DNA of 45,222 bases from contig CAKZSI010000003.1 in assembly GCA_937918935.1 (NCBI GenBank), positions 1 to 45,222 of the forward strand. The letters are read 5' to 3'. The DNA comes from an uncultured Chloroflexales bacterium (GTDB lineage Bacteria; Chloroflexota; Chloroflexia; Chloroflexales; Chloroflexaceae). Each line of letters starts with the position of its first letter. Within the stretch, counting starts at the first letter, position 1. Both the position numbers and the translations under genes were made by a program. This document shows, piece after piece, positions 1-45,222 of this stretch. The notes beneath the pieces are model-generated. The model had not been told where the DNA came from. It worked only from the letters and a program-made list of their open reading frames with translations, and did not search any database.

Positions 1-818
1 TCCGCCCAGTGGCGGATATAGCCGCGCCCAAAATCGCCGTAACGCTCAAAGGCCGCCTGGGCCGCCGTCTCCAGTTCCAGTGGCGCCACCAGGCCAGTGA
101 CGGCCATCACGCCGGGGTGCCTGACGAAGACGCGGGCCAGCGCGCGCGCCCAGCTTCGGTCCACCACCACATCGTCCCACGAAGGCCACGATGTCGTAGC
201 GGGCCTGGGCGACACCCCGGTTGCGCGCCCGGTTGAGACCGGGGCGCTCCTCACGCACGTAGTGTACGCCAGAGGAACGCTCTTGCACCAGTCGCGCGCT
301 GCGATCGTCGGCGGGAGCATTGTCCACGACGATCACCTCCAGGTCACCGGGGTATTCCAGGTCGAGCAGGGACTCGAGGCACGTGGCGAGATCGGCGGGG
401 CGGTCACGGGTGCACACAATAACACTGAGGGCGGGCCAGGTGACCGACTCCACCGGAGCGGATAGGGGTTGCGCAAACTGGTCAGGCAGGTACTGGCGGG
501 CCAGCGGCCAGGCCAGATGCTCGTAGATCGTCCGCGCGACGACGTGCGTGGAGACGACGCCGTCGTCGAGTGGCAGTTCGATGCTGCCCAGGGGTGCGCC
601 CCGCAGGCGTACCAGCGCTCGCACTGCACCGTAGCGCGTGCCAGCGCGCACGTCGTAGAGCGGTTCGGTCAACTCGAGATCGATCACCTTTTTGTGAGCT
701 ACAGCGAGATCGCGCTTACAGAGTTGTAAGCTGATGGCATACAGCTCATCCCAGGTCCGCTACGTTCAAGGGGCAGGGTGTAGGGCTGGAGGGCCGCGAG
801 GTGCGCGAACATACCCAT
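1..818 (-). pseudogene. Glycosyltransferase family 2, N-terminal part, frameshifted and cut by window edge
   Basis: The minus strand encodes the start of a GT2 glycosyltransferase: a ~75-residue leader, then a GT-A opening (LSVIVCTRDRPADLATCLESL) and NRGVAQARYDIVAF. Family members next have the metal-binding VDDDV. Here the frame breaks near 176-178. Shifting frame there gives VDDVVVDRSWARALARV and stays open to base 1. Restoring two bases would give a normal VDDDVVV. A second break seems to lie near 753-768: coding-like sequence from an ATG at 818 (MGMFAHLAALQPYTLPLERS) joins the main frame only after a shift. If that is wrong, the first usable start is GTG at 687. The two breaks suggest a decaying gene or assembly errors. 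The C-terminus lies outside the window. Confidence 0.7.
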
Positions 819-895
819 GTCCGGTGAGGTGTGATCTGCAGCAATTTTACACCGAATCTATACCAGACCCTCTATGATTCTTCGTTCTTATTGAG

Positions 896-901
896 TATAA
901 T
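896..901 (+). promoter_or_regulatory. Putative -10 box of the L,D-transpeptidase gene
   Basis: A perfect TATAAT lies 68 bases before the ATG at 970, in an AT-rich stretch (about 838-910). No good -35 hexamer stands at 16-18 bases. The position, in the only AT-rich part of the gap, supports promoter use. Confidence 0.5.
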
Positions 902-969
902 GGAAAAAATGTCGCCTGGCGATGGTTACAACTGTAAAGTGTAACATCACTCACATATGCGAGGACCGT

Positions 970-2193
970 ATGCAGAGCCGCCGCTCGATGCTGGCGCTCG
1001 TCCTGATGCTCGCCGCGTCATTCCTGGGCGCGGGGATGGGCTGGGCGCGCGCCATCGCCGCCCGTCATCCCGCCGCCGATTTTTCCGCCCCGATGAGCTA
1101 CGCCGAGGCCCGCAGCGCCGTCGAAGCCGCCCGCGCCCAGGAGGCCGCTCTCCGGGCAGCAGCGACGCAGCAGTTATCCACCATCGACCCGGCCCGGTTG
1201 CCGCTGCTGCAAACGATCTACTTCCCCGCCACCGGACACCATCTGAGCAATCGCAGCGGCTTTCTCGACTTCTGGCGCGCCAACGGGCAGTTACACGTCT
1301 TTGGTTATCCGATCACTGAGGAGTTCGTTGAGCAGGGTCGCATTGTCCAGTACTTCGAGCGCGCCCGTTTCGAGTACAGCCCGGAGCATGCCGGCACGCC
1401 CGACCAGGTGCAACTGGGGCTGCTGGGCCGCGAGATTCTCGAAGTGCAGGGCTTTCCCGGAGGGATTGACGATCCCCAGAATGGCGCTCGCTACTTCCCC
1501 GAAACACGCCACAGCCTCTGGGGCGAGTTTCGCCGCGTGTGGGAGCGCCGTGGCCAGTTGCGCATCTTCGGCTACCCGCTCAGCGAGGTGGTGGACGAAG
1601 AGGGGCGCAGTGTGCAGTACTTTGAGCGGGCCAGGTTCGTCTACTTTCCCGAGGATCTGCCGTTTTTCTTCCAGAGCATTCAGGCCGCCAACGGCTTTGA
1701 TCTCAGCAGCCTGTTCGAGGTGCAGTTCAGCGACCTGGGGCGTCAACTGGCGCAGATCCGCGGCCTTAACCTCGCGCCGGCGCCTCAACTCGAGGGCGCC
1801 CTTATCTGGGACCCGGCGATCTGGGAGCGGCGGATCGAGGTCAATCTGAGCGAGCAGTGGCTGAGCGCCTATGAAGGCGATCTGCTGGTCTTTCGCGCGC
1901 CGGTGGCCACCGGGCGCGATGGCTTCAACACGCCCGTCGGCGACTACGCCATCTACGCGAAGTACGATATGCAGACCATGTTCGGCTGCATGGGCGGCGA
2001 GTGCTGGAACGTGCCGAACATCCCCTGGGTGCAGTATGTGGTGGGCGGCGTGGCCCTGCACGGCACCTACTGGCACAACAGCCACGGCACCGGGGTGCGC
2101 CCCTCCCACGGCTGCATCAATCTGCGCATCGACGATGCCCAGTGGCTCTACGAGTGGGCCGATGTTGGTACACGGGTGATCATCTCGTACTGA
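970..2193 (+). CDS. Secreted L,D-transpeptidase (YkuD family) with two N-terminal repeats
   Basis: A 407-residue cell-wall enzyme likely to cross-link peptidoglycan by 3-3 transpeptidation or attach proteins to it. The C-terminal YkuD domain (about 285-407) carries the active-site signature: HGTYWHN at 364-370 and SHGCINL at 379-385, with Cys382 as nucleophile and His364/His380 beside it. Residues 1-28 form a signal peptide. Two copies of a ~53-residue unit precede the catalytic domain (about 84-137 and 175-227). Both contain YFP-T-H, a GQL-FGYP core and QYFERARF-Y. They probably bind the wall, which is inference. The start at 970 is chosen because GAGGAC lies just upstream and a signal peptide follows directly. 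An upstream in-frame start at 922 has neither. Confidence 0.9.
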   Translation: MQSRRSMLALVLMLAASFLGAGMGWARAIAARHPAADFSAPMSYAEARSAVEAARAQEAALRAAATQQLSTIDPARLPLLQTIYFPATGHHLSNRSGFLDFWRANGQLHVFGYPITEEFVEQGRIVQYFERARFEYSPEHAGTPDQVQLGLLGREILEVQGFPGGIDDPQNGARYFPETRHSLWGEFRRVWERRGQLRIFGYPLSEVVDEEGRSVQYFERARFVYFPEDLPFFFQSIQAANGFDLSSLFEVQFSDLGRQLAQIRGLNLAPAPQLEGALIWDPAIWERRIEVNLSEQWLSAYEGDLLVFRAPVATGRDGFNTPVGDYAIYAKYDMQTMFGCMGGECWNVPNIPWVQYVVGGVALHGTYWHNSHGTGVRPSHGCINLRIDDAQWLYEWADVGTRVIISY

Positions 2194-2272
2194 GCCTCGC
2201 ACCATCTCGCCCTAACACCTACCGGCGGGTTGAGGGTACGTCATGCGGCAGGAGCCCGCGGAGTGTTACGGC

Positions 2273-4288
2273 CTAACGCCAGCGGCAGGCCGTTCTTGCG
2301 GCGTCCCAGCGGGTGTTCCCCCCCTGGTACGGACCGCTGTGGGCCACTTCCCAGAGGCCACCGTTCAGCTCCAGGATCACCAGGGTGGCCGTCGAGTCCA
2401 CTGTCGGAGCGATCCGAACTAGCGCTACATCGCCGCCGCGAATGCAGAAGTCGCGGATAGACCCTTCAAGCCCGCCGTTGAACTGCCAGCTACGGAGCGT
2501 GGTCACCAGGGCCGGGTAGTTGTTTGGCGAATCCATAATCTCCGAGTCAGACGGTGTGAGCTGCGCCGCGATGATGTACCCGCCCATGTCCGGGCAGGAG
2601 GCCCAGCGAGTGGAACCGTCCACTGCCTCGCCTTCGACAAAGCCCGCGCATAGCACCTCGATGCCGGCAGGCAGACGCAACGTCTCACGGCTGCGGGTAC
2701 TGGGCTCAGCCCAGACCACTACCGAGCCACTGGTGCCGGGTGCGGTGACAAACAGCTGCTCGTTGGGCGTATCGACGGCGGTAAGTGGGGCCGGGGTTGA
2801 CGTAGGAGCAATCTCCTGGCCGACGAGGGCCTGTGGTAGTGGCTCGACCCGTATCGGCGACCACAGCAACTCTGCGCCGGCATATGCGGCCAGTTGCTCG
2901 CCACCAGAAATGACGGTGGCCTGGCCGTTGCCGGTGGGGTCGAAGCGCCAGAGCTTTTGAGCGCCGATGAGCCAGAGTTGGCCGTCTGGCCCGCCGAAGG
3001 CACCCTCGATCGGCGCGTCCGTCAACAGCCGCGGCTCGCCGCCGTCCAATCTAAGTGCGTAGCTGCCGGAAGTCGACCCATCATCGATCACTGCTGCCAG
3101 CCAGCGTGCATTAATGCCGATCAGCCGCACCGCCGCGAGACGGCCGATCAGCTTGACGGTCTCGCGATCCACGTCGATCAGATAGATTCCCTCACCGGCT
3201 GGACCCTGTGCGACCATGGCGATCTGGTTGCTTCCCGGGACAGCCGTCCAGGCTTGCGGGCCACCCCGCGGGAGCTGTAGCTCGGCAGCGACCGGGCGGA
3301 GCCCATCGTTGCTCAAGGCCAGCAACTGAGGCGGTGCTGTCCCATCCTCGTTGATGAAAATCAGCGCCTGGGCATCGCCGGTCCATGTCAGATATGTCAG
3401 ACCGGTCGCGACGGCATTGCTGCCAGCAGTTGCATCGCCCACCTGTGTCAGCCCCCCGGCTCCAACCGTATAGAAGCTCCCGTCGCCCCGGGCCACAAAG
3501 CGCACCAGTCCGCGTGGATCCACCATCAGGCCGCTGGGGGCCTGTTGCCGATTGGGCCGGTACGGGCGCAGCAGGAAGTCGCCAATGTCGATCACCTGGC
3601 CGTCGCGGCGAACGATGAAGCCGTTGCTGCCCAGCCGATCCGGGTACTGCGCAGTTACAGTGTCGGCGTCCACCCAGCCGGTAACGGCGCTGAAGCTCTG
3701 CTCGCTGGTCCAGCGCACCTCTGGGGAGTCGGGTCTGGCCGCCCTGGAGTAGATGTTACCGTCCCGCTCGTAGACGATCTCGGCGCCATCGGGCCGGAAC
3801 AGGAACGGGTCGGTCTTGCCGCTGATGTCGATGCTCGGCCCTGTTGCGCCCCAGGTATAGGCGAGCTGGCCAGCTTGATCCACACGCACGGCCCCTCGTC
3901 CATCCACTGCCTCTAGTGCACGATCGGGGGCCTCCCAGCGCGTGATCTGTACGAGTGTCTGCGGGGCGGGCCATTCCTGCCGGAGTGTGTCGTCTATAAC
4001 GGTGAAGAGCATGGATTGCAGCGTCGCCCCACGTACAAGAAAGGTTGTGTCGGGGTCACGGGCCACCGGAGCACCTGTGGACGCGGCTGTGTCCGCCTCA
4101 GGACTGGCGTCTGCCGTGGCAGTATCGAGGCTGGCAGCGGTGTGTGCGGTGGCAGCAGTGGTGGGCGTAGTGAGTAGTATTGCCGTGACCGTTGCGGTGG
4201 GCTCGGGCGTTGCCGGGGCGGCCCCACAGCCTGTAAGCAGCGCAGCCAGGGCGATCAGCGTGATGGGAAGGATCGTGCGGTAAGGCAT
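2273..4288 (-). CDS. Beta-propeller lipoprotein with C-terminal SH3-like domain
   Basis: A 671-residue exported protein. It opens with a lipoprotein signal (LAALLTGC, lipid-bearing Cys near 21), then a Thr/Ala/Pro-rich linker to about residue 75. The centre has repeated short beta-blade patterns (IVYERDGNIYSRAA, QLWLIGAQKLWRFD) like TolB/WD40-type propellers. Around residues 520-590 is an SH3b-like stretch (GSVVVWAEPSTRSRETLRLPAG, WASCPDMGGYIIAAQL). The role is unknown; family logic suggests surface sensing or binding to wall or other proteins. The start at 4288 is preferred over an upstream in-frame start because GGAG lies 7 bases ahead and the lipobox is then correctly placed. No enzyme motif is visible. 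Confidence 0.8.
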   Translation of the reverse strand: MPYRTILPITLIALAALLTGCGAAPATPEPTATVTAILLTTPTTAATAHTAASLDTATADASPEADTAASTGAPVARDPDTTFLVRGATLQSMLFTVIDDTLRQEWPAPQTLVQITRWEAPDRALEAVDGRGAVRVDQAGQLAYTWGATGPSIDISGKTDPFLFRPDGAEIVYERDGNIYSRAARPDSPEVRWTSEQSFSAVTGWVDADTVTAQYPDRLGSNGFIVRRDGQVIDIGDFLLRPYRPNRQQAPSGLMVDPRGLVRFVARGDGSFYTVGAGGLTQVGDATAGSNAVATGLTYLTWTGDAQALIFINEDGTAPPQLLALSNDGLRPVAAELQLPRGGPQAWTAVPGSNQIAMVAQGPAGEGIYLIDVDRETVKLIGRLAAVRLIGINARWLAAVIDDGSTSGSYALRLDGGEPRLLTDAPIEGAFGGPDGQLWLIGAQKLWRFDPTGNGQATVISGGEQLAAYAGAELLWSPIRVEPLPQALVGQEIAPTSTPAPLTAVDTPNEQLFVTAPGTSGSVVVWAEPSTRSRETLRLPAGIEVLCAGFVEGEAVDGSTRWASCPDMGGYIIAAQLTPSDSEIMDSPNNYPALVTTLRSWQFNGGLEGSIRDFCIRGGDVALVRIAPTVDSTATLVILELNGGLWEVAHSGPYQGGNTRWDAARTACRWR

Positions 4289-4377
4289 ACAGAGCTCCGT
4301 ACGGCGACGAGCGAGCCGATCGCACGGCTCACGCCTCTTCGATACATGCTCAGTATGCGCCACCAGGGTTGAAGTGA

Positions 4378-4395
4378 GTGTCACAGAAGTGACAC
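4378..4395. promoter_or_regulatory. Perfect 7-4-7 palindrome, possible operator
   Basis: GTGTCAC, four bases, then GTGACAC. It lies 90 bases upstream of the lipoprotein start (4288) on the promoter side. The shape fits a dimeric regulator site, but no regulator is encoded nearby. Confidence 0.4.
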
Positions 4396-4400
4396 AACAG

Positions 4401-4441
4401 GGCCTGCTGGTGGCCAGATCTCCCCGACGCACCAGCAGGCC
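4401..4441. terminator. 12-bp GC-rich hairpin followed by TTTT on the plus strand
   Basis: Arms GGCCTGCTGGTG (4401-4412) and CACCAGCAGGCC (4430-4441) with a 17-base loop. GTTTTG follows on the plus strand, as for an intrinsic terminator, but no plus-strand gene ends here. On the minus strand it would lie in the leader or upstream of the lipoprotein gene. Confidence 0.45.
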
Positions 4442-4549
4442 GTTTTGTCCTCTAACCCGTCAAGTCCGCCAGTGCCGGGCGCACGGTGCGCGAGGTGCAG
4501 ATCGAGCAGGGGTAGATTATCGTCACCCTCGACTGAGCCCGGTGGCACG

Positions 4550-4598
4550 ATCTGCCCCCCGGCCCTCACGGGTAACCTGTGAGGGCCGGGGGGCAGAT
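4550..4598. terminator. 20-bp perfect hairpin downstream of the thiolase gene
   Basis: Perfect 20-bp arms (4550-4569 and 4579-4598) around a 9-base loop, just after the thiolase stop at 4625. There is no T-run on the minus strand, so it may act as an mRNA 3' stabiliser or a factor-assisted terminator. Confidence 0.6.
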
Positions 4599-4624
4599 GA
4601 TGTTCCTCTGGTGGCTGCCCGGCG

Positions 4625-5806
<1,182 letters not shown>

Positions 5807-5858
5807 GGATGTATTCTCCTTCGCGGGCATGGGACCAGTCCCTGCCCGACTGCCGCAG

Positions 5859-5896
5859 ATGGGAAACCCGGGTTTTCCCATGACCCTGCCTGCCGG
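5859..5896 (+). repeat. Palindromic intergenic repeat, family A copy 1
   Basis: TGGGAAACCC-GGGTTTTCCCA core followed by TGACCCTGCCTGCCGG, in the gap between the fadN and fadA genes. Confidence 0.7.
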
Positions 5897-5952
5897 ATGG
5901 CCGCGGGTAGGGGCAAACGACGGTTCACCCTACGTTCTGCTCAACTGTACCA

Positions 5953-5991
5953 GATGGGGCAACCAGGTTTCCCCGGGCCCCTGCCTGCCGG
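5953..5991 (+). repeat. Palindromic intergenic repeat, family A copy 2
   Basis: GGGGCAACC-A-GGTTTCCCC followed by GGGCCCCTGCCTGCCGG, 94 bases after copy 1 in the same gap. Confidence 0.75.
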
Positions 5992-6054
5992 TAGGTGTCG
6001 CACCATCGTTTCCCCGACGCTCCTGCCGGGGCGGATGTCTGCCCATCCCGGCCT

Positions 6055-8484
6055 CTAGTTCCGCAGCGGCTTGCCTGTCTCCAGCATATGGCGGGCGCGG
6101 GCCATCGTGCGTTCGTCTTTCAGCAGGGCCACAATCGCCTCGCGCTCCAGTTGCATGATGTAAGCCTCATCCACGAACTGCGGGCTGCTCAGGTCGCCGC
6201 CGCAGAGGATGTAGGCCAGTTTATCGGCGATGACCGTATCATACTCCGTAGCGTAGCCGCCCTGGGCCAGTTGGTAAATGGCGATCCGCGCGGCAGCCAG
6301 GCCATCGCGCCCCAGCGCGTAGCATGTTCTGGTGCTGGTCGGTGGCAGATAGCCTTCGGCTGCCAGGCGCAGCACCTCGCGCTTCGCCTCGCCGAGCAGG
6401 TAGTCCTGGTTGAAGACGATGCGGTCGGTAGGGCGCAGGAAGCCCAGTTCGCGGGCCTCGTGGGCGCTGGTGGCGACCTTGACCAGGGCGATGGTCTCGA
6501 AGACCTGCTGGAAGGCCTTGAGTGTGTCGCCGCCGGTGCGGGCCGCCTCGGCGATGATGCGCCGGTTCAGCTCCTTGCAACCGCCCCAGCCGGGAATTAA
6601 CCCTACGGCGAACTCCGGCAGACCCATGTAGGTCTCGGCGGCGGCCACCGCGGCCGCGCCGTGCATCGCCAGTTCAGCCCCGCCGCCCAGGGTCTGTCCG
6701 AAGGGCGCAGTCACCACCGGTTTGGGGTTATGGCGCAGCGCCTGGTAGGCCTGCTGGACCAGACCGAGCAACTCTTCGAGATCCTCCCAGGCCCCGGCCT
6801 CAACCGCCGCGCCAAAATCGTTCAGATCGGCGCCGGCGGAGAAACGCGCCCCCTGGTTGCCGACGACCATCCCGACCCAGCGATCCTGCTTGAGTTCCTC
6901 GACCGCCGCCAGCATGATCTCGATCACCTGACCGCCGATGGTGTTGGCTTTGGAGTGGAGCTCCAGACACAGGACGCCATCGCCCAGGTCCACCAGGCTG
7001 GCAGCGGCGTTGCCGTGCACGAGCTTGCCGGCCTCCTTGAGCGCGGCCAGGTCAATCGCCCGCGGGTCGCGCACGATGATCTCGTGGCGGCCAGTGGTGA
7101 CGTTGTACGCCGATTGTTGGCTATCGGCCTCCTGCTTGTAGAAGCGCGCGTCGCCTCTCGCAAGCTGGTCCACCCAGGCCGGCAGTTCCAGGCCCCGCGA
7201 GCGCATCAGATCGGCGGTCTCGGCCAGGCCCAGGGCGTCCCAGATCTGGAATGGCCCCATCTGGTGGGCGAAGCCCCAGCGGATGGCGTTGTCCACATCG
7301 GCGACGCTGTCGGCAATTTCGGGGAGGCGGCGGGCGGCGTAGGCCATCATCGGCAGGAGGGCCTCCGCCACGAGGGCCGCGCCGCGGTCGTCGGGTTGTT
7401 CGGCGCTTCGGCGCAGCAGGAAGCGCAGTCGCTCGGGCAGGCTCTTGATCTTGTTGGCCTCCTCGATCAGCGCCTCCACGCTGGCAGTTCCCTGCGGCGG
7501 CACGTACTCCAGCGTTGCCAGGTCAAGGGGCCAGAACTCGCGCCTGTCGCCCTGGCGCACCTCTTTGTAGAAGCCCTGGCCGACCTTGCGGCCCAGCTTG
7601 CCGCCGGCCACCATGCGCTCGAGGAAGTCGTTCTCGCGGTAGACCTCGCGGCTCTCATCGTCGGGGATGGCCTTGTAGAGGTTCGAGGCGACGTAGTGCA
7701 TCACGTCCACGCCAACCTGGTCGAGCAGGCGGAAACTGGCGGTGTTGGGGCGCCCGATCAGCGGCCCGGTGAGCGCGTCTACCTCCTCGACCGTGTAACC
7801 CTTCGCCAGGGCGTAATTGAGCACCACCTGGCCGGCATAGGAGAAGATGCGGTTGCCGATGAAGTTGGGGCGATCCTTGCAGATCACCACGCCCTTGCCC
7901 AGGCGATCCTCGGCGAAGCGGCGGAAGGCGGCCACGACGGTGGGGTCGGCATCATCACCGGGGATGAGTTCGAGCAGCTTGAGGTAGCGCGGCGGGTTGA
8001 AGAAGTGCGCGCCGAAGAAGTGACGCTTGAACTCGGGGCTGCGGCCCTCGGCGATCAGGGCGATGGGGATGCCGGAGGTGTTGGTGGTGATGATGGCCCC
8101 CGGCTTGCGGATGGCGTCCAGGCGCTCCATCAGCGCCTGCTTGGGGCCGAGTTGCTCGATGATCGCCTCGACGATCCAGTCGCAATCGGCGATCTTCGCG
8201 AAGTCGTCCTCTGTGTTGCCCAGGGTGATCAACTCGGCAGTGCGCTCGCTGAAGAGGTTCGACGGGCGCGCCTTACGCATGCGGTCGTAGCCGCTCTGCA
8301 CGATACGATTACGCACGGCGGGGTGCTGCAAGGTCAGCCCCTTCGCCTCTTCTTCCGGGGTGAGCTTGTCGGGCGGCACGTCGAGCAGCAGTACGGGCAG
8401 GCCGGCGCCGGCAACCAGGCCGGCGATGGCAGCGCCCATCGTACCGGCGCCGATGACGGCGACACGCTTCAACTGGTCCTGCAT
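6055..8484 (-). CDS. fadN: 3-hydroxyacyl-CoA dehydrogenase / enoyl-CoA hydratase fusion
   Basis: An 809-residue bifunctional beta-oxidation enzyme in dehydrogenase-first order, like Bacillus FadN. The NAD-binding Rossmann motif GAGTMGAA is at 12-19. The catalytic region of the dehydrogenase is seen as TNTSGIPI and GAHFFNPPRYLKLLELIPG, with a second dehydrogenase helical domain following. The C-terminal part (from about 490) is a crotonase fold. Both hydratase acids look present: Glu in LGGGAELAMHG and Glu in GLPEFAVGLIPGWGG. So both half-reactions (hydration of enoyl-CoA, oxidation of the hydroxyacyl-CoA) seem feasible. A good GGAGG ribosome site precedes the ATG at 8484. The thiolase follows downstream. 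Confidence 0.93.
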   Translation of the reverse strand: MQDQLKRVAVIGAGTMGAAIAGLVAGAGLPVLLLDVPPDKLTPEEEAKGLTLQHPAVRNRIVQSGYDRMRKARPSNLFSERTAELITLGNTEDDFAKIADCDWIVEAIIEQLGPKQALMERLDAIRKPGAIITTNTSGIPIALIAEGRSPEFKRHFFGAHFFNPPRYLKLLELIPGDDADPTVVAAFRRFAEDRLGKGVVICKDRPNFIGNRIFSYAGQVVLNYALAKGYTVEEVDALTGPLIGRPNTASFRLLDQVGVDVMHYVASNLYKAIPDDESREVYRENDFLERMVAGGKLGRKVGQGFYKEVRQGDRREFWPLDLATLEYVPPQGTASVEALIEEANKIKSLPERLRFLLRRSAEQPDDRGAALVAEALLPMMAYAARRLPEIADSVADVDNAIRWGFAHQMGPFQIWDALGLAETADLMRSRGLELPAWVDQLARGDARFYKQEADSQQSAYNVTTGRHEIIVRDPRAIDLAALKEAGKLVHGNAAASLVDLGDGVLCLELHSKANTIGGQVIEIMLAAVEELKQDRWVGMVVGNQGARFSAGADLNDFGAAVEAGAWEDLEELLGLVQQAYQALRHNPKPVVTAPFGQTLGGGAELAMHGAAAVAAAETYMGLPEFAVGLIPGWGGCKELNRRIIAEAARTGGDTLKAFQQVFETIALVKVATSAHEARELGFLRPTDRIVFNQDYLLGEAKREVLRLAAEGYLPPTSTRTCYALGRDGLAAARIAIYQLAQGGYATEYDTVIADKLAYILCGGDLSSPQFVDEAYIMQLEREAIVALLKDERTMARARHMLETGKPLRN

Positions 8485-8546
8485 CGGGTCCTCCTTGACC
8501 GGGACGGTACACCGGGGTTATATGCAGCGCGTCATGAAACGTGGGC

Positions 8547-8552
8547 ATGATA
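8547..8552 (-). promoter_or_regulatory. Putative extended -10 of fadN
   Basis: On the minus strand TGG-TATCAT fits an extended -10. TTTCGC lies 17 bases further upstream as a weak -35. The start codon is about 55 bases downstream of the inferred transcript start. Confidence 0.45.
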
Positions 8553-8594
8553 CCACATGTGCCGTGGATGCGAAAGTAGAGCCGGCCCATACGT

Positions 8595-8701
8595 GTTCAG
8601 ATTTACCGCACAGCACGCAGAGAAACGTGGAGAGTGAACTTTTTCAAGCCCTCCGCGCCCTCTGCGGTGCGAACGTGCTGGGTAGCTGTGCACACTATCG
8701 C
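8595..8701 (+). repeat. ~107-bp dispersed repeat, family C copy 1
   Basis: Starts GTTCAGATTTACCGCA, continues AGCACGCAGAG, and later has CCCTCTGCGGTGCGAACGTG and CACACTATCG. It matches 23945-24059 along its length with substitutions. The ends (ACCGCACAG / CTCTGCGGTG) are partly complementary. Confidence 0.65.
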
Positions 8702-8825
8702 CGGCCCGACGGTCAGGGCAGGTGCGACAATCCGCCTCTGGCGGGGGGGCGGGGCTTTGCCCTGCGGACGTTGCATCAGCCCTGCCCCTCCAACGAGAAC
8801 GTGGGTGTGAACCGGGTCTACGGAG

Positions 8826-8831
8826 TATAAT
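8826..8831 (+). promoter_or_regulatory. Putative -10 box of the small duplicated-motif gene
   Basis: A perfect TATAAT lies 40 bases before the ATG at 8872. No matching -35 is seen. Confidence 0.45.
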
Positions 8832-8871
8832 AGAAGAGACCATGCATCGCGATAGGAAAGGAGCGCCTCCT

Positions 8872-9081
8872 ATGCTTCCCCCCACCGTGCGGCCCGCGAC
8901 CCTGGATGAGAACAGCCTCGAACGTTTGCGGAACCTGGAGCAGGAGCTGGGCAGCGTGATCGTGGCCTACAAGGCTGACAATCCTTTCGCCCACCTGAGC
9001 GAGGATCAGCTTCAGCGACTCAAGACATTGGAACAGGAGCTGGGGGTGGTGTTGCTGGCCTTCAAAGCGCCCGCGTCGTGA
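8872..9081 (+). CDS. 69-residue protein of two 25-residue repeat units
   Basis: I do not recognise this protein. Residues 11-35 and 42-66 align without gaps: L-D/S-E-x-x-L-x-R-L-R/K-x-LEQELG-x-V-I/L-x-A-Y/F-K-A. Each unit looks like an amphipathic helix followed by a short strand (VIVAYKA / VVLLAFKA). The DNA of the two units has diverged, so selection rather than a recent duplication keeps the match. The ATG at 8872 has GGAG nine bases upstream and a TATAAT at 8826, which supports a real gene. There is no signal peptide or membrane segment. It could be a small dimerising adaptor. It faces the ABC ATPase gene convergently. Confidence 0.7.
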   Translation: MLPPTVRPATLDENSLERLRNLEQELGSVIVAYKADNPFAHLSEDQLQRLKTLEQELGVVLLAFKAPAS

Positions 9082-9146
9082 GAGCGGTGTCGCCTTTCTG
9101 AAAGGTTTCGCCGCACGGCCATTTGCCTGGCAGGGTGGGGCGCCCT

Positions 9147-9163
9147 GGAGGGCACGGCCCTCC
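9147..9163. terminator. Short hairpin between convergent genes
   Basis: GGAGGGC-ACG-GCCCTCC, placed between the small gene end (9081) and the ABC ATPase end (9176). It may serve both genes. It resembles the family B hairpins elsewhere in the window. Confidence 0.45.
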
Positions 9164-9175
9164 GCGCGCCATCTT

Positions 9176-10264
9176 TCACCCCTCGGAGAGCGCATAGACT
9201 CCCTCCGGGGCGAGCCGCAGCGCCACCGTTGCGCCGGGCGCGCCCGGCGGCGCTTCCAGTTCAAACGTCAACCGCGACCCCTCGGTGCAGCGCAGTTCGA
9301 CACGGTAGAACCGGCCCCGGAACTGCGCTTCGCCGAGCGTCCCCTCAATGCACGCGCCCTCATCCTGGCCGTCTGCCCGCGCTGCATCTGGGTAGATGAC
9401 CACGGCCACGGCCCGGCCTGCCCGCAGCCCCGGGGCCGCGCGGCACGCCAGCGGCCCCAGGGTCGTCTCCACCCGCCCGTCGCTGCGCAGGGTTCCCCTG
9501 AGGATGTTACCCAACCCGAGGAAGCGGGCAGCCCAGGCGCTCGCCGGCTGCCGGTAGATCGTCTCCGGCGCGCCGATCTGCTCGACCCGCCCGGCGTTGA
9601 GCAGCGCCACCACGTCGGCCAGGGCGAAGGCTTCCTCCTGGTCGTGGGTGACGTACAGCGTCGTGACCCCCACCGCGCGCAGGATGCTTCGCAGTTCGTC
9701 TTGCAATCGCTCCCGCAGAGTGCGGTCAAGGGCCGCCAGGGGTTCATCGAGCATCAGCAAGCGTGGGCGGGGTGCCAGGGCGCGCGCCAGGGCCACGCGC
9801 TGCCTTTCCCCGCCCGACAGATCGTAGACCCGCCGCGAGCCGTAGCCCCGCAGGCCCACCAGTTCGAGCAGTTCGGCCACCCGGCGCTCGCGTTCCGCCC
9901 GGGCCAGGCCGCGCAGCCCAAAGGCCACGTTACCGGCCACATCCAGGTGGGGGAAGAGGGCGTAATCCTGGAACATCAGCCCAAAGCCGCGCAGGTGCGG
10001 CGGCACGCCGTCAACCGGCTCGCCTGCCACGCGCACCGTCCCGCTATCCGCTGGCTCCAGCCCTGCCACGATGCGCAACAGGGTCGTCTTGCCACACCCC
10101 GAGGGGCCGAGCAGCGCCGCGATAGCGCCCGCCGGCACGTTCAGGCTCACATCGCGCAGCACAGACGTGGCGCCATAGGTTTTGCAGATGCGCTCGAGGG
10201 CGAGAAAGCTCAGCGCCCCTGGCTGGCGCGGAGCACGTTGATCGCGGCCTGCTGGCTGGTCCAT
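9176..10264 (-). CDS. ABC transporter ATP-binding protein of the PotA/CysA/FbpC type
   Basis: A 362-residue importer ATPase. Visible motifs in order are Walker A GPSGCGKTT (53-61), Q-loop FQDYALFPH, signature LSGGERQRVALARAL, Walker B LLMLDEPLAALD and H-loop YVTHDQEEAFALAD. A C-terminal TOBE-like beta region (from about 255) is typical of polyamine, iron, sulfate/molybdate and sugar importers. No permease or binding protein lies beside it, so the substrate is unknown. The only in-frame ATG before the fold is at 10264, giving a 55-base overlap with the end of the Nudix gene. A later non-ATG start is possible because the fold begins near residue 20. It is probably co-transcribed with the Nudix and HAD genes. 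Confidence 0.88.
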   Translation of the reverse strand: MDQPAGRDQRAPRQPGALSFLALERICKTYGATSVLRDVSLNVPAGAIAALLGPSGCGKTTLLRIVAGLEPADSGTVRVAGEPVDGVPPHLRGFGLMFQDYALFPHLDVAGNVAFGLRGLARAERERRVAELLELVGLRGYGSRRVYDLSGGERQRVALARALAPRPRLLMLDEPLAALDRTLRERLQDELRSILRAVGVTTLYVTHDQEEAFALADVVALLNAGRVEQIGAPETIYRQPASAWAARFLGLGNILRGTLRSDGRVETTLGPLACRAAPGLRAGRAVAVVIYPDAARADGQDEGACIEGTLGEAQFRGRFYRVELRCTEGSRLTFELEAPPGAPGATVALRLAPEGVYALSEG

Positions 10265-10749
10265 TTGAGCGGCGGTAGTTCGTCGAAAGGTGCCACGCGG
10301 GTGTGGCGCCCTTCGTGACTGCCGGTTAACGCGCCGCCGATGCTGTCGGCAGCGAAGCTGAAGACGATGTAGAACATACGCGGATCGCCATACGAGGGGC
10401 TGTGGGTATAAGTGAGAAAGCGCGGCGCGCCGAGGCGCAGGCCGGTTTCCTCCTCGCCTTCGCGGATGGCCGCATCGGCGGGATCTTCGCCGTACTCCAC
10501 ATGGCCGATCGGCAGGTGCCAGATCCCCCGGTCAGGTTCAATGTCGCGTTGCACCAGCACCACGCCGCCCTGGTGAAAAATGACCACCGTCGAGGCGATA
10601 TTCGGCAGTGGATAGTGGACCCAGCCACACGCCGGGCAACGCTGCCGGCGCATGTCGAAGAGCTGCACCACTTCCAGGACCGTGGCGCAGCGCGGGCAGA
10701 AGCGGAAACGGTAGCGTTCCGGGTACTCTTCGATGCTTGGGAGAGGCAT
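10210..10749 (-). CDS. Nudix hydrolase with N-terminal zinc ribbon
   Basis: A 179-residue protein. Two cysteine pairs (CPRC 18-21, CPAC 38-41) form a zinc ribbon like that of NADH pyrophosphatase NudC. A Nudix box follows: GHVEYGE, seven residues, then REGEEETGL, which fits Gx5Ex7REUxEExGU. It should cleave a nucleoside diphosphate linked to another group with Mg or Mn; the substrate is not evident. The protein is much shorter than NudC and lacks its extra N-terminal domain. The ATG at 10749 is chosen. An upstream TTG at 10779 would lie in the heptamer array. No clear ribosome site is seen. Its 3' end overlaps the ABC ATPase gene. Confidence 0.85.
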   Translation of the reverse strand: MPLPSIEEYPERYRFRFCPRCATVLEVVQLFDMRRQRCPACGWVHYPLPNIASTVVIFHQGGVVLVQRDIEPDRGIWHLPIGHVEYGEDPADAAIREGEEETGLRLGAPRFLTYTHSPSYGDPRMFYIVFSFAADSIGGALTGSHEGRHTRVAPFDELPPLKWTSQQAAINVLRASQGR

Positions 10750-10771
10750 AGTTTTAACGTTGGATTTTAGC

Positions 10772-10799
10772 AAATCCAAAATCTAAAATCTAAAATCCC
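10772..10799. repeat. 4 x 7-bp tandem array AAATCYA
   Basis: Units AAATCCA, AAATCTA, AAATCTA, AAATCCC. The array supplies the stop codon of the HAD gene (TAG read on the minus strand at 10790-10792) and sits in front of the Nudix gene. An inverted partial unit (GGATTTTAG at 10762-10770) could pair with it. Confidence 0.75.
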
Positions 10800-11446
10800 A
10801 ACAGCCCGTGCAACTCACCCACGCTATGGGCCAGCGCGTCGGGGCCGGCGGCTTCAAGCGCCTCGCGGGCGCCGTAGCCATAGGTCACGACGATGCAGGG
10901 GATGCCATTGGCCCGTGCCCCGGCCACATCGTAGACGGTATCGCCGACCATCACGCAGGACGCGCGCTCCTCGGGTCGCATCTGGGCGAGCGCCGCGGCG
11001 ATGATGTCGGCCTTGGCGCTGAGGCTGGCGTCGGGCGAGGCCCCGAAGGAGGCGTCGAAGTAGCCAGTCAGGCCGAAGTGGTCGAGGATCGCCTCGGCCA
11101 CGCTGTGCAGCTTGGACGTGGCCAGAAACAGGCGACACCCCCCTGCCCGCAGGTCGCGCAGCAGCTCAGGAATGCCCGGGTAGACCCGGTTCTCGTACAT
11201 CCCGATCGCGCGGTAGCGTTCGCGATAGGCGCACACGCCGCGCATGGCCAGCTCTTCGTCGCCCAGGTAGGCGCGAAAGCTGTCGTGCAGCGGCGGCCCG
11301 ATCCACGAGCGCAGCGTCGTATCATCGGGCGGGTTGACGCCCAGGCACTCGAGCGCATGCACAAAGGTGCGGGTGATGCCGACGTATGGGTCGGTCAACG
11401 TGCCGTCCAGATCGAAGAGCACGGCGCGGTAGCGGGGAACGTTCAT
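10790..11446 (-). CDS. HAD-family phosphatase, phosphoglycolate phosphatase-like
   Basis: A 218-residue HAD hydrolase. Motif I is FDLDGTLTD with nucleophile Asp12 and general acid Asp14. Motif II is LATSK, the conserved Lys is in LSAKADII, and motif IV is VMVGDTVYDVAGARANG. The helical cap between motifs I and II (about 17-85) is of the Gph/PgmB kind. Likely a small-molecule phosphate hydrolase such as 2-phosphoglycolate phosphatase, but substrate cannot be read from sequence. The start at 11446 gives the normal N-terminus (MNVPRYRAVLFDLDGT); upstream in-frame residues look non-coding. First gene of a minus-strand group with the Nudix and ABC genes. Confidence 0.88.
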   Translation of the reverse strand: MNVPRYRAVLFDLDGTLTDPYVGITRTFVHALECLGVNPPDDTTLRSWIGPPLHDSFRAYLGDEELAMRGVCAYRERYRAIGMYENRVYPGIPELLRDLRAGGCRLFLATSKLHSVAEAILDHFGLTGYFDASFGASPDASLSAKADIIAAALAQMRPEERASCVMVGDTVYDVAGARANGIPCIVVTYGYGAREALEAAGPDALAHSVGELHGLLGF

Positions 11447-11775
11447 GTGCGGATTTCGGATGTTCGATTGGAGATCGAGCCTGGCGCGGTTCCAAAGGCT
11501 TAACATAACACGAATGCCTGAACATGTTGCCGGGCGCCGCGCGCGTCTGCTTTCCACTATACCACCCGATTTTCCGGGTCACAACTCCGGCGCAGCAGAC
11601 GGCATCATGGTATACTGAAAAGCAGATCTCCCTGTTATCCACGTCAGATGCCCGTGCGGCCGCGCCGCACATCACCGGGATGCAAAGAGTGTTCCTGGGA
11701 GGGTGATGTCCTTCCGGCTTGTCCCACGCTCACATCAGGCGCCGGTATCACTTCGACAGAAAGGCATCCAACGGC
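11447..11775. other. Divergent intergenic region, HAD versus MoxR
   Basis: 329 bases without a credible gene. It contains TGG-TATACT (11608-11616), an extended -10 pointing to the MoxR gene, and low-value AT-rich patches. I see nothing else. Confidence 0.5.
11608..11616 (+). promoter_or_regulatory. Putative extended -10 promoter of the MoxR/VWA pair
   Basis: TGG-TATACT, an extended -10. It lies about 160 bases before the MoxR start, so the leader would be long. No good -35 is present. Confidence 0.4.
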
Positions 11776-12756
11776 ATGCTCACCTCCATCAGCGACGTGC
11801 GCGACCTGCTGGCGACCCAGCAGTATATTGCCTCCGACGAGATCGCTACGGCCATGTTCCTGGCCGACAAGCTCGGCAAGCCCCTGCTCGCCGAAGGTCC
11901 GGCCGGGGTCGGCAAGACCGAACTGGCCAAGAGTTGGGCCGGCGCGACCGGCCGCGAGTTGATCCGCCTGCAATGCTACGAGGGCCTCGATGAGACCAGG
12001 GCGCTCTACGAGTGGGAGTATGCCAAGCAGTTGCTTTACACCCAGTTGCTCCGCGAGAAGTTGAGTGATCTGCTCGGTGACGCGAAGACGCTGCGCGAGG
12101 CCGCCGACCGCCTGGCGGGCGAAGAGGATGTCTTCTTCTCCGAACGCTTCCTGCTGCCGCGCCCCCTGCTCCGGGCGTTGACCAGCGAGCGTCCGGTGGT
12201 GCTCCTGATCGATGAAATTGACCGGGCCGATGCCGAGTTCGAGGCTTTTCTGCTCGAAGTACTCAGCGATTTCCAGGTCTCCGTGCCCGAACTGGGCACC
12301 ATCAAGGCGCGCCACATGCCCACGGTGCTGCTGACCTCCAACAATACCCGCGAGTTGAGCGAGGCCCTCAAGCGCCGCTGTCTCTACATCCATATTGATT
12401 ACCCCGACCTGGAAAATGAGTTGCGGGTGGTGCAACTCAAGGTGCCCGGGCTAGCCCCGCGCCTGGCACGGCAGGCGGTGGAACTGGTGCAGCGGCTCCG
12501 CGAGATGGATCTGAAGAAGCACCCCAGCGTCAGCGAAACGCTCGACTGGGCCAGGGCGCTGGTGGAACTGAACAGCCGCCAGCTCGACAAGGCCACCCTC
12601 GATACGACGCTCAGCGTGCTGCTGAAGTACGAAAGCGACATTCGCCGCGCCCGCCGTGCCTTGCAGGGCGGCCCCGACCGGCCCGACCGGCCCGAGCGCC
12701 CCGACCGCCCTGACCGGCCCCGCGGCGGCTACCGGGGCGGCGAATGGACAAATTGA
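11776..12756 (+). CDS. MoxR-family AAA+ ATPase (CoxD-like)
   Basis: A 326-residue AAA+ protein. Walker A is EGPAGVGKTEL, Walker B VVLLIDEIDRAD, sensor 1 VLLTSNN, arginine finger region ALKRRC. MoxR ATPases work with VWA-domain partners to insert cofactors or remodel complexes. The VWA partner is the next gene, 21 bases downstream, an arrangement known from coxD-coxE of CO dehydrogenase loci. No CO dehydrogenase genes are in this window. Odd feature: the C-terminal tail carries a repeated Pro-Asp/Glu-Arg motif (residues about 302-316) ending in Arg/Gly, probably disordered. The start at 11776 matches the family N-terminus; its ribosome site is weak. Confidence 0.88.
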   Translation: MLTSISDVRDLLATQQYIASDEIATAMFLADKLGKPLLAEGPAGVGKTELAKSWAGATGRELIRLQCYEGLDETRALYEWEYAKQLLYTQLLREKLSDLLGDAKTLREAADRLAGEEDVFFSERFLLPRPLLRALTSERPVVLLIDEIDRADAEFEAFLLEVLSDFQVSVPELGTIKARHMPTVLLTSNNTRELSEALKRRCLYIHIDYPDLENELRVVQLKVPGLAPRLARQAVELVQRLREMDLKKHPSVSETLDWARALVELNSRQLDKATLDTTLSVLLKYESDIRRARRALQGGPDRPDRPERPDRPDRPRGGYRGGEWTN

Positions 12757-12777
12757 TACCGCACGATCGGAGTGAGC

Positions 12778-14202
12778 ATGGATCGTCGCATCACTGAGTT
12801 TATTGCCGCCCTGCGCGCTGCCGGGGTGCGGATCAGCCTGGCTGAGACTGCCGACGCGATGCGCGCCGTCGAGCAGGCCGGCATCACCAACCGCGACCAT
12901 TTTCGCCTGGCCCTCCAGGCCAGCCTGATCAAGGACGCGAAGGATTTCGGGGCCTATCAGGAGTTGTTTCCGCTCTACTTTGGCAAGGAAGCGCCGCCGC
13001 CGCTGCAACCGGCCGGTGGCGACCAGCTCTCCGACGAGCAGCGCGAGCAGTTGCTGCGGCAACTCCAGCAGATGCTCGCCCAGCTCAGCCCCCAGCACCT
13101 CGCCAATCTGTTCCGCTCCATGGTCACCGGCGAGCGAATGTCCGGCCAGGAGATGCGGGCCATGCTCGGCCAGGCGGGGCCGCCGACGATGAGCAACCAG
13201 CGCTACCGCGAGTGGATGACCCGCCAGGCCCTGCGCGATCTCCAGTTCAACAAGCTCGAACAGGCCCTGCGCGAGCTGCTTGAGCAGTTGCGCCAGCAGG
13301 GTATGGCCGATGAGGCCCTGCGGGCGATTGAGCAGGCCGCCCGTGAGAACCAGCAGGCCCTCGCCGAGCAGATCGGCCAGGAGGTGGCCCGCGAAATGGC
13401 CGATATGGCCCGCGGCGAGGGTCGCGCCCGCCCCCGGCAGCGATCCGAGGCTGAATTGCTCGACCGCCCCTTCGAGCGCCTCGATGAGTGCGATCTGGCC
13501 GATATGCGCAAGATCGTCAATCGCCTGGCCGCTCGCCTGCGCACCCGCCTCGCCCTGCGGCAGCGGCGCGGCAAGATCGGCACCCTCGATGCCAAGAACA
13601 CCATCCGCACCAACCAGCGCTTCGGCGGGGTGCCCATGGTGGTCAGGCGCCGCAAGCGCCACCTGAAGCCCAGACTGGTGGTGTTCTGCGACCGGAGCGT
13701 CTCCACCCAGCACGTGATGACCTTCATGCTGCTGATGATCTACTCCCTGCACGACCAGCTCAGTCGCACGCGGTCGTTCGCCTTCATTGACCGGCTCTAC
13801 GATATGACCATGTACTTCGCCGAGTCGCGTCCTGAGGAGGCCATCGAGCGGGTGATGCGTGAGATCCGGCCCACGCGCAGCTACAGCACCGACCTGGGCA
13901 GCGCCCTGGATCAGTTTGTGCGTGAGAATCTGAGCGCGATTGACCATCGCACCACGGTGATCGTGCTGGGAGACGCGCGCAATAACGAGAATGACCCGAA
14001 CCTGGAAGCCTTCGAGCAGATCTGCCGCCGGGCGCGGCGGGTGGTCTGGTTCGCCACGGAGGAACGCTGGAAGTGGGGAGTGTACGACCCTGGCTCCCTC
14101 AGCAGCGACATCTACCGCTACGCGCCGATGTGCGACGCGCTGCACGAGGTCACCAACCTGCGCCAGCTCGCCGATGCGATTGACCGCCTCTTTGTGCGTT
14201 GA
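12778..14202 (+). CDS. CoxE-like VWA-domain protein
   Basis: A 474-residue partner of the preceding MoxR ATPase. The N-terminal half is charged, with long Gln/Glu/Leu-rich helices (about 80-220). The C-terminal half is a VWA domain of the CoxE type: PRLVVFCDRSVSTQHV holds the metal-site DxSxS, and YSTDLGSAL and VIVLGDARNNEND give the remaining elements. It has no signal peptide, so it acts in the cytoplasm. The ATG at 12778 is preferred because GGAG lies five bases upstream; a GTG six bases earlier is an alternative. A strong hairpin at 14220-14254 follows the stop, closing a two-gene unit. Confidence 0.85.
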   Translation: MDRRITEFIAALRAAGVRISLAETADAMRAVEQAGITNRDHFRLALQASLIKDAKDFGAYQELFPLYFGKEAPPPLQPAGGDQLSDEQREQLLRQLQQMLAQLSPQHLANLFRSMVTGERMSGQEMRAMLGQAGPPTMSNQRYREWMTRQALRDLQFNKLEQALRELLEQLRQQGMADEALRAIEQAARENQQALAEQIGQEVAREMADMARGEGRARPRQRSEAELLDRPFERLDECDLADMRKIVNRLAARLRTRLALRQRRGKIGTLDAKNTIRTNQRFGGVPMVVRRRKRHLKPRLVVFCDRSVSTQHVMTFMLLMIYSLHDQLSRTRSFAFIDRLYDMTMYFAESRPEEAIERVMREIRPTRSYSTDLGSALDQFVRENLSAIDHRTTVIVLGDARNNENDPNLEAFEQICRRARRVVWFATEERWKWGVYDPGSLSSDIYRYAPMCDALHEVTNLRQLADAIDRLFVR

Positions 14203-14219
14203 GGGTGCACTTCATGGAA

Positions 14220-14254
14220 AGGCCGAAGTGCTGGCGCAGCCGGCGCTTCGGCCT
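14220..14254 (+). terminator. 15-bp hairpin after the MoxR/VWA pair
   Basis: Arms 14220-14234 and 14240-14254 (outer nine pairs AGGCCGAAG/CTTCGGCCT, two G-T wobbles inside) around a 5-base loop. There is no long T-run. It lies between the VWA stop and the Rrf2 promoter. Confidence 0.65.
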
Positions 14255-14265
14255 TACTGCAACCA

Positions 14266-14294
14266 TTGACACCCCGGCGCCCGAATGGTACCAT
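14266..14294 (+). promoter_or_regulatory. Sigma-70 type promoter of the Rrf2 gene
   Basis: TTGACA (14266-14271), a 17-base spacer, TACCAT (14289-14294). The transcript should start near 14301, 37 bases before the ATG. Confidence 0.7.
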
Positions 14295-14337
14295 ACAATC
14301 AGTATTCTTGAGCAATTTGCTCTACTATGGCCACACC

Positions 14338-14778
14338 ATGCGCATCTCCAGCAAAGGCGACTACGGTCTGCGCGCTCTGTTCGACCTTGCGCAGCGCTAT
14401 GGCAAGGGACCGGTCCAGAGCGAAGACATCGCCCGACGCCAGGGTATTCCAATTAATTATCTCAACCAGTTACTGATCACTATGCGCCGCGCGGGGCTGA
14501 TCGAAAGCCTGCGCGGCCCGCAGGGCGGACACATGCTCGCCCGTTCCCCCGAGACGATCACCCTGCGCGATGTGCTCATCGCCCTCGAAGGGCCGTTGCT
14601 CCCCGGCGACGGAACGCGCGAGGATCTGATCCCCGGCGTGCCTGAGGACCACGACCTGATTGACGAGGTCTGGAGCGAACTCCGGGCGCAGATCGAGACC
14701 CTTCTCAGCCGCACCACCCTCGATGACCTCTGCCAGCGTAAGCGGCAACGCGCGGGGTCGGTGATGTATTACATCTGA
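14338..14778 (+). CDS. Rrf2-family transcriptional regulator
   Basis: A 146-residue winged-helix regulator: MRISSKGDYGLRALFDLA is the family N-terminus, RRQGIPINYLNQLLITMRRAGLIESLRGPQGGHMLAR covers the recognition helix and wing. IscR and NsrR bind an iron-sulfur cluster with three cysteines near residues 92-106. That stretch here (GPLLPGDGTREDLIPGVPEDHD) has none, and the protein has a single Cys near the C-terminus. It is therefore probably a cluster-free member, like CymR. It has its own promoter. Target genes are unknown; the MoxR/VWA pair upstream and its own gene are the obvious candidates. Confidence 0.88.
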   Translation: MRISSKGDYGLRALFDLAQRYGKGPVQSEDIARRQGIPINYLNQLLITMRRAGLIESLRGPQGGHMLARSPETITLRDVLIALEGPLLPGDGTREDLIPGVPEDHDLIDEVWSELRAQIETLLSRTTLDDLCQRKRQRAGSVMYYI

Positions 14779-14835
14779 GATGAACGTGGACCATTCCTGA
14801 GGGTGCAACTCGGAGGGTCATACCTGGAAGATGGA

Positions 14836-15702
14836 TCACAACCCCAGCCCCAGCCCCTCCAGCCAGAAGCGCAGCCACGACATGCTCCCCAGAATGAGCA
14901 GCGTGGGGATCACCGCCACCACCGCCGGGCGGGCAAGCTGCCGCAGGTCGGTGACCGAGCCTTCGTAGCCCATCACCAGACTGGTGAGCAACAGGGCCAC
15001 CAGGTAGAGCACCCCGGTGATGCCAAAGAAGGCCAGGAAGGCCAGCGGCCAGAACATCATGCTCAGATTGCCGTAAATGGCCCCCAGGGCCAGTAGATTG
15101 ACGGCAACGATCCCCGCCAGTTCCCACCAGTTCCGCAGCACCGGCTGCCGGTCATCCACGTCCTTGCGCAGGGTCTTCACCAGGATGATGTGCAGCAGCA
15201 CGGCGATGAAGATGCCCATCCCCATACCGGTAAGCGTGCGGAGGAAATTATCGGGCGTGTAGAGGTGCGGCCGCCCCAGGTCCACAAACAGCGAATTGAA
15301 GCCATCTATTCCCATCAGGGCCACGAAGAGCAGCAGGGTTGCCACGATGGACCAGGGCGGCAGGCCTCCGGCGCGCCCACGGCCCAAGGCATAGATGGAG
15401 AGCAGTGTGAGCATGAAGCTAAGGTAGATGCCGCTGTTGCGGGCGCAGAGGGGGAACTGCAGGTTGCCGAGGAAGATGTTGTGCTGTTGAGCGCAGACGC
15501 CGTGGACCACGGCGTACATCTTCCATTCCAGGGGTGCGCCGGGCCAGAAGAACAGGGCCGCCAGCAGCACGGCGACGAGCGCGCCGAAGAACCAGCGCCA
15601 GGGGCGCTCGCGGCGCACCGCTACGCGCGCCTCGGCGACCCGCCGCTCGCCCATGCGCTGCTGCGCGATACGCATCACTTCATCGGGGGAAGGTGAGTTC
15701 AT
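14836..15702 (-). CDS. DUF2085 multi-pass membrane protein
   Basis: A 288-residue membrane protein with about seven hydrophobic segments. The segment VCAQQHNIFLGNLQFPLCARNSGIYLSFM matches the DUF2085 signature (C-x-Q ... PLCAR-x-x-GIY). The function of the family is not established. Cys pairs near the membrane face could be redox-active or metal-binding. Its start codon overlaps the stop of the TlpA-like gene by four bases (ATGA), so the two are translationally coupled. A thiol redox link is a reasonable inference but no more. Confidence 0.8.
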   Translation of the reverse strand: MNSPSPDEVMRIAQQRMGERRVAEARVAVRRERPWRWFFGALVAVLLAALFFWPGAPLEWKMYAVVHGVCAQQHNIFLGNLQFPLCARNSGIYLSFMLTLLSIYALGRGRAGGLPPWSIVATLLLFVALMGIDGFNSLFVDLGRPHLYTPDNFLRTLTGMGMGIFIAVLLHIILVKTLRKDVDDRQPVLRNWWELAGIVAVNLLALGAIYGNLSMMFWPLAFLAFFGITGVLYLVALLLTSLVMGYEGSVTDLRQLARPAVVAVIPTLLILGSMSWLRFWLEGLGLGL

Positions 15703-16259
15703 TCGAGGGCCTCGAGCTGTTCCGCGAGCGTGCGCTCGTTCAGCGCCCCGATGTGCCGGGCGCCGATCGTGCCATCGCGGCGAATAAAATACGTGACGGG
15801 CAGGCTGTTTACCGCGTAGCGGTCGCCAATGTCGCCGCCGATATTCGTGATGAGCGGAAAGGTGACCGGGGTCGTCGCCGTAAAGCGGGCAATTGCCGCC
15901 GGCAGTTCATTGCGGTTTACCCCCAGCACCGCCAGCTTCCCTTCAGCGGCGTCGTACGCTGCCTGGAGGAGGGGCATCTCTTCCACGCAGGGCAGGCACC
16001 AGGTGGCCCAGAAGTTGAGCACGACCGGCGTGCCGCGCAGATCGCTCAGCCGTACCGTCGTTCCGTCGGCAAGGGTGTAGCTGAAATCGGGCGCCGGGTC
16101 GCCGACGGCGGGAGCGCCGTGGCCCCGGTCAATCAAGCGGCTCTCGCTGGCGATCACCGCGCTGCCCGCCGGTGGAATGGCCGGTGTGGTGACGGCGGGC
16201 TGCCGGCCACAGGCCGCCAGGGTTACGGCGATGAGCGCGATGACGATCAGACGGTACAT
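15699..16259 (-). CDS. TlpA/ResA-like thiol-disulfide lipoprotein
   Basis: A 186-residue membrane-anchored thioredoxin-fold protein. The lipobox is TLAAC (Cys17) and the redox motif WCLPC (Cys88, Cys91) is in FWATWCLPCVEEMPLL. The conserved cis-Pro is in SLPVTYF. Such proteins reduce or oxidise disulfides outside the membrane, for example in cytochrome c maturation. It is coupled to the DUF2085 gene by a four-base overlap. A TGT-TATAAT element ends only six bases before the ATG, so the mRNA may be leaderless. Confidence 0.9.
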   Translation of the reverse strand: MYRLIVIALIAVTLAACGRQPAVTTPAIPPAGSAVIASESRLIDRGHGAPAVGDPAPDFSYTLADGTTVRLSDLRGTPVVLNFWATWCLPCVEEMPLLQAAYDAAEGKLAVLGVNRNELPAAIARFTATTPVTFPLITNIGGDIGDRYAVNSLPVTYFIRRDGTIGARHIGALNERTLAEQLEALE

Positions 16260-16265
16260 GGCCTC

Positions 16266-16274
16266 ATTATAACA
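16266..16274 (-). promoter_or_regulatory. Extended -10 directly upstream of the TlpA-like gene
   Basis: On the minus strand TGT-TATAAT. Six bases separate it from the ATG at 16259, so transcription would begin at or next to the start codon. The -35 region lies inside a perfect hairpin. Confidence 0.55.
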
Positions 16275-16311
16275 GGCGTAGAGCCGTCCCGCCGGGACGG
16301 CTCTACGCCTG
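16273..16311. terminator. Perfect 18-bp hairpin with 3-base loop
   Basis: Arms 16273-16290 and 16294-16311 pair completely around GCC. It lies between the end of the zinc-ribbon gene (16315) and the TlpA-like gene and abuts the extended -10 of the latter. There is no T-run. Confidence 0.65.
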
Positions 16312-16314
16312 CCC

Positions 16315-17409
16315 TCAATCCACGATGCGCGCCAACTGGCCGCGACGGAAGACGATCACTACCCGGGCCGCGTTGTACCGTTTATGGGCGCCGGTGAACA
16401 CGACCCCATCGTACCCGTGGCGGTCCAACCACCACTCGGCGGCCTGCGCCGGGTCAAGGTCCAGGCCCAGACCGTGCGCCTCGGTGCGGATGGCTTCCAG
16501 GCGCAGGGGCCACTCTTCCAGGTCGCAGGTAAAGGGTTGTTCCAGGCGCGCGCGGAAGCGCTGGGGGATGACGCCGGGCAGCAAGCGGTGCCACCAGGGT
16601 CGCCCGCCTTCGCGCCCCTCGCGCAAGGGCACCAGGGTGATCCCCCGACCGGCGGGGGTATGCTCCTGCATCAGCATGTCGCGGTAGAGACGGTAGGCGC
16701 CGTGCGCCTGCGACCCCGTGGCCCATTCGTCCGCCGAGCGCGCGTCGAGTTCCAGGGGCGTTTCGTCGAGGTCGGACACGCGGGGGATGCGCGGCGGGGC
16801 CATGATCTGGATCTGCGGCAACGGCTGCTGGGGCAGGGGGCGCTGGTGGGCATCGAACCAGGCGGCCCGGGCCACGCGCATTGGCCCGTCGCGGCGCAGC
16901 CCGAAGCGAAAACCGCGCCGCTGGCGGCCATACGTCGCGCTCGAGCTGGCGATAACCTCCACCAGCAGCGTAAGGCCACCCCCGCACCCCGGGGCGGGAA
17001 ACCAGCGCACCGGGGCGTGGAAATGGCAGATCAGGTCGTTACCCTTGCCGGTCTGACCGGCGGCCTCCCAGCCCCGCCCGACCAGCCCGCTCCAGCCGCC
17101 GCGCACAGCCCGCAGCGGCGGGTAGATGGCCACGACATCGGCGGGTCCAGGCGGCTCGTCGCGCTCCCACAGACCCGGCGGGGTTGCGCCCGAGACCGGC
17201 AGGCGCACCGTGCCGCCGATCACCTCCTGGGGCACACCGGCGTTGGCCAGCTTCACCGTGGCGCCGGTGGCTGGAAGCGGAGGCGCTGGCAGATCAGGAT
17301 CGGGGGCGTGCGGGAGCAGTTGCGCCCCGCAGTGGATACAGAAGCGTGGCGCGCCCGGGGGGAGGTCCTCACCGCATTGGGGGCAGATGGTCGTGTGCGC
17401 CGGGGCCAT
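16315..17409 (-). CDS. Zinc-ribbon protein of unknown function
   Basis: A 364-residue protein. It starts with a zinc ribbon (CPQC 9-12, CIHC 24-27), then a Pro/Ala-rich linker to about residue 85. The rest is a Trp- and Arg-rich globular region (for example ICHFHAPVRWFPAPGCGG and AEWWLDRHGYDGVVFTGAHKRYNAARVVIVFRRGQL) that I do not recognise. There are no membrane segments or signal peptide. The start at 17409 has AAGGTGAG at good spacing; a GTG nine bases earlier is less likely. It lies between the DUF368 and TlpA-like genes on the same strand, but flanking hairpins suggest it is its own unit. Confidence 0.75.
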   Translation of the reverse strand: MAPAHTTICPQCGEDLPPGAPRFCIHCGAQLLPHAPDPDLPAPPLPATGATVKLANAGVPQEVIGGTVRLPVSGATPPGLWERDEPPGPADVVAIYPPLRAVRGGWSGLVGRGWEAAGQTGKGNDLICHFHAPVRWFPAPGCGGGLTLLVEVIASSSATYGRQRRGFRFGLRRDGPMRVARAAWFDAHQRPLPQQPLPQIQIMAPPRIPRVSDLDETPLELDARSADEWATGSQAHGAYRLYRDMLMQEHTPAGRGITLVPLREGREGGRPWWHRLLPGVIPQRFRARLEQPFTCDLEEWPLRLEAIRTEAHGLGLDLDPAQAAEWWLDRHGYDGVVFTGAHKRYNAARVVIVFRRGQLARIVD

Positions 17410-17471
17410 GCGGCTCACCTTTTGTTGCAGTGTGGAGCTGTGGGGATGTTTTTGGATCGCCTGACAGCTTT

Positions 17472-17499
17472 ACACCTCCACACCTCCACACCTCCACAG
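17472..17499. repeat. 3 x 8-bp tandem array ACACCTCC
   Basis: Three exact ACACCTCC units plus ACAG, in the short gap between the DUF368 and zinc-ribbon genes. A partly complementary TGTGGAGCTGTGG lies at 17431-17443. Confidence 0.7.
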
Positions 17500-17519
17500 A
17501 CTGGTCAGGATGACGCGGC

Positions 17520-18527
17520 CTAACCGGGCTCCCCCGCCGCGGCGCCCTCGTCACGCAGCGCCGGCGCCACACGGCGGCCCCACCCCGTCCAACGCAAAAC
17601 GGGATTGCTTCCCGTCTGCAGGTGATCAATGACACTCAACAGCACAAAGCCCGCCACGGCGATCGCCAGGGCCACCCAGAACTCCGGGGCAGCGAACTCA
17701 GGGAGCACATTGCGCTCACGCAGGGGGATCACCTCGCCATGGCGGTCGAGGGTGGTTTCCAGCACTTCCTTCCACGGCCAGATCTTGCGCAGCGAGCCGA
17801 CCATGAAGCCCATCAGCACCGCCACGGTGACATGATGGTAATGCCGAAGCAGCCAGCTCAACAGGCGCACGAAGCCCAGCAGGCCCACGACGGCGCCGAG
17901 GGCCACGGGGATGATTGCCAGCAGGTTCAGATCGGAGACCGCGTCGAGCACGTAGGCATACTGGCCCAGGATCAGCAGGATAAACGAACCGGAGATCCCC
18001 GGCAGGATCATGGCCATAATCGCCACCGCGCCGCTGAAGAAGAGCGTGATCGGGTCGTGGGGCATGGTGAGGGGTACCAGGCCAACGAGGAAGTACGCTC
18101 CCACCGAGCCAATCACGAGGGCGGCCACCGAAGCGGGACGCCAGCGCACGGTCGCTCCCACGGCGATGATCGAGGCCAGAATCAGGCCGAAGAAGAACGA
18201 AAAGAGGAATACCGGCTGGTTTTCGAGCAGGTAGCGCATCACCCGCGCCATCGAGATTACCGCCACGCCGATCCCCAGGCCGAGCGGGATGAGAAAGCCC
18301 CAGGGAACCTGGGCCAGCGCCTCGCGCCAGCGGAACCGGCCGATCAGTCGCAGCAGGTTCAGGTTAAAGGCCTTGATCGCCGCCAGCAGGTGTTCGTAAA
18401 TGCCCAGGATAAACGCCATGGTGCCGCCCGAAACGCCGGGGATCAGGTCGGCGATGCCCATCGCAAAACCGGTAAAAAAGAGGCGCAGCGGCGAAAAGGA
18501 TCGCGGTTCGGTCTCCGGTGCTGCCAT
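17520..18527 (-). CDS. popT: DUF368 membrane protein, polyprenyl-phosphate carrier (PopT family)
   Basis: A 335-residue multi-pass protein with about nine hydrophobic segments and the DUF368 start FFTGFAMGIADLIPGVSGGTMAFILGIYEHLL. DUF368 proteins (PopT) are reported to return undecaprenyl phosphate across the membrane for reuse in cell-wall synthesis. The repeated PGxSGG-type motif is seen again as ILPGISGSFILLILGQY, consistent with an inverted internal repeat. A good promoter stands upstream (18587-18615) and GGAG precedes the ATG by nine bases. The C-terminal ~25 residues are Arg/Ala-rich and unconserved in look. Confidence 0.87.
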   Translation of the reverse strand: MAAPETEPRSFSPLRLFFTGFAMGIADLIPGVSGGTMAFILGIYEHLLAAIKAFNLNLLRLIGRFRWREALAQVPWGFLIPLGLGIGVAVISMARVMRYLLENQPVFLFSFFFGLILASIIAVGATVRWRPASVAALVIGSVGAYFLVGLVPLTMPHDPITLFFSGAVAIMAMILPGISGSFILLILGQYAYVLDAVSDLNLLAIIPVALGAVVGLLGFVRLLSWLLRHYHHVTVAVLMGFMVGSLRKIWPWKEVLETTLDRHGEVIPLRERNVLPEFAAPEFWVALAIAVAGFVLLSVIDHLQTGSNPVLRWTGWGRRVAPALRDEGAAAGEPG

Positions 18528-18586
18528 GCGCTATGCTCCGTGTGCAGGCAAATAAACATGCGCCCCGGGACAGGACGCCACAGGCG

Positions 18587-18615
18587 AGTATACTCCACCC
18601 GTGTTACGGCGTCAA
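18587..18615 (-). promoter_or_regulatory. Sigma-70 type promoter of the DUF368 gene
   Basis: Minus strand TTGACG, 17 bases, TATACT. The leader would be about 53 bases. Confidence 0.75.
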
Positions 18616-18662
18616 TTCACAAGGGGTGAGAAAATCGTCAAGTCAGGAGCAACGGCGTTCCT

Positions 18663-19766
18663 TCACCGCAGACTTGCCTCTTGCGCCGCCTGACGCCCGC
18701 GCTCGGTGAGGGTGAGCACCGGCCCCGCGCGGCGCACCAGGCCGCCACGCTCGGCGCGGCGCACCACCTCCTCGGCGAAGTCGGCGCGCCAGCGCAGGTC
18801 ACTGCTCAGGTGGCGCAGGCTGCACTCCTCGCTGGCCTCGGCCGCCCCCTCGTGGTTCAACAGGTGCAACGCGAGCATCTGCTGAGCGAACTCCCAGCGC
18901 TGCCGCGCACGCCGGGCCGCGCCCGCCACTAACCCCCGCCCGGGCGCGAACAGCAGGCTCAGGCCAAATGCCACCCCGGTCATGCTCGCCATCGCCCCCC
19001 CGACCGAGACATCCAGCCAGTAGGCGGTCCAGTAGCCCGCGATGGTGCTCGCCGCGCCGATCAGCACGCTCAGCAGCAGCATGACCGGCAGGCGGTCGGT
19101 CAGCAGGTAGGCCGCCGCGGGGGGGGCGACCAGCAGCGCGATCACCAGGATTGACCCCACGGCGTCGAACGCCCCCACGGCCGTCACCGAGACCATGGTC
19201 ATCAGCCCGTAGTTGACCAGCGTGGGCGCGAAGCCCAGGGCCGCCGCCAGGCCGGGGTCGAAGCTGGTGAGCTTCAGTTCCTTGTAGAACAGTCCGATCA
19301 GCGCCAGGTTGATTGCCAGGCTGACTGCCCCGATCAGCAGCGCGCGCGGTACATCCAGCCCCAACAGCGTTACACGATCAAACGGCGCGAAGATCAGTTC
19401 GCCCAGCAGAACGCTGTCCAAGTCGAGATGGACGTTCCCGGCGTAACGCGAGATGAGGATTACCGCGATGCTGAACAGCGCCGGAAAGACGATGCCGATC
19501 GCCGCGTCTTCGCGCACCAGGCCGCTGCCACCCACCAGTTCCACCAGGGCGACGGTGATCACCCCCATCGCCACTGCGCCGACAAACAGCAGGGGCGAGC
19601 CCAGGGCGCCGCTGACGAAGTAGGCCAGCACGATGCCCAGCAGCACCGTATGGCTGATCGCGTCACTCAACATGGCCATGCGCCGCAGCACCAGAAACAC
19701 CCCTGGCAGCGCGCAGGCCGCGGCGACGATGACGGCGATGAGTTGTACTTCGAGTTCGGGAGACAT
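18663..19766 (-). CDS. Metal ABC transporter permease with C-terminal winged-helix domain
   Basis: A 367-residue member of the ABC-3 permease family (MntD/TroD/ZnuB). Residues 1-275 form eight to nine membrane segments with the family motifs RRMAMLSDAISHTVLLG and ELKLTSFDPGLAAALGF. After residue ~285 the chain is soluble: MLALHLLNHEGAAEASEECSLRHL and VVRRAERGGLVRRAGPVLTLTERGRQAA, which reads as a winged helix of the DtxR type. Such tails occur in some Mn/Fe permeases and could sense metal or regulate the channel, which is inference. The start at 19766 fits the family; the long in-frame upstream extension is non-coding repeat DNA. Last gene of the importer operon. Confidence 0.9.
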   Translation of the reverse strand: MSPELEVQLIAVIVAAACALPGVFLVLRRMAMLSDAISHTVLLGIVLAYFVSGALGSPLLFVGAVAMGVITVALVELVGGSGLVREDAAIGIVFPALFSIAVILISRYAGNVHLDLDSVLLGELIFAPFDRVTLLGLDVPRALLIGAVSLAINLALIGLFYKELKLTSFDPGLAAALGFAPTLVNYGLMTMVSVTAVGAFDAVGSILVIALLVAPPAAAYLLTDRLPVMLLLSVLIGAASTIAGYWTAYWLDVSVGGAMASMTGVAFGLSLLFAPGRGLVAGAARRARQRWEFAQQMLALHLLNHEGAAEASEECSLRHLSSDLRWRADFAEEVVRRAERGGLVRRAGPVLTLTERGRQAAQEASLR

Positions 19767-19778
19767 AGCTCTCGTGTT

Positions 19779-19830
19779 ACGGTGGTTGGAAGGCGGTGAA
19801 ACCTGGTTTCCCCGTGCCCCTGCCGGCGGG
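19779..19830 (+). repeat. Palindromic intergenic repeat, family A copy 3
   Basis: GTGAAACC-T-GGTTTCCCC then GTGCCCCTGCCGGCGGG, preceded by GGTTGGAAGGCG. Part of a tandem pair in the gap between the two permease genes. Confidence 0.75.
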
Positions 19831-19869
19831 TCTGGGAGCGAGCGGTCTTCCCAGGCGTCGGGCGCCCCG

Positions 19870-19918
19870 ACGGCGGTTGGAAGGTGGGGAAACCAGATTT
19901 CTTCGCGCTCCTGCCCCT
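19870..19918 (+). repeat. Palindromic intergenic repeat, family A copy 4
   Basis: GGTTGGAAGGTGGGGAAACC-A-GATTTCTTC, then GCGCTCCTGCCCC. It repeats copy 3, including the GGTTGGAAGG flank, about 90 bases on; the right arm has decayed. Confidence 0.65.
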
Positions 19919-19936
19919 CTTCTCGGTAGGCTGACC

Positions 19937-20827
19937 TTATTCCATCGGCGCGATCAGTTGCCGGCGCCGCCAGACCGACCACAGCAGACCCCGTTGCGGC
20001 GCCAGTAGCAGTGAGACCAGGGTGATCGCCGTCAGGCAGAGAACCACCGCGGGGCCAGTGGAAACGCCGCGCGCCGTGGCGCTGATCACCGCCCCGACCA
20101 CCCCGGCGCCGGCGCCGAATCCCGCCGCAAGCAGCACCATTGCGCTGAGGCGGTTGGTCCACTGGCGGGCCGCGGCCGCCGGGGCCACCAGCATCGCGCT
20201 CATCAGCACCACACCCACCGTTTGCAGGCCAGTGGCGATGGCCAGCACCATCAGGCTGGTCAGCAGCACGCTCAGGAAGGCGGTCGGCATCCCCAGGCTG
20301 GCGGCGTACTCCGGGTCGAAGCTAAGCAGCTTGAACTGCTTCCAGAGCAGGACCACGCACAGCAGGGCCGGTACGCCCAGCAGGGCCATCACCAGCAGAT
20401 CCTCTTCCACCAGCGCGGCCGCCTGCCCGAACAGAAAGGTCTTTAGCCCGGCCTGGGCCGCGTCGGGGTGTTTTTGCAGCGCCGATAGCAGCACCAGCCC
20501 GAAGCCGAAAAAGACCGCCAGGGTCATGGCCAGGGCGCTATCTTCCTTGACCCGGCTGGCTCGCGTGATGCCCAGGATCAGCAGTGCGGCCAGCCAGGCG
20601 GCAACCGTCGCGCCAATGAGCAGCACCAGCGGGTGGCGCTGGCCGGTGAGCCAGAACGCCAGGGCAATGCCGGGCAGGGCCGCGTGCGACATGGCGTCAC
20701 CCAGCAGGGCCTGGCGCCGCAGCACGGCGAAACAGCCGAGGACGCCGCTCACCACACCCAGCAGTGCCGCGCCCAGGGCGACGGTGCGCAAGGTATAGTC
20801 AGTGAAGAGAGCCGTCAGAGGTTCCAT
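19937..20827 (-). CDS. Metal ABC transporter permease
   Basis: A 296-residue ABC-3 family permease with about nine membrane segments. Family motifs are RRQALLGDAMSHAALPGIALAF near residue 40 and KQFKLLSFDPEYAASLGM in the cytoplasmic coupling loop. It pairs with the second permease downstream to form the channel of an Mn/Zn/Fe importer. It ends normally (no winged-helix tail), in contrast to its partner. The start at 20827 matches the family; an AAAGG stretch lies close upstream, so the ribosome site is poorly spaced. The gap to the ATPase gene is 86 bases. Confidence 0.9.
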   Translation of the reverse strand: MEPLTALFTDYTLRTVALGAALLGVVSGVLGCFAVLRRQALLGDAMSHAALPGIALAFWLTGQRHPLVLLIGATVAAWLAALLILGITRASRVKEDSALAMTLAVFFGFGLVLLSALQKHPDAAQAGLKTFLFGQAAALVEEDLLVMALLGVPALLCVVLLWKQFKLLSFDPEYAASLGMPTAFLSVLLTSLMVLAIATGLQTVGVVLMSAMLVAPAAAARQWTNRLSAMVLLAAGFGAGAGVVGAVISATARGVSTGPAVVLCLTAITLVSLLLAPQRGLLWSVWRRRQLIAPME

Positions 20828-20913
20828 ACCTTTGCCGAACGGGTCGGAACCGAATTGACCCGGGGAAAGCGGATCTTCCAGTCCCCCCAAAGAGACCGCA
20901 ATCCAGAATGATG

Positions 20914-21699
20914 TTAATCCGTTGCCGTAGAGAGGGTTTGTTCCTGGGCCTCCGAGAGCCGGTCCGCGCTCACCGGCCCGGGGAAAGCGATCCGCCCGCC
21001 GTAGGTGGCGCGCAGGTTGGCCTCGGTGAAGACCTCCCGCACCGGGCCGCTGGCAATGCGTCGCACATTGATCAGCGTGACCCAGTCGAAATACTCCGGT
21101 ACGGTCTGCAGATCGTGATGGACCACCACCACCGTGCGCCCGCGGGTGCGCAGGTCGCGCAGCAGGGCGACGATGGCCCGTTCGGTCACGGCGTCAACAC
21201 CCTGGAACGGCTCGTCCATGATGTAGATCTGCGCGTCCTGCACCAGGGCGCGGGCCAGGAAGACGCGCTGCTGCTGGCCGCCGGAGAGCTGGCTGATCTG
21301 GCGATGGGCGAATTCGGCCATGCGTACCTGTTCCAGGGCGGCGAGGGCCAGCGCGCGCTCGCGGGCGCCCGGGCGTCGGAACCAGCCCAGGTTGCCGTAG
21401 CGGCCCATCATCACCACATCGAGCACGGTCGTGGGAAAATCCCAATCCACACTGCCGCGCTGCGGCACATAGGCCACCAGGCGCCGCTGCTCGGCGTAGG
21501 GCCGCCCGAAGATCAACGTCTGCCCGGCGGCGGGGCGCACCAGCCCGAGGGCCGCCTTGATCAGCGTGGTCTTGCCCGCCCCATTCGGGCCGACGATGGC
21601 CATCAACACCCCGGCGGGCGCCCGTACATCGACATCCCAGAGCACGGGCCGGTCGTGGTAAGCCACGGTGAGATCGGTGATTTCAAGGGCAGGTAGCAT
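20914..21699 (-). CDS. Metal ABC transporter ATP-binding protein
   Basis: A 261-residue ATPase of the MntB/ZnuC/TroB group. Walker [11 protein letters not shown], signature [15 protein letters not shown], Walker [15 protein letters not shown]-loop VVVHHDL. The segment [26 protein letters not shown] is typical of manganese/zinc importers. AGGAG lies six bases before the ATG at 21699. The order binding protein, ATPase, permease, permease on one strand makes a complete importer. The gap of 191 bases to the binding-protein gene contains a family B hairpin. Confidence 0.93.
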
Positions 21700-21735
21700 C
21701 TGGAACTCCTGGTTCTGGTTGTACCTCTGCGATCG

Positions 21736-21758
21736 CTGGGAGGGCGCAGCCCTCCCAG
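21736..21758. repeat. GGGAGGGC/GCCCTCCC hairpin, family B
   Basis: Arms CTGGGAGGG and CCCTCCCAG around a short loop, in the gap between the binding-protein and ATPase genes of the metal importer. Confidence 0.65.
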
Positions 21759-21890
21759 ATCCGGAGTGTTCCGCCCACGGCGGCAGGCCTGTGCTTACTT
21801 CACCAGGGCGCGTGCCCGCTGCGGGCGGAACAGGGGAATTGCGGGCAGGCGCAGCCTCCCCGCGCCCCTTCAGGACAGTAACGGAATGTA

Positions 21891-22904
21891 TCACGATAAT
21901 GCTGTAGCCCTCTCAGCAAGATCCGTCATGGTGGTGCGCGGCGATGCCGCCTGGACGCCCAGCGCGGCGACAATCGTATCAATGTTGTGGCGCATCATGC
22001 CGATGTACGTCCCGGCTGGACCGTCCGGGGCGCCAGGGGCGTCGGAGTAGAGTTCGCCCCCCAGGGTCACTTCGCGTCCCGCGGCGCGCACGGCGGCGCG
22101 CACGGCTTCGATGGTGCGCGGCGAAATGGTGCTCTCCACGAAAATCGCCGGCACGCCGCGCGCGACGATGAGGCCGGTCAGAGCCTGGATATCGGCGGCG
22201 CTGGCTTCAGTGGCGCTGCTGATGCCCTGGATCGCCTCGACCTCGAAGCCGTAGGCTCGACCGAAGTAGCCAAAGGCGTCGTGGGCGGTCACAAGAATGC
22301 GCCGTTCGGGCGGCAGCGTTGCCGCATGCTCCCGAATGTAGGCGTCGAGTGCGTCGAGCTGCGCCAGGTACGCGGCAGCGCTGGCGCCATAGCGTTCGGC
22401 ATGGGTGGGGTCGGCGGCGATCAACGTGTCGCGGATGGCCTGCACCGCCTCCTGCCAGAGTTGCACATCGTGCCAGACGTGGGGATCATGGGTCTTGTCC
22501 GTTGCAGGCTCCCAACCGAGGAGTTTCTCGGCGGGGAGCGTTTCGGCAACCGCCACCACGGTGGCGGCGCCACGCTTGCCGAGTTGCCGCAGGATCCGTT
22601 CCAGTTGCGCCTCCAGATGCAGTCCGTTGTAGAAAATGACATCGGCGCGCTGAAAGGCGCGGACGTCGCTTTCGATGGCGACGTAGGTATGCGGGTCAAT
22701 GCCGGGACCGAGCAGTACCCGGAGTTCTACCGCATCGCCGGCAATGGCGCGCACTGCATCGCCGATTGGCCCGGTTGTGGCGACGACGCGCAGTTTCGGC
22801 CCTTCTTCCCCGGCTACGACACGGGCCCCGCCGCAGGCGGTGAGGGTCAGTGCAAGGAGCGCCAGCAGGCTCAGCCGGAACGGTTTCTGATGGCAAGCGT
22901 ACAT
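21891..22904 (-). CDS. Metal-binding lipoprotein of an Mn/Zn ABC importer (TroA/MntC/ZnuA family)
   Basis: A 337-residue cluster A-I solute-binding protein. The lipobox is LTAC (Cys24). Metal ligands by family comparison are His72 (DPHTY), His142 (DPHVWHD), His208 ([11 protein letters not shown]) and Asp288 (LYSDAPG). The third ligand is His, as in TroA and ZnuA, rather than the Glu of strict manganese proteins such as PsaA. There is no His-rich loop like that of many ZnuA proteins. So zinc or manganese are both possible. GGAGG lies at good spacing before the ATG at 22904. The DtxR-like operator upstream argues for manganese- or iron-responsive control. Confidence 0.92.
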
Positions 22905-22917
22905 GACCCACCTCCGC

Positions 22918-22993
22918 TCCCTCTCCCAACCTCCCTCCAACGGGGGAAGGAGCCGGATGGCCTTCCCCGGCGGGAGAGGTTTGGGGAGGGAGT
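22918..22993. repeat. Imperfect inverted repeat in the importer leader
   Basis: CTCCCTCTCCCAACCTCCCTC and a near-complement GGGAGAGGTTTGGGGAGGGAG flank an internal GGGGAAGGAGCC/GGCCTTCCCC hairpin. It would fold in the mRNA leader just ahead of the ribosome site of the binding-protein gene. Confidence 0.6.
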
Positions 22994-23058
22994 TACCGCA
23001 ACACTCAGTTTACAGACTACCCTACCCAAATAAAAAATCTTTGAGAGGGAGATTTTCT

Positions 23059-23081
23059 TTTTAGCCTTGCCTAAAATAGCA
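23059..23081 (-). promoter_or_regulatory. DtxR/MntR-like operator over an extended -10
   Basis: TTTTAGCCTTGCCTAAAA at 23059-23076 is a near-palindrome with TTTTAG/CTAAAA arms, close in style to DtxR-family boxes (TTAGG...CCTAA). On the minus strand TGC-TATTTT (23073-23081) overlaps it and would start the importer mRNA near 23066. Metal-dependent repression of the importer is inferred. No DtxR-family gene is in the window. Confidence 0.6.
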
Positions 23082-23102
23082 TGGCGCAGGTCACCCTGTC
23101 AA

Positions 23103-23140
23103 GAGGGCGGGGAAAGCGGGTTTGCCCGTGCTCCTGTCTG
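23103..23140 (+). repeat. Palindromic intergenic repeat, family A copy 5
   Basis: GAGGGCGGGGAAAGCGGGTT, then TGCCCGTGCTCCTG. Variant arms (GGGAAAGC / GTTTGCCC). First of a tandem pair. Confidence 0.65.
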
Positions 23141-23176
23141 GGGGAGGGCCGCGGGTGGCCTGGCGGCAGGCGGCGG

Positions 23177-23212
23177 AGGGCGGGGAAAGCGGGTTTGCCT
23201 GTGCCCCTGCCC
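23177..23212 (+). repeat. Palindromic intergenic repeat, family A copy 6
   Basis: Same GAGGGCGGGGAAAGCGGG start as copy 5, then TTTGCCTGTGCCCCTGCCC, 74 bases further on. Confidence 0.65.
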
Positions 23213-23275
23213 GATGGGGAACAGCCGGTAGCATAACCCTTCGGGTTGCGTGTGGGCAGGGGGAGTGCAAACGCG

Positions 23276-23304
23276 CAGACCCCCGCCGTTACGGCGGGGG
23301 TCTG
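23276..23304. terminator. 13-bp perfect hairpin after the ScdA_N-like gene
   Basis: CAGACCCCCGCCG-TTA-CGGCGGGGGTCTG, about 115 bases downstream of the stop of the minus-strand small gene (23419). Confidence 0.55.
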
Positions 23305-23418
23305 GATCGCGGGTCAGATCGCATCTCAGCCGTCTTCCCGAGGGAAGGTACGGCAGGAAGAGCACGACCTTCCTACACGATGACTATCCTTGCTGGATCG
23401 CGCCTGTATCGCGCGCGA

Positions 23419-23664
23419 TCAGGCGACCGCCAGATCGCCCTCGGTCTCCTTGATATGCGCCGGAGCGCGCCGGGCCGCGCGGCGGAGGCGATCCTCGATC
23501 TGGGCCAGCAGTTCGTCGCTCTCCATCGAGACAGCCGCGGCGGCCTCCCGCAGTGTGAGCATGCTGGTCCTATCGATACGCGCCTCGCGCAAGAAGCTGC
23601 GGGCCTCGGGGAGCTTCTGGACGACCTGTTCAACCGTGATGTTTTCGAGATTGCCGTTGCGCAT
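23419..23664 (-). CDS. Small ScdA_N/DUF542-like protein without the Cys-Cys motif
   Basis: An 81-residue protein. TVEQVVQKLPEARSFLREARIDRTSMLTLREAA and the following SMESDELLAQIEDRL follow the helical pattern of the ScdA N-terminal domain (DUF542) and DUF1858. Those families carry a CC or C-x-x-C after the I-D position; here it reads DRTSML, so no cysteine is available. ScdA/RIC proteins repair iron-sulfur centres after oxidative or nitrosative damage. Without the cysteines this one probably only binds a partner. GGAGGAGGG gives a strong ribosome site. A good promoter with palindromic sites lies upstream. The C-terminal ~18 residues are Arg/Ala-rich. Confidence 0.72.
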   Translation of the reverse strand: MRNGNLENITVEQVVQKLPEARSFLREARIDRTSMLTLREAAAAVSMESDELLAQIEDRLRRAARRAPAHIKETEGDLAVA

Positions 23665-23762
23665 TGTGATCCCTCCTCCAGGTATTACGCTTCTTCTATG
23701 ACTCCCGTTGACGGCCCCATTGCCGGTGCCGGGGCGCGGCGCTAACGCCGCTGTGCAATCTT

Positions 23763-23791
23763 AGTATAGTGGATATCTTGTGCAAAATCAA
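23763..23791 (-). promoter_or_regulatory. Sigma-70 type promoter of the ScdA_N-like gene
   Basis: Minus strand TTGATT, 17 bases, TATACT. The leader is about 92 bases. Confidence 0.65.
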
Positions 23792-23830
23792 CAACCTGAG
23801 GGGTCTTTTATTTGTACATTTTGTACAAAA
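23778..23830. promoter_or_regulatory. TTGTRCAAAA-type operator sites
   Basis: TTGTGCAAAA (23778-23787) overlaps the -35/spacer of the promoter. TTTGTACATTTTGTACAAAA (23811-23830) lies just upstream and contains the perfect 12-bp palindrome TTTTGTACAAAA. The layout suggests a dimeric regulator that controls the small gene. Confidence 0.55.
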
Positions 23831-23944
23831 ATTGGCGGGGTCAGGGCGGCTGTATTTGATCGAGTGCTGGCCGCCCCTGAAGCCTGGCCCACGGCGGGCC
23901 CTGCCCCGGCGAGTCCAGGACAGACCACCGGGGTGCGCAAAGCT

Positions 23945-24059
23945 GTTCAGGTTTACCACAGAGCACGCAGAGGAACGGAGAGGACGAGCTTTGTAGGCCC
24001 TTTGCACCGCTCCGCGCGCGCTACGGTGTGGACAGGTTCGGTAGATGTGAACATTATCG
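23945..24059 (+). repeat. ~115-bp dispersed repeat, family C copy 2
   Basis: GTTCAGGTTTACCACAGAGC, then ACGCAGAGGAACG, later GCTACGGTGTGGACAGGTTC and GAACATTATCG. It matches 8595-8701 in order and spacing. Confidence 0.65.
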
Positions 24060-24141
24060 TGCCCGTGGCCCCGTGGACGCCGGAGGCGCGCATGCCGTAC
24101 AATACCCCGACTTGCACAGAACGCGTTTCGGGAGCCGCCAG

Positions 24142-25773
24142 ATGTTTGAGGATAGCACGGAACGTTTCACCCCCCAGGAAACGGCGTTGTTAGCGCCGTT
24201 CGTGACCAATACCGATCGACCGATCTTCTGTCTGCGCAACCTGCCGGAGGTAGTCAAGGGCGCCCTCTTCTCGCGCTACAGCCGCAGCACCAGAAGCCTG
24301 CGGCGCCTTCTGCTCGACGAATTCATCAGCGCGCCGGAGTCCGGCTTCAACGCCCTTGTGGGCAGAGCCGGCGCCGACCCCGCCGCGCAACTGGTCGCCG
24401 CCAGGGAGGCCGAGGCCTTCTATGACCGGGTGCTTATCGGCTACGGCGACGACTCGGTGGCCGAACTCGGCGGCGCCCACATTGCCTGCGAGGGCGTGAG
24501 CAACATCGCCGCCAAACTGCTGGAAGACAGCCGCCTCGGGCTGTCACCGCTCGAGAAGTCCACCCGCTACGTTCGCTTCGACCTGCCGGGGCCCGATGGG
24601 TATGCTTACCTGCGCGAGCCTGCCCTCATGGCCTCGCCCTATGCTGCGCGCTTCACTACGGCGATGGACAACCTGTTCAGTACCTATGGCGCCCTGCTTG
24701 CCCCGGTGCAGACCTGGCTACAGGCGCAGTTTCCGCGCGATCCGGAGACATCGCAGCGCGCCCACGCGAGCGCCATCCGGGCCAAATCCTTCGACCTGCT
24801 GCGCGGTCTGTTGCCCATGGCCACTCGCACGAATGTAGGACTGTTCGGCAACGGCCGCGCCTTCGAATACCTGCTGATCAAGCTGGCTGCGGCGCCGTTC
24901 GCCGAGGCCCGGCAACTCGGCCAGGCGATGCAGGCCGAACTGGACCAGGTGATCCCCGCCTTCGTCAAGCGCGCCAGAAGCGAGCGTGGGCGCGAGTACG
25001 CGACCTACCTCGCCACGACCCGCGAGCGCGTGGCCGCCCGTGCCGCCCGACTGGACCTCCCCCGATCGTCGCAGGACGATGTGGCGGTTCGACTCGTTGA
25101 TTACGACCCCCGGGCCGAGATCAAGGCTGTGGCGGCAATGCTGTACCCGCACCTGGATGCACCGCTCACGACGGTGCAGGAAGCGGTTGCGGCCATGCCT
25201 GAGGCGGAGCGGATGGCGATCATCGAGGCCGCCATGAGCGAGCGCAAGACCCGTTTTCATCGCCCCGGGCGAGCCTTCGAGGAACCGTACTACACCTTCG
25301 ATATCCTGGCCGACATTGGCGCATACCGCGACCTGCAACGCCACCGTGTGCTCACCCAGGAGCGGCAGAGCTTTACGACGGAGCACGGCTTCGTTGTGCC
25401 GCCGGAACTGGAGGCCATCGGCGTGGCCCGGACGTACAGCGCCGCCCTGGAGCAGGCTGCCGAGGTGTTTGCAGCGATGCGGGCCGAGTTCCCGCACGAA
25501 GCCCAGTATGCCGTGCCGTTTGCCTTTCGGGTGCGCTGGCGCGTCAAGCTGAACCTGCGCGAAGCCTATCATCTCATCGAACTGCGCAGCGCACGCCAGG
25601 GGCACCCCGCGTATCGGAAGATCGCCCGGGCGATGTTTCACGAAATCAGTGCGGTACACCCGGCGCTGGCAAGGGGGATGCGTTTTGTCGATCAACACGA
25701 CTACGGCCTGGAGCGCCTCGCTGCCGAGCAGCGCCTCGACCAGAAGCGGCAGCGGGGGGATCAAACGGCATAG
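24142..25773 (+). CDS. Two-module ThyX-like (FAD-dependent thymidylate synthase family) protein
   Basis: A 543-residue protein, about twice the ThyX length, made of two ThyX-like halves. ThyX normally methylates dUMP with FAD and carries RHRxxSxxxxSxRY. The N-half has GDDSVAELGGAHIACEGVSN and then EDSRLGLSPLEKSTRYV (128-144): the S-x-RY end is kept but RHR is lost. The C-half has DLQRHRVLTQERQSFTTEHG (397-416): QRHR is kept but the S-x-RY end is lost. Each half also has the later LP...NxR region (LPMATRTNVGLFGNGRAFEYLL and YAVPFAFRVRWRVKLNLREAYHLIELR). Enzyme activity is uncertain. The start at 24142 has GGAG eight bases upstream. No folate or other nucleotide gene is adjacent. Confidence 0.82.
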   Translation: MFEDSTERFTPQETALLAPFVTNTDRPIFCLRNLPEVVKGALFSRYSRSTRSLRRLLLDEFISAPESGFNALVGRAGADPAAQLVAAREAEAFYDRVLIGYGDDSVAELGGAHIACEGVSNIAAKLLEDSRLGLSPLEKSTRYVRFDLPGPDGYAYLREPALMASPYAARFTTAMDNLFSTYGALLAPVQTWLQAQFPRDPETSQRAHASAIRAKSFDLLRGLLPMATRTNVGLFGNGRAFEYLLIKLAAAPFAEARQLGQAMQAELDQVIPAFVKRARSERGREYATYLATTRERVAARAARLDLPRSSQDDVAVRLVDYDPRAEIKAVAAMLYPHLDAPLTTVQEAVAAMPEAERMAIIEAAMSERKTRFHRPGRAFEEPYYTFDILADIGAYRDLQRHRVLTQERQSFTTEHGFVVPPELEAIGVARTYSAALEQAAEVFAAMRAEFPHEAQYAVPFAFRVRWRVKLNLREAYHLIELRSARQGHPAYRKIARAMFHEISAVHPALARGMRFVDQHDYGLERLAAEQRLDQKRQRGDQTA

Positions 25774-25796
25774 TCGCTCCTACGGAAGGGGAGAGT

Positions 25797-25819
25797 CTGG
25801 GAGAGCCAGGCCCTCCCAG
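25797..25819. repeat. GGGAG/CTCCC hairpin, family B
   Basis: CTGGGAGAG and CCCTCCCAG arms, between the convergent ThyX-like gene and the unknown gene at 25872. Could serve as terminator. Confidence 0.55.
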
Positions 25820-25871
25820 GAACACACCTCCGACCGGACGGCTCGCCATGCCCGCGCCTGCTGAAAGCTGT

Positions 25872-26717
25872 TCACGGCGAACCTGCCTCGTCGTGTGGCA
25901 GGGTGTGGGCCAGTTCTTCCGCGGGCCGCGTGCCGTTGGTTCCCTCCTCGCTCTGCGTCGCGTACTCCTGCGCCCAGAGCTGAATACTCTCCCAGTCGCG
26001 CAGGGCAGCGGTGTGAACGTTGTCGGGTCGCCAGACGCCCCGCAGGTACTCGGCGTCGATCGTGGCGGGGTGCATGCTGCGGAATGGCACCACCGACGCG
26101 GTCTCGCCCTTGCCCCATTCCTCCTCCTCGCCCGGGCCGAGCGGCAGGGCTATCTCGTGGTAGGTTACCTCCTCGGGGTGCCGCGAGCGATCTACCAGGC
26201 TGTCGGCGGCCTCGCAGACCCGCCCGTGATCGATCAAGGCCGCCAGGAGCACATCGGTCATACGGCTGCGCACCGAGAGTTGCACCAGGCGCAGGTAGCC
26301 GACCCGCGCCAGGGCATCCAGATAGCCGCGAATCGCCAGCCGGCTGCGCTCGCCCTGACCCCAGCGCACCCCAATGCCGGCCTCGGCAGTGCGTTGCCGG
26401 TTGCGCCCGCTCAGACTGCCCGCCACGGTTGAAGCGACCGGCCCGCTGGTCACCGGGTAGAAGCGGATGTGTTCGCCCAGCCCCCAGTGTCTCACCACTT
26501 CGGCGCCTCCCTGGCGCTGGTGCTTGATCTCAATCTGTCCGACCCTGGCCGCCCGCATCGCCTCGTCGAGTTCCGCATCCCTGCCTGCCTCAACGTGAAA
26601 GCCAACGTAGGGCGCGAAGCGGCCCGCCCCGAGGCTGGCCCGGGCCAGGCTCTTGCCGTTCGCGTATTGGAGGATCACAACGTCCTGGGTGCTCTGGATG
26701 CGGTTTCTGCCGATCAT
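25872..26717 (-). CDS. Unrecognised 281-residue protein
   Basis: I do not recognise this protein. It has no signal peptide or membrane segment. It begins MIGRNRIQSTQDVVILQYAN. The centre is basic with mixed beta/alpha pattern (RLAIRGYLDALARVGYLRLV) and a Gly/Arg-rich loop (SLSGRNRQRTAEAGIGVRWG). The C-terminal third is strongly acidic with GPGEEEEWGKGE and an EEG-rich tail. The alternation of a basic core with an acidic, flexible tail is reminiscent of single-strand DNA handling proteins, but I have no motif to support that. The start at 26717 has AGGAG eight bases upstream, and a TAGACG-N17-TAAAAT promoter lies above it, so expression is likely. Confidence 0.7.
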   Translation of the reverse strand: MIGRNRIQSTQDVVILQYANGKSLARASLGAGRFAPYVGFHVEAGRDAELDEAMRAARVGQIEIKHQRQGGAEVVRHWGLGEHIRFYPVTSGPVASTVAGSLSGRNRQRTAEAGIGVRWGQGERSRLAIRGYLDALARVGYLRLVQLSVRSRMTDVLLAALIDHGRVCEAADSLVDRSRHPEEVTYHEIALPLGPGEEEEWGKGETASVVPFRSMHPATIDAEYLRGVWRPDNVHTAALRDWESIQLWAQEYATQSEEGTNGTRPAEELAHTLPHDEAGSP

Positions 26718-26812
26718 CACTGCGCTCCTGATCCGAACCGGATCGGTATCGTGGATGGGCAAAGGCTGCGCCGAACCCTTCGCCCGACGGGCAGGAAAGC
26801 TGGCGCCGATGC

Positions 26813-26841
26813 ATTTTAGCACATATGTTCTTTTTCGTCTA
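26813..26841 (-). promoter_or_regulatory. Putative promoter of the unknown gene at 26717
   Basis: Minus strand TAGACG, 17 bases, TAAAAT; leader about 89 bases. Confidence 0.5.
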
Positions 26842-27021
26842 CACCTCGCTGCAACAATCCCGGGGCTGTTGCAACCTCTACCTCCGTCGGAGGGACGGGG
26901 GCAGTGTAGCCGACCGATATGGTCCTGCTTCCGAAACACCCCGGGTCCAGGGCGCGCAACGGCCCTGGAGCAAATCCAGAGCCCGTGCGTTGCATACACT
27001 CTGAATTGGCTGGCAATGGGC

Positions 27022-27050
27022 TTGACGCGCGGGCTACCCCTTGCTATACT
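27022..27050 (+). promoter_or_regulatory. Sigma-70 type promoter of the gene at 27115
   Basis: TTGACG, 17 bases, TATACT; leader about 58 bases. One of the best promoter matches in the window. Confidence 0.75.
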
Positions 27051-27114
27051 TAGCACATCTGAGCTACCATTACAAATGTACTACTCTGTGGCGCCCGCGA
27101 GAGGAGGAACAACA

Positions 27115-27639
27115 ATGGCTGTTCAGAGCCGTGATTTGCACAGCGAACGCCGCTTTCCCATCAATCTGCCCCTTGGCAAACTCGGGGCCATGGCTTACCT
27201 GATCACCGGCATCCTGGCCCTCCTCGCCGTCTATGTCGTGTTGAGCAGCGCCATCGCCTTTGTACGGACTATGCGTGATGACCTGGCCTACGGACGGCCG
27301 CGGACTTTTCATCTGACCGCCAATGTCGGGCGGCCAGAGGAGGCCAATGGTCCTACGCAACTGATTGCGATGAACCTGGATCGGCAGGTGGTCATCGTGG
27401 AGATCGCCGGCAGTGATCCGAACAAGGTGCGCACCATACCTGGACCATACCTGTTCGGCGCGGGCGAGGATCTTACCCCGGTCACTATGCGCCTCGATGA
27501 TCTGAACGGTGATGCCTCACCGGACCTGATTGTGCAGATCAAGAACGAGGAACTGGTCTATCTCAACCGCGGGACGGAGTTTGGCCTGATTACTGCCGAG
27601 GAGCGGCAGCAGATCCTGCAGCGCACGGCAGGGCACTAG
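27115..27639 (+). CDS. Single-pass membrane protein with FG-GAP-like repeat
   Basis: A 174-residue protein. A basic cytoplasmic N-terminus (1-25) is followed by one membrane segment (about 26-48, MAYLITGILALLAVYVVLSSAI). The outer part has beta-type sequence including MRLDDLNGDASPDLIVQI, where D-x-N-G-D-x-x-P-D is the calcium-binding loop style of FG-GAP/integrin-like or EF-type repeats. Only one such loop is present, so it is not a full propeller. The role is unknown; likely anchored outside the membrane. GAGGAGG gives a strong ribosome site and the promoter is good, suggesting high expression. Confidence 0.75.
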   Translation: MAVQSRDLHSERRFPINLPLGKLGAMAYLITGILALLAVYVVLSSAIAFVRTMRDDLAYGRPRTFHLTANVGRPEEANGPTQLIAMNLDRQVVIVEIAGSDPNKVRTIPGPYLFGAGEDLTPVTMRLDDLNGDASPDLIVQIKNEELVYLNRGTEFGLITAEERQQILQRTAGH

Positions 27640-27658
27640 ATACCGTTCAGAGCTTTAC

Positions 27659-27680
27659 GAAGGGGTGCAGCCCCTCCGAG
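27659..27680. repeat. AGGGG/CCCCT hairpin, family B
   Basis: AGGGG-TGCAG-CCCCT just after the stop at 27639, same GCAGCCC loop as other family B copies. Confidence 0.5.
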
Positions 27681-27690
27681 CGTTCCTCTT

Positions 27691-27725
27691 CCTGGTGCAG
27701 GGCGGCTTAGCCGCGCCGCACCAGG
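27691..27725. terminator. Hairpin between convergent genes
   Basis: CCTGGTGC (27691-27698) pairs with GCACCAGG (27718-27725) around an inner GCGGC-TTA-GCCGC stem. It sits between the gene ending at 27639 and the fusion gene ending at 27845. Confidence 0.55.
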
Positions 27726-27844
27726 GAGCGGTACAAATGCGGGGTCCTGAGGCACCCACAACCCCCGCCAGGGGCAACGTGATAACGGAGCGTTAGTCCG
27801 TAAACAATGTCCTTCGCTTCCCTGACTATCCTGACCGGGACCGT

Positions 27845-29881
27845 CTACGGCAGCGCAAACAGGCCCGGAACGCGCCGGGCCAGGCCGAGGTTCCCGCTCA
27901 CCTGCATGCGGCCCATCAGCATGTGGCGCCAGGGCCTCCTCTGGCCGGTCAGCAGGCGGCAGAGCAGGTCGGCGCTGGCAAAGGTGAAGGTGACATCCGT
28001 GGTGCGGGCGCGACCGATCTTTCCCGTGCCGCCCTCCGGGCCGATCCGGACGTGCCAGCTTCCGCCGCCCTGCCCTTTAACATTAATGGCAATGGTGGCG
28101 TAGAGATCGCCTCCGCGCTCTGGCCAGTACGACAGACCGAGCAAGTGAAAGAAGCGGGTAAGCTGGCGTCGCATCATGCCGGGGCTGAAGAAGATCCAGA
28201 CCGGGCGCGAGCGGGAGACGGCCAGATGCGCGCCGCGGACGATGCCGGCGTTGGCCAGTGAGCAGCCGAACAGTTCCGCCACCGTGGGCATGCGGCTGAA
28301 CAAGGGTGTCGCGACCAGCCGCCCCAGGCTTTCGGCGCCCAGCGGTGCGGCCATACGCGCCGCGGCGCCGAGGGCCTCCAGAAAGGCGGTGACCAGTTCA
28401 CCCACGGGGCGCTCCGCGTCAGCGGTAATCGCCGCCTCGTTGAAGGCGCCAATGTCCTCGCGGCTTGCAAGGCCGGGGATGATCGCCGGACGTCCCTCGA
28501 GGCCGCTCCGGATGATCTGGTTGTACGTCTCGGTCATTGTGAGCGTGTGGGCCAGGGCCTGCCGCATCGTCCAGGGTTCGGCGCGTCGCTCGATGCGCCG
28601 GTTCCAGTCGTCGTCCTTGACGCGCGCGAAGGAGCCACGGTAGATCTCCTGGAGTTCCAGGAAATCTGAGGCGATTGTGTAGGCGGTGAAGGCGCCGATG
28701 CGATCTTCCAGGCGCGCCAGGGCCTCTTCCGCGGCGGCCAGTTCGTCCTGCTCCGCCTCGACCAGCGCAGCCACCGGTGGGGCCGGTTCGGGGGAAGGCC
28801 CCTCCACACTGTCCGGGGCGTCCTGGAGTTCCAGGTCGGTACGCTCCACCCCCGCGAGTTCCATGATCAGGTCCGGGCCATAGGCCAGGGCGGGGGTCTG
28901 GAAGCCGGGCGGGGCCTGGCCGCCAAGCACCTTCTCGGCGATGAGCACCGCGGTCGAGGCCGTCAGGGTGTAGGCTTCCGGCACGCGCAGGCGCGCAATC
29001 GCCATGCGTCCGGCTGCGTCGGTCACTTCGCCCCAGAGCAGACTGTGGCCGCCTGCCCGTTCTTCCTCGCTCGGACCGGCGGGGCCGCGCCGGATCAACC
29101 AGCCCAGGAAACGGCGCACGGCGCCTGCGCTGATGGCGGGGGTCAGCAGCCGCCCCTGCCCCGCTATCAGCGCCCCCAACCGGCCCACGTAGGCGTACAC
29201 GACGATGTTCGGAATGCCCGTGCTATAATAGGCGCTGCTGACATCGCCCCAGGGGATGGCCACAACCTCAACCGGGCCGCGCCCGAAGTCCACCTGGCGC
29301 CGGAGTTCACCCAGGGGTGACGCCACGATCACCCCATCGCGCCGGATGGCCCCCATCGCGTCCAGGCTCTCCAGCGCCGTCAGGGCCGTACCCCTCGAGA
29401 TCCCGCCCAGACCCCGGAAGGCCAGCGCCAGATGCGTGGCCTCGGGGAGGCGCCGTTTCAGATGCACAGCCAGACAGTCGCTCGGCACGACATCGAACCC
29501 CGCGCCGGGCAGTAACATTACCCCCGCCGCGCGTGCCTCGCCGTCGCGGGCGTGGAGTTCCTCAAAAACGGCGATCTCGCCGGTAATATCAATGTAGTGC
29601 ACCCCCGTGTGCAGACAGGCGTTTGCCATGGGACGACTGGTCTTGCTGAACGGTCCTGCGCAGTGGATCACCGCTACCCGCCCGTGCAGCGCGGCCTCGA
29701 GCCCGGCCACATCATCCAGGTTGACCGCGATGTGGGGGAGATCGAGCCGGCGGGCCACCGCGCCCACCGCGTCGGCGTTGCGGCCCGCCAGGACGGGGCG
29801 TAACCCCCGTTCGACGGCGTGCTGGGCAACCAGCGTGCCGGTGTAGCCGTTCGCTCCGTAGATGAGAATGCGCTCGCTCAC
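27845..29881 (-). CDS. Three-domain fusion: saccharopine-dehydrogenase-like, DinB-like, SCP2
   Basis: A 678-residue protein. Residues 1-~355 are a saccharopine dehydrogenase/trans-acting enoyl reductase-like NAD(P) domain (RILIYGANGYTGTLVAQHAVERG, then IHCAGPFSKT and HYIDITGE). An acidic Ala/Glu linker follows (about 370-400). The middle (~400-560) looks like the DinB/maleylpyruvate isomerase helical bundle (WNRRIERRAEPWTMRQALAHTL). The C-terminus (~575-678) is an SCP2-type lipid-binding fold (LYATIAINVKGQGGGSWHVR, TTDVTFTFASADLLCRLLTG). The combination suggests reduction of a hydrophobic, perhaps isoprenoid or lipid, substrate. The start is GTG at 29881, with AAGGA close upstream. It is divergent from an amidase gene. 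Confidence 0.85.
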   Translation of the reverse strand: MSERILIYGANGYTGTLVAQHAVERGLRPVLAGRNADAVGAVARRLDLPHIAVNLDDVAGLEAALHGRVAVIHCAGPFSKTSRPMANACLHTGVHYIDITGEIAVFEELHARDGEARAAGVMLLPGAGFDVVPSDCLAVHLKRRLPEATHLALAFRGLGGISRGTALTALESLDAMGAIRRDGVIVASPLGELRRQVDFGRGPVEVVAIPWGDVSSAYYSTGIPNIVVYAYVGRLGALIAGQGRLLTPAISAGAVRRFLGWLIRRGPAGPSEEERAGGHSLLWGEVTDAAGRMAIARLRVPEAYTLTASTAVLIAEKVLGGQAPPGFQTPALAYGPDLIMELAGVERTDLELQDAPDSVEGPSPEPAPPVAALVEAEQDELAAAEEALARLEDRIGAFTAYTIASDFLELQEIYRGSFARVKDDDWNRRIERRAEPWTMRQALAHTLTMTETYNQIIRSGLEGRPAIIPGLASREDIGAFNEAAITADAERPVGELVTAFLEALGAAARMAAPLGAESLGRLVATPLFSRMPTVAELFGCSLANAGIVRGAHLAVSRSRPVWIFFSPGMMRRQLTRFFHLLGLSYWPERGGDLYATIAINVKGQGGGSWHVRIGPEGGTGKIGRARTTDVTFTFASADLLCRLLTGQRRPWRHMLMGRMQVSGNLGLARRVPGLFALP

Positions 29882-30117
29882 ATGGTTCCTTCTGTAATCC
29901 ACGCCCTTGCCACATTGCAAGGGCCTCCGAGGGCGTCTCTCCCAGACCGTGCTGGATGGGCGATTGCCCGCCAGGCAGGATCAGTATAACTCTAGTTTGT
30001 CAGTTCACTGTAGCGCGGCCACAAGCGAGGTTTGGGAGCCGCAGCCCCCCCAACCAGACATTATTTGGAGGAGCTTTGCCCCTCCGAACCTTCCCGTAGT
30101 TACTCCGGAGGTCTTGC
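29882..30117. other. Divergent region with overlapping -10 elements and two family B hairpins
   Basis: 236 bases. AGTATAAC at 29983-29990 reads TATAAC rightward and TATACT leftward, so the fusion and amidase genes may share a promoter zone. Two family B hairpins follow (30032-30052 and 30067-30086) in the amidase leader. Confidence 0.5.
30032..30086. repeat. Two adjacent family B hairpins
   Basis: TTGGGAGCC-GCA-GCCCCCCCAA, then TTGGAGGAGCTTTGCCCCTC, in the leader of the amidase gene. Confidence 0.55.
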
Positions 30118-31539
30118 GTGTCTGAAGAGGTCTGTTTTGCCCCCGCCCGCGAGCTAGCGTCGGCGATTCGCGCGCGCCGGGTGGCCTGCGTCGAGGTGCT
30201 GGAGGCGCATCTGCGCCGTATCGAGCGCCTCAATCCGCTGGTCAACGCCATGGTGACACTCACTGCCGAGGAGGCTCTGGCCGCCGCCCGGGCCTGTGAC
30301 GCGGCCCTGGCGGCCGGCACGGCCCCGCCTCCTGCTGCGGCGCCGCTCTTTGGCCTGCCCGTCGCGCACAAGGATCTGATGGACACCCGCGGGGTGCGCA
30401 CTACCTATGGCTCGCCGATCTTCGCCAACCACGTGCCCGATGCCGATGCGCTGATCGTGGCGCGCCTCAAGGCGGCGGGGGCGATTACCCTGGGCAAGAC
30501 GAACACCCCCGAGTTCGGCGCCGGTTCGCAGACCTTCAATCCCGTGTTTGGTGCGACGCGCAACCCATACGACCTGAGCAAGACCTGCGGTGGCAGTAGC
30601 GGCGGCGCGGCGGTGGCCCTGGCCTGCGGTTTCACCGCCCTGGCCGATGGCTCCGATATGGGCGGCAGTCTGCGCAATCCGGCGAGCTTCTGCAACGTGG
30701 TGGGCCTGCGCCCTACCCCCGGGCGGGTGCCGGTGTGGCCCAACCGTGCGCCCTACCTGCCCCTGGCGGTGGACGGGCCGATGGCCCGCACGGTGGGTGA
30801 CGTAGCCCTGATGCTGTCGGCGATCGCCGGGGCCGATCCGCGCGATCCGCTCTCCTTCGACGCAGCCGGTCACGTCTTCGCGCCGCCCCTCGACCACGAC
30901 CCGCGCGGCGTGCGCGTGGCCTGGAGTCCCGATCTCGGCGGTTTGCCGGTTGATCCGCGTGTGACTGCGGTGGTTGAGGCCCGGCGGGCCACCTTTACGG
31001 CCATGGGCTGCGTCGTCGAAGAGGCCACGCCCGATCTGCGGGATGCCGACGATATCTTCCTCACCCTGCGGGCCTTGAGCTTCGAACTGAACCTCGGTGC
31101 GTTGCTCGACACCCATCGCGAGCAACTCAAGGACACGGTGATCTGGAACATTGAGCAGGGGCGGCGCCTCACCGGCCCTCAGGTGGCGCGGGCGATGCGG
31201 CTCCACGGCGAGTTGCTGGCCCGGGTGCGCGCCTTTTTCGAGCACTATGACTACCTGGTGCTTCCGGTGAGCCAGGTCCCGCCCTTTCCGGTCGAGCAAC
31301 CCTACGTTACCAGCATCAACGGGGTGGCGCTGGGCAGTTACCTGGAATGGATGCGCTCGTGCTACTGGATCAGCGTTACGGGCGCTCCGGCTCTGGCCGT
31401 GCCGGCGGGCTTCACCCCCGAGGGGTTGCCGGTGGGACTGCAGATCGTCGCCCGCCCGCGCAATGAACTCGGCCTGCTACGGCTGGGCCATGCCTACGAA
31501 CAGGCGACGGGGTTCTGGCGCCACCGGCCGGCAATCTGA
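30118..31539 (+). CDS. Amidase signature family hydrolase
   Basis: A 473-residue amidase. The Ser-cis-Ser-Lys triad is visible: Lys85 in PVAHKDLMDT, Ser160/161 in CGGSSGGAAVA and Ser184 in ADGSDMGGSLRNP. It should hydrolyse an amide to acid and ammonia or amine; the substrate is unknown. It is not likely to be GatA because no gatB or gatC genes are near and the C-terminal region (SYLEWMRSCYWISVTGAPALAVPAGF) is of the general amidase type. The start is GTG at 30118 with CGGAGG upstream. There is no signal peptide, so it acts in the cytoplasm. Monocistronic by context. Confidence 0.9.
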   Translation: MSEEVCFAPARELASAIRARRVACVEVLEAHLRRIERLNPLVNAMVTLTAEEALAAARACDAALAAGTAPPPAAAPLFGLPVAHKDLMDTRGVRTTYGSPIFANHVPDADALIVARLKAAGAITLGKTNTPEFGAGSQTFNPVFGATRNPYDLSKTCGGSSGGAAVALACGFTALADGSDMGGSLRNPASFCNVVGLRPTPGRVPVWPNRAPYLPLAVDGPMARTVGDVALMLSAIAGADPRDPLSFDAAGHVFAPPLDHDPRGVRVAWSPDLGGLPVDPRVTAVVEARRATFTAMGCVVEEATPDLRDADDIFLTLRALSFELNLGALLDTHREQLKDTVIWNIEQGRRLTGPQVARAMRLHGELLARVRAFFEHYDYLVLPVSQVPPFPVEQPYVTSINGVALGSYLEWMRSCYWISVTGAPALAVPAGFTPEGLPVGLQIVARPRNELGLLRLGHAYEQATGFWRHRPAI

Positions 31540-31550
31540 CCGCCTCCGGC

Positions 31551-31574
31551 AGGAGGAAACCGGGTTTCCTCTGC
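31551..31574 (+). repeat. Palindromic intergenic repeat, family A copy 7 (short)
   Basis: AGGAAACC-G-GGTTTCCT between the convergent amidase and GNAT genes; the CCCTGCC tail is degraded. Could act as a bidirectional terminator. Confidence 0.6.
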
Positions 31575-31590
31575 TGCAAGCGGGGTGGCG

Positions 31591-32382
31591 CTACCGCAAG
31601 CGGAAGCGCATGCAGGCGTAACGTTCGGCGGGCCAGAAGCCCAGCTTGCGATAGGCTGCGAACGCGGCGGTGTTCTCGGCCAGCACCAGGAGGTAGACGC
31701 GGGGCGCCAGGGTGAAGCAGGCCCGGGCGAGGGCGCTGGCGCAGGCGCTGGCCAGGCCGCGCCGCCGGTGCTCAGGGTGGGTGACGATGTTGCCGATCTC
31801 GACCACGTCGGGGGTGGCGAAGTGGATCGTCGCCATGGCCAGCAGATGTTCGCCATCAAAGGCGCCGAAGGCCGGTCCCAGGTCAAGCACTTCTGGACGC
31901 CAGGCCATCAGGCCGCCCTGGGCGGCCAGGGCGCGCATTGCCGGCAGATCGGCGTGGCGTAGGCGCCGCACCCCCGGCGCTGCGCACGGGCGCAGGGTCT
32001 CCGGTTCGACTACCATCTGGTACTCCAGGGCGCTCGCTTCGACGCCGACGAAGCGGGCCAACTGGCGCGCACGTTGCTCGGGAACCACCGTGGTCAGCGG
32101 CCGCTCGCGCAGGGCGGGCACACGCTCGCCCAGCGCGCCCAGCAGCGGCGGAAGCGCCGCGTCAAAGGCGACGGCGAAGGTCAGACCAGGGAAGGGCAGG
32201 TCGCGGTAGTGCGAGACGACCCCCTGCACCTGGCCATGGCTATGGGCCAGCACCACGGTGCAGCGTTGCCGCAACTGCGTGACGTTGGAGAGGGGAATGG
32301 CGTTGCGGTAGGGCGAGCGGCGCAGAAAGGCCAGCACCCCCGGCTGCCAGGTCGCGTCCAGTTCGGTGATGGTGAGGGACAT
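31591..32382 (-). CDS. GNAT-family N-acetyltransferase
   Basis: A 263-residue protein with the GNAT fold in its C-terminal half (about 135-263). The acetyl-CoA loop is THPEHRRRGLASACASALARA (201-221, the R/Q-x-x-G-x-A pattern), and ENTAAFAAYRKLGFWPAERY is motif B. The N-terminal half (1-130) is a second, divergent GNAT-like or accessory domain, as in other ~260-residue members that act on small molecules. Substrate unknown. The start at 32382 has GGAG eight bases upstream; the long in-frame upstream stretch overlaps the rraA gene antisense and is not coding. Confidence 0.85.
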   Translation of the reverse strand: MSLTITELDATWQPGVLAFLRRSPYRNAIPLSNVTQLRQRCTVVLAHSHGQVQGVVSHYRDLPFPGLTFAVAFDAALPPLLGALGERVPALRERPLTTVVPEQRARQLARFVGVEASALEYQMVVEPETLRPCAAPGVRRLRHADLPAMRALAAQGGLMAWRPEVLDLGPAFGAFDGEHLLAMATIHFATPDVVEIGNIVTHPEHRRRGLASACASALARACFTLAPRVYLLVLAENTAAFAAYRKLGFWPAERYACMRFRLR

Positions 32383-32415
32383 GAGCGGCTCCGCGCGCGG
32401 CGAATGTCGCGAGAT

Positions 32416-32424
32416 AGTGTAGCA
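32416..32424 (-). promoter_or_regulatory. Extended -10 of the GNAT gene
   Basis: Minus strand TGC-TACACT, with a leader of about 27 bases. No -35 is evident. Confidence 0.45.
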
Positions 32425-32427
32425 TAG

Positions 32428-32460
32428 TGGGGCAACCAGGTTGCCCCGGCCCGCCCAGGG
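32428..32460 (+). repeat. Palindromic intergenic repeat, family A copy 8
   Basis: GGGGCAACC-A-GGTTGCCCC is a perfect palindrome, followed by GGCCCGCCCAGGG, between the divergent GNAT and rraA genes. Confidence 0.65.
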
Positions 32461-32493
32461 CCGATGCCAGCTCCGCTCCCGGTGGGGCGATCG

Positions 32494-32510
32494 GGGCGGC
32501 ATAGCCGCCC
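32494..32510. repeat. GGGCGGC-ATA-GCCGCCC hairpin
   Basis: Perfect 7-bp stem, upstream of rraA. A similar GCGGC-TTA-GCCGC element lies inside the hairpin at 27691-27725. Confidence 0.5.
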
Positions 32511-32605
32511 AATAATGAAAGCCTGCGGTCCGGGTAAGCCCCGTTGCCACAGCCAGTGGCGCGGCGCAGCCGTATAGGACCCATTGTGAAGCGAGGAGAA
32601 CACCA

Positions 32606-33082
32606 ATGAGCTTCAAGACCACCGACCTGAGCGACGCCCATCCCGAAGCCCAGGTGGGCGAGCCGCTGCTGCGGCACTTTGGCGGCGTAAGCAGTTTCGG
32701 CGGGCCAATCGAGACGCTGCGGGTCTTTGAGGACAATGCGCTGGTGCGGGCCATCCTCGAAGAACCGGGCAATGGGCGCGTCCTGGTCGTTGATGGCGGC
32801 GGTTCGCTCCGCTGCGCGCTGCTCGGCGACAATCTGGCGGCCCTGGCTGCGGGTAACGGCTGGGCCGGCGTGGTGCTGCACGGCTGCGTGCGCGATACAG
32901 CCCGGCTGCGCCAGATCGCGCTGGGAATCATGGCGCTGGCCGTTTCACCGCGCCGCAGCGTCAAGCGTGGCGAGGGGCAGCGCGGCGTGCCCCTGCACAT
33001 CGCCGGGTTGACCCTGCGCCCGGGCTACTACCTCTACGCCGACGAGGATGGCATCCTCGTTGCCGAGCAGCCGCTGGCGTAA
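32606..33082 (+). CDS. rraA: RraA-family protein (aldolase fold / RNase E regulator family)
   Basis: A 158-residue protein, the standard RraA length, alignable end to end: [74 protein letters not shown]. In E. coli RraA inhibits RNase E. Many homologues with the intact GxRD motif instead act as 4-hydroxy-4-methyl-2-oxoglutarate aldolase or oxaloacetate decarboxylase. The Arg-Asp of GCVRD is present here, so aldolase activity is plausible. GAGGAG gives a good ribosome site. A hairpin at 33171-33200 follows. Confidence 0.88.
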
Positions 33083-33170
33083 GGGGATCTGGGATTGGCG
33101 ATCGGGCGGGATGGGCGTTGCGGTGATGCATGAACCGGTTACCGGGAACCGGCGGGGCGTAGAGACGGCC

Positions 33171-33200
33171 CGCCCATGGCATCTAATGATGCCATGGGCG
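33171..33200 (+). terminator. 13-bp perfect hairpin after rraA
   Basis: CGCCCATGGCATC-TAAT-GATGCCATGGGCG. No T-run follows, but the stem is strong and lies between rraA and the next promoter. Confidence 0.6.
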
Positions 33201-33218
33201 CCCGGGGACCACGGTATA

Positions 33219-33227
33219 TGCTATAAT
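33219..33227 (+). promoter_or_regulatory. Extended -10 promoter of the BMP lipoprotein gene
   Basis: TGC-TATAAT, perfect extended -10, with a leader of about 70 bases. No -35 match, as expected for this promoter class. Confidence 0.65.
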
Positions 33228-33304
33228 CGGCGCCGATCCGCCCGGTGTGATATTCGGTTTATCTCTGTCTGGGTTGGTCTTTTTGACGAAGGAGCATGCA
33301 CGCT

Positions 33305-34447
33305 ATGCGCAAATCCCTCACCACCGTGCTGGCGGTACTGCTGCTGCTGGTACCGGCTCTGGCCGCCTGCGGCGGCGGCGCCGCCACGCAGCCGACCGCG
33401 GCCCCGCCCACCGCTGCGGCAACCGCCGCACCCACCACTGGCGCCACAGACTCCTCCAAGCTTCGCGTCGGTCTGGTTACCGACCTGGGCAAGGTCAACG
33501 ACGGCACCTTCAACGAGTTCGCCCACAAAGGCGTGCTGATGGCCCAGGAGAAGCACGGCTTCGAGTACAAGTTCATCGAAACCACTGCCCAGGCCGACTA
33601 CGCCGCCAACATCCAGGCCCTGGTGGACGAGAAGTTCGATGTTATCGTGACGGTCGGGTTCCTGATCCAGGAGGCGACCGCCGCCGCCGCCGCGGCCAAT
33701 CCGGGTATCGTCTTCATCGGCGTTGACCAGTTCTACGAGCAGGGCAGCGTCACCGACAATCTGGTCGGTTTGCAGTTCCGCGAAGATCAGGCTGGCTTCC
33801 TGGCCGGGGCCCTGGCGGCGATGATGTCGGAGAGCGGCACGATCGGCATTGTCGCCGGGCAGGAGATCCCCCCGGTGAAACGCTTCAAGAATGGCTTCGA
33901 CAACGGTGCGAAGTATGTGCGCCCGGACATCAACCTGCTGGGGGTCTACCTGCCCACGTTCATCGATCCCGCTCTGGGCGCCTCCAGCGCCGAGCAGATG
34001 ATCGGTGAGGGCGCCGATGTGATTTTCGGCGCTGGTGGCCCGACCGGTTCCGGGGCGATCAAGGCCGCCGCCGAGAAGGGCGTCTTTGTCATCGGCGTCG
34101 ATCAGGACGAGTATCTGACCACCTTCGCCCGCGGGTCTGCCCCGGGCGCGAATCGCATCCTCTCCAGCGCGATCAAGCGTGTGGATGTGGCCGTGGCCAC
34201 GGAGATCGGCAAGGTCGTCGAGGGTACCTTCAAGGGGAACGGTATCGAGCTCTTCGACGCCGCCGGTGAGGGTGTTGGTCTGGCGGATTTCCACGACACG
34301 GCGGATCAGGTTCCCGATGCGGTGAAGGCCCGGCTCGAGGAGATCTTTAAGGCCCTGGCCGATGGTACGCTGAGCACCGGCGTTGACGCAGTGAGCGGCG
34401 ACGTAGATCCGGCGAGCGTTCCTGAGCCGAAGCCGTATACGCCGTAG
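33305..34447 (+). CDS. BMP/PnrA-family substrate-binding lipoprotein
   Basis: A 380-residue lipoprotein. The signal peptide ends in the lipobox LAAC (Cys ~21), followed by a Thr/Ala/Pro linker to about residue 48. The rest matches the basic membrane protein (PnrA/Med) family: GLVTDLGKVNDGTFNEFAHKG at the start, FDVIVTVGFLIQEAT, VGLQFREDQAGFLAGALAAMM, FGAGGPTGSGAIKAAAEKG and VIGVDQDEY. Members bind nucleosides or related compounds for an ABC importer. No ATPase or permease gene is near, so it is an orphan here. The ATG at 33305 has GGAG ten bases upstream; the ATG at 33296 would be too close to it. Confidence 0.9.
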   Translation: MRKSLTTVLAVLLLLVPALAACGGGAATQPTAAPPTAAATAAPTTGATDSSKLRVGLVTDLGKVNDGTFNEFAHKGVLMAQEKHGFEYKFIETTAQADYAANIQALVDEKFDVIVTVGFLIQEATAAAAAANPGIVFIGVDQFYEQGSVTDNLVGLQFREDQAGFLAGALAAMMSESGTIGIVAGQEIPPVKRFKNGFDNGAKYVRPDINLLGVYLPTFIDPALGASSAEQMIGEGADVIFGAGGPTGSGAIKAAAEKGVFVIGVDQDEYLTTFARGSAPGANRILSSAIKRVDVAVATEIGKVVEGTFKGNGIELFDAAGEGVGLADFHDTADQVPDAVKARLEEIFKALADGTLSTGVDAVSGDVDPASVPEPKPYTP

Positions 34448-34462
34448 ATCTCAGTTTTCGCC

Positions 34463-34490
34463 TCTGCAATCTGCAATCTGCAATCTGCAA
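34463..34490. repeat. 4 x 7-bp tandem array TCTGCAA
   Basis: Four exact TCTGCAA units between the BMP gene stop and the peptidase gene. Shares the AATCT core with the array at 10772-10799 when read as AATCTGC. Confidence 0.8.
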
Positions 34491-34522
34491 GTTCCTGAGC
34501 CGAATCCGTGAAGGATTACGAT

Positions 34523-35623
34523 ATGCACACTCGTCTGGACCGTCTACGGGCCATCCTCGTCGGGCGCGAGTTGCCGGCGCTGCTGGTCACTGCTCCGGCC
34601 AATGTGCGCTACCTCAGCGGCTTCACCGGGAGCAACGGCGCGCTGCTGATCGCTCCCGAGGTGAACCTGCTGTTCACCGACAATCGCTACCTCATCCAGG
34701 CGGCCCGCGAGGCGCCAGTTTTCACCGTGCGCGAGATCATCAACCCCGAGCACCCCTTGCCAGTCGCGCTTAAGGCTGCCGCGGCCGAACTGGGCCTGCC
34801 CCGCATCGCCTTCGAGGCGGCCCACGTCACCGTGGCCGCGCACCGCGCTCTCGCGGCGGCGCTGGAAGGCGTGGCCGAACTGGCGCCGGTTGAGGGATTG
34901 GTGGAGCGCCTGCGCGAGGTGAAGGACGACGACGAGGTGCAAACGCTGCGCCGGGCGATCGCGATCACCGATGCGGCCTTCGCCGCCTCGCTGCCGCGGT
35001 TGCGCCCGGAGATGACCGAGCGCGAGGCGGCCTGGATGCTCGAAGTGGCCCTGCGCATTGGCGGCGCCGAGGCGATCTCCTTTCCGATCATCGTTGCCGC
35101 GGGGCCAAATAGCGCCCTGCCCCACGCCCGTCCCGGCGACGAACCGCTCGGTCTCAATCGCCCTGTCGTCATTGATATGGGCGCCCGGGTGGAGGGCTAC
35201 CATGCCGACCTGACCCGCACGGTGGTGCTCGGCGAGCCTGATGAGCGTTTCCGGCGGATCTACGCCATCGTGCTGGAGGCCCAGCGGCGGGCGATCGCCG
35301 GCATGCGTCCGGGCGCGCTGGCCCACGAGGTGGATGCCCTGGCGCGCTCCTACATCGCGGCCATGGGTCACGGCGACCACTTTGGTCACGGGCTGGGTCA
35401 CGGGGTAGGGCTGGAGGTGCACGAGGGGCCGGGGTTGCGCCGGGCCCAACCCGACGCGCCCGGTGTGCGGTTGCAGGAGGGGATGGTGACGAGCGTCGAG
35501 CCGGGGATCTACCTCGAGGGTTGGGGCGGCGTGCGCATCGAAGATCTGGTGCTGGTCACCGCCGATGGCTGCGCCGTGCTCTCGCAGGCCCCCAGATTGG
35601 AAGTTGGATTGCCGTCGGGATGA
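34523..35623 (+). CDS. M24-family aminopeptidase (Xaa-Pro type)
   Basis: A 366-residue PepP/PepQ-like metallopeptidase, removing N-terminal residues before proline in peptides. The N-terminal creatinase-like domain runs to about residue 130. The pita-bread domain has the five metal ligands: Asp218 (VVIDMGA), Asp229 (HADLTRT), a His in FGHGLGHGVGLEVHE (about 289-293), Glu326 (VTSVEPGIYL) and Glu340 (GVRIEDLVLV). The ATG at 34523 has AAGGA eight bases upstream; an in-frame GTG at 34508 is less likely. It lies 75 bases after the BMP gene on the same strand and may share its transcript. Confidence 0.92.
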   Translation: MHTRLDRLRAILVGRELPALLVTAPANVRYLSGFTGSNGALLIAPEVNLLFTDNRYLIQAAREAPVFTVREIINPEHPLPVALKAAAAELGLPRIAFEAAHVTVAAHRALAAALEGVAELAPVEGLVERLREVKDDDEVQTLRRAIAITDAAFAASLPRLRPEMTEREAAWMLEVALRIGGAEAISFPIIVAAGPNSALPHARPGDEPLGLNRPVVIDMGARVEGYHADLTRTVVLGEPDERFRRIYAIVLEAQRRAIAGMRPGALAHEVDALARSYIAAMGHGDHFGHGLGHGVGLEVHEGPGLRRAQPDAPGVRLQEGMVTSVEPGIYLEGWGGVRIEDLVLVTADGCAVLSQAPRLEVGLPSG

Positions 35624-35637
35624 AAAGGGGCCGATCG

Positions 35638-35682
35638 TTCTCCCCTTCTCTCTCCACAGCAGGTGGAGAGAGAAGGGGAGAA
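35638..35682. terminator. Perfect 20-bp bidirectional hairpin
   Basis: Arms TTCTCCCCTTCTCTCTCCAC (35638-35657) and its exact complement (35663-35682) around AGCAG. It lies between the convergent peptidase and UspA genes, so it probably ends both transcripts. Confidence 0.75.
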
Positions 35683-35695
35683 GCCAGGCTGTCCA

Positions 35696-36151
35696 TCACC
35701 GCTCTTCCCTGGGCCGGATCACCAGCACGGGTACAGGGGCGGCCTGGATGACCTTCTGAGTGACGCTGCCGAAGACCCAGCGACTGATCCCGCTGCGGCC
35801 GTGGGTGGCGATGGCGATCAGGTCGGCGCGCTGACTCTCGGCGTACTCGAGGATGGCCTCGGCGGCGGGCATGGTGCTGACCTCGACGTTCACGGTGTAG
35901 CCCTCGCTGCGGAACGGCGCGGCGATGCGCTCGAGGTAGGCGCGCGCCTCGCTCTCCAGGCTCTCCTGCTCGTCGGCGGTGCTCGCGGCGAGCATCCCGC
36001 TGTAATCCACACTTGAGGTAAAGATGGGCGGCACGGCGCGGAGGAGGGTGATCTTCGTCGTACCCTCGCGGGCTGCCAGATCGCGCACATGTGGCAGCAC
36101 CTGCTCGGCGAGGGCCGACCCGTCCAGCGGAACCAGGATGTGACGATACAT
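35696..36151 (-). CDS. Universal stress protein (UspA family)
   Basis: A 151-residue Usp domain. MYRHILVPLDGSALAEQVLPH is the family start, and IATHGRSGISRWVFGSVTQKVIQAAPVPVLVIRP contains the ATP-binding G-x2-G-x9-G-S/T pattern (GRSGISRWVFGSVT). So it is likely the ATP-binding class. It acts in the cytoplasm in stress survival. AAGGAGG lies five bases before the ATG at 36151; a GTG six bases earlier overlaps that site and is unlikely. It is last in a same-strand group with the CBS and Cys-rich small protein genes, with a structured gap of 132 bases in between. Confidence 0.9.
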   Translation of the reverse strand: MYRHILVPLDGSALAEQVLPHVRDLAAREGTTKITLLRAVPPIFTSSVDYSGMLAASTADEQESLESEARAYLERIAAPFRSEGYTVNVEVSTMPAAEAILEYAESQRADLIAIATHGRSGISRWVFGSVTQKVIQAAPVPVLVIRPREER

Positions 36152-36195
36152 ACGCACCTCCTTGCAGCAACCTCTTCGTAACTGCGGAGGGTTGC

Positions 36196-36261
36196 CGGAC
36201 GCGGCGAAAACGAAGACGAGGCCCGGAGGGCCTGCGACCTTCGTTCTCGTAAAGAGTATAA
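36196..36261 (-). promoter_or_regulatory. Leader hairpin and -10 element upstream of uspA
   Basis: TATACT on the minus strand at 36256-36261 with no good -35. Downstream, AACGAAG/CTTCGTT arms enclose an AGGCCC/GGGCCT stem, forming a structured leader before the UspA gene. Confidence 0.4.
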
Positions 36262-36283
36262 CGGTTCGCGCCCGCGACGACGA

Positions 36284-36742
36284 TCAATCGCGGGCTGCCG
36301 AGGGCGGGCTCACCGTCACGATCCCGTCCTCGGTTTCCGACTCGACCATCCAGCGCAGCAGATCCGAAACGGTAATCACACCGACGACCTGTTTGTCCAG
36401 CACCACCGGCACGCCGTGGATGTGATGGGTGATCATTAACTGCGCCGCCTCGCGCAGGCAGGTCGCAGGCGAGACGGTCAGCACCGGCCGGCGCATAAAC
36501 TCGCGCAGCGGCAGATCCCTGATGCGCACACCGGGGCGATACTCGGCCTGATCGCCCGCGGGGGTGTCGGAGATGCGGTTGATGTCGCCCTCGGTCACGA
36601 TTCCGACCAGCTCGTTGCGCTCGTTGACCACCGGCAGGCGTCGGATATTCTGCTCGGCCAGGAGTTGCCGCGCCAGCGGCAGGGTCACCGTCTCGCGCGC
36701 CACAATTGGCGGGGCGCTCATCCAGACGCGCACGCTATCCAT
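36284..36742 (-). CDS. Two-CBS-domain protein
   Basis: A 152-residue Bateman module. The first CBS runs about 1-62 (VWMSAPPIVARETVTLPLARQLLAEQNIRRLPVVNERNELVGIVTEGDINR), the second about 80-140 (FMRRPVLTVSPATCLREAAQLMITHHIHGVPVVLDKQVVGVITVSDLLRWM). CBS pairs bind adenine nucleotides and report energy state. It has no catalytic partner domain, so it would act on another protein. AGGGGG lies six bases before the ATG. The Cys-rich small gene ends 31 bases upstream, which suggests one operon. Confidence 0.9.
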   Translation of the reverse strand: MDSVRVWMSAPPIVARETVTLPLARQLLAEQNIRRLPVVNERNELVGIVTEGDINRISDTPAGDQAEYRPGVRIRDLPLREFMRRPVLTVSPATCLREAAQLMITHHIHGVPVVLDKQVVGVITVSDLLRWMVESETEDGIVTVSPPSAARD

Positions 36743-36773
36743 CTCGTCCCCCTTCTGTTGCCGCCAGCGCGGC

Positions 36774-37079
36774 TCAGGCCGTCCAGCGGACGCCGCTGTG
36801 CAGCACCTCGACCAGGTTGCCCTCCCGATCCATCAGGAAGCGCAACGAGTTCCGCAGTTCGCAGTCGAGCACCGGGCAGGGAAGGATATGCTCCACCCCG
36901 TAGGGGCATGTGCCTTCGCGGCGGCAGGCGCCGACATACACGGCATAGCGCGGGGAGCCAGGGGGACCGTCGAGCATTCGCAGATGAATGGGCTCGTTCC
37001 GCAGATCGGGATCGAGCTCGATCAGATGCTCGCGGGCCACCCTGAGCATAGGATGCGGCGGTCGTTTCGGGCGTGCCAT
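36774..37079 (-). CDS. Small Cys-rich protein of unknown function
   Basis: A 101-residue protein I do not recognise. Four cysteines are grouped in its middle: ACRREGTCPYGVEHILPC and then PVLDC, spacing C-x5-C-x9-C-x4-C, which could hold zinc or an iron-sulfur cluster. The N-terminus is Arg/Pro-rich and the C-terminus (LRFLMDREGNLVEVLHSGVRWTA) looks beta-stranded. No signal peptide. The AAGG ribosome site is acceptable. First gene of the CBS/UspA group and directly below the ATTGTGA-type operator region. Confidence 0.72.
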   Translation of the reverse strand: MARPKRPPHPMLRVAREHLIELDPDLRNEPIHLRMLDGPPGSPRYAVYVGACRREGTCPYGVEHILPCPVLDCELRNSLRFLMDREGNLVEVLHSGVRWTA

Positions 37080-37115
37080 AACCTTGCCTTTCGGAATGGT
37101 CCGCGTGTGTCACGC

Positions 37116-37163
37116 TTGTGAAACCATGATCACAATAGCAAAGTCAACGCAAAGATTGTGAAA
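37116..37163. promoter_or_regulatory. CRP/FNR-style TTGTGA sites
   Basis: TTGTGA-AACCATGA-TCACAA at 37116-37135 is a perfect 6-8-6 palindrome. A further TTGTGAAA starts at 37156, exactly 40 bases after the first. The half-sites resemble those of CRP/FNR-family regulators, but the spacing is two longer than CRP. Confidence 0.5.
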
Positions 37164-37331
37164 ACTAATCGCAACACTCTGTTAAGATCTCTGGGCTTGC
37201 GACACACGGTGACGGATTGCCAGCGCCGGGCGTCTGAACATATCGAGAGTGCCTACCCATCTGAGACTCTCCCATGCACTGAGGCGAGGAACCTCGGGCG
37301 TGACCTTCAGGGTGGGGCCAGCATCGTTTTC

Positions 37332-37370
37332 CAGGCGGGCAGGGGCGTGGGGAAATCCGGTTTCCGCATG
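37332..37370 (-). repeat. Palindromic intergenic repeat, family A copy 9 (reverse)
   Basis: On the minus strand GGAAACC-GGATTTCCCC, then ACGCCCCTGCCCGCCTG. The only copy of the eleven with clear opposite orientation. Confidence 0.7.
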
Positions 37371-37413
37371 GATACATCAGCTTTCGTTGGGAAGGAGCTA
37401 GAAAGGAACCACG

Positions 37414-37803
37414 ATGTTCAAGGGCTTCCGTGATTTCGTCCTCCGGGGGAACGTGGTCGATCTGGCGGTGGCGGTGGTGATTGGCGCGGCCTTTGGTCAG
37501 GTGGTTGATGGTTTCATCGCAGCGTTCATTGACCCGCTCATTGCCATCCTGCTCGGCGGCGCGGGCGAGGAACTCGCCTCGATCGTCTTCGGCAATTTTC
37601 CGATCGGGCTGTTCCTTTCGGCCCTGGTGACCTTCCTGCTCAAAGCCGCGGTGGTCTACTTCTTCATTGTGCGCCCCTTCGGCGATCTGGCGGCTAAATA
37701 CGCGCCCAGGCCCGAGCCAACCGATGATGTGAAGCTGCTCACCGAGATCCGCGACCTGCAGCGGCAGCAAGTCGCCGCGCTGCAACGTGACGAGAGGAAG
37801 TAA
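37414..37803 (+). CDS. mscL: Large-conductance mechanosensitive channel
   Basis: A 129-residue MscL, usual length. MFKGFRDFVLRGNVVDLAVAVVIGAAFGQVVDGFIAAFIDPLI is the N-terminal helix and first membrane segment, with the family's RGNVVDLAVAVVIG motif. The second segment is about 66-90 (IGLFLSALVTFLLKAAVVYFFIV), followed by the charged C-terminal helix (LLTEIRDLQRQQ). It releases solutes on osmotic downshock. AAAGGA is well spaced before the ATG. It is divergent from the UspA/CBS group, and both may belong to a stress response. Confidence 0.95.
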   Translation: MFKGFRDFVLRGNVVDLAVAVVIGAAFGQVVDGFIAAFIDPLIAILLGGAGEELASIVFGNFPIGLFLSALVTFLLKAAVVYFFIVRPFGDLAAKYAPRPEPTDDVKLLTEIRDLQRQQVAALQRDERK

Positions 37804-37957
37804 CAGCCCTGGAAGGGGCGGCGCGGGCAGGCAGAGCCTCCCAGTAGTTTCGTTTGCTGTTCCGCTCGCCGCGAAGGCATGCCCCCGCCGGGGTGAGACC
37901 GCTGTTTCCTGTCACCAGATCGCATTGGGACGCCATGTACGGCAATCCAAAATCGTA

Positions 37958-39268
37958 TCACAACCTCCCCTGGGCCTTCAGGCGCAAATAGGTGTTCACC
38001 ACGCCGGCGCTGAGGTGGTCGGCGGGCACGTCAACGGTTAGCACGCCGGCGCGGTTGAGCCGGTCGAGCAGCATGCGCCGTTCATCGAGCAGTTCTTCGG
38101 CCACGGCGCGCCGGTACAGGCCGGCCCCATCGCGGGCCGCTTGCCCGGCCGCGTTGCTCACAAAGGGGTCGCTGACGGTAACGCACAGGGGCAGGTGCTG
38201 GCGCGCCAGCCGGGCCAGGTGGGTAACCAGGGGCTCAACCGCTTCGGGGAGCGCCAGGTCGGTGAAGAGGACGATCAGGGCGCGACGGCGCTGCCGTTGC
38301 GCCAGGTAGCGCAGGGCCGCGCCGTGGTCGGCCTCCACCGGTTCGGGTTGCAGGTTGTACAGGCTTTCCAGCAGGCGCTGGAACTGCGGCTTGCCGCGCC
38401 GAGAGGGCACGTAGGTTCGCACCCCGTCGGCAAAGGCCAGCAGGCCCACATGATCGCCCCGCAGCAGCGCGACGTAGCTGAGCAGCAGGGCGGTGTTGAC
38501 CGCGTAATCCAGGCGCATCAGGTCGCCTACCGGCGGGGCCATCAGGCGCCCGCAGTCAATCACGCAGATCAGGTGCTGGCTGCGCTCGGCCTGGTAGTCG
38601 GCAGCAATCGGGCGCACCCGCCGGGCAGTGGCCTTCCAGTTGATGCGCCGGAACTCGTCGTCGGGGGTGTAGTCGCGCAGGCGCTCGAACTCGCCCCCCA
38701 CCCCCCGCGCGCGCGTCGGGCGCAGCCCCAGTTCGCGCAGCATGCCCCGGCGTGCCAGCAGGTCATACTTCCGCAGTTCCAACACGTTGGGATAGACACG
38801 CACGCAGGCCGCCGCCGGGTAGCGCGCCTGCCGGACGAGCATCCCCAGCGGCCCGCGGTAACGTAGCACCACGTCGCCGAACTGGTAGTCTCCCCGGCGC
38901 AGGGGGCGCACGTGGTAGCGCGCCTCGTAGACATCGTAGGCCGGGATGGCGCCGCTCAGGAAGTGCGCGTCGGCGGGGAACTCGTGAGGGTGTTCGTCGC
39001 GGAGCGTAAAAGCTACGGGCCGGGGGCTGGCATTGGCGAGGATAATCGTGATCAGGTTTTCGGCGCCCAGCGAGAGTTGCGCGTCGTGGACCCGCTCCAC
39101 GTCGATCTGGGCCGGCCGGGGCGTCAGGAGCGCGTCGCTCAGGGTCAGCCCTGCCACGATGGCCAGGTACGCCAGTGCGAGCCAGATCAGCGCCGGCGCG
39201 AAGGCCGACAGCGCGATTGGCGGGGCGGCCAGCAGCAGCAGGATGAGCAGACGCGGAGTCGGTAGCAT
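37958..39268 (-). CDS. DUF58 domain protein
   Basis: A 436-residue protein. Two N-terminal membrane segments (about 5-45) are followed by a beta-rich domain and the DUF58 signature GGEFERLRDYTPDDEFRRINWKATARR (about 190-216), then a VWA-like fold (HLICVIDCGRLM, LIVLFTDLAL). DUF58 proteins are normally encoded next to MoxR ATPases and are thought to be their clients or partners. Here the MoxR gene lies on the other strand, beyond a VIT/VWA gene. A TACAAT on the minus strand ends seven bases before the ATG at 39268, so the mRNA may be leaderless. GTG at 39274 is an alternative start. Confidence 0.88.
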   Translation of the reverse strand: MLPTPRLLILLLLAAPPIALSAFAPALIWLALAYLAIVAGLTLSDALLTPRPAQIDVERVHDAQLSLGAENLITIILANASPRPVAFTLRDEHPHEFPADAHFLSGAIPAYDVYEARYHVRPLRRGDYQFGDVVLRYRGPLGMLVRQARYPAAACVRVYPNVLELRKYDLLARRGMLRELGLRPTRARGVGGEFERLRDYTPDDEFRRINWKATARRVRPIAADYQAERSQHLICVIDCGRLMAPPVGDLMRLDYAVNTALLLSYVALLRGDHVGLLAFADGVRTYVPSRRGKPQFQRLLESLYNLQPEPVEADHGAALRYLAQRQRRRALIVLFTDLALPEAVEPLVTHLARLARQHLPLCVTVSDPFVSNAAGQAARDGAGLYRRAVAEELLDERRMLLDRLNRAGVLTVDVPADHLSAGVVNTYLRLKAQGRL

Positions 39269-39275
39269 TGCCACT

Positions 39276-39281
39276 ATTGTA
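39276..39281 (-). promoter_or_regulatory. -10 element directly upstream of the DUF58 gene
   Basis: Minus strand TACAAT, seven bases from the ATG. If used, transcription starts at or next to the start codon. No -35 is seen. Confidence 0.4.
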
Positions 39282-39357
39282 CCTTGAAACCGCGCCAGCG
39301 CCGTGCAATAATGCAGGCTGTCAAGGGTATGAATAATCCGTGTGGCTCGGGAAGAGG

Positions 39358-39390
39358 GAGGGGAACCCCGGGTTCCCTATGACACTGCCA
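39358..39390 (+). repeat. Palindromic intergenic repeat, family A copy 10
   Basis: AGGGGAACCCC-GGGTTCCCT then ATGACACTGCC, closest to copy 1 (CCCATGACCCTGCC), between the divergent DUF58 and VIT/VWA genes. Confidence 0.65.
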
Positions 39391-39496
39391 GAGGGAAAGT
39401 TCGGGAGCGTTTTCCCCTCCCGGACCCTCCCTGGCGTAGCTTCGGTTGGGAAGCGGAACGTTGGCGCTCGCCAGTTTATGACAAAGGAGGTCCGCT

Positions 39497-41953
39497 ATGG
39501 CCCGAGCCGAGCCTGTCCCTGATGCCTCCGTCTCCGGAGGGATGCTCCTGCCGCGCGAGGCGAACCTGCCGCCAGTGCCGCTTGAGCATACGACCATTGC
39601 TATCGAGGTGGTCGGCCCGCTGGCTGAAACGCTGATGACTCAGCGCTTTCGCAATGGCCACCACGCGGCCCTCGACGTGCTCTACGTCTTTCCCTTGCCC
39701 TCCGAGGCGGCGGTGAGCGGGCTGGAACTGCGGGTCGGCGCGCGGATGATCCGCGGTATGGTGCAACCTCGCGCCGAGGCGCAGCGCATGTTCCGCGAGG
39801 CCGCTGAGCGCGGCCACGACGCGGCGCTGCTGGCCCAGGAGCGTCCGAACATGCTCAGTCTCGAGGTGGCCAACCTGCAACCGGGTGAGGTGGTGGAGGT
39901 GCGCCTGCGCTACTTCGAGCGTGTGCCCTACGATGATGGCTGGTTCACCCTGGTGGTGCCGACGGTGGTGCTGCCCCGTTACTTGCCAGGGGGTATGCTG
40001 GCCAATCCGAAGGACGGCGCTGTGCCCCTGCTGCCACCCAATGTCGCCGGCCATACCCTGGCCGTCGAGATCAGTCTCGATGTGGGCCGCCTTGCCGAGA
40101 TTGAGGTTCCTGACGACCAGTTTGAGGTGCGCGAGGTGCGCGGGCGCCACCTTGCGACCCTGCGCAACCCCGATGCGGTTCCCGATCGCGACCTGGTGCT
40201 GCGCTACCGCCCGGCAGGCGCCGGCTATCGTGCCGCGACCTTTGTCTTCCGCGAGGCCGGTCATCCCGGCGCGCTGCTGTTGTCGCTGACGCCCGAAGCG
40301 GTTCCCGCGCCCGAGGAGGTGCTGCCCCGCGAGATGCTCTTCGTCTTCGACCGCAGCGGCTCGATGGGGGGCGAGAGCATTGTACAGGCGCGGAACGCCC
40401 TGCGCGCCTGTCTGCGCGCACTTAACCCCGGAGATAGTTTCAATATCTTTCCATTTGACAACTTTGTGGAACGTCTTGCCCCCACGCCCTTGCCCTTCAC
40501 CCAGGCGAACGTTGACGCGGCGGATCGTTTTATTGCCGGCATTCAGGCCCGTGGTGGCACCGAGATCGTCGCCGCCCTGGCCGAGGCGCTGGCCCAGCCG
40601 CGCGATCCGAAACGCCTGCGCGTGGTGGTCTTCCTCACCGATGGGGCGGTGGGCAACGAGAACCTGGTGTTGCGAGAATTGACCGCCCGTCTGGGAGAGG
40701 CGCGCGTGTTCGCCTTTGGCGTGGGGTCGGCGGTGAACCGCTTCCTGCTCGATAAGCTGGCCGAGGTGGGCCGGGGCGTGACCGAGTATATTCTGCCCGG
40801 CGAGCCGATCGAGCCAGGGGTTGAACGCTTCCAGCGCCGCGCCGCCCTGCCGCTGCTGCGCGATCTGCACATCGAGTGGGGCGGGGCCGACGTGAGCGAT
40901 GTGTTGCCTGCCCCTTTGCCCGACCTCTACGCGGGGCAGCCGCTGATCCTCATGGCCCGCTTCAATGCCCCCCACGACCAGCGGGCCCTGCTGACGATCA
41001 AGGCCCGCGCCCCGCGGGGCGGTTTCGCCGAGACGCTCGTGCTCGACCTGCCGGCAGCCACGCCCGACCGCGGCGGGGTCTGGGCCGCACTGCCGAGGCT
41101 CTGGGCACGGGCGCGCATCGCCGTCCTGGAGGATACGGCCCGGCTGGAGCCGCGCCACGCCCCGGCGCTGGAGCAGGAGATCCTGGCCCTGGCCCTGGAG
41201 CATGGACTCCTCTCCAGCCAGACCGCCTTCGTCGCGGTCGAGGCGCCGCCGCCGGATGCCGGGCGCCAGCGCGCCGAGGGGCGGGTGGTGGTTCCGGTAC
41301 ATCTCCCCGCCGGCACGCAGCGCGAGGCCTTTGAAGGTCCGCCGGTGCCCACGCTCCTGGGCGGCGTGATGTACGCGGCCAGCGCCATGCCGACCTTCAG
41401 GGCGTCCTTCGGGCGAGTTCTGGCGCGCGCCGAGAGCCTGGATGAAGTTGTCCCGTCTGTGGCCAAGCCAGCCCGTGGCGCCTCCCCTGCGGCGCCGCCG
41501 GCGGCCCCCACGCCAGTGGAGCGCCGCGATGCGGCCCTGCGCTACCTGGCGCGCACACAGGCGGTCAATGGCAGTTGGGCCGAGGATGAACACGCCACCA
41601 CCCTGGCGGCGCTGGCCTTTGCTCTGGCCGGACATACCGCCCAGGCGGGCGCGTTTCGCCCTCAACTCATCCGCACCGCCCGCTGGCTGGCGGCGCGCGC
41701 CCCCGCTGAGGGCGCCCTGGCCGCCCTGGCCCGCGCCGCGCTGGAGGGTGCGCCGCTGGAAGCGGCCGCCGCAGCCTCCGCGGCGGAGGCGACCCTGCAC
41801 GCCGCGGGGCTGAGCCGGGCCGATGCTATTGCCCTCCAGCGCCTGGGCGGTGACGCCGATGGCGTCCTGGCGCCCCCCGTCGCCGATCCCCTGTGCCCCG
41901 TGGCGACGACGCTGGCCCTCACCGCCGCGCTGGCGATCGTTGTGGTTGATTAG
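39497..41953 (+). CDS. VIT and VWA domain protein
   Basis: An 818-residue protein. A VIT domain (about 25-150) contains [24 protein letters not shown]. The VWA domain (about 278-450) has the metal site DRSGS (285-289) and [13 protein letters not shown] long beta/alpha region follows. The C-terminal ~140 residues hold [19 protein letters not shown], with the QAVNGSW motif and helical pairs like terpenoid-cyclase-type alpha/alpha repeats. No signal peptide or anchor is seen. VIT/VWA proteins resemble inter-alpha-trypsin inhibitor heavy chains; bacterial roles are unclear. AAAGGAGG precedes the ATG. The MoxR gene follows on the same strand after a palindrome. Confidence 0.88.
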
Positions 41954-41989
41954 GTGCGGGGAAACCTGGTTTCCCCGCACCCTGGCCGG
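41954..41989 (+). repeat. Palindromic intergenic repeat, family A copy 11
   Basis: GTGCGGGGAAACC-T-GGTTTCCCCGCAC starts at the base after the VIT/VWA stop codon; CCTGGCCGG follows. It can act as a terminator or processing hairpin. Confidence 0.75.
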
Positions 41990-42015
41990 AGTCTGGAAAG
42001 GCGCGGTCCGCCCGG

Positions 42016-42048
42016 GCGGGAGGGTTCGGGCGGGCTGCGCCCTCCCGG
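42016..42048. repeat. GGGAGGG/CCCTCCC hairpin, family B
   Basis: CGGGAGGG and CCCTCCCG arms with a GC-rich loop including GGGCTGCG, in the gap before the MoxR gene. Confidence 0.55.
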
Positions 42049-42135
42049 CGGCCCCTGAATGGCGCCTTCGGGGCAAGCGGGTCGCCCTGTGCCCCGGCCT
42101 GCGGCAGCGTCCTCACTCTAGCGGAGCGAACCTCG

Positions 42136-43083
42136 ATGCACACCCAGGCCCTCGCGGAGCAGATCCGTACCGAAGCGCGCAAGGTGCTGGTTGGTCAGGA
42201 TGAGCCATTTACCCTCTTGCTGGTCGCCCTGCTGGCCGGCGGTCACGTCTTGCTCGAAGGTGCGCCGGGCACCGCCAAGACGCTCATGGCCAAAACGCTG
42301 GCCCTGCTCGTGCAGGCCGAGTTCAAGCGCGTGCAGTTTACCCCCGATCTGATGCCCTCGGACGTGCTGGGCACCCAGGTGTTCGATATGGCGACGGGCC
42401 AGTTCCGGCTGCGGCGCGGGCCGATCTTTACCCAATTGCTCCTGGGTGATGAGATCAACCGCGCCCCGGCCAAGACCCAGAGCGCCCTGCTTGAGGCTAT
42501 GGAGGAGCGTCAGGTGACCATTGAGGGTGAACGGTTGCCCCTGCCCGACCCCTTCTTCGTGGTCGCCACCCAGAACCCCATCGAGTACGAGGGCACCTAT
42601 CCCCTTCCCGAGGCGCAACTTGACCGTTTTCTCTTCAAGGTGCTCCTGGAGTATCCGCCCTCCGAGGTGGAACTGGAGGTCCTGCGGCGTTACCACCACG
42701 GCTTCGACGCTCACCGGTTGGAGGAAGCGGGTTTACACCCGGTGGTTGCGCCCGCCGATCTGCAAGCCTGCCGCGCCGAGATCCGCGAGGTAACCGTCGA
42801 GGAAGGCGTGCTCGGCTACATCGGGCGCATCGCTCAGGAGAGCCGGCGCAGCCCCGACCTGCTGATGGGTGGCTCGACCCGTGCCAGCATCGCCCTGCTG
42901 CTGAGCGCCAAGGCCTACGCTGCCATCCACGGGCGCGCCTTCGTGACTCCCGATGATGTGAAGGCCCTGGTGCGTCCGGTCTACCGCCACCGGATCATGC
43001 TGCGGCCCGAAGCCGAGATCGAGGGATTGACGCCCGATACGGCCCTTGGGCGCGTGCTTGCCCGCGTCGAGGCGCCACGTTGA
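42136..43083 (+). CDS. MoxR-family AAA+ ATPase
   Basis: A 315-residue ATPase. Walker [14 protein letters not shown] (about 37-49), Walker [16 protein letters not shown], sensor 1 [25 protein letters not shown], all in the standard MoxR form (the MRP subfamily sequence pattern). It belongs to a different MoxR branch from the CoxD-like one at 11776. It usually acts with DUF58 and VWA proteins, here encoded at 37958-41953. GGAG lies about nine bases before the ATG. The DUF89 gene starts seven bases after its stop, so the two are co-transcribed. Confidence 0.93.
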
Positions 43084-43090
43084 ACCGCCT

Positions 43091-44260
43091 ATGCGTCAGC
43101 CTGCCCTGCCCCTTCCGCCGCCCCTGCGCGGCGCCGATCCGGACTCGTTCGCCCACGATACGGTGGTGCGCCGTCTGCCCGCCATTGCCGGGCGCGTGCT
43201 CACCGAGAACGATCTCGATCACCAGGCGGCGCGCGCCATCGCGGCCCTGGTCGCCGAGATACCCTCAGCGCCGCTGCGCCCCCTCACCGACCATGCGGCG
43301 CCTGATCTGGCCCTCTGGCAGGGCTACCTGGCGCCTTACGCCGGCCAGGACTGGCTCGCTGTGCCCTGGTTCCTCGCCGAGACGTACTTCTACCGGCGCA
43401 TTCTGGAGGCGATCGGCTACTTTCAGCCCCGCGTCGGCGCCTATGGACGTGACCCTTACGCCCGCCAGAAGCGAATGGGGCTCGAACAAACGTCGCTGGC
43501 CGGGCTGAACGATGAGCCGCTACCCCTCGACGCGGCGCTGCGTGGCGCGCTGTGGGGCAACCAGGCCGACCTGAGCCTCTGGCCCGCGGACACGAGCGAC
43601 AGACCCGGCGGCGCCACTCTGCTGGCGGACGACGGCCCGGCGGTCCTGGCCCATTTCGACACGCTCATCGCTCGCTCCACGACGGTGGATGTCGTGCTCG
43701 ACAATGCCGGGGCCGAACTGGTGCACGACCTGCTCCTGGCTGACGCGCTGCTTGCCCGGGGCCTGCGGGTGCGGCTGCACGTCAAGGCTCACCCGACCTT
43801 CGTCTCCGACGCGACCGTTGGCGACGCCCGCGATACCATAGCCTGGCTGGCGGAGCGGCCCGGCCCCGGCGCCACCGCCGCCAGGCGGCTCATAGCCGCG
43901 CTGGCCACCGGTCGCCTGACGCTGCACGACGACTGGTTCTGGACCTCGCCCCTGGCGGGCTGGGAGATGCCCGAGGCGCTCTTTCACACCCTGGCGACGT
44001 CGGGGTTGCTGATCAGCAAGGGCGACGCAAATTACCGTCGCTGGCTCGGCGATCGCCACTGGTCTGCGGACACCCCCCTGGAAGCCGTCCTGGGCTATGC
44101 CCCGGCCCCACTCCTGCTGCTACGCACCTGCAAATCCGAAGTGGCGATCGGCCTGGATCAGGCGCGCGTCGCGGCGGCAAACGCTCGTGATCCGCAGTGG
44201 ATGACCAGCGGGCGCTGGGGCTTAGTGCAGTTTCTTACAATGGCAACAAGCGGGGTGTAG
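43091..44260 (+). CDS. DUF89/ARMT1-like metal-dependent phosphatase
   Basis: A 389-residue DUF89 protein. The family's metal and phosphate residues are visible: VVLDNAGAELVHD (Asp204, Asn205, Glu209), VKAHPTFVSDAT (Lys232, Asp240) and SKGDANYRRWLGDR. DUF89 proteins are thought to remove damaged sugar phosphates or related metabolites. The N-terminal ~150 residues are the helical cap (YFYRRILEAIGYF). The ATG at 43091 follows the MoxR stop after seven bases. Linkage of a damage-control phosphatase to MoxR and VWA genes is unusual. No signal peptide. Confidence 0.87.
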   Translation: MRQPALPLPPPLRGADPDSFAHDTVVRRLPAIAGRVLTENDLDHQAARAIAALVAEIPSAPLRPLTDHAAPDLALWQGYLAPYAGQDWLAVPWFLAETYFYRRILEAIGYFQPRVGAYGRDPYARQKRMGLEQTSLAGLNDEPLPLDAALRGALWGNQADLSLWPADTSDRPGGATLLADDGPAVLAHFDTLIARSTTVDVVLDNAGAELVHDLLLADALLARGLRVRLHVKAHPTFVSDATVGDARDTIAWLAERPGPGATAARRLIAALATGRLTLHDDWFWTSPLAGWEMPEALFHTLATSGLLISKGDANYRRWLGDRHWSADTPLEAVLGYAPAPLLLLRTCKSEVAIGLDQARVAAANARDPQWMTSGRWGLVQFLTMATSGV

Positions 44261-44317
44261 GGAAAGTCCCCGCACACCGCAGGGTCGTTTGCAGAGATGA
44301 AACCTCCTCCAGAAACC

Positions 44318-44350
44318 TCTTGCCGGCGCGGCGTCGCCGCACCGGCAAGA
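44318..44350. terminator. Hairpin between convergent genes
   Basis: TCTTGCCGG and CCGGCAAGA arms with an inner GCGGC/GCCGC stem, between the DUF89 gene and the binding-protein gene ending at 44412. Confidence 0.65.
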
Positions 44351-44411
44351 GCAGGATTGCCGGGGCTTGTGGCCCCTGCACCCCCCGCCGAGACGAGGTC
44401 TCGTTGCAGGA

Positions 44412-45222
44412 CTATCCCTCCATTGCCTTCAGATCCTCGACAACCGGCCTGGCAGCCTCGGTCAATTCGGCGTTCACCTCGCCAAACACCTTCGCCGTAT
44501 CCTCGCGGTTGACGATGATCCGCTCCAGGCCCTTGCCGATGATCTGGTCGCCGTTGCGCACGAAAACGCGCGCGGCGTCCTGGGCGCGGGTCAGCGGCAG
44601 TTGCTCCACCGCAGTCTTGAAGTTGGGGTTCTCGGTGAAGAAAGCCTGCATCTCCGGCGACTGTTTCGTGCTGATGCGCACTGGCATGTAGCCTGTGTCG
44701 CGCGCCCAGATGCCGGCCTGCTCGGGGTTGGTGGCGAAGGCGATGTACTTCATCGCGGCGAGCTGCTTCTCGGCGGGCGTGTCGGTGGGAATGGCCAGGC
44801 CCGAGCCGCCGGTGCAGCAGCCGAAGCTGGTCTCTTTGGGCAGGAAGCCCACACCGACCTCGAAAGGCGCGTTCTGGGTAATGCCCCGAAGACCGCCGGT
44901 CGAGGCCAGCATGGCGGCCCCGACGCCGCTAATGAAGTCCTTGTTGAGGTCCTGCACCAGGGTGGCCCAGCCAAACTTGTTGGCGGTATCCTGGTAGAAC
45001 TGCCCGGCCCGGAGGGTGTTCGGGTCGGTCATGGTCATGGTGAAGTCCGGCAGCGAGTACTGGCCGCCGTGCTGCCAGGTGACGCCCTGGAACAGCCAGG
45101 CGATGTAGCTGGCCCCGGTGGGGTGCAGGAAAGCGGCGCGGGTCAGTTTATCGCCCTCTTTGACGACCAGCTTCGTCGCCCACTCGCCAAACTCGGCCCA
45201 GGTCTCAGGGGCGCGGTCGGGC
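44412..45222 (-). CDS. Sugar-type ABC solute-binding protein (UgpB-like), partial
   Basis: The C-terminal ~269 residues of an extracellular solute-binding protein of family 1; the N-terminus and signal lie beyond the right edge. The frame is open to the edge. Diagnostic segments are TWAEFGEWATKLV, the GATLLASTGGLRG-type loop (GAAMLASTGGLRGITQN), GGSGLAIPTDTPAEKQLAAMKYIAFATNPEQAGIWARDTGYMPVR, and the closing helix. The pattern is that of glycerol-3-phosphate or sugar binding proteins. CC in SFGCCTGGSGL is unusual for this family. Transport partners would be upstream, outside the window. Confidence 0.88.
   Translation of the reverse strand, partial: PDRAPETWAEFGEWATKLVVKEGDKLTRAAFLHPTGASYIAWLFQGVTWQHGGQYSLPDFTMTMTDPNTLRAGQFYQDTANKFGWATLVQDLNKDFISGVGAAMLASTGGLRGITQNAPFEVGVGFLPKETSFGCCTGGSGLAIPTDTPAEKQLAAMKYIAFATNPEQAGIWARDTGYMPVRISTKQSPEMQAFFTENPNFKTAVEQLPLTRAQDAARVFVRNGDQIIGKGLERIIVNREDTAKVFGEVNAELTEAARPVVEDLKAMEG

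Follow-up and report, generated by a model that had tools for sequence, protein, structure and literature searches.

What makes the thymidylate synthase ThyX unusual among essential enzymes, and a drug target, is that each of its active sites is built by three subunits. The canonical ThyX/FDTS proteins (T. maritima TM0449 and M. tuberculosis ThyX; PF02511, TIGR02170) are homotetramers with four equal sites, in which every chain of about 220 residues carries both RHR and S-x-RY. In the sections of PMC6514825 consulted, RHR from one subunit (A) binds FAD, a second subunit (B) gives S71 and R190 (T. maritima T55 and R165), and the dUMP pocket receives R95 and R199 from subunit A (R78 and R174) and R87, S105, R107 and the lid residue Y108 from subunit C (the last three being S88, R90 and Y91 in T. 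maritima). The sections consulted of two further papers state the 222 symmetry of the ThyX tetramer (PMC3498832) and describe H53 as stacking on flavin or folate and T. maritima S30 as touching the flavin in the dUMP complex (PMC11940539).

A duplicated ThyX of Chloroflexi, of the same kind as the protein analyzed here, has been mentioned as uncharacterised (Valas and Bourne, 2009; PMC3224940), and the text consulted of that paper mentions neither a complementary loss of catalytic residues nor a composite site. The thymidylate synthase of Microcystis phage Ma-LMM01 (phrog_36506, 491 aa) is likewise double-length, with S-x-RY in its N-half and RHR in its C-half like our protein, but the two are only about 20% identical, the phage protein keeps H53, and the R80 position and the linker differ. 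No report of complementary active-site residue loss in a double ThyX was found in a search of open-access literature; the duplication itself was already known, and the division of residues between the halves appears to be unreported in the literature searched. The ThyX of C. trachomatis has about 530 aa and is therefore possibly double-length. According to the parts consulted of the respective papers, this enzyme was assayed for NADPH oxidation (PMC3498832) and served as a positive control in E. coli complementation (PMC9931769). If it is of the double type, the activity of this type is already proven.

The window analyzed here, a whole stretch of 45,222 nucleotides from an uncultured Chloroflexales bacterium, contains one such gene, whose product we refer to as P0001:

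24142..25773, + strand: double-length ThyX-like gene, 543 aa plus stop (translation; relatives align from the ATG at 24142)
24217..24996, + strand: N-terminal ThyX domain, residues 26-285, predicted nucleotide half (AF2, VIA-align)
25078..25701, + strand: C-terminal ThyX domain, residues 313-520, predicted flavin half (full-length AF2, VIA-align)

The frame is open further upstream, to a GTG at 24028. Upstream of the ThyX-like gene, at 18663-22937 on the minus strand, lies an operon for the uptake of zinc or manganese, whose genes encode a zinc-type ABC transporter (a ZnuA-like binding protein, an ABC ATPase and two ABC-3 permeases) and are not nucleotide genes, and the frame at 25872-27053 on the minus strand has no Pfam match. 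A sequence-only reading of this locus had described a protein of two ThyX modules, and Pfam Thy1 (PF02511), the sole Pfam family in P0001, indeed matches it in two stretches (whole-protein E 7.2e-42, 143.8 bits against a cut-off of 24.8). Each half also exceeds this cut-off on its own, the N-half with E 2.1e-15 and 57.1 bits (profile positions 34-190) and the C-half with E 1.7e-23 and 83.5 bits (profile positions 1-191); a PF00303 (ThyA, Thymidylat_synt) domain was absent from P0001 in the Pfam scan.

The fold of canonical ThyX is predicted for both halves. AlphaFold2 modeled the whole chain with a pLDDT of 86.9 and a pTM of 0.87, and residues 1-306 alone with 85.1 and 0.83, respectively. When compared by VIA-align, the C-domain model matched T. 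maritima ThyX (3g4a_B) with Z 17.7 and an rmsd of 2.3 over 191 aligned residues, and the best match of the N-domain model was M. tuberculosis ThyX (3gwc_B; Z 13.1, rmsd 4.3, 198 aligned), with ThyX entries extending down to Z 9.4 and the first unrelated one at Z 4.6. Compared with the predicted models of two doubles from phages, the full-length model aligned over about 520-531 columns (TMq 0.61 and 0.58), against a TMq of about 0.32 with single ThyX chains; the rmsd values of 8.5 and 13.4 for the two phage proteins suggest an arrangement of domains that is shared only in part. Among the 23 distinct PDB sequences matching the family profile, which have lengths of 216-270, none was a double-length ThyX.

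For the analysis of conservation, 92 ORFs of at least 400 aa were selected, from which two single ThyX, one with a long insert (L034) and one in a long frame (L108), were removed. For the remaining 90 distinct doubles (82 chromosomal, 5 plasmid and 3 phage, the latter two groups from 5/10 plasmid and 3/14 phage records), the halves were aligned with the ThyX sequences of T. maritima and M. tuberculosis, on which the residue numbering was verified; pieces below 400 aa, such as those of G126 and G247, were left out. The positions of interest in P0001, given with their T. maritima equivalents and their occurrence in the corresponding halves, are as follows:

24280..24282, + strand: S47, equivalent to T. 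maritima S30 (mapping by eye; S in 154/154 doubles)
24448..24456, + strand: D103-D104-S105, with D103 at the H53 and S105 at the T55 position, role B (S in 90/90)
24526..24534, + strand: D129-S130-R131 replacing RHR in the N-half (alignment)
24544..24573, + strand: S135-V144, SPLEKSTRYV, with S140/R142/Y143 as S88/R90/Y91, role C (90, 90 and 87 of 90, plus 3 with F for Y91)
24802..24804, + strand: R221, equivalent to R147 (90/90)
24850..24858, + strand: N237-G-R239, equivalent to N163 and R165, role B (R at the R165 position in 79/90 N-halves)
24880..24882, + strand: K247 at the R174 position of the N-half (K in 53 and R in 33 of 90)
25270..25272, + strand: R377 at the T55 position of the C-half (R in 86/90)
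25336..25347, + strand: Q399-R400-H401-R402, intact RHR, role A (R78 in 90, H79 in 90 and R80 in 88 of 90)
25552..25560, + strand: N471-L-R473, equivalent to N163 and R165, in the C-half (alignment)
25585..25587, + strand: R482, equivalent to R174, role A, in the C-half (90/90)

The split motif that had been noticed in the sequence was recovered in the translation, with D129-S130-R131 at the place of RHR, SPLEKSTRYV at 135-144 and QRHR at 399-402, and a continuous RHR-x7-S-x-RY within one domain is found in neither half of P0001. The split extends beyond RHR and S-x-RY. The C-half has R377 at the T55 position and Q455 in place of R147, and the N-half residues corresponding to R78, H79 and R174 are D, S and K, respectively. 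The C-half retains the set of role A, and the N-half retains the serine of role B at the S71 position together with the S-x-RY part of role C. The split therefore follows the subunit roles, since RHR and R174 belong to A, the T55 position to B and S88/R90/Y91 to C. Three points are off this scheme: the role-B residue R165 is retained in both halves of P0001, R87 of role C (M. tuberculosis numbering) is R in just 20/90 N-halves, and the H53 position is D in the N-half of P0001 and P in its C-half (D in 47, H in 42 and E in 1 of the 90 N-halves).

The loss of S-x-RY from the C-half and of RHR from the N-half recurs in the distinct double-length homologues, and the complementary split is a family trait that is not peculiar to P0001. 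In the N-halves R78 is substituted (by D in 56/90) and H79 mostly so, with R retained at the R80 position in 66/90 and at the R174 position in 33/90, and in the C-halves S88, Y91 and R147 are mostly substituted. A search for both motifs in one half found none in P0001, nor in 78/79 chromosomal homologues outside one family (f28), the N-halves of these 78 having lost both R78 and H79. Moreover, [ST]xR[YF] occurs 5-22 residues past RHR in only one of 154 C-halves (L095). Over 154 doubles, 8 of the 543 query positions are invariant (S47, R48, S105, S140, R142, R400, H401 and R482), and six of these are catalytic positions, each located in the half predicted from its role. IMG/VR contributed 64 distinct double-length proteins, in which R147 was kept in 63/64 and, in the C-halves, R174 in 64/64; the patterns used for their retrieval included RHR, S-x-RY and some of the T55 region, and thus only R147, R174 and the S30 position are free of bias in this set.

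The gene is under purifying selection. Its dN/dS was 0.105 against the closest relative (0.084 for the N-half and 0.131 for the C-half) and 0.13 against the next one (0.085 and 0.207, respectively). Since 90 distinct homologues share the split and the gene evolves under purifying selection, the division of the motif is well beyond chance. The idea that the gene is a decaying pseudogene or stems from an error of sequencing, assembly or reading frame deserves practically no credence given the open frame, a dN/dS of about 0.1 and the recurrence of the architecture in many genomes that were assembled independently, some of them as a single contig. Artefact and chance were accordingly rejected as origins of a split that is common to so many homologues.

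These comparisons suggest that P0001 is very probably the thymidylate synthase of this bacterium, a duplicated and fused ThyX whose active site is divided between the halves. The active-site residues of canonical ThyX equal the sum of those in the two halves of P0001, but in the latter they are distributed over a chain of 543 residues, for which two live sites are predicted instead of four equal ones. Two chains would assemble into a pseudo-tetramer with two live and two dead sites. From the 222 symmetry we infer the sites (A,B,C), (B,A,D), (C,D,A) and (D,C,B), and with C-halves as A and D and N-halves as B and C, the first and the last site would be complete and the other two dead. A C-half would supply RHR and R174, the flavin/substrate arginines of role A, to each live site, while N-halves would supply the T55-position serine of role B and S88/R90/Y91, the nucleotide pocket and lid of role C, and the flavin would most likely be held by one half and the nucleotide by the other in a shared site. 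Pairing the C-halves as A and B would instead give a site without the serine of role B, where almost all C-halves (86/90) have R, so that the sequence predicts the arrangement. The reaction would be the flavin-mediated methylation of dUMP that ordinary ThyX carries out with FAD and NAD(P)H (EC 2.1.1.148), and each chain would bind about one FAD and one dUMP. Of the two possibilities raised by the sequence-only reading, the composite site formed by a fused, asymmetric pair is strongly supported by the role-wise division of residues, the predicted folds and the status of P0001 as the sole recognised thymidylate synthase in its genome, whereas a departure to another flavin reaction is unsupported.

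Loss of RHR alone is no proof of a composite site, as some single-domain ThyX also lack it (T-H-K in L029, K-H-I in L033 and L034, K-Y-R in L220). In a control set of 20 single-ThyX ORFs, which did not include L029 and L033, the full motif was found in 16, the other four being three contig-end fragments and one full-length protein (L118). L033 (G031) and L034 (G037) are single-type ThyX of family f2 with K-H-I at the RHR place, and L034 carries an intein-like insert of about 370 residues immediately before S-G-R-Y; an intein in a cyanobacterial thyX has reportedly been described previously. Near the T-H-K ThyX L029 (G021) lies a dCTP-deaminase-like frame with an intein-like insert, as judged by eye, and the single ThyX of family f57 (L220-L226) have about 40 extra residues between the RHR-equivalent site (K-Y-R in L220) and S-R-R-Y.

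That P0001 has abandoned thymidylate synthesis in favor of a different flavin reaction, for instance the modification of another nucleotide, is highly improbable in the light of the genome content. The source genome (4.6 Mb, 99.99% complete) has P0001 as its only PF02511 gene and no match to PF00303 (ThyA) or PF00186 (DHFR), and the check for another thyA or thyX thus left P0001 as the sole recognised thymidylate synthase, which makes such a departure unlikely. In favor of another reaction are the breakage of both canonical motifs, the D at the H53 position, a score below the cut-off of the ThyX equivalog TIGR02170 (NCBIfam; 59.7 bits against 87.9) and the Streptomyces ThyX paralogue PolB, which methylates UMP too according to the part consulted of PMC5954106. 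In addition, the genome contains one thymidine kinase, so that salvage is possible. However, the residues of both the dUMP and the flavin site are invariant family-wide, and among 41 near relatives, of which 19 have a double ThyX, 6 the single-domain type, 12 a PF00303 gene and 4 none of these, the double ThyX never co-occurs with a ThyA-like gene or a single ThyX, nor do the latter two co-occur.

Homologues were found in named assemblies of Chloroflexus and other Chloroflexota. P0001 had matches in 128 of 301 Chloroflexota genomes sampled evenly, and a hand count placed the double-length gene in 99 of them, with G126 split across two contigs, G277 cut at a contig end, G152 and G174 containing in-frame stops, and the 127-aa fragment of G247 excluded. 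A PF00303 match was present in 5/99 carriers of the double gene compared to 49/202 other genomes (Fisher p 2e-5, relatedness ignored), and the five (G112, G126, G196, G271 and G305) were all partial matches with E 1e-10 to 3e-15. Outside chromosomes, doubles occur in plasmid records under Parabacteroides, Miltoncostaea, Euzebya, Paenibacillus and Bacillus and in phages of Tunturiibacter, Vibrio and Microcystis. One genome with a ThyA-like gene instead of the double type (G016) retains a 31-residue remnant of a double-ThyX C-terminus (L245, G016:C245:13411-13503), which is perhaps the trace of a gene replacement. The ThyA-like genes L242, L243 and L244 of the same family (G008, G009 and G016) are frames of about 490-600 residues with a long N-terminal part, in which PF00303 covers only about profile positions 88-257.

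Trees built from the individual halves recovered two clades for the main family (f28 included), one of N-halves and one of C-halves, each with a support of 100, which favors a single duplication in this family. The f28 proteins (L090-L092) contrast with the rest of this family in that both motifs are intact, or almost so, in one half: their N-half has RHRLAAYTQHSGRY (QHR in L091) and their C-half RHR alone. Together with the absence of residues from each half, for which substitutes in one half are conceivable, the full motif in the f28 N-half (L090, L092) could indicate that catalysis is confined to a single half, the other being a pseudo-enzyme with a structural or regulatory role that contributes no residues to the working site. 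We regard this as quite unlikely, since the main family lacks a full set in either half (78/79 N-halves; all but 1 of 154 C-halves) and the retained residues are complementary and invariant and do not decay. Decay of one half was ruled out on the same grounds, the assigned residues being invariant in each.

With regard to the divided ThyX, f28 looks like a stage at which residues had been lost from the C-half alone. It is the first branch among the N-halves with a support of just 73 and 80, and its C-half is sister to all other C-halves in one tree and groups with Bacillus/Paenibacillus plasmid forms in the other. A second type (f5, f7 and f41; L210-L213, L218 and L219), found in six genomes via PF02511 and not among the P0001 matches listed, has HHH or HSH with SQRY kept in the N-half and RHR without S-x-RY in the C-half. 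In the ML tree its halves fall outside the main N and C clades, and a tree with a forced single origin is not rejected (p-AU 0.448). In P0001 and its relatives, an acid at 129 and a base at 377 occur together in 28 of 76 representatives (acid alone in 7, base alone in 20 and neither in 21), a weak association (Fisher p 0.008, relatedness ignored). We tentatively propose a course of events in which the duplicated ThyX may have become obligately asymmetric, the C-half first losing nucleotide binding, as in f28, and the N-half then flavin binding, so that in each pseudo-tetramer two sites would work and two would be blocked. This division would also have arisen, possibly independently, in the second type, and in some lineages the blocked sites might be locked by the D129-R377 acid-arginine pair where flavin would sit.

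A family with the flavin and nucleotide parts on two covalently joined domains offers a direct test of the three-subunit model of ThyX, lets each part be mutated independently and allows the subunit arrangement to be predicted from sequence alone. The divided ThyX is also a clear example of an essential enzyme whose duplicated copies have undergone complementary losses. Furthermore, these results correct the annotation of a gene that is present in about a third of the sampled Chloroflexota genomes and in jumbo phages, and that a search for the ThyX motif would overlook.
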